Origin: an uncultured Prevotella sp.
GTDB lineage: Bacteria; Bacteroidota; Bacteroidia; Bacteroidales; Bacteroidaceae
Direction: 5' to 3'
DNA: 34,670 nt
Assembly (NCBI GenBank): GCA_946183985.1
Contig: CAMHDT010000007.1
Location: 1 to 34,670 of the forward strand
The notes beneath the pieces were generated by a model. That model was not told where the DNA came from. It was given only the letters and a program-made list of their open reading frames with translations, and made no database searches. This document shows positions 1 to 34,670 of this stretch, piece after piece. Numbering within the stretch: the first letter of the stretch is position 1; each line of letters begins with the position of its first letter. A program made the position numbers and the translations under genes.

Positions 1-18
1 AATGCATAATTACATCTG

Positions 19-65
19 CAAAAGTACGATTTTTTTTGCAATCTCACAAATTTTTGCTACCTTTG
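19..65. promoter_or_regulatory. Interlocked divergent promoters at the left end of the locus
   Basis: + TTTG 35-38, N19, TACCTTTG 58-65; - TTTG 47-50, N20, TACTTTTG 19-26; a further + TACCTTTG at 133-140. Confidence 0.7.
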
Positions 66-159
66 TCTTTCAGACTTAGGTACTCTCACTCGGAAAATCC
101 AAGATTCTCTTGGTTTTTCGCTCGCTTATTCGTACCTTTGCGCGAAATATGATGCAACA

Positions 160-1692
160 ATGAGCGGAAGAGTGAGGAAAAGTATGTTGAATGCGGAAGT
201 AAACATCCTGTTTTATTTCCTGACGCTCGTGTTGGCGTTTTTCTCAAGGAAGATTTTCCTCGACTGCCTGGGCACAGAGTTCATCGGCCTTACCGGCACG
301 CTGGGCAACATCCTGGGCTACCTGAACCTCACGGAACTGGGCATCACGGCCAGCATCGGATACTTCCTGTTCAAGCCCCTGCAGCAGGACAACCGCCAGC
401 AGGTGCAGGAGATTCTGTCGCTTCTGGGCTATCTGTACAACTGGATTGGCGCCATCATCCTTGCGGGTGCCGTGGTGGTCAGTCTGTTTTTCCCGCTCAT
501 CTTCAGCGAGTCCGACCTGAACCTGAGTATCATCTATTTTGCCTTCTATTCGTTTCTCGGGTCATCGCTCATCGGCTATTTCATCAACTACCGGCAAATC
601 CTGCTCACGGCCGACCAGAAGAACTATCTGGCTGCCATATACCTGCAGTCGGCCAATCTGGTAAAGACGGCCCTCCAGATCTATCTGGCCTACACCTACC
701 GCAACCTCTATGTATGGGTGGGCGTAGAGTTTCTGTTTGGCATCATCGGCTGCATCCTGCTCAACTGGAAGATTAACAGGGAATATCCCTGGCTGCACGT
801 CAACAAGCGCCAGGGCAGGCTGCTGCTCAGGAAATATCCCGAGGTCATGGCCAAGACCAAGCAGGTGTTTATCCACAAGATAAAGGACTTTGTGCTGGTG
901 AAGAGCGACGAACTCTTTATCTTCCTCTTCGTATCGCTGAAGATGGTGGCTTTCTACGGCAACTACATGATGATCATCTCAAAGGTCATCTCGCTCTTTT
1001 CCGCCGTTACGGGCAGCGTAGGGGCCAGCGTGGGCAACCTGGTGGCGGAAGGCAACAAGCCGAACATGCTGAAGGTGTTTTGGGAGATGACCACCATCCA
1101 CCACACCATTGCGGCCACGCTGAGTTTCTCGCTCTATATGTTCATTGAGCCGTTCATAGCCCATTGGCTTGGTGCGGAGTATATCATGGACCACCGCATC
1201 CTCATCCTGCTTATCGTATATATTTACATCACCAACTCGCGCAACAGCGTTGACAGTTTCAACTATGCCCACGGCCTTTATGCCGACGTGTGGTCGGCCT
1301 GGGCAGAACTCATCATCAACGTGTCGGTCACCATCGTCTGCGGCCTGATGTGGGGCATCATCGGCATTCTGCTAGGCAAGATTGTCAGCCTGCTGGCCAT
1401 CGTGGTGCTGTGGAAGCCCTACTACCTGTTCAGCGCCGGTTTCAAGGAGCCCGTAGCAGCCTATTGGAAGAACGTGCTGCGCAACTATGCCGTCTCGGCC
1501 TTGGCCATCGGAGCCTCCATCTATGTCATGACCTTTATCCATATCGACCCCTATGAGAGCCTGCTGGCATGGGTGGCCTACGCCGCCGTGGGCATGGCCG
1601 TGTTCCTGGGCATCGACCTGGGGGCCACTATGCTCTTTGCCAAAGGAGCCAAGGACAGCGTGAAACGAATCAACATCTTCAGAAAATCATGA
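160..1692 (+). CDS. Polysaccharide/oligosaccharide flippase (Wzx-like, multi-TM)
   Basis: 510 aa highly hydrophobic multi-TM ORF heading a glycosyltransferase operon; two TACCTTTG -7 boxes upstream. Confidence 0.85.
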   Translation: MSGRVRKSMLNAEVNILFYFLTLVLAFFSRKIFLDCLGTEFIGLTGTLGNILGYLNLTELGITASIGYFLFKPLQQDNRQQVQEILSLLGYLYNWIGAIILAGAVVVSLFFPLIFSESDLNLSIIYFAFYSFLGSSLIGYFINYRQILLTADQKNYLAAIYLQSANLVKTALQIYLAYTYRNLYVWVGVEFLFGIIGCILLNWKINREYPWLHVNKRQGRLLLRKYPEVMAKTKQVFIHKIKDFVLVKSDELFIFLFVSLKMVAFYGNYMMIISKVISLFSAVTGSVGASVGNLVAEGNKPNMLKVFWEMTTIHHTIAATLSFSLYMFIEPFIAHWLGAEYIMDHRILILLIVYIYITNSRNSVDSFNYAHGLYADVWSAWAELIINVSVTIVCGLMWGIIGILLGKIVSLLAIVVLWKPYYLFSAGFKEPVAAYWKNVLRNYAVSALAIGASIYVMTFIHIDPYESLLAWVAYAAVGMAVFLGIDLGATMLFAKGAKDSVKRINIFRKS

Positions 1693-2492
1693 AATATTCC
1701 ATCATCACCGTCAACTATAACAACCGCGATGGGCTGCGGCGCACCATCGAGAGCGTCATCCAGCAGTCGTACCGCGACTTCGAGTTCATCGTCATCGACG
1801 GCGGCTCTACCGACGGAAGTGCCGATGTGCTCCAGCAGTACAGCGACCATCTGGCCTACTGGGTGTCGGAAAAAGACAATGGCATATACAACGGTATGAA
1901 CAAAGGAATTGCACATGCCACGGGCGACTATCTGAACTTCATGAACTCGGGCGACTGCTTCTATGACTGCGATGTGCTGCAGAAGGTGGCAGCCCATGCT
2001 TCTGATGCCGACATGATTGTGGGGCGCGACTATCACTACAGCGAAGCACAGCACAAGGGGCATGCCTCGGTGCAGCCGCCACGGGTGTCGATGATGCATT
2101 TCTTCATTGCCACGCTCGACCATCAGAGCAGTTTCATCAAGCGTGAACTGTTTCAGGGCTCTCCCTACCGCGAAGACTACCGGCTGGTGAGCGACTGGAT
2201 ATTCTTTACAGAGAAGATTGTGGCGGAAGGCAAGCAGGTTCAGTTCATACCCGACATTGTGTGCCGGCGCGAGGAGGGCGGACTCTCTGAACAGCAGCAA
2301 GCGCGCAACCGCGAAGAGATCAACCGGTGGTTGCACCAGTATCTGCCACAGGGCGTCTACGACGACTATGCCACCCTGGCCAAACTCGACAAGACGAGCG
2401 TCTACCGGCTGTTCAGCATCTGCGATGACGACAAGGCCCGCCATTGGCTCACCTATTGCATCAAGGTTATCACTAAACTCTGCGGCAAATGA
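1689..2492 (+). CDS. Glycosyltransferase family 2
   Basis: MKYSIITVNYNNRDGLRRTIESVIQQSYRDFEFIVIDGGSTDGS is a classic GT2 N-terminus; ATG at 1689 overlaps the previous stop (ATGA); the listed ORF start 1569 is too far upstream. Confidence 0.92.
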   Translation: MKYSIITVNYNNRDGLRRTIESVIQQSYRDFEFIVIDGGSTDGSADVLQQYSDHLAYWVSEKDNGIYNGMNKGIAHATGDYLNFMNSGDCFYDCDVLQKVAAHASDADMIVGRDYHYSEAQHKGHASVQPPRVSMMHFFIATLDHQSSFIKRELFQGSPYREDYRLVSDWIFFTEKIVAEGKQVQFIPDIVCRREEGGLSEQQQARNREEINRWLHQYLPQGVYDDYATLAKLDKTSVYRLFSICDDDKARHWLTYCIKVITKLCGK

Positions 2493-4231
2493 ACAATCCA
2501 CTCAAGAACAGGACGAAGACGGCAGGCCTCTATGCAGCATCGGCCGTCAACCTGCTCATCATGCACTACTACATCCTGCTGACCTGCCGACTGGAGAACT
2601 ACACCGATGCCCTGCTGTGGATGGACAACCTGCTGGGCGTCGTCGTTGATGTGACCTGTATCCTCGCCGTTGCCCTACTGCTCACATGGGGCCGCCTGCG
2701 CCCCAGCCTTCTCATCACGGCCATTATGACCATGCTATGGGCCTACAGCAACGTTCTCTATTCCCGCTTTTTCCATCATTACATCCCTTTGTCGGCCATG
2801 AGCCAGACTGGCGTGCTCATCGACGGTTTCATGCTCAGCAACATCTATGAGGGCATGAAATGGTACGACCTCATCATCGTCCTGCAGTCGGCCATGATAG
2901 GCTGGCTCTTCGCAGGTGCAAAGAAAGAGGATGGCTTCAGGAAGCGTCACCTGCTGCTCACCTGGCCCGTGCTGCTCATGGTGGCAGACCTCGGTCTGCA
3001 TGTTCTATTCTGCGCTGTCACACCTGGCATGGCCTCGCCATCCTACTTCAAGCGTCGCATCATCACGCGCCACTTCGGGCTGCTCCACAGTTCGGCCGAG
3101 CCCAACTGGTCGACCTTCCACAGAGGCACCGTTCGACAACTGCTCATCCCCGCCCTTCACGATGCGTTTCTCAAGGCTGAACTCACCGCAGAACAGCGGG
3201 CTGCCATCAAGGCCGAATACAGCAACCATGAGGAAAGAGTATCGGGAGCACGGCCAAAGGTGACCGACAAGAACATCATCTTCATCATTGTGGAGTCCTA
3301 TCTCTCAGCCACCTCCGACCTGAAGGTCGACGGGCAAGAGGTGACGCCGTTCCTCAACGCACTCAAGCAAGACAGCAATGTATACTTCAACCCCCACCTC
3401 ACGCCCAACATCTCCATTGGTGAATCCAGCGACGGCCAGTTTCTCTACATGGCCGGCATGCTGCCCCTGCGGTCGGAGGTGACGGTGACAAAAGCCAAGC
3501 ATGCCGAACTGCCAGGGCTGCCCAAGATATTGAAGAAGGAAGGCATCATCAGCGAGGCCCAGATGATCATCCCTACCCTGCCGTCCATGTGGGAGCAGGA
3601 GGCCATGTGCCAGCGCTACGGCTTTGACCATCTCTATTCCAGCGCCGACTACGAAGGTGGAAAATACTGGTATCTCTCCGACCGCCAGATATTTGAATAT
3701 GCCCTGAAGGAACATGCCGCGGCAGCAGCGCCTTTCCTCTCGGTCATACTCACCATGACCATGCACCAGCCCTACAACGAGCCCATGGATACGACATTTA
3801 TCATAACCGAACCTTCACTCAAAGAAAAATATCGCAACTATCTGAGTACCAGCCACTATACAGACAGACAAATTCAATGGTATTTTGAGCAGTTGAAGCA
3901 ACAGGGACTCTACGACAACAGCATCATCGTCATCGTGGCCGACCATCATGCCCATGCCAGTCTGTTCGACATGGCCGATGATGACATCTCCACCGACATA
4001 CCGCTTTATATCGTCAATGCCCCCATCGACCGCAACAAGGCCTGGCAGGGGCGCTGTCAGCAAATGGATGTCTACACCACGCTGCTCGACCTGCTGGGCT
4101 GTCAGTCAGCATGGAAAGGCCTGGGGCACACGCTCCTCACCACCGACTACCACGACTCCCTGCGCCCTGAACTGTGGACTTTGTCGGAGCAGATTGTAAC
4201 AGGCAATTATTTCAAGACACCAGAGCCATGA
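2489..4231 (+). CDS. LTA synthase/sulfatase-superfamily membrane protein (phosphoglycerol-transferase-like)
   Basis: N-terminal TM segments then IIFIIVESYLSATSDL, ISIGESSDGQF and VADHHAHA, alkaline phosphatase/LtaS superfamily motifs; ATGA overlap. Confidence 0.85.
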   Translation: MNNPLKNRTKTAGLYAASAVNLLIMHYYILLTCRLENYTDALLWMDNLLGVVVDVTCILAVALLLTWGRLRPSLLITAIMTMLWAYSNVLYSRFFHHYIPLSAMSQTGVLIDGFMLSNIYEGMKWYDLIIVLQSAMIGWLFAGAKKEDGFRKRHLLLTWPVLLMVADLGLHVLFCAVTPGMASPSYFKRRIITRHFGLLHSSAEPNWSTFHRGTVRQLLIPALHDAFLKAELTAEQRAAIKAEYSNHEERVSGARPKVTDKNIIFIIVESYLSATSDLKVDGQEVTPFLNALKQDSNVYFNPHLTPNISIGESSDGQFLYMAGMLPLRSEVTVTKAKHAELPGLPKILKKEGIISEAQMIIPTLPSMWEQEAMCQRYGFDHLYSSADYEGGKYWYLSDRQIFEYALKEHAAAAAPFLSVILTMTMHQPYNEPMDTTFIITEPSLKEKYRNYLSTSHYTDRQIQWYFEQLKQQGLYDNSIIVIVADHHAHASLFDMADDDISTDIPLYIVNAPIDRNKAWQGRCQQMDVYTTLLDLLGCQSAWKGLGHTLLTTDYHDSLRPELWTLSEQIVTGNYFKTPEP

Positions 4232-5271
4232 GCAACTCCGCAAAGAAACGGTTAGACTATCTCGATGTAAGCAAGGTGTTGGCTATCTATCTGGTCACCT
4301 TTGCCCACTGTGCCCAGGTGCTATGCGGCGAGAAGTTCCCCACCCTGCTCGTGAGCAAAGACTCGTTTATCTCAGTCAACATGGCAATCTTCATGATTGC
4401 CAGCGGTTTCGTGATGAACCTTGACAAGATGAAAGCCACACCCCTGAAAGACTATATCCTACAAAAGGCATTCCGCCTGCTGCTGCCCATGACGACCTGG
4501 TATGCGGTGATGTGTGTGGTGACACGCTCCGTTCCTAATGCTCCCACCTACTGGTCGCTCTACTGGTATCTCGGCGCCATGTTCGTCTGCTTGTCGCTCA
4601 TCAAGTTGCTCACCACCGTCACGAGCAGCACGTTTTTGGTGTGCGTGCTGTCTGTCCTTATCCTGACACTAATGCCCATGATATCGTTTGAGCGCAGTTG
4701 CTACATGATGCCATTCCTGTGGGTAGGCTACGGCCTTCGGCATATCATAGACAGGATTAATATCTTCCCCATTGTCTTCCTGCTGATAATCTATGCCGTG
4801 CTCTATTACTTCTGGGACATTAACTACTCTATCTATGTCAGCCCATTCCACATCTGGAATGCCGACGCACACGCCATTCTGGCCTTGCTCTTCCGCTTTG
4901 CCATAGGCACCATAGGAGGCGTGGGCATCATCTGCCTGCTACGCATGCTCATCAGTCATCGGGCGTTCGCATGGCTGAAGTCCGTTGCCAAGTACGGGCC
5001 TTACACGCTGGGGTTCTACACCATGTCGTTCGTACTCAATGCCATACTGGTCAGAGTGCTCTGGCACACCAACTGGTTCATTTCCAAACCTGGCTGGCTC
5101 GACTTGGCATCGCTGGTTGTAACGACGCTGATGATGATTCTGATGTACTGGATACAGAAAATGCTGGAAAAGAACAAAATCAGCGGGGCCCTTTTCCTCG
5201 GCCTTTTCCAGGCAGATAGCGTCCCAACAAAAGAGGGAAGAAACGCTCGCAGAGACGGACAAGGGGAATGA
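4228..5271 (+). CDS. Acyltransferase 3 family membrane protein
   Basis: RLDYLDVSKVLAIYLVTFAHCAQVL plus multi-TM; ATG at 4228 overlaps the previous TGA. Confidence 0.85.
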   Translation: MSNSAKKRLDYLDVSKVLAIYLVTFAHCAQVLCGEKFPTLLVSKDSFISVNMAIFMIASGFVMNLDKMKATPLKDYILQKAFRLLLPMTTWYAVMCVVTRSVPNAPTYWSLYWYLGAMFVCLSLIKLLTTVTSSTFLVCVLSVLILTLMPMISFERSCYMMPFLWVGYGLRHIIDRINIFPIVFLLIIYAVLYYFWDINYSIYVSPFHIWNADAHAILALLFRFAIGTIGGVGIICLLRMLISHRAFAWLKSVAKYGPYTLGFYTMSFVLNAILVRVLWHTNWFISKPGWLDLASLVVTTLMMILMYWIQKMLEKNKISGALFLGLFQADSVPTKEGRNARRDGQGE

Positions 5272-6181
5272 ACAGGAGCATGATGAGCACCGAAGCCACT
5301 AGATCCTCAATCCACAGGCGGTCGGGCAACGCCGTGAGACGACGCACCACGATGATGTGCAAGCCAATGATGAGCATGGTGCCGTTGGCAAGTATAGCCA
5401 TCATGCTGCGCCAGGGCAGACGGCTGAGCCAGAGCGAAACAACATAGAGCATCAGCGTGCCCGCCATGCCGCCTAAGATGAAGAGCGCATAATTGCGGCC
5501 TATGCCATTCAGATACATCCACACATAGCCATTATAGTGGGCGCAGAGTGCCACGCCTGCCACGCCCGCCGCCAACAGCAATACCTCGACACAATAGTTA
5601 TGCAGGCTGCAAAACGCCTCTTTCAGCGGTTTCAGGAACACGCCTATGAGGAAGAACGGCATGCATACCAGCACGTTGACATTGGCATTGCTCACCTCAA
5701 AGCCTATGCAATGAAGGTAGATGGCACCCGCCGAAAGCGCCGCAAACATCACGGCATAGGCCCATCGGCGCTCAGGCAGCATCTGCATGATGATTCTGAT
5801 AACGATGAGCGTGTAGAAATACCAGCACGGCCCCATGCACCAGCGGTGGCCCAGCAGCAGCCATTCGAAGAACCACGGCCACGAAATGTCGTAGGTGCCG
5901 CCAGACAGCCAGGCACGTCCCCAGGCTTCCAAGTGCATCATCACGCTCATGATGACCGTTGGCACCAGCAGTTGCCAGAAACACCGCTTCAGGCAAACAG
6001 CCCACGAGGGCGCCTTCTTATACAGAAAACCCGAGATGACGCAGAACACCTGCACGTTGAACACAAAGACATAGACGTCGCCTTCTGAGAAGAAATGTCC
6101 CCAGACCACTGCCAGCGCAGCCCATACCTTCATCCAGTCGACCCAGATGAGCCGTGTAGTCGCCGTCTCTGCCATCGTCAT
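5180..6181 (-). CDS. Acyltransferase 3 family membrane protein
   Basis: RLIWVDWMKVWAALAVVWGHFF plus multi-TM; start placed at MTMAET because a TTTG-N19-TATCTTTG promoter lies just upstream, inside the longer ORF. Confidence 0.85.
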   Translation of the reverse strand: MTMAETATTRLIWVDWMKVWAALAVVWGHFFSEGDVYVFVFNVQVFCVISGFLYKKAPSWAVCLKRCFWQLLVPTVIMSVMMHLEAWGRAWLSGGTYDISWPWFFEWLLLGHRWCMGPCWYFYTLIVIRIIMQMLPERRWAYAVMFAALSAGAIYLHCIGFEVSNANVNVLVCMPFFLIGVFLKPLKEAFCSLHNYCVEVLLLAAGVAGVALCAHYNGYVWMYLNGIGRNYALFILGGMAGTLMLYVVSLWLSRLPWRSMMAILANGTMLIIGLHIIVVRRLTALPDRLWIEDLVASVLIMLLFIPLVRLCERFFPLLLGRYLPGKGRGKGPR

Positions 6182-6196
6182 CACACTATTTTTCTG

Positions 6197-6227
6197 CAAA
6201 GATAAGTATTTTTCGTTACACCACAAA
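6197..6227 (-). promoter_or_regulatory. Bacteroidetes-type promoter for the 5180-6181 acyltransferase
   Basis: Minus strand TTTG (6224-6227), 19 nt, TATCTTTG (6197-6204). Confidence 0.8.
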
Positions 6228-6386
6228 ATTTTATCTACAATTGTTTCCCCAGTGGAAACAGTATTTCGTTTTAACTCATGCATGGCTTCAAGAGGCGCCC
6301 CCATGCGTTAAATAATATCAAAAAGAGAGGATGCCATCATCATATTACAATTATAATGAGTAAATTTGCAAGAAACAAAGAGAGGA

Positions 6387-7226
6387 ATGAGAATCATTTG
6401 CGATGCACCAGGACAAACCTGCAACCGCCTGTGGACCTATGTGGCCAGCGTGGCGCAATGCATTGCTGAGCACAGGCGCATGGTGATTATCTTCTACGAC
6501 TGGACCATCGAAGACTTCCCCCACCTGCTGCATTGCCCTTTCATCTATTTCCCACTATGGCACAAGTGGTACCTGGAACGAGGCAACGGCTGGAACAACT
6601 ACAAGGGCCTGACATGGAAGGTGACACACAACAAGACATGGGACGGAATCTTCAAATTCATGGGTTGCACCAAAGGCTGGCAGACACGCACCGACACGCG
6701 CTACCTGCAGCAGACGATGCCCGAGTTGAAGCGCATCTTCCGGCCCAAGGATGCGATTATGCAGAAGGCAGAAAGCACGATAGTCCACCTGCGCCAAAAG
6801 GCCGACATGGTGGTGGGGGTACACATACGCCGCGGCGACTATGCCACCTGGAACGACGGGCGTTTCTACTATGAACTGGAAGACTATCGCCAGTTTATGC
6901 TCCGCGTGCAGCAACTATACAGCGACCGCCGCGTGGCCTTCTTCATCAGCAGTAACGAGGACTTCCACTGCGAAGAGGTGTTTCAGGGATGCACCTGCCA
7001 ACGCTTCGGGCAGGAGCCGTCGGGGGCCATCCTCGACCTTTACACGCTCTCGCTGTGCGACCGCATCGTGGGGCCCGTGAGCAGTTTTTCACGCTGGGCA
7101 TCGTTCATTGGCGAGGTGCCGCTCTGCTTCCTGGAAGAGAAAGACCAGCAGTTTGAAGACAACAGTTTCTCGAAAATTGTGGACTTCTTCCACTTTGAAA
7201 ATGGCAAGGAGATCTACGATTGGTAA
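6387..7226 (+). CDS. GT11-like alpha-1,2-fucosyltransferase family protein
   Basis: VVGVHIRRGDYATW matches the GT11 HxRRGDY motif; C-terminal DLYTLSLCDRIVGPVSSFSRWAS resembles GT11 motif III; ATG at 6387 chosen over TTG at 6366, which lies in the TAAATTTG -7 box. Confidence 0.75.
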   Translation: MRIICDAPGQTCNRLWTYVASVAQCIAEHRRMVIIFYDWTIEDFPHLLHCPFIYFPLWHKWYLERGNGWNNYKGLTWKVTHNKTWDGIFKFMGCTKGWQTRTDTRYLQQTMPELKRIFRPKDAIMQKAESTIVHLRQKADMVVGVHIRRGDYATWNDGRFYYELEDYRQFMLRVQQLYSDRRVAFFISSNEDFHCEEVFQGCTCQRFGQEPSGAILDLYTLSLCDRIVGPVSSFSRWASFIGEVPLCFLEEKDQQFEDNSFSKIVDFFHFENGKEIYDW

Positions 7227-7269
7227 GGGACGCTTCGTTAGTGAATATAAAATCATAAAGCACTAAGCA

Positions 7270-8439
7270 TTGAAAAAGATTGCGATACTGACATCGGGCA
7301 TTCTGCCAGTACCTGCCGTTCAGGGCGGAGCGGTAGAGAACCTTGTAGACTACTATCTGGCCTACAATGAGCAGCATCGGCTGTACGACATCACCGTCTA
7401 CAGCGTGTGGCATCCCGATGTGGAAAAGCATCCCGCACGCCAGTCGGCCGTCAACCATTATTATTATATAAAGACAGAGACGCTATGGGCAAAGATAAAG
7501 AAGAAAACACACCAACTGACCCATGGGCAGGAATACTACCACTATACCATAGAATACTTCCTTGAGCAGGCCATGAAGCACATCGGCCGGCAGCACTATG
7601 ACCTCATTATCCTGGAGAACCGCCCTGGCTTTGCGCTGAGCGTGCGGAAAAAGACCAGTGCCAGGTTAGTTTATCACCTGCACAACGACCACCTCAACAG
7701 CACTACCCCACAGGCCAACGACATCTACGAGGCGGCTACGGGCATCATCACCGTGTCCGACTATATTTCCAGCCGAGTACGTTCCATCTGCCCCAACGAC
7801 CGCAAATGCCACACGGTGCACAACGGCATTGACCTGCAACTGTTTCAAAAAGCAGCAGAATGCAATGATGCCAGCGGGATGACGCTGGTATATACGGGGA
7901 GAATCATCAGGGAAAAGGGCATCGGCGAACTCATCGACGCCATGCTGTTGCTCAAAGACTATCCAGAGATAAGCCTTATGGTGATAGGCGGCTCATTCTA
8001 TGCCAACAGCAACGATGCCGACGACTTCATTGAAGAACTGCGACAGAAGGCAGAACCCATCAGAAACAGGATACGCTTCACGGGCTTCGTGCCTTATGTC
8101 AAGGTGCCTGGACTTCTTGCCATGGCCGATGTAGCCGTGCTGCCCTCCACATGGGACGAGCCTTTCGGGCTCACTGTGACCGAGGCGCTGGCCGCGGGCC
8201 TGCCCATCATCACCACGCGCAAGGGCGGCATTCCCGAGATTGTGACAGATCAGAATGCCATTCTGCTCAATGCCGACGAGCATCTTCCTGAGAGTCTGGC
8301 CAACGCTATCCTATACCTCTATCAACATAAAGAGAAACGCGATTCGCTCGCAGCAGCCAGTAGCCAGCAGGCTGCACGCTTCAGTAAAGAGGTCTATGCC
8401 CAGAACTTCTTCCAATGCATCATGAATTATGAATTATAA
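7270..8439 (+). CDS. Glycosyltransferase family 4
   Basis: KIAILTSGILPVPAVQGGAVENL; VYTGRIIREKGIGELIDAM; PSTWDEPFGLTVTEALAAGLPIITT; TTG start. Confidence 0.92.
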   Translation: MKKIAILTSGILPVPAVQGGAVENLVDYYLAYNEQHRLYDITVYSVWHPDVEKHPARQSAVNHYYYIKTETLWAKIKKKTHQLTHGQEYYHYTIEYFLEQAMKHIGRQHYDLIILENRPGFALSVRKKTSARLVYHLHNDHLNSTTPQANDIYEAATGIITVSDYISSRVRSICPNDRKCHTVHNGIDLQLFQKAAECNDASGMTLVYTGRIIREKGIGELIDAMLLLKDYPEISLMVIGGSFYANSNDADDFIEELRQKAEPIRNRIRFTGFVPYVKVPGLLAMADVAVLPSTWDEPFGLTVTEALAAGLPIITTRKGGIPEIVTDQNAILLNADEHLPESLANAILYLYQHKEKRDSLAAASSQQAARFSKEVYAQNFFQCIMNYEL

Positions 8440-8785
8440 AGAGCCTTTTCGCTTCATAATCGTGGGCATCGTAGCCACTGCCATACAATATGGTGTCTAT
8501 CTGGTACTGCTTGGCCTGACAGGCCCCAGCATAGCCCTGACCCTTGGCTATGTAGTAAGTCTGGTATGCAATTTTTTCTTGACCACCTACTTCACCTTCC
8601 AGACCAAACCGACGACAAAGAAAGCGGGCGGTTTCGTATTGAGCCACGCCGTCAACTGGCTGCTGCAACTGGTCACCCTCAGCCTGTTCATCCATATCGG
8701 CATCCCTGAGGCATGGGCACCACTGCCCATGTACATGGTATGCGTGCCTATTAACTTCCTGATGGTTAGGTTTTTCTTAAAATAA
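8429..8785 (+). CDS. GtrA family membrane protein
   Basis: 118 aa, four predicted TM segments, FIIVGIVATAIQYGVY...SLVCNFFLTTYFTF; 11-bp overlap with upstream GT4. Confidence 0.85.
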   Translation: MNYKEPFRFIIVGIVATAIQYGVYLVLLGLTGPSIALTLGYVVSLVCNFFLTTYFTFQTKPTTKKAGGFVLSHAVNWLLQLVTLSLFIHIGIPEAWAPLPMYMVCVPINFLMVRFFLK

Positions 8786-8814
8786 AAGCAGCAGGCCTAC
8801 GACCTACTGTTTTT
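8784..8814. terminator. Bidirectional terminator hairpin between convergent genes
   Basis: AAAAgCAGcaGG-cctacga-CCtaCTGtTTTT. Confidence 0.65.
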
Positions 8815-9663
8815 GTTGTCAATCAGATTATCTTCCGCATCCTCATAGTGGTCGGTCTTGTGGAAAATACGGGTAATACCCCGCATCTGTACCCGCACCC
8901 TGTGAAGGAAACTCTGCCACAACGACTGATTGCCCACGGTGCCGTAGCCAGTGATGGCACGACAACGACGGTCGCGCACAAACTTGATCTTGCCATATTT
9001 CTTCAAGGCAAGAGCCATTGAGCCATCCTCGCCACGGATAATGTCTACACGATAGGGCTCCTTGCGGCCATAGTCAGCATTATAGGCAAACACCAGACCG
9101 CGCACAGAGAGTTCAGGACGCTTGAAGTGCTGAATCCACAGGAAGAGGTCGCGTGACATCTCAAACAGCCTAAGTGACAGACGCGAGTGGCCGGCATCGG
9201 GGAAATAGCCCCATGTGGCCGACACGCAGGATACGCCAGGCTTGAGCAAATGGTCTATCATCACCTCATGGTAGTGGGGAGGATAGAGCGTATCGCTGTC
9301 TACATCGAAATAGAACCGGCCACGGGCATGTTGCAAACCGCAACGGCGGGCATAGCCACACGAATGCTGATACTCGGTATAATAGGGAATACCCGACTGC
9401 TCGTAGATTTCGGCCGTACGGTCGCTGGAGTCATTGTCCACACCGATAATCTCTATGGGATACTTACATTGGATTTCGCTAAGAGCCCACAGGCAAGCCT
9501 GCAGGTGCGTCTCCTCGTTGTAGCCTATAACCACGATAGATGCCAAAGGCTTATCACTTTGCAGGGCGGCCAGCCGTTGGCGCGTGCCATCAATAATTTC
9601 CTGGGAAACCTCAGAAAAAGGCTTCCCATAGATGGCCATGTATTTTTCATACCAGTCTGACAT
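8797..9663 (-). CDS. Glycosyltransferase family 2
   Basis: LASIVVIGYNEETHLQACLWAL...IIGVDNDSSDRT...YFDVDSDTLYPP. Confidence 0.9.
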   Translation of the reverse strand: MSDWYEKYMAIYGKPFSEVSQEIIDGTRQRLAALQSDKPLASIVVIGYNEETHLQACLWALSEIQCKYPIEIIGVDNDSSDRTAEIYEQSGIPYYTEYQHSCGYARRCGLQHARGRFYFDVDSDTLYPPHYHEVMIDHLLKPGVSCVSATWGYFPDAGHSRLSLRLFEMSRDLFLWIQHFKRPELSVRGLVFAYNADYGRKEPYRVDIIRGEDGSMALALKKYGKIKFVRDRRCRAITGYGTVGNQSLWQSFLHRVRVQMRGITRIFHKTDHYEDAEDNLIDNKNSRS

Positions 9664-9679
9664 GGAGAGAACTTTCCTG

Positions 9680-9728
9680 CAAAAGTAGCAATAATATTTG
9701 GAAATATCAACTTTTCTGCGTATTTTTG
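9680..9728. promoter_or_regulatory. Interlocked divergent promoters
   Basis: + strand TTTG 9697-9700, N20, TATTTTTG 9721-9728; - strand GTTG 9708-9711, N20, TACTTTTG 9680-9687. Confidence 0.75.
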
Positions 9729-9758
9729 CAACAAGAACCTCTTGTTAGACTGTTTTCC

Positions 9759-10718
9759 ATGAAGAAACTGAGCATTATCGTTCCCGTCTACAACGTAGAG
9801 CCGTACATACGGCCCTGTGTGGAGAGCATCTTCATGCAGGGACTGGCTGAAGAGGATTTTGAAGTGATTCTGGTGAACGACGGCACAACGGACAACAGTT
9901 TCGGACAGATCAGAGACATCACGGACTGCCATGACAACATCACGGTGATAGAACAAAGCAACCAAGGTCTGTCGGCTGCCAGAAACGCAGGACTGGCTAG
10001 AGCCACAGGTCAGTATATCATGTTTCTGGACTCTGACGACCTACTCGTCAGCAATAGTGTGGCGCCTCTGCTGAACAATGCCGTCAATCAGCAGCCCGAC
10101 CTGCTGATGGGCAACTACGTTAAACTGAACAACACAGAGATAGCCAACCTCAATTCATCATTCACCAAAGCCTCATGTATTTGCAAGCGAGGCGAGAGAA
10201 TGTTCGTTGAAGACTTCAACCCACGCGAATGCTATGTATGGAAGATGCTCTACAGAAGGGAGTTTCTGAACAGCAACCACATACGCTTCATTCCGGGCCT
10301 CTACTTCGAAGACATCCCCTTCACCGTGGAGTGCTGTCTGAAAGCCGATAAATGCATGAGAACCGACACCACCTTATATATATACAGGCAGCGCGAGGGC
10401 ACCATCGTGACAACTATTGACCACAGAAAAATCTATGACTTCAACCAGATCCTTGCCATCTTGTGGCAATATACCAACGACATGACCCTGTCTGCCGCAA
10501 AGCGCCGGAAGATGATGGACACCACATACGCCATCTTCTGCGTAGAGACCTGGCACATCGCACACAACAAGACATTGCTGGCTGAAAGGAAAAACATTAT
10601 GAACGACCTGAAGAAATGCGTGCCCGGTCTCCGGTTTACAGGCGGATTGAAACAGCGACTTACATCGTTTCTCTATACCACCATGCCATTGACATATATC
10701 TGGCTGAAATCACACTGA
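9759..10718 (+). CDS. Glycosyltransferase family 2
   Basis: MKKLSIIVPVYNVEPYIRPCVESIFMQ...ILVNDGTTDNS...MFLDSDD; start after the promoter. Confidence 0.92.
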   Translation: MKKLSIIVPVYNVEPYIRPCVESIFMQGLAEEDFEVILVNDGTTDNSFGQIRDITDCHDNITVIEQSNQGLSAARNAGLARATGQYIMFLDSDDLLVSNSVAPLLNNAVNQQPDLLMGNYVKLNNTEIANLNSSFTKASCICKRGERMFVEDFNPRECYVWKMLYRREFLNSNHIRFIPGLYFEDIPFTVECCLKADKCMRTDTTLYIYRQREGTIVTTIDHRKIYDFNQILAILWQYTNDMTLSAAKRRKMMDTTYAIFCVETWHIAHNKTLLAERKNIMNDLKKCVPGLRFTGGLKQRLTSFLYTTMPLTYIWLKSH

Positions 10719-11876
10719 AGCCTGCAACTGCTCAAACAGCACTTTCCATTGACGCATCACCTTGTCGGCATCGAACAATCGGGACCGCTCCACGGAGGCT
10801 GCTGAGAGCCGTTTCCTTAACTCAGCATCTTCCATCAATGTGCAGAGCCGCCGGGCAAACAGACAGACATCGCCGTCGGGCACCACAAAGCCAGTTTTCC
10901 CGTCCTTCACCACATCGGACGGACCGAAAGGACAGTCGAACACGACACAGGGCAAACCAGCCTGCATGGCTTCGAGCAGCACCAGTCCAAAGCCCTCGAA
11001 GCGCGAACTCAATGCAAAGATATCGCTTTGTCCGTATGCTTCGCTGATTCGCGGCGTAAAGGCATGGATAGACACTTCTTTAAGAGACTTCTCCCGAATG
11101 AGTCGCTTCAGGTCATTCTCCTGCGTACCTGAGCCATAGATGGTCAGCATCCAGTCGGGATGCTGTTTCTCCACCATCTGCCAGACATCTATCAACCGGT
11201 CAAAGCCTTTCTGCCATTCCAGTCTCCCCACAGCAATCACTCGCTTTTTCTCCAGTCCATATTCGTCTGTGCCTGTCTGATGCCCGACTGTCAGCAGCGT
11301 GAAGTTTGGAATCACCTCCACCCGCTTGGCCCGTTGCCACTCATGGGCATCCCCTTTGGTCAACGTCACTACCACGTCGGCCTGCCGTTCCACAGTCTTA
11401 AAGTACCTTTTCTTATAATAGCGCATGAAAAGGCGTGACAAGAAAGAGCGGCCCAGCCCTTGGTCGGACATAGTGAAGATGCGTGCCTCATGGCTCTCTA
11501 TCACTTTGCACGCACGGCACGGGATGCTGCTCACCATATCTGCATTGAAATAGCCCAACCCCACCAGCACATCGGGATCAATGCGCTGTATGGCAGCGGT
11601 CAGGTCCTGACGAAGCCTGCGGTAGAGGCACCACTTCACCCAGAGCCGCCTGGGATAGCCATAGCGATACTGCGAGTGATAGGGTATGCAGAGGTTGACC
11701 TGCGTCACCCGTTCCGACAAATGATAGGCATTGGCCATCGTTGTCACATCCTGATAACATGTAACGACATAGACCTCATAGCCGTAATTTGCGGTCATGT
11801 AGTTCATCTTGTCGCATAGGATACGCTCTGCCCCACCCTTGCTGGCCAGCGAGTCAATGACATATACTATTCTCAT
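10710..11876 (-). CDS. Glycosyltransferase family 4
   Basis: MRIVYVIDSLASKGGAERIL; AVGRLEWQKGFDRLIDVW; SSRFEGFGLVLLEAMQAGLP. Confidence 0.93.
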   Translation of the reverse strand: MRIVYVIDSLASKGGAERILCDKMNYMTANYGYEVYVVTCYQDVTTMANAYHLSERVTQVNLCIPYHSQYRYGYPRRLWVKWCLYRRLRQDLTAAIQRIDPDVLVGLGYFNADMVSSIPCRACKVIESHEARIFTMSDQGLGRSFLSRLFMRYYKKRYFKTVERQADVVVTLTKGDAHEWQRAKRVEVIPNFTLLTVGHQTGTDEYGLEKKRVIAVGRLEWQKGFDRLIDVWQMVEKQHPDWMLTIYGSGTQENDLKRLIREKSLKEVSIHAFTPRISEAYGQSDIFALSSRFEGFGLVLLEAMQAGLPCVVFDCPFGPSDVVKDGKTGFVVPDGDVCLFARRLCTLMEDAELRKRLSAASVERSRLFDADKVMRQWKVLFEQLQASV

Positions 11877-13015
11877 AGGCTCTCAAACAGTTCTATCCAC
11901 TTCTTCATGACACCTTCCTCACGGAAACGGGCCACATTGCTGCGAGCCGCAGCCCCGTATTGCCGACGGATATCTTCATGTTCAATGAGGAAACAGATGC
12001 CCTCTGCCAGTTTTTCTATGTTGTCACGCTCCACCAATATGCCGTCTTCGCCATCGCGGATAATGTCACGCGGCCCGCAGGGACAGTCAAACGAGACGCA
12101 AGGCACGCCAACAGACATGGCCTCTGCCAGCACCACGCCAAAGCCCTCATGGCGCGAACTTAGCACAAAAATGGAACTTTCCAGATACTTGGCATAGACA
12201 TCCTTCACGGGCCCCTCGCACTTCAGCGTGCCGTCCAGCCCCAGTGCCTCAGCCTGTGCACGGTATTTCTCCGACTCACCCGGCCCGTAGATGTGCAACT
12301 GCCAGTCTGGATGCCGCCTGTGCACCAGTTCCCACGCTGGAATGAGCATATCGAAACCCTTGGCCCACGTGTAGCGACCTACGGCAATGACCCGTTTGGC
12401 CTGACAGTCTGCCTGAACATCGGGACCTACCGACACGGGATTGGGAATCACCTGCATGTTCTTGATGTCGGGCGCCCAGCACCGATAGTCTTCCTGCGTC
12501 AGCACCACAAAACGGTCCAGCCGTCGTATCTCCCTGACCAGTTTTGCCTGCCACCACCGCGTCACGGCCCTACATATAAACGCAGGCACCCACCGCTTGT
12601 GAAACTGGCGGTAACTGCTGCGGTTGAAGTGCAGTTCACCCACCTTACGGCTGCCATCGGGAATATTGTTGATGAAGTTTATCTCACGCCTGACCACCGA
12701 CACAACGATGTCGGGCCGTTCCCGCATCAGATAATCACGAAGCAGCCGCTTATACCGCCGCTGCCTCTGTGCAAACACCCAGAGGCGCTTCATCAGGGGC
12801 ACACGATAGAGGTCATCAAAATTCAAGTCGAAGTTCACGTGCTTCACACGCTCGTCCATGGCATAGAACCATGGCTTGTCGGCTTTCTCCGTCAAGATGA
12901 TGTGCAAGTCATAGTCCGTATGCCGTGCCAGATAGTTCACCTTCTGACTCAACACCTGACTCATCCCATTTGGATAAGACAAATCTCCGACAATATAAAC
13001 GATTTTCTTCCCCAT
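11873..13015 (-). CDS. Glycosyltransferase family 4
   Basis: AVGRYTWAKGFDMLIPAW; SSRHEGFGVVLAEAMSVGVPCVSFDCPCGP; ATGA overlap with the next gene. Confidence 0.93.
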   Translation of the reverse strand: MGKKIVYIVGDLSYPNGMSQVLSQKVNYLARHTDYDLHIILTEKADKPWFYAMDERVKHVNFDLNFDDLYRVPLMKRLWVFAQRQRRYKRLLRDYLMRERPDIVVSVVRREINFINNIPDGSRKVGELHFNRSSYRQFHKRWVPAFICRAVTRWWQAKLVREIRRLDRFVVLTQEDYRCWAPDIKNMQVIPNPVSVGPDVQADCQAKRVIAVGRYTWAKGFDMLIPAWELVHRRHPDWQLHIYGPGESEKYRAQAEALGLDGTLKCEGPVKDVYAKYLESSIFVLSSRHEGFGVVLAEAMSVGVPCVSFDCPCGPRDIIRDGEDGILVERDNIEKLAEGICFLIEHEDIRRQYGAAARSNVARFREEGVMKKWIELFESL

Positions 13016-13035
13016 GATGAATTGAAGGTTATGAG

Positions 13036-14169
13036 TTATACATTATCAATGACCTGCTGCATCTGGTTTTTCCACGACAAATGCTCCACCGTTCGGCGGA
13101 TGTCTTGAGGCGGAATATGACAATGGTCTACAAACTGCAGCACCGCCTCCACATCCACCGGCGACTCGTCGGCCGGCACCTTCATCACGTAGGGCTGATG
13201 GTCGAAGTCGGAGTCTTGTTCTGAATAGACAAAGGGAATGCCGCGGCTGGCATACTCGCGATTTTTCAAGGTCTTGATAACCGTGATGCCACTGCGGTGA
13301 CGCGCCAGACTGCCCACGGCAAACGAACACTTGTCAAACACCTCATCGAGTGCCTTGCCAAACAACTTGCCGTGGAATATCACATAGTCGGCAATGCCAT
13401 ACTGACGGATATAGGGTGCAAAGCCGGGAGCCGCACTGGAACCCTCCATCTCGGCTGGCCACACCTCGCCCACAATATGTAAAAACACACGCCTGCTCAC
13501 AGTTTTCTCATAATACCTTCCCAGCCCATGGATGAAGCGGTCAAAGCCATGCCACGAGTGCACCTCAGCCACCGCAATGACATGCACCTCTTTCGTCGTG
13601 TCAGCAACCACGCGGTGCAGGGGAATCATGTCCAGGTCCACACCATTGCTGATGCGTATGGTGCGTTGTCCGAAAATGGTTTCCTCGTCGGAAAAGGTGA
13701 CGATGCCGTTCATCTGCGCAGCCAGTTGCCTGCGAAACATCTGGTCCACGCGGAGCCTCATGCGCTGGTTCCAGTCGTAGGCCTTAAACTCAAAGTCGTA
13801 AGGATAGGTGGGAATCTCCATCACACAGCGTATGCCCGCCTTGCGCAACTTACGGAAGAAACTGACCAGCGGCGGCGTGGCATTCATATAACTGCGGGCA
13901 TAGACCAACTCTATCTTCTCAGCCACACAAAAGTCATAGATACAACCGTAGCCCATGCGCTGACTGATGGCTGCACGCAAGCCGCGCCCATAGTCCTTCA
14001 GCACCGCATCGTCTATGACGCGGCACAGGTGTCCGTTGGGTGCATAACTATATGAACACACATGCACCTCATGGCCATTCTGTCGCAAGCCCTTTATCTG
14101 CGCCTGTATTTTCTTTGTGATACCGCTGGCGGGGTCGAAGCCATGATAGGTCAGGAATAGTATCTTCAT
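13036..14169 (-). CDS. Glycosyltransferase family 4-like
   Basis: MKILFLTYHGFDPASGITKKIQAQIKGLRQNGHEV; start 14169 lies just after the TATCTTTG promoter. Confidence 0.85.
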   Translation of the reverse strand: MKILFLTYHGFDPASGITKKIQAQIKGLRQNGHEVHVCSYSYAPNGHLCRVIDDAVLKDYGRGLRAAISQRMGYGCIYDFCVAEKIELVYARSYMNATPPLVSFFRKLRKAGIRCVMEIPTYPYDFEFKAYDWNQRMRLRVDQMFRRQLAAQMNGIVTFSDEETIFGQRTIRISNGVDLDMIPLHRVVADTTKEVHVIAVAEVHSWHGFDRFIHGLGRYYEKTVSRRVFLHIVGEVWPAEMEGSSAAPGFAPYIRQYGIADYVIFHGKLFGKALDEVFDKCSFAVGSLARHRSGITVIKTLKNREYASRGIPFVYSEQDSDFDHQPYVMKVPADESPVDVEAVLQFVDHCHIPPQDIRRTVEHLSWKNQMQQVIDNV

Positions 14170-14187
14170 CGTCTCTGTTTTGAGTGA

Positions 14188-14255
14188 CAAAGATAGATAT
14201 TTTTCGTGAAATGTGCAAATACTTTTGCTCATAAAGCAGAAAATGCTTATTTTTG
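14188..14255. promoter_or_regulatory. Divergent back-to-back promoters
   Basis: - strand TTTG 14216-14219, N20, TATCTTTG 14188-14195; + strand TTTG 14224-14227, N20, TATTTTTG 14248-14255. Confidence 0.8.
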
Positions 14256-14276
14256 CAGTCAAATTGCACAACACAC

Positions 14277-15458
14277 ATGAAGGTCTGCTTCGTCACAGAA
14301 TCGATATTCTCGTTTGGAGGTGTACAACGAGTGACGGCAGTCATTGCCAAGGAACTGGCCAAGACTGCCGAGGTGACCGTCATGACCTTCGACCAGCCTG
14401 AGAGTAAGGACACCAGCCTCTACGAACTATGTGATGCTCCCATCAACTATGAGTTCCTGAAATATCCAGAAGTAGGTGCCATCAAACAAAAATGCTGCAA
14501 GGCTTACAGTTTCCTGTACAGACGGGTACTGCCTCAGAACGACATCACTTCCGCACTTTATTCTCACAGTTCTTTTCCAAGTGAGCGCCGCCAATTGCTC
14601 ATCAACCGTCTGAACGCCAAGGACTATGAGGCCATCATTGCTGTCCATGCACCTATTGCCACGCGTCTGGCCGCCATCCGCAGCAGTCTGAAATGCCAGG
14701 ACCTCATTGGGTGGATTCACAATTCGTTCGAAGCCATGTTTGCCAAAGAGTCCTGGTATGCCGGCAAGGAACTGGAGCGATATTTTGTCTATCAGTTCCG
14801 CCGTCTCACGCATACCATTGTGCTGTGTCATTGCGATGCTGCATCCTATCGGCAGAGATACGGTTTTTCGCCCGAGGTCATCTACAATCCTCTGACGGTT
14901 ATTCCAGGCAAGCCAAGCAACGGACAGTCAAATAAGTTCCTGGCCGTAGGCCGCTTCTCGTCCCGCCACAAAGGGTTCGACTTGCTCATCAAGGCCTTTG
15001 CGCGCTTCTCTGAAAACAATAGCGACTGGACACTTGACATCGTGGGCGAAGGACCGGAAGCCGACCTCTACCAGCAACTGATTGCACAGTATCATCTGGA
15101 GAAGCGCATCACCATTCATCCTTTTACCAATAACATACAAGCCTACTATTCCAACGCACAGGTCTATGTGCTCAGTTCCCGATGGGAAGGCTTCGGACTG
15201 GTACTAGTCGAGGCCATGGCCCACGGCCTGCCCATTGTTTCATCCGACCTTCCCACCAGCCGCGAGATAATGGGCGACTTCGGGCTGTACTTCCACAACG
15301 GCGAAACGGAAGCCTTGGCACAACGGCTCACAGAAGCCACGACGCTCGACTGGCAGGCGAAATCGACACAGGCACAGCAAATAGCAGCACACTTCAACAT
15401 AGAAACAATCATCAACCAATGGCAGCAACTCATCAAGAAAGCATCAGACAAAGCATGA
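14277..15458 (+). CDS. Glycosyltransferase family 4
   Basis: [68 protein letters not shown]. Confidence 0.93.
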
Positions 15459-16018
15459 AAGCCAACCCGCGATTGAAGCGATGGGTAGACTTCCTGATTA
15501 TGAACCAACGCGATGCTCGTCCACGTTGGTATATCCGCCTGCTGGCACCTTTCTATCAGCACCGCAGCTGGGGCTCAAAGATCTATTGGTCGGTAAGAAT
15601 GGACACCCCGCCCTATCGCCGTTTCTCGTTAGGCAGAAAGAGCGTGATAGAGTCGTTCTGCTGTATCAACAATGCGGTGGGTGATGTCATCATTGGCGAC
15701 CATACTCGCATTGGAATTCACAACACCATCATCGGCCCCGTCAGCATTGGCAGTCATGTAAACCTGGCGCAAGGCATCACCGTAACCGCATTAAACCATA
15801 ATTTCGCTGATAAAACAAAAAATATTGGTAATCAAGGAATTACAACAAAGCAAGTTACCATAAAAGATGATGTCTGGATAGGTGCTAATGCGGTTATTCT
15901 GCCTGGCATAACCATTGGTCGCCACTGTGTTGTTGCGGCTGGTGCAGTAGTCACGAAAGATGTTCCCGACAACACATTAGTTGGCGGTGTGCCCGCAAAA
16001 ATCATCAAACGGTTATGA
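15455..16018 (+). CDS. Hexapeptide-repeat (LbH) acetyltransferase
   Basis: [23 protein letters not shown]...[52 protein letters not shown] overlap at 15455. Confidence 0.9.
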
Positions 16019-17157
16019 TACGTGTTCTCGAAGTGATACGACAGGGGCAGATTGGCGGTGGCGAATCGCATCTGCTCGACTTGGTGCACTTTCTCGACAA
16101 AAACATCATCACCCCCGTATGTCTGTCGTTTACCGATGGCGAAATGATTCGCCGCCTGAAACACATGGGCATCCAGTGCCATGTGATACACACCGACAAG
16201 CCTTTTGACCTCAAGGTGCAGCGCGCCGTCAAGCAACTGATGCTGGCAGAGCACATCCAACTGGTACATGCCCACGGCAGCAGAGCCGCCTCCAACGTGG
16301 TGTGGCCGTCGCGCAGCCTGCATATACCGCTTATATATACGGTACACGGATGGAGTTTCCACGACGACCAGCCAGCCATTACCCGACGAATGAGGGTCCT
16401 GAGCGAGCGCATCATCTGCCATTACAGCCAGGATGTGATATGCGTTTCGCAGAGCAATGCCAACACGGGCAAGCGTGCCTTCGGACTGAAGACCTGCCAT
16501 GTCATAGAGAACGGCATCAACCTGGAGCGTTTCAACCCGTCGGCATCATATACCGACCTGCGCCAGGAGATGCACTTCTCTCCCACTGACTATGTGGCAG
16601 GCTTTATTGCCCGCTGCACCAAGCAGAAGAACCCCATTGGTTTCCTGCAGGCACTTGAGCGGGCCCACGCCGTGAACGGAAGGATAAAAGGACTATTTGT
16701 GGGCGAGGGCGACATGGATGCCGAGGTCGATGCCTATATCCAATCGCACCAAATGGAGGGTTACCTTCATCGCACGCCCTTCAGGACCGATGTGCCCGAA
16801 CTGCTTCATGCCATCGACGCCTATTGCCTGCCCAGTCGGTGGGAAGGCCTTTCCATTGCCCTGCTCGAGGCCATGGCCATGGCAAAGACCATCATTGCCA
16901 CTCCCACCGACGGCACCACAGAGGTCATCACAAACGAAGAAAACGGCATCATCATCCCGTTCAACGACACCGAGGCCCTGGCTCAAGCCATCTGCCGCAT
17001 GGCCGAAGAACCCGACATGGGACATCGCTATGGCGAAACGGCACACAACATGGTGCAGCAACGGTTCAATGCCCGCCGCGTGGCCGACGCGGTAGCCGCA
17101 GTCTACAGCGAAGTAAAAGGGATTAACAGAAGTGTCACTCCCAAAAAGACTTTTTGA
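16015..17157 (+). CDS. Glycosyltransferase family 4
   Basis: [60 protein letters not shown] overlap. Confidence 0.92.
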
Positions 17158-17166
17158 CCTAATCCG

Positions 17167-17520
17167 TTAGAACAAATCGGAAGGAAACAAACTGAGCGAG
17201 AGGTCCTCATGGGGCTCCCCGCTTTCTGTTTCCACGGTGGGCTGCTCATCGCGGAAATCGAGCATCAACTGTCGGGCATCGGCATTGTTCTGCGTATTCA
17301 GCCGATAATAGCCGCGACGCCCCGTGCTCTCAATGAGCGACTGCGCTGATTTGGAATTCTTGAGCAGATACTGCTGCACATACTGGCGTATCTCCTGCAG
17401 GTCGGGCTGAAAGAAAAGCGTACAGTTAAGATTGTAGACATGCTTGGCCAACAGTGCCACGCTGATGCCCCGCTCGCCCACTCCCGACAGGATCTGCAAT
17501 ATCTGCTGCTCGTAATTCAA
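17167..17520 (-). CDS. Conserved winged-helix-like protein, uncharacterised
   Basis: NYEQQILQILSGVGERGISVALLAKHVYNLNCTLF...IESTGRRGYYRLN; probable TTG start at 17520 (longer ORF to 17574). Confidence 0.6.
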   Translation of the reverse strand: MNYEQQILQILSGVGERGISVALLAKHVYNLNCTLFFQPDLQEIRQYVQQYLLKNSKSAQSLIESTGRRGYYRLNTQNNADARQLMLDFRDEQPTVETESGEPHEDLSLSLFPSDLF

Positions 17521-17544
17521 GATAATAAATGTTATACAATCAAA

Positions 17545-17628
17545 CGATAGACGAGATACAAAAACAATAACCAATAACCATTCATGATTACCACGAGGTT
17601 ATTGGTTATTGTTTATTGGTTATTGCCC
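17545..17628. repeat. Degenerate heptad array (about 12 units)
   Basis: CGATAGA CGAGATA CAAAAAC AATAACC AATAACC ATTCATG ATTACCA CGAGGTT ATTGGTT ATTGTTT ATTGGTT ATTGCCC. Confidence 0.75.
17562..17614. terminator. 18-bp stem inverted repeat, probable terminator of the 17635-17943 gene
   Basis: AAACAATAACCAATAACC / GGTTATTGGTTATTGTTT with a 17-nt loop; T-rich 3' end on the minus strand. Confidence 0.65.
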
Positions 17629-17634
17629 TGTCAC

Positions 17635-17943
17635 TTAGGCCAGAACAACCTTGTTGTCTTCGGTGCTCTGAAGTTTGCCCTCCTTGAAGAGCCAGCCGAG
17701 ACCCAGCAGAGTCTCCTCTTCAGAAATCTTTGCTGCCTTGGCAATCTCCTTCACCGAGAGAGCCTTCTCAGCAGCAGCCAGTGCCTGATAAACATCTCCT
17801 GCCTTGAAACCAATGTTCTCAGCATTCACAGCAACCGTAGCCTTTTCAGCGGCCTTCTTGGTTGTGGTTGACTTCTTGGCTGCGGGAGCCTTAACTTCCT
17901 TTACCTCAGCAGCCTTCTTAGTCGTTGCTTTCTTTTCTGCCAT
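17635..17943 (-). CDS. Winged-helix (DUF2582-like) protein with Lys/Ala-rich histone-H1-like N-terminal tail
   Basis: MAEKKATTKKAAEVKEVKAPAAKKSTTTKKAAEK tail then IGFKAGDVYQALAAAEKALSVKEIAKAAKISEEETLLGLGWLFKEGKL. Confidence 0.8.
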   Translation of the reverse strand: MAEKKATTKKAAEVKEVKAPAAKKSTTTKKAAEKATVAVNAENIGFKAGDVYQALAAAEKALSVKEIAKAAKISEEETLLGLGWLFKEGKLQSTEDNKVVLA

Positions 17944-18082
17944 AATACTTAAACTATTAATACTATTGAAGTTGATTATATCAATTCGACTGCAAAATTA
18001 TGGCTTTTTGTAAAGAAAACTAACTGTTTGAAGGAAGTTTCTACCATATTGTCAATTTTTCTTGACGCATATCAAGCAACGG

Positions 18083-19849
18083 TCAGGCCTGCTTCTCGGT
18101 CATCTCAATCTTCAGGTTCAACTCTTCCAACTGCTTCGGGTCCAGTTCGCCGGGAGCATCGAGCATCACATCGCGACCGCTGTTGTTCTTCGGGAAGGCG
18201 ATGCAGTCGCGAATGCTGTCGAGACCTGCCATAAGGCTCACGAAGCGGTCAAGACCGAAGGCCAGACCAGCATGAGGAGGTGCACCGTATTTGAAGGCAT
18301 TGATGAGGAAACCGAACTGAGCCATGGCGCGCTCGGGTGTGAAGCCCAGTATCTGAAACATCTTCTCCTGCAACTTGCCGTCGTGGATACGCAGCGAACC
18401 GCCGCCCACCTCCACGCCGTTGCACACGAAGTCGTAGGCCACGGCACGCACTTTGGCAGGATCGGTGTCGAGCAGAGGAATATCGTCGGGGTTAGGCAGC
18501 GTAAACGGATGGTGTGTGGCCATGAGGCGCTGCTCCTCGTCGCTCCACTCAAACAGGGGGAAGTCAACAATCCAGAGGCACACGAACCTGTCCTTGTCGC
18601 GCAGGCCCAGACGGTCGCCCATCTCCAGACGCAGTGTGCACAGTTGCACACGGGTCTTGTTGGCATTGTCGCCACTCATGATGAGCACCAGGTCGCCGTC
18701 CTTGGCACCCATGGTCTCTTTCAGTTTCTGCCATACCTCTGGCTCATAGAACTTATCGATGCTCGACTTCACGGTGCCGTCGCTGTTGAACTTCACGTAG
18801 ACCAGACCCTTGGCGCCCACCTGCGGACGCTTCACGAAATCGGTGAGTTGGTCCAGTTGCTTGCGGGTATAGTCGGCAGCACCAGGCACGCAGATACCGC
18901 CAATATAGTTTGCCTCGTTAAACACGGGGAACGAACCCGTGCCTTTCAACACATCCATCAGTTCCACAAACTCCATGCCGAAGCGCAGGTCGGGCTTGTC
19001 GCTACCGAAACGACGCATGGCCTCATGCCATGTCATACGCTGCAGCGGCGGCAACTCGATGCCACGGATCTCACGGAACAGATGGCGGGCCAGGTCTTCA
19101 AACACCTGCAACACATCCTCCTGCTCCACAAACGACATCTCGCAGTCAATCTGTGTAAACTCGGGCTGGCGGTCGGCACGCAGGTCTTCGTCGCGGAAGC
19201 ACTTGGCAATCTGGAAGTAGCGGTCGAAACCACTGACCATGAGCAACTGCTTCAGCGTCTGTGGGCTCTGCGGCAGGGCATAGAACTGTCCGGGATTCAT
19301 GCGGCTGGGCACCACGAAGTCGCGTGCGCCCTCAGGGGTAGAGCCGATGAGGATGGGTGTCTCCACCTCAATGAAGTTCAGACTATCGAGGAAGTTACGT
19401 ATCAGGATGGTCATCTTATGGCGCAACTCCAGATTTTTGCGAACGGCCGAGCGGCGCAGGTCCAGATAGCGGTACTTCATGCGGATATCGTCACCGCCGT
19501 CGGTATTGTCCTCGATGGTGAACGGCGGCGTGAGGCTCTCACTCAGAATTTGGAGTGCCGTGACCACGATTTCGATGTCGCCCGTGGGCATCTTGGCGTT
19601 CTTCGACTCGCGCTCGCGCACCTTGCCCGTGGCCTGTATGCAATACTCGCGACCCAGTTTGTTGGCACGTTCGCACAGGGCGGCATCGTCGCCCTCGTCG
19701 AACACCAACTGTGTTATTCCATAGCGGTCGCGCAGATCAACAAAGGTCATGCCTCCCATCTTGCGCGTGCGCTGTACCCATCCGGCCAGTGTCACCACCG
19801 TGCCGGCATCGGCGAGTCTCAACTCGCCACATGTTTTTGTCCTATACAT
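18083..19849 (-). CDS. aspS: Aspartyl-tRNA synthetase
   Basis: [85 protein letters not shown]. Confidence 0.97.
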
Positions 19850-19885
19850 CGTTATATTAATATATATGTTTTTACTTTCAAGGTG

Positions 19886-19893
19886 CAAAGGTA
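19886..19893 (-). promoter_or_regulatory. -7 box upstream of aspS
   Basis: Minus-strand TACCTTTG 37 nt upstream of the ATG; -33 box weak. Confidence 0.55.
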
Positions 19894-19962
19894 GCACAAA
19901 AATGTGAGACGAAAGAAGAATGGGCGAAAAATTACCAAAAAACAAAGGCTGTTTCACTTCAA

Positions 19963-20044
19963 AACAATGGCACTTTCACCCCGAAACGATGGCACTTTTT
20001 TTTAACGATGGCACTTTTGCCCCGAAACGATGGCACTTTTTCTC
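19963..20044 (+). repeat. Two tandem 41-bp units, each with two AACRATGGCACTTT cores (four cores)
   Basis: Cores at 19963, 19985, 20004, 20026 (spacing 22/19/22); the 41-mers match at about 36/41 positions. Confidence 0.85.
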
Positions 20045-20173
20045 GTGCAAAGCCGCACCGTTCATCTTTTTTGCACAGATAATAAATATGAGGGCGTTTT
20101 GCAAGAGTTTTAGTGCTAATTTTTCATAAGTGAGGTGCAGAACCTCAAAAAAACAAAAAAAAAGCCCTGTTTC

Positions 20174-20204
20174 TTTGTCATAAACTCAACTTTTAGTAAT
20201 TTTG
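20174..20204 (+). promoter_or_regulatory. Promoter of the GH105 gene
   Basis: TTTG 20174-20177, N19, TAATTTTG 20197-20204. Confidence 0.75.
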
Positions 20205-20227
20205 CGAGAAATTTGATGAACAAACGA

Positions 20228-21391
20228 ATGCAAAAGACTACCATACAGACTATGACAAGAAAACTAACTGCAATGATGATGACCGCCTGCATGGCTTTGA
20301 CGGCTGCCGCACAGCCCACGGCCGACGAGGTGATGGCGGTGACGAGAAAGGCCAACGACTACTTCATGGCCAAGTATGCTGACCCCACGGTGCCCACCAA
20401 CGTGAAGAAGGTGCGCCCGTCGAACCTGTGGACAAGGGCCGTGTACTACGAGGGGCTGATGGCACTGAACGAAATTGACCCGCAGCAGCGCTATGTGGAC
20501 TATGCCATGACATGGGCCGACTTCCACCAATGGACACCCCGCAACGGCATACGGACTTGCGACGCCGACGACCAGTGCTGCGGACAGACCTATGTGATGC
20601 TGCAGCGCTATGTGGAGGACGACCAAAAACTGGCTAACGTACTGGCCAACCTGGACTACCAGATGCAGACAGCCAACCCGAAGAACGGGAGCCTCTATGG
20701 CTGGTGGACATGGATAGACGCCATACAGATGGCCATGCCGCTCTACGTGCAGGCCTGGCAGGTGACGGGCGACAGGAAATACCTGGACCACGGCATGACG
20801 ATGTATCGCTGGAGCCGCAACGAGTGCGGTGGCGGACTGTTCAACGTGAAGGAAGGACTGTGGTGGCGCGATGCTGACTATGTGCCGCCCTATAAGGAGC
20901 CCGATGGCCAGCAGTGTTACTGGAGCCGCGGCAACGGCTGGGTGTATGCGGCCCTGGTGCGGTGCATGGAGATGCTGCCGAAGAAGTCGAAGGAGTATAA
21001 GGAACTGAAGAAAGACTTCCTGCTGATGAGCAAGGGGCTGCTGACATGCCAGCGCGAGGACGGTTTCTGGAACCCCAGCCTGGTGTCAACGAACTATGCC
21101 ATGCCTGAGACCAGCGGCACCGCTCTGTTTCTCTACGGCATGTGCTGGGGCATGAGGCAGGGTCTGCTCAAGGAGAAGGACTATGCCGAGGTGTGCCACC
21201 GTGCCTGGGAGGCCATGGTGCGCGATGCCGTTCACCCCGACGGTTTCCTGGGATGGATGCAGGGCACAGGCAAGGACCCCTCGGCCGGTCAGCCGCTGAG
21301 TTACACCAAGATTCCCGACTTCGAGGACTATGGCACCGGCTGCTTCCTGCTGGGCGCAACGGAATACTGGCGCTTCGTGAATAAAGAATAA
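20228..21391 (+). CDS. Glycoside hydrolase family 105 (unsaturated rhamnogalacturonyl/glucuronyl hydrolase-like), secreted
   Basis: Signal peptide MTRKLTAMMMTACMALTAAAQ; WTWIDAIQMAMPLY, YWSRGNGWVYAALVRCMEMLP, GTGCFLLGATE; alternative starts 20216 or 20252. Confidence 0.88.
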   Translation: MQKTTIQTMTRKLTAMMMTACMALTAAAQPTADEVMAVTRKANDYFMAKYADPTVPTNVKKVRPSNLWTRAVYYEGLMALNEIDPQQRYVDYAMTWADFHQWTPRNGIRTCDADDQCCGQTYVMLQRYVEDDQKLANVLANLDYQMQTANPKNGSLYGWWTWIDAIQMAMPLYVQAWQVTGDRKYLDHGMTMYRWSRNECGGGLFNVKEGLWWRDADYVPPYKEPDGQQCYWSRGNGWVYAALVRCMEMLPKKSKEYKELKKDFLLMSKGLLTCQREDGFWNPSLVSTNYAMPETSGTALFLYGMCWGMRQGLLKEKDYAEVCHRAWEAMVRDAVHPDGFLGWMQGTGKDPSAGQPLSYTKIPDFEDYGTGCFLLGATEYWRFVNKE

Positions 21392-21413
21392 AGAATGAAG
21401 AATGAGGAATAAA
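21379..21413. repeat. Heptad array (5 units)
   Basis: GAATAAA GAATAAA GAATGAA GAATGAG GAATAAA. Confidence 0.9.
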
Positions 21414-21460
21414 CCTTTGACCAGATTGAACGTCAAACAAATAAAAAACGAAGATAGATT

Positions 21461-21847
21461 ATGAAGAAAATTTTACTGATTACAATGATGCTGGTATGCG
21501 GCATGACCGCAGCCATGGCACAGAAGCAGGCCGAAATCAAGTTCGACACGCTGACACACAACTTTGGAACGTTTTCTGGGAAAACAACGCCTAAAGTGAG
21601 TTGCGTCTTCACATTTCAGAACGTGGGTGAGACACCACTGGTCATCAACCAGGCTATCGCCTCGTGCGGATGCACGGTGCCCGAATATACGAAGGAACCC
21701 ATACAGCCAGGACAGAAGGGCGAAATCAAGGTGACCTACGACAGTACAGGCAAGTGGCCCGGACACTTCAAGAAAAGCATCACCGTACGCACCAACGGTG
21801 TGGTGGAGATGACGCGCCTCTACATTGAGGGCGACATGACGGAATAA
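21461..21847 (+). CDS. DUF1573 domain-containing secreted protein
   Basis: Signal peptide then FDTLTHNFGTF...FTFQNVGETPLVINQAIASCGCTVPEY...VTYDSTGKWPGHFKKSITVRTN. Confidence 0.9.
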   Translation: MKKILLITMMLVCGMTAAMAQKQAEIKFDTLTHNFGTFSGKTTPKVSCVFTFQNVGETPLVINQAIASCGCTVPEYTKEPIQPGQKGEIKVTYDSTGKWPGHFKKSITVRTNGVVEMTRLYIEGDMTE

Positions 21848-21866
21848 ACAAACGGCTCACCTATTA

Positions 21867-21911
21867 TATATAAAAGACCGCTCGACCTTTGGCCGAGCGG
21901 TCTTTTATATA
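21867..21911. terminator. Bidirectional terminator
   Basis: TATATAAAAGACCGCTCG-acctttggc-CGAGCGGTCTTTTATATA, perfect 18-bp stem between convergent genes. Confidence 0.92.
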
Positions 21912-21927
21912 TACCGAACTAATACAC

Positions 21928-23472
21928 TTACTTGGCGTATGCCACGGAGCGGGTTTCGCGAATCACGGTAATCTTCACCTGACCGGGATAGGTCATCTCG
22001 TTCTGAATCTTGGTGGCAATCTCACCGCTCAGTGCCTCAGTCTCGGCATCGTCCATCTTATCGGCACCTACAATGACACGCAGTTCGCGACCGGCCTGAA
22101 TGGCGTAGGTCTTGGTGACGCCTGGATAACTCATGGCTATGGCCTCAAGGTCGTTGAGACGCTTGATGTAAGCCTCCACAATCTCGCGACGGGCACCGGG
22201 ACGGGCACCGCTGATGGCGTCGCACACCTGCACGATTGGTGCCAGAAGTGTCTGCATCTCCATCTCGTCGTGGTGGGCACCGATGGCATTGCAGATATCG
22301 GGCTTCTCCTTGTATTTCTCTGCAATCTTAGCACCATAGAGTGCGTGGGGCATCTCGCTCTCCTCGTCGGGCACCTTGCCTATATCGTGCAACAAGCCGG
22401 CACGCTTGGCCTTTTTGGGATTGAGACCCAGTTCGCTGGCCATAACGGCACAGAGGTTAGCGGTTTCGCGGGCGTGCTGCAAAAGGTTCTGTCCGTAACT
22501 GGAGCGATACTTCATCTTACCAATGATGCGCACCAGTTCAGGATGCAGACCATGGATGCCCAGGTCGATGGCTGTGCGCTTGCCAGTCTCGATAATCTCG
22601 TTGTCGAGTTGCTTCTTCACCTTGGCCACCACCTCTTCGATGCGGGCGGGATGGATGCGGCCGTCGCTGACCAACTGGTGCAGCGCCAGACGGCACACCT
22701 CGCGACGCACGGGATCGAAGCCGCTGATGACGATGGCCTCTGGCGTATCGTCGACCACGATCTCCACGCCGCAGGCAGCCTCGAGGGCACGGATGTTGCG
22801 ACCCTCACGACCAATAACGCGACCTTTCACATCGTCATTATCAATATGGAACACCGACACACTGTTCTCCACAGCCGTCTCGGTGGCCACACGCTGAATG
22901 GTCTGAATTACGATTTTCTTGGCCTGAGCATTGGCATTGAGTTTTGCCTCGTCCATAATCTCGTTGATATAACTGGCGGCCTGGGTCTTGGCCTCATCCT
23001 TCAACGACTCTACCAGACGGTTGCGGGCTTCCTCGGCGCTCAAGCCGGAGAGTTCCTCCAGTTTCTCACGCTCCTTCTGCTGCATCTTGCCCAGTTCGTC
23101 CTGCTTCAGGGCCAGGGCTTTCTTCTCATTGTCAATGCGCTGCTGCTGGTTGTCGAGTTCGTTCTTGCGGCGGCCTAGTTCGTCCTGACGCTGGTTGAGC
23201 GAAATTTCGCGCTGCTTCAGGCGGTTCTCGCTCTGCTGGATGTGCTGGTTGCGCTGCTGCACCTCCTTCTCCAGTTCGCTTTTCTTGTTGAGGAACTTCT
23301 CTTTCACCTCGAGCAGTTTCTTCTCTTTGATGACCTCGGCCTCCTTGGCAGCGGCATCGACCATGGCATTGTACTTGCCCTTGACGACCTTGATGAAAAT
23401 GAGATATCCGCAGGCCACACCCACAAGGAGTGCTGCTACGGCAATCAGAATCACAAAAATAATATCAATCAT
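21928..23472 (-). CDS. rny: Ribonuclease Y
   Basis: N-terminal TM, long coiled coil, KH domain ([43 protein letters not shown]), HD domain ([26 protein letters not shown]). Confidence 0.96.
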
Positions 23473-23504
23473 AAATATATATATTGGTTGTTAATATTCT
23501 CTCT

Positions 23505-23804
23505 TCACTTCTCCAATGCATCCTCAATCTCGGACGTCAACTGAGAGAGAATATTATCATAAGGCTCGGTATTGTTCTTGCCCAACTCCTTTTCATAGCG
23601 CAACGCAATCTCAATAAGCGTCATCAACGCTATGGTATGATCACTCTTGCGCCCGCGGTAGACCTGAGCATAGGCACCATAGCGCTCGGTGATGAGTTTA
23701 GCGGCTGCACGGTAATACTCCTCATCCTCACGGTTGTGGAGTTTCATTGCAATCTCTTCGTCATAGACATGCAACCTTATATTGAGTACGCTTTCCTCTG
23801 CCAT
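23505..23804 (-). CDS. zapA: Cell division protein ZapA
   Basis: VLNIRLHVYDEEIAMKLHNREDEEYYRAAAKLITERY; typical position next to rny in Bacteroidetes. Confidence 0.85.
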   Translation of the reverse strand: MAEESVLNIRLHVYDEEIAMKLHNREDEEYYRAAAKLITERYGAYAQVYRGRKSDHTIALMTLIEIALRYEKELGKNNTEPYDNILSQLTSEIEDALEK

Positions 23805-23820
23805 TACAACTTCTCGTCAG

Positions 23821-24117
23821 TTACTTTTCGTCACTAAGGACGGCAATGCATTTGTTTACTTCGCGTATCAGACGGGCCAGACGGTCTTTGGCACCCTTGA
23901 GGTCGCCATCGGTGATTTCCACCATGCGGGCCATCTTCAACGACTGGTAGTCACGCTCCTGCTGGGCCAGTTTGGCCTCCAGTTGTTTGATGCGCTGCTC
24001 ATGCTCTTCGACCATTTCATAGAGGTCTGCGTTCTCCTTCTTCAGTTCTTGAAAACGGAGAATCATCTGCCTCACACGGGTCTGAAACGTGGCTAACATC
24101 TTCTCGCTCTGAGTCAT
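23821..24117 (-). CDS. Coiled-coil protein, ZapA-linked (ZapB-like)
   Basis: ELKKENADLYEMVEEHEQRIKQLEAKLAQQERDYQSLK coiled coil directly upstream of zapA. Confidence 0.7.
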   Translation of the reverse strand: MTQSEKMLATFQTRVRQMILRFQELKKENADLYEMVEEHEQRIKQLEAKLAQQERDYQSLKMARMVEITDGDLKGAKDRLARLIREVNKCIAVLSDEK

Positions 24118-24229
24118 GACTATACTTTTATCTTACAAAATTAGAAAAAAGAAGTGAAAATGGAACAAAGAAAAGGAAAAAGTGAATTATATTTTTTATT
24201 TTTTAACTTTTCAGTGCTCCATTCTCTCA

Positions 24230-24856
24230 TCATTGATTTCCTTTTGGCTGCTTTTCTTTCTTGGCAAGCATCACAACACGATAGGCGAAATCGGTGACCC
24301 ATTTTTCTGAGAAGCCCAAACGCTTGTTATACTCACGCACGCCCACCACCGTCTTGATGACACCGGCATCTTTGTAGTCGTTCTTGTTGAAAATGTCGTG
24401 AACGGTCTTCTCGGTCATCGAATAGAGTGCTTTCTTGAAGAAGCCCGGTAAGCGCAACTTGAACTTCATGAGATTGCCCATGAGCATCATGACATCCTGC
24501 ACGAAAGCCTGGAACTGGAGCAGATAGGTCTGCACATCCTGAATCTTCTTGCAGCGGCGGCGAATGCTCTGGTCTATCTCCTTGAAGAAGTCATCGTCCA
24601 TGTCATACATCTCCTTCAGCATCTTCTTGCATCGGGCCTTCTCGCCGATGCCCAGACGACCGCCCTGCGTGGGCACGTGAAGCGTGACCTTAAACATACG
24701 CAGGTCGGGCAGTGCGTTAAGGTTGGTAATGCCAAGGTCGGCTGCCATCACAGCCTGAAAATATACGCGAATAAGGGTCATGAAATCTTCCATGCCACCC
24801 ACTTTCTTATCGCCCTCGGCCGTCTTGCGGCCAAAAAGTCTTGAAAAAAATCCCAT
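24230..24856 (-). CDS. Conserved hypothetical protein
   Basis: 208 aa ORF with promoter CAAAGGTA at 24878-24885; no recognised domain. Confidence 0.7.
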   Translation of the reverse strand: MGFFSRLFGRKTAEGDKKVGGMEDFMTLIRVYFQAVMAADLGITNLNALPDLRMFKVTLHVPTQGGRLGIGEKARCKKMLKEMYDMDDDFFKEIDQSIRRRCKKIQDVQTYLLQFQAFVQDVMMLMGNLMKFKLRLPGFFKKALYSMTEKTVHDIFNKNDYKDAGVIKTVVGVREYNKRLGFSEKWVTDFAYRVVMLAKKEKQPKGNQ

Positions 24857-24872
24857 AGTTTTGTTTTAAATT

Positions 24873-25027
24873 GGGTGCAAAGGTACGAAAAAGTTAAGAG
24901 TTAGGAGTTAGGAGCAAAGAGTTTTCTGCTCGGCAAACGCTTAAATAATGTTAAATGCACCATGCATCATGTCTAATTATCCTCATACCTAACTCCTAAC
25001 TCCCAACTTTTTTGTACCTTTGCACCC
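24873..25027. repeat. ~40-bp near-perfect inverted repeat flanking a ~73-bp core, with outward -7 boxes
   Basis: Left 24873-24912 versus reverse complement of 24988-25027: 37/40 identical. Confidence 0.85.
24941..25010. repeat. Drifting heptad array (10 units)
   Basis: TTAAATA ATGTTAA ATGCACC ATGCATC ATGTCTA ATTATCC TCATACC TAACTCC TAACTCC CAACTTT. Confidence 0.7.
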
Positions 25028-25045
25028 TGATAATATTGAGAACTT

Positions 25046-25924
25046 ATGAAAGGAATTGTACTGGCTGGAGGGAGCGGCACACGCCTCTACCCTATCACAA
25101 AAGGCATCAGCAAACAACTGATACCTATTTTTGACAAGCCTATGATATACTACCCTATTTCGGCACTCATGCTGGCTGGAATAAGGGATATTCTCATCAT
25201 ATCTACACCACACGACCTGCCGGGATTCCGCCGATTGCTGGGCGACGGCACAGAACTGGGCGTTCACTTTGAATATGCCGAACAGCCTTCGCCCGACGGA
25301 CTGGCACAGGCGTTCATCATCGGCGAGCAGTTTATTGGCGACGATTGCGTCTGTCTGGTACTGGGCGACAACATCTTCTACGGCTCAGGCTTCAGCGGTC
25401 TGTTGAAGGAAAGCGTGGAAAACGCGGAGGAACACGGACTGACCACCGTCTTCGGATATTGGGTCAACGACCCGGAACGCTATGGCGTGGCCGAATTCGA
25501 TAGTGAGGGCAACTGCCTGAGCATAGAAGAGAAGCCCGCACATCCCAAGTCGAACTATGCCGTGGTGGGCCTCTACTTCTATCCCAACAGCGTAGTAGAG
25601 ATAGCCAAGCACATCAAGCCCAGCGCACGCGGCGAACTGGAGATAACAACCGTCAACCAGACCTATCTCGCTGAGCGGAAACTGAAGGTAAAGACCTTGC
25701 AGCGCGGGTTCGCATGGCTCGACACCGGCACACACGACTCGCTGGCCGAGGCCTCGACCTTCATCGAGGTGATTGAGAAACGGCAAGGGCTGAAAGTGGC
25801 GTGTCTGGAAGAGATTGCCTTCAAGCGCGGATGGATCAGCCGCGAACAACTGAAGGAACTGGCCAAGCCCATGCTGAAGAACGGCTACGGCCAATATATA
25901 GACCGCCTGGCTTCAGACATGTAA
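25046..25924 (+). CDS. rfbA: Glucose-1-phosphate thymidylyltransferase
   Basis: [55 protein letters not shown]. Confidence 0.96.
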
Positions 25925-25968
25925 ACATATAAGAAATATTACACCTTATTATTATATATATAAGAGCA

Positions 25969-28521
25969 ATGAAAGATAACAAGAAAATAGAACAAGGTTC
26001 GGACAGCATTGAGTTGAAAGAAGAGAACTCCTTCGATATGAGGACGATCTTCACACTGATAGTGCTCAATTGGCAATGGTTTGTTGTGTCAATGTTCATC
26101 TTCGTGTGTGGCGCACTCATCTACCTGCGCTACACAACGCCGGTGTATCAGGTCTCGGCAAAGATGCTGATCAAAGACGAACAGAGCCCACGCAGAAGCA
26201 ACGGACAGATGCTGGCCAACATGCAGGACCTGGGCATCATCTCGAACTCCGCCGGCATAGACAATGAAATTGAGATTCTGCAGTCGCGTATTCTGGCACA
26301 AGAGGTGGTGAAAGACCTGAAGTTCTATGTGGAATACAAAATAAAAGGACGCCTCAGAACGACTTTGGTCTATAAGTATCAGCCTATTAGCGTTGATCTG
26401 GATGAAGAACATCTGGCCGATCTGGACAAACTGAGGTCGAGGTTCAGTTTCAGACTAGAAGAAACTGACAACGGTTATCAGGTAACCGGACTTCAAAACG
26501 AGTTTGAAGCCTCGTTTACCACGCTGCCGGCATCAGTCGAAACTCCTTATGGTACGCTGACCTTCACCAAGAACCTGTTGGCAGAGCAGGAGGAGATAGC
26601 CAATGCCAGAAGGCGTCAGGCTTTCGGCGTTGAGGAAAATGATGAAGAGCAACAGGCACCATCAAGGAAGAAACTGTCGATGGAGATTACCATCATGTCG
26701 CCTGTAAGCGTTGCATCACGCTATGCTGGGTCTATCAGCATTGCACCCACATCGAAAATGACATCTATTGCGCAACTGACGCTGAATGATGTCAATGCTG
26801 AAAGAGCCTATGACTATCTGAAGCATCTGGCTGTGTGCTATAACCGCCAGGCCAATGCCGACAAGAATGAGATTGCCTATAAGACAGAGGAATTTATCAA
26901 CAACCGTCTGGAGAAGATCAATGCCGAACTGGGACAGACGGAGAGTCAACTGGAAGAATACAAGCGCAGAAACGAGATTCTACAGTTGCGAATGGATGCC
27001 ACTCAAACAATGACCCAGGCCAACCAGTATTACAACCAGTTGATACAAGCACAGACGCAGATTCAGATTCTTGACGATTTGCGCCAGTGGATTGGAAAGT
27101 CTGAGAACAGATATCAGATTATTCCATCAAATGTTGGTCTGACAGATGTGGCTTCAGCGGGGCTGATTGCGCAGTACAACAAGACGGTGCTTGACCGCAA
27201 CCGCCTGCTGGCTTCTGCATCCGAGACCTCACCTTCTGTCGTCACCCTGACTGAGGCTCTCGACCAACTGGAAGTGAGCATACGGGAAGCACTGCGCCAG
27301 GCCCGTCGCACCGCCGACATACAGCGCCGAGGCATTGAGACACAATACAGGGAGTTCCAAACGAAAGTTGGCAACATGCCCGAGCAAGAGCGCATCTTAA
27401 CCCAGATTGGCCGCCAGCAGGAAGTGAAGTCGGGCCTGTACCTGATGCTGTTGCAGAAGCGCGAGGAGAACTCTATCTCGCTGGCTGCCACGGCTGACAA
27501 GGGCCGTCTTATCGACGAGCCTGCCTTCGGCGGTAAGGTGAGTCCCAAGAACTCCATCATCATGCTGGCAGCCATCGTATTAGGTTTTGCCATTCCCCTG
27601 CTCATTGTCTATCTGCTACAACTGCTGCGCTACAAGATTGAAGGTCATGAGGATGTGGTAAAACTCACCGATATACCCATCGTAGCCGATGTGGCCGTGG
27701 CCAGCGACTCGGTGAAGAGTTCTGCCGGCATTGTTGTACGAGAAAATGAGAACAACCAGATTGACGAGATATTCCGCGCCATGCGAACCAACATACAGTT
27801 CATGATGGGCGAGAAGGAGAAGGTGATCCTTTTCACCTCATCCACTTCGGGTGAAGGAAAGACCTTCAACGCTGCCAACCTGGCAGTGAGTTTTGCATTG
27901 CTAGGTAAGAAAGTCATACTCTTGGGTCTCGACATACGCAAGCCTGCACTGGGACGCCTGTTTAGCATCACCGACCGCCAAACAGGTATTACCACCCTGC
28001 TGACAAAGGACCATGTTACAGAAGCAGATGTCAATGCTCAAATCAAGCCTTCAGGCGTCAACAAGAACCTTGATCTGCTGTTGGCAGGCCCCACACCTCC
28101 CAACCCCACTGAATTGCTGGCACGCCAGAACCTGAAAGACATTATCGACATGCTGCGCCAGGAGTATGACTATATCATCCTTGACACGGCTCCCGTTGGA
28201 CTGGTGACCGATACCATACAGATTGCCAGAGTGGCCGATCTCACGGCATACGTTTGCCGTGCCGACTATACACCAAAATCGACATTCGAATATGCCAACA
28301 CCTTGAAGGCAGAGAACAAATTGCCCAAGATGTGTATCGTCATCAATGGCATTGACATGTCGAAGAAGAAATACGGCTACTATTACGGCTACGGCAAATA
28401 TGGCAAATACGGTCGCTATGGCCGCTATGGTTCTTACGGTTATTACGGTTCCTATGGCAGTTACGGCAACTACTCCGAAAGCCACTATGGCAAGAAAGAG
28501 GACAATTCTATTAAGAAGTAA
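25969..28521 (+). CDS. Wzc-like polysaccharide co-polymerase / bacterial tyrosine kinase (GNVR + CpsD-type ATPase)
   Basis: Wzz-type N-terminus, Walker A FTSSTSGEGKTFNAANLAVSFA, Walker A' LLGLDIRKPALG, YDYIILDTAPVGLVTD, Tyr-rich C-terminal tail. Confidence 0.95.
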   Translation: MKDNKKIEQGSDSIELKEENSFDMRTIFTLIVLNWQWFVVSMFIFVCGALIYLRYTTPVYQVSAKMLIKDEQSPRRSNGQMLANMQDLGIISNSAGIDNEIEILQSRILAQEVVKDLKFYVEYKIKGRLRTTLVYKYQPISVDLDEEHLADLDKLRSRFSFRLEETDNGYQVTGLQNEFEASFTTLPASVETPYGTLTFTKNLLAEQEEIANARRRQAFGVEENDEEQQAPSRKKLSMEITIMSPVSVASRYAGSISIAPTSKMTSIAQLTLNDVNAERAYDYLKHLAVCYNRQANADKNEIAYKTEEFINNRLEKINAELGQTESQLEEYKRRNEILQLRMDATQTMTQANQYYNQLIQAQTQIQILDDLRQWIGKSENRYQIIPSNVGLTDVASAGLIAQYNKTVLDRNRLLASASETSPSVVTLTEALDQLEVSIREALRQARRTADIQRRGIETQYREFQTKVGNMPEQERILTQIGRQQEVKSGLYLMLLQKREENSISLAATADKGRLIDEPAFGGKVSPKNSIIMLAAIVLGFAIPLLIVYLLQLLRYKIEGHEDVVKLTDIPIVADVAVASDSVKSSAGIVVRENENNQIDEIFRAMRTNIQFMMGEKEKVILFTSSTSGEGKTFNAANLAVSFALLGKKVILLGLDIRKPALGRLFSITDRQTGITTLLTKDHVTEADVNAQIKPSGVNKNLDLLLAGPTPPNPTELLARQNLKDIIDMLRQEYDYIILDTAPVGLVTDTIQIARVADLTAYVCRADYTPKSTFEYANTLKAENKLPKMCIVINGIDMSKKKYGYYYGYGKYGKYGRYGRYGSYGYYGSYGSYGNYSESHYGKKEDNSIKK

Positions 28522-28530
28522 TTGAGCATC

Positions 28531-28974
28531 ATGGCAATTATTGCTGTCGATTTCGACGGAACCATCGTTGAACACCGTTATCCGGAGATTGGCGAGGAGC
28601 GTCCGTTTGCCATCGACACCCTGAAAATGCTTATCAAAGACCACCATAGGCTTATCCTATGGTCGGTCCGCGAGGGCAAATTGCTGGAAGATGCCATCAA
28701 CTGGTGTCGTGAGCGCGGCGTGGAGTTCTATGCTGTCAACCGCGACTATCCAGAGGAGACGATGGACAACAATCAGCACTTCAGCCGCAAACTGAAGGCA
28801 GACTACTGGATTGACGACCGCAACATTGGCGGATTGCCTGACTGGGGCACTATCTATCGCATGATTAGCCACCATAAGACATGGGATGACATTATCAACG
28901 AAGAGGTGCGCAACGCTCATCTGGCTCCCTATGAAGAGTATCATCCAAAGAAAAAACACTGGTGGCAATTCTAA
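28531..28974 (+). CDS. HAD-family hydrolase (BT0820-like)
   Basis: MAIIAVDFDGTIVEHRYPEIGEERPFAIDTLKMLIKDHHRLILWSVREGKLLEDAI...ADYWIDDRNIGG. Confidence 0.88.
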   Translation: MAIIAVDFDGTIVEHRYPEIGEERPFAIDTLKMLIKDHHRLILWSVREGKLLEDAINWCRERGVEFYAVNRDYPEETMDNNQHFSRKLKADYWIDDRNIGGLPDWGTIYRMISHHKTWDDIINEEVRNAHLAPYEEYHPKKKHWWQF

Positions 28975-28993
28975 ATTATAAATTGTGCATTAA

Positions 28994-29042
28994 AAACAAT
29001 AACCGTTGGCTTACCTGATGCGGTAGCCAACGGTTATTGTTT
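28994..29042. terminator. Bidirectional terminator
   Basis: AAACAATAACCGTTGGCT-13 nt-AGCCAACGGTTATTGTTT, 18-bp stem between convergent genes. Confidence 0.9.
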
Positions 29043-29062
29043 ATTGGTTCTAACGGCTATGT

Positions 29063-29407
29063 TTACTTAACCTTCTCAACGATAGCCTTGAAAGCCTCGG
29101 GGTTGTTAAGAGCCAGGTCGGCAAGAACCTTACGGTTGATTTCGATACCGGCCTTCGTCAGACCACCCATCAGTTTCGAGTAACTCATACCCTCCAGACG
29201 GGCAGCAGCGTTAATACGCTGAATCCACAATGCGCGGAAGTTGCGTTTCTTATTGCGACGGTCGCGATAGGCATAGGTCAGACCTTTCTCCCAGGTGTTC
29301 TTCGCTACTGTCCAGACATTCTTACGGGCTCCAAAGTAGCCACGAGTAAGTTTCAGGATTCTCTTACGTTTTGCTCTTGATGCAACGTGATTTACTGATC
29401 TTGGCAT
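29063..29407 (-). CDS. rplT: 50S ribosomal protein L20
   Basis: [37 protein letters not shown]. Confidence 0.98.
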
Positions 29408-29443
29408 AGTTTCTTTACTTTAAATGTTAGACAATAGGGTTAA

Positions 29444-29641
29444 TTAGCGGAGACACAACAGGTCACGAACCTGCTTCATGTTGCTCTGGTCAACGATGGT
29501 TGAACCTACCAAGTTACGCTTCTGCTTCTTGGTCTTCTTCGTCAGAATGTGGCTGTGGTAAGCGTGATGTCTCTTAACCTTACCTGTACCGGTGAATGAG
29601 AATCTCTTCTTGGCACCGGAGTTTGTCTTTACTTTTGGCAT
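29444..29641 (-). CDS. rpmI: 50S ribosomal protein L35
   Basis: [44 protein letters not shown]. Confidence 0.97.
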
Positions 29642-29714
29642 TGTTTTTTAAATTTAAAATTGTTATTAATAATCGGCGGCTACGCATATACCGGGCGCGC
29701 CACCCTTTCTTTCG

Positions 29715-29749
29715 AATTGATAATTGACAATGGATAATTGATAATTAAT
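29715..29749. repeat. Heptad array (5 units)
   Basis: AATTGAT AATTGAC AATGGAT AATTGAT AATTAAT. Confidence 0.9.
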
Positions 29750-30443
29750 CCTCTGTCTCTGTCAACTTCTTCAGCGCATCAGCACTGATCTTTGCATTGG
29801 CAAACAGACCACCATTGGCAGGAGCCTCTGCATCAATCTCTACAGTCTGTTGTCTCTGAGCCTCTTTCATCTCTGCCTCCGCATTCTCGCGGTCACGGGC
29901 CTGCTGGCTTTTCTTGGCTACGCCCGCTTTCTTAGGAGCCAGATAGAGGAACATTTTCTTTCCTTCGAGGCTTGGCATTGACTCTACCTTACCCACCTCC
30001 TCCAAATCGTTGGCAAAACGCAGCAACAGCACTTCGCCCTGCTCCTTGAACAAGATGCTACGACCGCGGAAGAATACGTATGCACGTACTTTATTACCTT
30101 CCTCAAGGAATTCCTTGGCGTGCTTCAGTTTGAACTGATAGTCATGCTCATCGGTCTGAGGCCCGAAGCGGATTTCCTTCACCTCCACCTTCACCTGCTT
30201 GGCTTTCATCTCCTTCGCACGTTTCTTCTGCTGGTAGAGGAACTTTGAATAGTCGATGAGACGGCACACCGGCGGATTGGCATTAGGAGAAATCTCCACA
30301 AGGTCTACGCCCTGCTGGCGTGCCATATCCAGTGCTTCTCTCGTAGGCATCACCGTCGATCCGCTCTCGCCTACTATGCGGACCTCTCGCACACGAATCT
30401 GTTCGTTTACGCGGTACTGATTTTGTTTTTTGTCTGTCTTCAT
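29745..30443 (-). CDS. infC: Translation initiation factor IF-3
   Basis: [65 protein letters not shown]; start after promoter TTTG-N19-TACCTTTG (30469-30499, minus). Confidence 0.95.
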
Positions 30444-30468
30444 CAAACTATTTTGGTCAAATCGGCTG

Positions 30469-30499
30469 CAAAGGTACACAAATTCAACGAATTAGCAAA
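30469..30499 (-). promoter_or_regulatory. Promoter of the infC-rpmI-rplT operon
   Basis: Minus strand TTTG 30496-30499, N19, TACCTTTG 30469-30476. Confidence 0.8.
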
Positions 30500-30571
30500 A
30501 CAAAATGCTATTTATTTTTTATTTATCGGAGAAAATAATGTACCTTTGTCGCACAAAAACAAAATTTGACA

Positions 30572-31624
30572 ATGGAGAAACAGAGCGTCATCATCAGCAA
30601 TGGCCTGGAGCAAGTGCTCACAGACGCCATCACGGCGTGTGCGGCCGACCGCAAATTCATACTCACCGACGAGACAACGCAACGGCTGTGCCAGCCCGTG
30701 CTGAGCGACTACAACTGCCTGAAAGGTGCCGAAAGCATCGTCATTTCTGCAGGCGACACCAATAAGACATTGGAGTCAGTCGCTCATGTATGGAGCGAGT
30801 TGCAGCGCATGGGAGCCACACGCCACTCACTGCTCATCAACCTGGGCGGCGGCATGGTGACCGACCTGGGCGGCTTTGCAGCCTCCACCTTCAAGCGGGG
30901 CATACACCTCATCAACATCCCCACCACGCTGCTCTCAATGGTCGATGCCTCTGTTGGAGGCAAGACAGGATTCAACTTCGGCGGTCTGAAAAACGAGATT
31001 GGCGTATTCCGCAATGCCGAAGCCGTGATCCTCGACACGGTGTTCCTCAAGACCATGGACAGGGAGAACATGCTTTCAGGCTATGCCGAGATGCTGAAAC
31101 ACGGGCTTATCTCAACAGAAGCACACTGGGCCGAACTGATGACCTACGACATAGAGACGCCCGACCTACAGACACTGGGGCGCATGGTGGCCGACAGTGT
31201 GAAGGTGAAAGAGGGCATCGTCGCGGAAGACCCTACTGAACAGGGCATCCGCAAGGCACTGAACCTGGGGCACACCGTAGGACATGCCTTTGAGTCGCTG
31301 GCCTTGCAACGACAGCCCGTGCTCCATGGCTATGCCGTAGCGTGGGGACTGGTGTGCGAACTATACCTAAGTGCTGTTAAGACAGGATTCTCTACAGACA
31401 AGATGCGCCAGACGGTGCGCTTCGTGTTCGACCACTATGGCCGCATGCCTGTCACCTGCGACGACTACCCCACCCTGCTGGAACTGATGACCCACGACAA
31501 GAAGAATACTGGACGCACCATCAACTTCACCCTGCTGGGCGGTATCGGCGACATACGCATCAACCAAACGGCCACAAAAGAGGAGATTGAAGAAGCCTTA
31601 GACTTCTACCGCGAAGGCTGCTAA
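30572..31624 (+). CDS. aroB: 3-dehydroquinate synthase
   Basis: LINLGGGMVTDLGGFAASTFKRGIHLINIPTTLLSMVDASVGGKTGFNF; TACCTTTG at 30541-30548. Confidence 0.96.
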   Translation: MEKQSVIISNGLEQVLTDAITACAADRKFILTDETTQRLCQPVLSDYNCLKGAESIVISAGDTNKTLESVAHVWSELQRMGATRHSLLINLGGGMVTDLGGFAASTFKRGIHLINIPTTLLSMVDASVGGKTGFNFGGLKNEIGVFRNAEAVILDTVFLKTMDRENMLSGYAEMLKHGLISTEAHWAELMTYDIETPDLQTLGRMVADSVKVKEGIVAEDPTEQGIRKALNLGHTVGHAFESLALQRQPVLHGYAVAWGLVCELYLSAVKTGFSTDKMRQTVRFVFDHYGRMPVTCDDYPTLLELMTHDKKNTGRTINFTLLGGIGDIRINQTATKEEIEEALDFYREGC

Positions 31625-32569
31625 ACTCTCCGCTTCCTTACGGGCAGGCTTTCCTGTTTCCGTAAGAGGCAGACTGTCGACATGAAGGAAAGCCCGCGGC
31701 TGCCAATATTTAGGGAGTACACGCTGACAGATATTCCTTATAACATCCATATCCTCCGATTCGGTGAGCAAGACCACTTGCTCGCCGAATTTTTCATCCG
31801 CACGCTTCGTAATCAGGAACGGTACTGACAGATGAGGGTGCAATAAGCGTTCCACCTCTTCTATCTGAATCTTGATGCCGCCAGAACAAATCACGTTATC
31901 CTTGCGGCCCAGGATGCGGAAGCAACCGTCGTCATGCATCTCGGCTATGTCGTTGGTAACGAGGGGGCCGTCATGCACAGCAGGCGCATCAATCACAAGA
32001 CAGCCCTCATCTGTCTGCGACAAGGTGACGCCCTCGAAAGGCATGTACCACTCGCTGGCATCAGGCCCGCTGAGCCTGCGTAGGGCAATATGCGAAAGCG
32101 TCTCCGTCATGCCATAGGTGCTCCATACCTGGTTAGGAAAATCTACCAGCGCACTTGCCAAGGCCTCGTCGATGGCCCCACCGCCGATGATGAGATGCCT
32201 GACAGCCATCAGCCGCCTGCGGCAATCTTCCGTCTGCAAAAGATTATACACCTGCATGGGCACCATTGCGGCAAAGTCGACATGACCTTCCCACAACGGA
32301 CAGCCACAAGGCTCCACCACTTTCAGTTGCAAGCCGCAAGTCAGCGCCCGCACCACCATCATCTTGCCAGCAATATAGTCAAGCGACATGCAAAGCAAGG
32401 CCGTGTCGCCCGCCTTCAACCCGAGGAAGCCACAGGTGATACGAGCCGAAGCCTCCATGCGCCGTTTCTCCACTAGCATCGGCTTCGGCATTCCCGTCGA
32501 CCCGCTGGTGTGCACCAGCACCGTCGGACTATCATTATGCCACTCTGCTAAGAATGTTTCGAGATCCAT
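31598..32569 (-). CDS. menE: o-Succinylbenzoate-CoA ligase-like AMP-binding protein (short form)
   Basis: VLVHTSGSTGMPKPMLVEK, STYGMTETLSHIALR, GRKDNVICSGGIKIQIEEVE; 22-bp overlap with menC. Confidence 0.88.
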   Translation of the reverse strand: MDLETFLAEWHNDSPTVLVHTSGSTGMPKPMLVEKRRMEASARITCGFLGLKAGDTALLCMSLDYIAGKMMVVRALTCGLQLKVVEPCGCPLWEGHVDFAAMVPMQVYNLLQTEDCRRRLMAVRHLIIGGGAIDEALASALVDFPNQVWSTYGMTETLSHIALRRLSGPDASEWYMPFEGVTLSQTDEGCLVIDAPAVHDGPLVTNDIAEMHDDGCFRILGRKDNVICSGGIKIQIEEVERLLHPHLSVPFLITKRADEKFGEQVVLLTESEDMDVIRNICQRVLPKYWQPRAFLHVDSLPLTETGKPARKEAESLAAFAVEV

Positions 32570-33582
32570 AGTTTATCACCACGTATTTCCAGTGGCATGG
32601 AGATATTGTCAGTGAAGAGCAGGCCCGTGCCGAGGCCTTGCGGCATCGTGATATGATTGCCATAGACCTCACTGCAGAACTGCGCAATGGCATTCAGTCC
32701 GATATTACTCTCCAAGGCCGAGGTGATCCACGACCCGATACCCTCTTCGCGTGCAATGTCTATCCATTCCCTGCACCCCATCATGCCGCCGTGCAACGAC
32801 GGCTTCAACACAATGTAGGCAGGCTTGATGATGCGCAGCATCTGCCGTTTCGTGTCAGGATCGTTCACGCCAATAAGTTCCTCGTCGAGGGCTATGGGCA
32901 GAGGCGACTCACGACAGAGTTCGGCCATCATGGCCCATTGTTTCTGCTTGATGGGCTGTTCGATGGAATGGATGACATACTGCGACAGCAGTTGCAGCCT
33001 ATAGAGGGCCTCGTCGGGTTTGAAACCGCCATTGGCATCGAGGCGCAGTTCCACCTCATGGAAACTGAAGCGTTGTCGGATGCGCTTCACCAAGTCCAGT
33101 TCGCGGTCGAAGTCGATGGCACCCACCTTCAGTTTCACACAGCGGAAGCCCTGTTTCAACTTGTCCTCCATGCGTTGCAGCATCTCCTCATACGAGCCCA
33201 TCCACACCAGTCCGTTGATGGGGATGCCCTGCTCGCCGCGTGCAAAAGGCGTATTGAAAAGTGTTTCATTTCCTGACTCCAGGCTTCTGACAGCCGTCTC
33301 CAAGCCAAAGAGCATGGAGGGATAGTCGCGCATGTCCTCATAGGGAATCTCGCCCGTCTCTGCCAGTTGCCGGCAGAAGCCCTGCAGCACAGTCATATAC
33401 TGGGTCGGCAACAGCGCATCGCAACTCAAATCAGGCAGTGGTGCACACTCGCCCACACCTGTTCTGTTGCCATCGGAAATGGTTACCAGCCATATTCGCC
33501 GCTCGGTATACACGCCACGCGAGGTGCCTGCCGGCTGTTTGAAATGGAGCACCCGCTCCTCTATATCTATCTTGTACTGCAT
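32548..33582 (-). CDS. menC: o-Succinylbenzoate synthase (enolase superfamily)
   Basis: VKLKVGAIDFDRELDLVKRIR...LRLDANGGF...SIEQPIK...PIALDEELIG...YIVLKPSLHGG. Confidence 0.9.
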   Translation of the reverse strand: MQYKIDIEERVLHFKQPAGTSRGVYTERRIWLVTISDGNRTGVGECAPLPDLSCDALLPTQYMTVLQGFCRQLAETGEIPYEDMRDYPSMLFGLETAVRSLESGNETLFNTPFARGEQGIPINGLVWMGSYEEMLQRMEDKLKQGFRCVKLKVGAIDFDRELDLVKRIRQRFSFHEVELRLDANGGFKPDEALYRLQLLSQYVIHSIEQPIKQKQWAMMAELCRESPLPIALDEELIGVNDPDTKRQMLRIIKPAYIVLKPSLHGGMMGCREWIDIAREEGIGSWITSALESNIGLNAIAQFCSEVYGNHITMPQGLGTGLLFTDNISMPLEIRGDKLWISKHS

Positions 33583-33588
33583 CGTTGT

Positions 33589-34515
33589 TCAAAAGTCATA
33601 GTGCGTGATTCCTGCCCATGCCGTATCGGCAATGATGGTGAAACTGCTGGCAGTGCTGTCGGGTCTTGCGTCATCAGCAGGAACACCCTCGAAGAAATTA
33701 CCAGAATACTCCGTTATCTCGTTACGCTTCATCTTGATGTCATTGAACTCACGAGCATACTCTTTCTCATCCATACCTGGGAAGAACAACAGAGAGCCCC
33801 CTTTATCAAAGGCTTTCACTGTCAACGAGAGCGTTCCTTCATCCTCACGCAAGAAAGTATAGAAATCGAATGTCAGAGACTTGCCCGTCAGAGAGTCGGG
33901 CACATCGACCACCACGGTCTGGATTGACGCATCAACACCATAACCCGTCAATACATTTACAGCACCGCTGCCACCCCTGTACTGAAACCACAGACGAGTC
34001 ACCCTGGCTGGCTTCACATCCTTCGTCTTGAAGCGTAGCATAGAGGTGGCTCGCGTCAACCGGATTTCATATGTCTTAGGCTGGTCTCCCACCTCCACGC
34101 TAGCGTTATAACCGGTAAACGTGTCCGAGAAACCGTCGTCATTGGTAAACTTTACTTTCTCTGGGTTAGACAACGTTGGGTTGGCACTGCTATGGGCCAA
34201 CACCATAACTTGATAAGTGCCCTGTGCCAATGTCATGCCCACCTTGCCATAGTCGCTCTCACCTGCCTTCTGCGTCACTGCCTTCACCTTCTTGTCACCC
34301 TGATAAACCACGAAGTTCAGCGTCTTCCAATAGTCTGAAATGTCGCCTCGCGTCTCGTCGGCTACAATTTTCAATATCAGGTTCGCATTGCTTTCCACTG
34401 CCGGCTGCCCGCCGTTGTCATCTTCCTCTATCACCATTTTCTCGCATGAGGAAAGCCCAGTCAGCACCAGCAGCAACAGTCCCGCAAAAGTTATAATATT
34501 GTTTCTCATAAACAT
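33589..34515 (-). CDS. Lipoprotein, FimB/Mfa2 fimbrial-subunit-like
   Basis: Lipobox LLVLTGLSSCEK; two-domain beta-rich layout reminiscent of FimB/Mfa2; family call tentative. Confidence 0.65.
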   Translation of the reverse strand: MFMRNNIITFAGLLLLVLTGLSSCEKMVIEEDDNGGQPAVESNANLILKIVADETRGDISDYWKTLNFVVYQGDKKVKAVTQKAGESDYGKVGMTLAQGTYQVMVLAHSSANPTLSNPEKVKFTNDDGFSDTFTGYNASVEVGDQPKTYEIRLTRATSMLRFKTKDVKPARVTRLWFQYRGGSGAVNVLTGYGVDASIQTVVVDVPDSLTGKSLTFDFYTFLREDEGTLSLTVKAFDKGGSLLFFPGMDEKEYAREFNDIKMKRNEITEYSGNFFEGVPADDARPDSTASSFTIIADTAWAGITHYDF

Positions 34516-34534
34516 TATTTTTAATTTACATTTG

Positions 34535-34649
34535 CAAAGTTACGAAAAGTCGAGAGAAGAACAAAACAAATGCATTTGTTTTTTCTTCCGAGACGCAGTA
34601 AGTTCGCCACTTTTGTGGCAAAGTTACGAAAAAACGAATGAATTGCAAA
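34535..34649 (-). promoter_or_regulatory. Tandem promoters of the FimB/Mfa2-like gene
   Basis: Minus strand TTTG 34562-34565, N19, TAACTTTG 34535-34542; and TTTG 34646-34649, N19, TAACTTTG 34619-34626. Confidence 0.75.
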
Positions 34650-34670
34650 AGAAAAGTTGCTTTTCTTTTC

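Follow-up and report, generated by a model that had tools for sequence, protein, structure and literature searches.

The window, that is, the whole stretch of 34,670 nucleotides analysed here, is contig 7 of a metagenome-assembled genome (MAG) of an uncultured Prevotella sp. (2.17 Mb, 165 contigs). A conserved hypothetical gene on the minus strand (positions 24230–24856) encodes a 208-aa protein without a Pfam match, and its transcription would run leftward from the left promoter described below. On the plus strand, rfbA, encoding a nucleotidyltransferase (25046–25924; PF00483, 2e-74), is followed by a gene for a Wzc-like chain-length determinant/tyrosine kinase (25969–28521; Pfam Wzz, GNVR, and AAA_31). 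The Pfam scan of the window ORFs agreed with the original prediction, in which the hypothetical gene and rfbA flank two outward-pointing boxes and a Wzc-like gene comes next. A relative of the 208-aa gene was found in 269 of 299 genomes of the genus; the named relatives of its product are from Prevotella, mostly rumen MAGs, and rfbA lies divergently beside the gene in 27 of the 30 closest loci.

The spacer between the two genes contains an inverted repeat. As predicted, its left arm (24873–24912) and right arm (24988–25027) are complementary at 37 of 40 positions (93%), which is above chance, with a core of 75 bp (24913–24987) between them, and each arm includes an outward-pointing TACCTTTG. 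An exact GTACCTTTGCACC, which occurs 33 times in the own genome, is located at 24874–24886 on the minus strand and at 25014–25026 on the plus strand. The left −7 box (24876–24885, minus) reads TGCAAAGGTA on the plus strand and TACCTTTGCA on the minus strand and is kept in the orthologues; the right −7 box (25015–25024, plus), upstream of rfbA, is also TACCTTTGCA. The left GTTAGGA heptanucleotide array covers 24889–24915 on the plus strand, and the heptads of the right arm are on the minus strand. An exact GAGTTAGGAGTTAGG is present at 24898–24912 (plus) and 24988–25002 (minus), and four heptad matches with at most two mismatches were found, against 0.01 expected. A common promoter word makes up about 13 bp of each arm, and most of the remainder is a repeated 7-mer, the tandem units of which constitute a heptanucleotide simple repeat.

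The −7 boxes resemble those of a known promoter type. According to a study of Bacteroides (PMC7366714), the sigma-ABfr promoter consists of a −7 element, TAnnTTTG, and a −33 element, TTTG, the latter not being universal, since none was identified in Flavobacterium johnsoniae. Both arms of the window carry TAnnTTTG, 19 and 21 bp from the gene starts, thus at about 20 bases from the start codons. The GTTAGGA heptads were indeed found in both arms at the place predicted for the −33 box, but, unlike in the sigma-ABfr promoter as described there, inspection of the positions 21–24 bases upstream of the TA of the −7 box revealed no TTTG in either arm; because this element is missing, the window boxes are assigned to the sigma-ABfr type by the −7 box alone. 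The best reading of the inverted repeat is a divergent pair of Bacteroidota −7 boxes (TGCAAAGGTAC...GTACCTTTGCA) with GTTAGGA arrays, and the start sites are predicted. A terminator or attenuator was also considered and rejected: the predicted starts lie at the ends of the arms, so most of the inverted repeat should escape transcription.

Comparison among Prevotella genomes separated the conserved from the variable parts of the spacer. Of 110 distinct spacers from orthologous loci, 97 contain the outward −7 box pair, which indicates that a mirrored pair of promoter boxes is the starting point of the inverted repeat. The core between the boxes is replaced among these spacers while the box pair stays. 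Fourteen of the 110 pass the heptad threshold, with units that differ between species, and the heptad state changed 10 times on the tree. In the nearest relatives of the window pair, the box-to-box length is 83–84 bp, compared with 149 bp in the window, and thus the window pair has gained about six helical turns. Some sequences recur within long spacers: TAAATAATGTTAAA is common to the window (24941–24956) and a second locus (G121:C237:27635-27772), in both cases around the centre of a long divergent spacer, and similar TTTAAC-containing centres recur in the 134–142 bp spacer class. A divergent pair of boxes 128 bp in length, enclosing a GCATACCATATCAAGGGTATGC-like sequence, also recurs in several species (G031:C72, G032:C32, G032:C63, G106:C62, and G112:C50).

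The box-to-box lengths of the orthologues are not continuous. They fall at 32, 41–42, 52, 61–64, 73, 83–86, 94–95, 102–105, 114–116, 127, 137–139, and 149 bp; the end-to-end distances of the outward −7 boxes are multiples of 10.5 bp. Loci of the own genome that are unrelated to this one showed the same ladder (R = 0.58 at 10.5, n = 42), also with loosely defined boxes (R = 0.50 at 10.6, n = 101). Pattern searches permitting all lengths of 42–102 and 99–159 bp in many Prevotella genomes gave, among the matches listed, 75 pairs in each range. The pooled 150 pairs showed a best period of 10.5 (Rayleigh R = 0.64, p of about 1e-27, a nominal value because pairs from related genomes are partly dependent), and a permutation test reached the observed signal in 0 of 2000 trials for each of the two sets. 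Pairs from other genera of the family, whose distances, like those of a Prevotella pattern set, were read by hand from the listed coordinates, gave the same best period of 10.5 (R = 0.56, n = 73). Outside the family, one genome showed a weak spacing signal (R = 0.35, p = 0.017), and a phylum-wide search yielded four pairs outside the order.

Four controls showed no such period: TGCAAA/TTTGCA pairs that are not promoters (R = 0.09, n = 50), inward box pairs (R = 0.13, n = 74), outward AAAANNTA pairs (R = 0.05, n = 134), and tandem boxes (R = 0.02, n = 80, many weak boxes included). On the tree, the helical class changed 33 times, and where nearest neighbours have unequal lengths, the differences are multiples of 10.5 (n = 18, R = 0.74, p = 5e-5). 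Concordance among several data sets, together with the controls and this tree-based test, carries more weight than the nominal p-values. Heptad-bearing spacers sit on the same 10.5-bp grid (n = 11, R = 0.83). The scatter around the grid points rises with distance, R being 0.82 at short range and 0.50 at long range.

The period of the spacing is also found in the DNA upstream of the boxes. In the sequence upstream of 291 boxes, the A/T content rises and falls every 10.5 bp with an amplitude of 0.079, versus a null maximum of 0.020, and peaks near 6, 16, 28, 38, 49, 58, 70, 80, 91, and 101 bases from the box. Downstream of the same 291 boxes the lattice is absent (amplitude 0.007), as it is at look-alikes (TANNTTTG) deep in coding sequence (0.002, n = 374). 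The latter set was used in place of a control of boxes inside ORFs, which gave the same signal as the promoters and was contaminated by over-extended ORFs. Solitary promoters likewise have A/T-rich patches every 10.5 bp up to about 100 bp upstream, and the lattice is seen when the upstream gene is co-directional (n = 98); in the other families sampled it was not significant (n = 43). Genus-wide, the A/T tracts thus recur at about 10.5 bp in register with the core promoter, as helically phased A-tracts do. The lattice centre obtained from solitary promoters alone, 6.33, predicts a box-to-box distance of 19 + 2 × 6.33, which is 0.16 modulo 10.5, and the observed spacing phase is 10.2 (that is, −0.3). 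A single lattice used by two back-to-back promoters therefore accounts for the ladder, and no special interaction between them is needed.

Within the window, a TTTT tract (24922–24925) lies 38.5 bp inside the left box and a TAATTAT tract (24974–24980) lies 38 bp inside the right box, so that both occupy the strongest lattice position (about 38.5) despite the heptad arms. The central A/T-rich tract TTAAATAATGTTAAAT (24941–24956) is near lattice positions as well, 60 from the left box and 70 from the right. Two features count against the lattice reading of this locus: the 149-bp pair is 2 bp away from the ideal 147, and the arms are GC-richer than is usual for such positions.

We consider it probable, at roughly three chances in four, that the hypothetical gene and rfbA are transcribed from two divergent promoters of the sigma-ABfr type that share a helically phased A/T lattice, with predicted transcription starts. 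The two boxes would be mirrored copies of one promoter word, giving the outer 13 bp of each arm, and heptad arrays of one common unit inside the boxes would extend the arms to 40 bp. Prevotella promoters carry A/T-rich tracts, one for each helical turn, over about 100 bp upstream of the −7 box. AnTn-like tracts have an identical sequence on either strand, which allows one lattice to serve two promoters that stand back to back. An indel turning one box away from the common register would be lost, presumably through selection on transcription, and the box-to-box distance would consequently shift by whole turns. The phased upstream DNA, curved or wrapped, probably serves to fix the rotational position of RNA polymerase, and the lattice may be read by alpha-CTD or a nucleoid protein. 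We extend this proposal with less assurance, judging the chances nearly balanced but leaning slightly against it, to the Bacteroidaceae: their promoters may depend on a phased A/T code reaching at least 100 bp upstream and read by polymerase wrapping or a nucleoid protein, and divergent spacers would thus evolve by whole turns.

How the arms acquired their similarity is a separate question of origin, for which quasipalindrome correction is an answer compatible with the divergent promoter pair. Template switching between the promoter arms may have copied one heptad array to the other and lengthened the inverted repeat. The same inverted unit at an equal distance from each −7 box in the window speaks for such an event, as does a similar two-arm layout with GTTAGG-like units at two other loci (L081 and G121:C237), but arrays that arose independently from one preferred unit would show such a resemblance too, and we regard the event as somewhat more doubtful than not.

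As for the quantised spacing itself, its cause could be two RNA polymerases touching each other, or a bridging regulator, instead of the shared lattice, because the two boxes do hold one rotational relation. This is unlikely: the quantisation extends to 32–63 bp, where, judging from the footprint size, two polymerases would hardly fit together, and solitary promoters have a lattice whose phase predicts the spacing. Still less probable is the insertion between the genes of a mobile palindromic element (MITE or REP-like) with −7 boxes on its ends. Dispersed intergenic repeats with −7 boxes at their edges do exist in the own genome, and a 34-bp perfect hairpin lies between two boxes at L117:6619, but the box pair is ancestral at the present locus, and beyond the promoter word the inverted repeat has no second copy in the 0.81 Mb searched. 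The hairpin (TGCAAAGGTACGATTAAGTGAGAGAAAAACC..., L117:6619-6691, G000:C23), flanked by outward −7 boxes, is more perfect than the inverted repeat of the window. In a dispersed intergenic repeat at four loci (L099, L122, L124, and L127), GAGGTGCAGCCTACCTAAGACCGACAGGTCAAAGGTA adjoins −7 boxes, and related promoter-edge repeats in the 0.81 Mb include CTCACTTATTCGTACCTTTG (8 copies) and CTCGGTTTGCACTACCTTTG-like sequences (9 copies).

The phase-variation switch suggested by the original prediction, in which a site-specific recombinase acting on the 40-bp arms would flip the 75-bp core and alter the expression of the hypothetical gene and rfbA, is the most improbable reading: arms matching at 37/40 positions, 75 bp apart, do adjoin polysaccharide genes, but the −7 boxes lie in the arms and would stay in place upon a flip, as the prediction itself had pointed out, the arms combine simple repeats with a frequent promoter word, and no recombinase was found in Pfam scans of the main window ORFs. 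A search of the own genome for other copies of the arm heptad sequence, proposed as a check, found none, and the sequence is therefore not a shared invertase site. The published invertible promoters of Bacteroides (Mpi and related; PMC4747536, PMC8748976) likewise combine inverted repeats, promoters, and polysaccharide genes; there, however, the inverted repeats enclose the promoter, which flips, whereas the window promoters are within the arms, with neither a nearby invertase among the window ORFs scanned nor arms common to several loci of the genome. Among similar orthologous core pairs, 30 of 189 matched better when inverted, those listed being mostly heptad-rich, A/T-rich, or near-palindromic, and no convincing flip was recognized. 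Two heptad spacers (L084 and L289) contain the array in opposite orientations, which separate origins of the arrays also explain.

Parts of the proposed arrangement have precedents. In Synechocystis, helically phased A-tracts are aligned with the core promoter genome-wide, which its authors call the first genome-wide observation of such a kind (PMC9825172). The Prevotella lattice shows a similar genome-wide register between A/T tracts and the core promoter, but in a different phylum and with a different promoter type; it is traced to about 100 bp, and the divergent spacing is quantised. The bidirectional promoters of E. coli, in which overlapping promoters commonly start 10, 18, or 23 bp apart (PMC12825309), share the pseudo-symmetric divergent layout, whereas the Prevotella box pairs range in length from 32 to about 190 bp in one-turn steps. 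The accessible part of the sigma-ABfr study, with a motif search spanning −50 to +1, does not describe a phased lattice (PMC7366714). A search of the open-access literature gave no account of divergent promoters whose spacing over 30–190 bp is quantised in helical turns. Phased A-tract promoters and heptamer arrays are known; the quantised divergent spacing looks new. The lattice would be a second case after Synechocystis, in an unrelated phylum and with an evolutionary signature in the whole-turn spacer changes. A false lead, the invertible capsule switch, is replaced by a testable rule for an abundant gut and rumen group, namely, that divergent promoters lie whole turns apart on a shared A/T lattice. 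The rule is relevant to promoter recognition by a sigma factor whose −33 element is weak, and it offers a route to promoter prediction from raw sequence.

The heptads are best explained as simple-sequence filler recurring in the spacers of different lineages. In 0.813 Mb of the own genome there are 74 tandem arrays of 7-bp units (about 91 per Mb); other periods mostly gave 0–10 arrays, with 30 at 9 bp, and Markov simulations produced no 7-bp arrays. GTTAGGA is confined to this locus in the own genome, yet frequent in two relatives. Abundant 7-bp tandem arrays, many of them intergenic, are a feature shared with the described TAACTGA repeats (PMC4679880), a report that cites an earlier survey with heptamers as the commonest long simple-repeat class; the Prevotella genome differs in having many units (35 canonical units in the sample), and the preferred ones vary by species. 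The idea that the heptads act as stop-codon spacers was rejected: on one strand or the other, every one of the 74 arrays places a stop in one or more frames, yet about 79% of random AT-rich heptads have this property as well, and the units are non-independent. Further arrays occur in the window at 8415–8437, 17596–17625, 21378–21410, and 29715–29746. A GGTGAGA-type array at L109:6504-6539 is apparently in a reading frame, and the unit that would place TGA in frame reads TCA.
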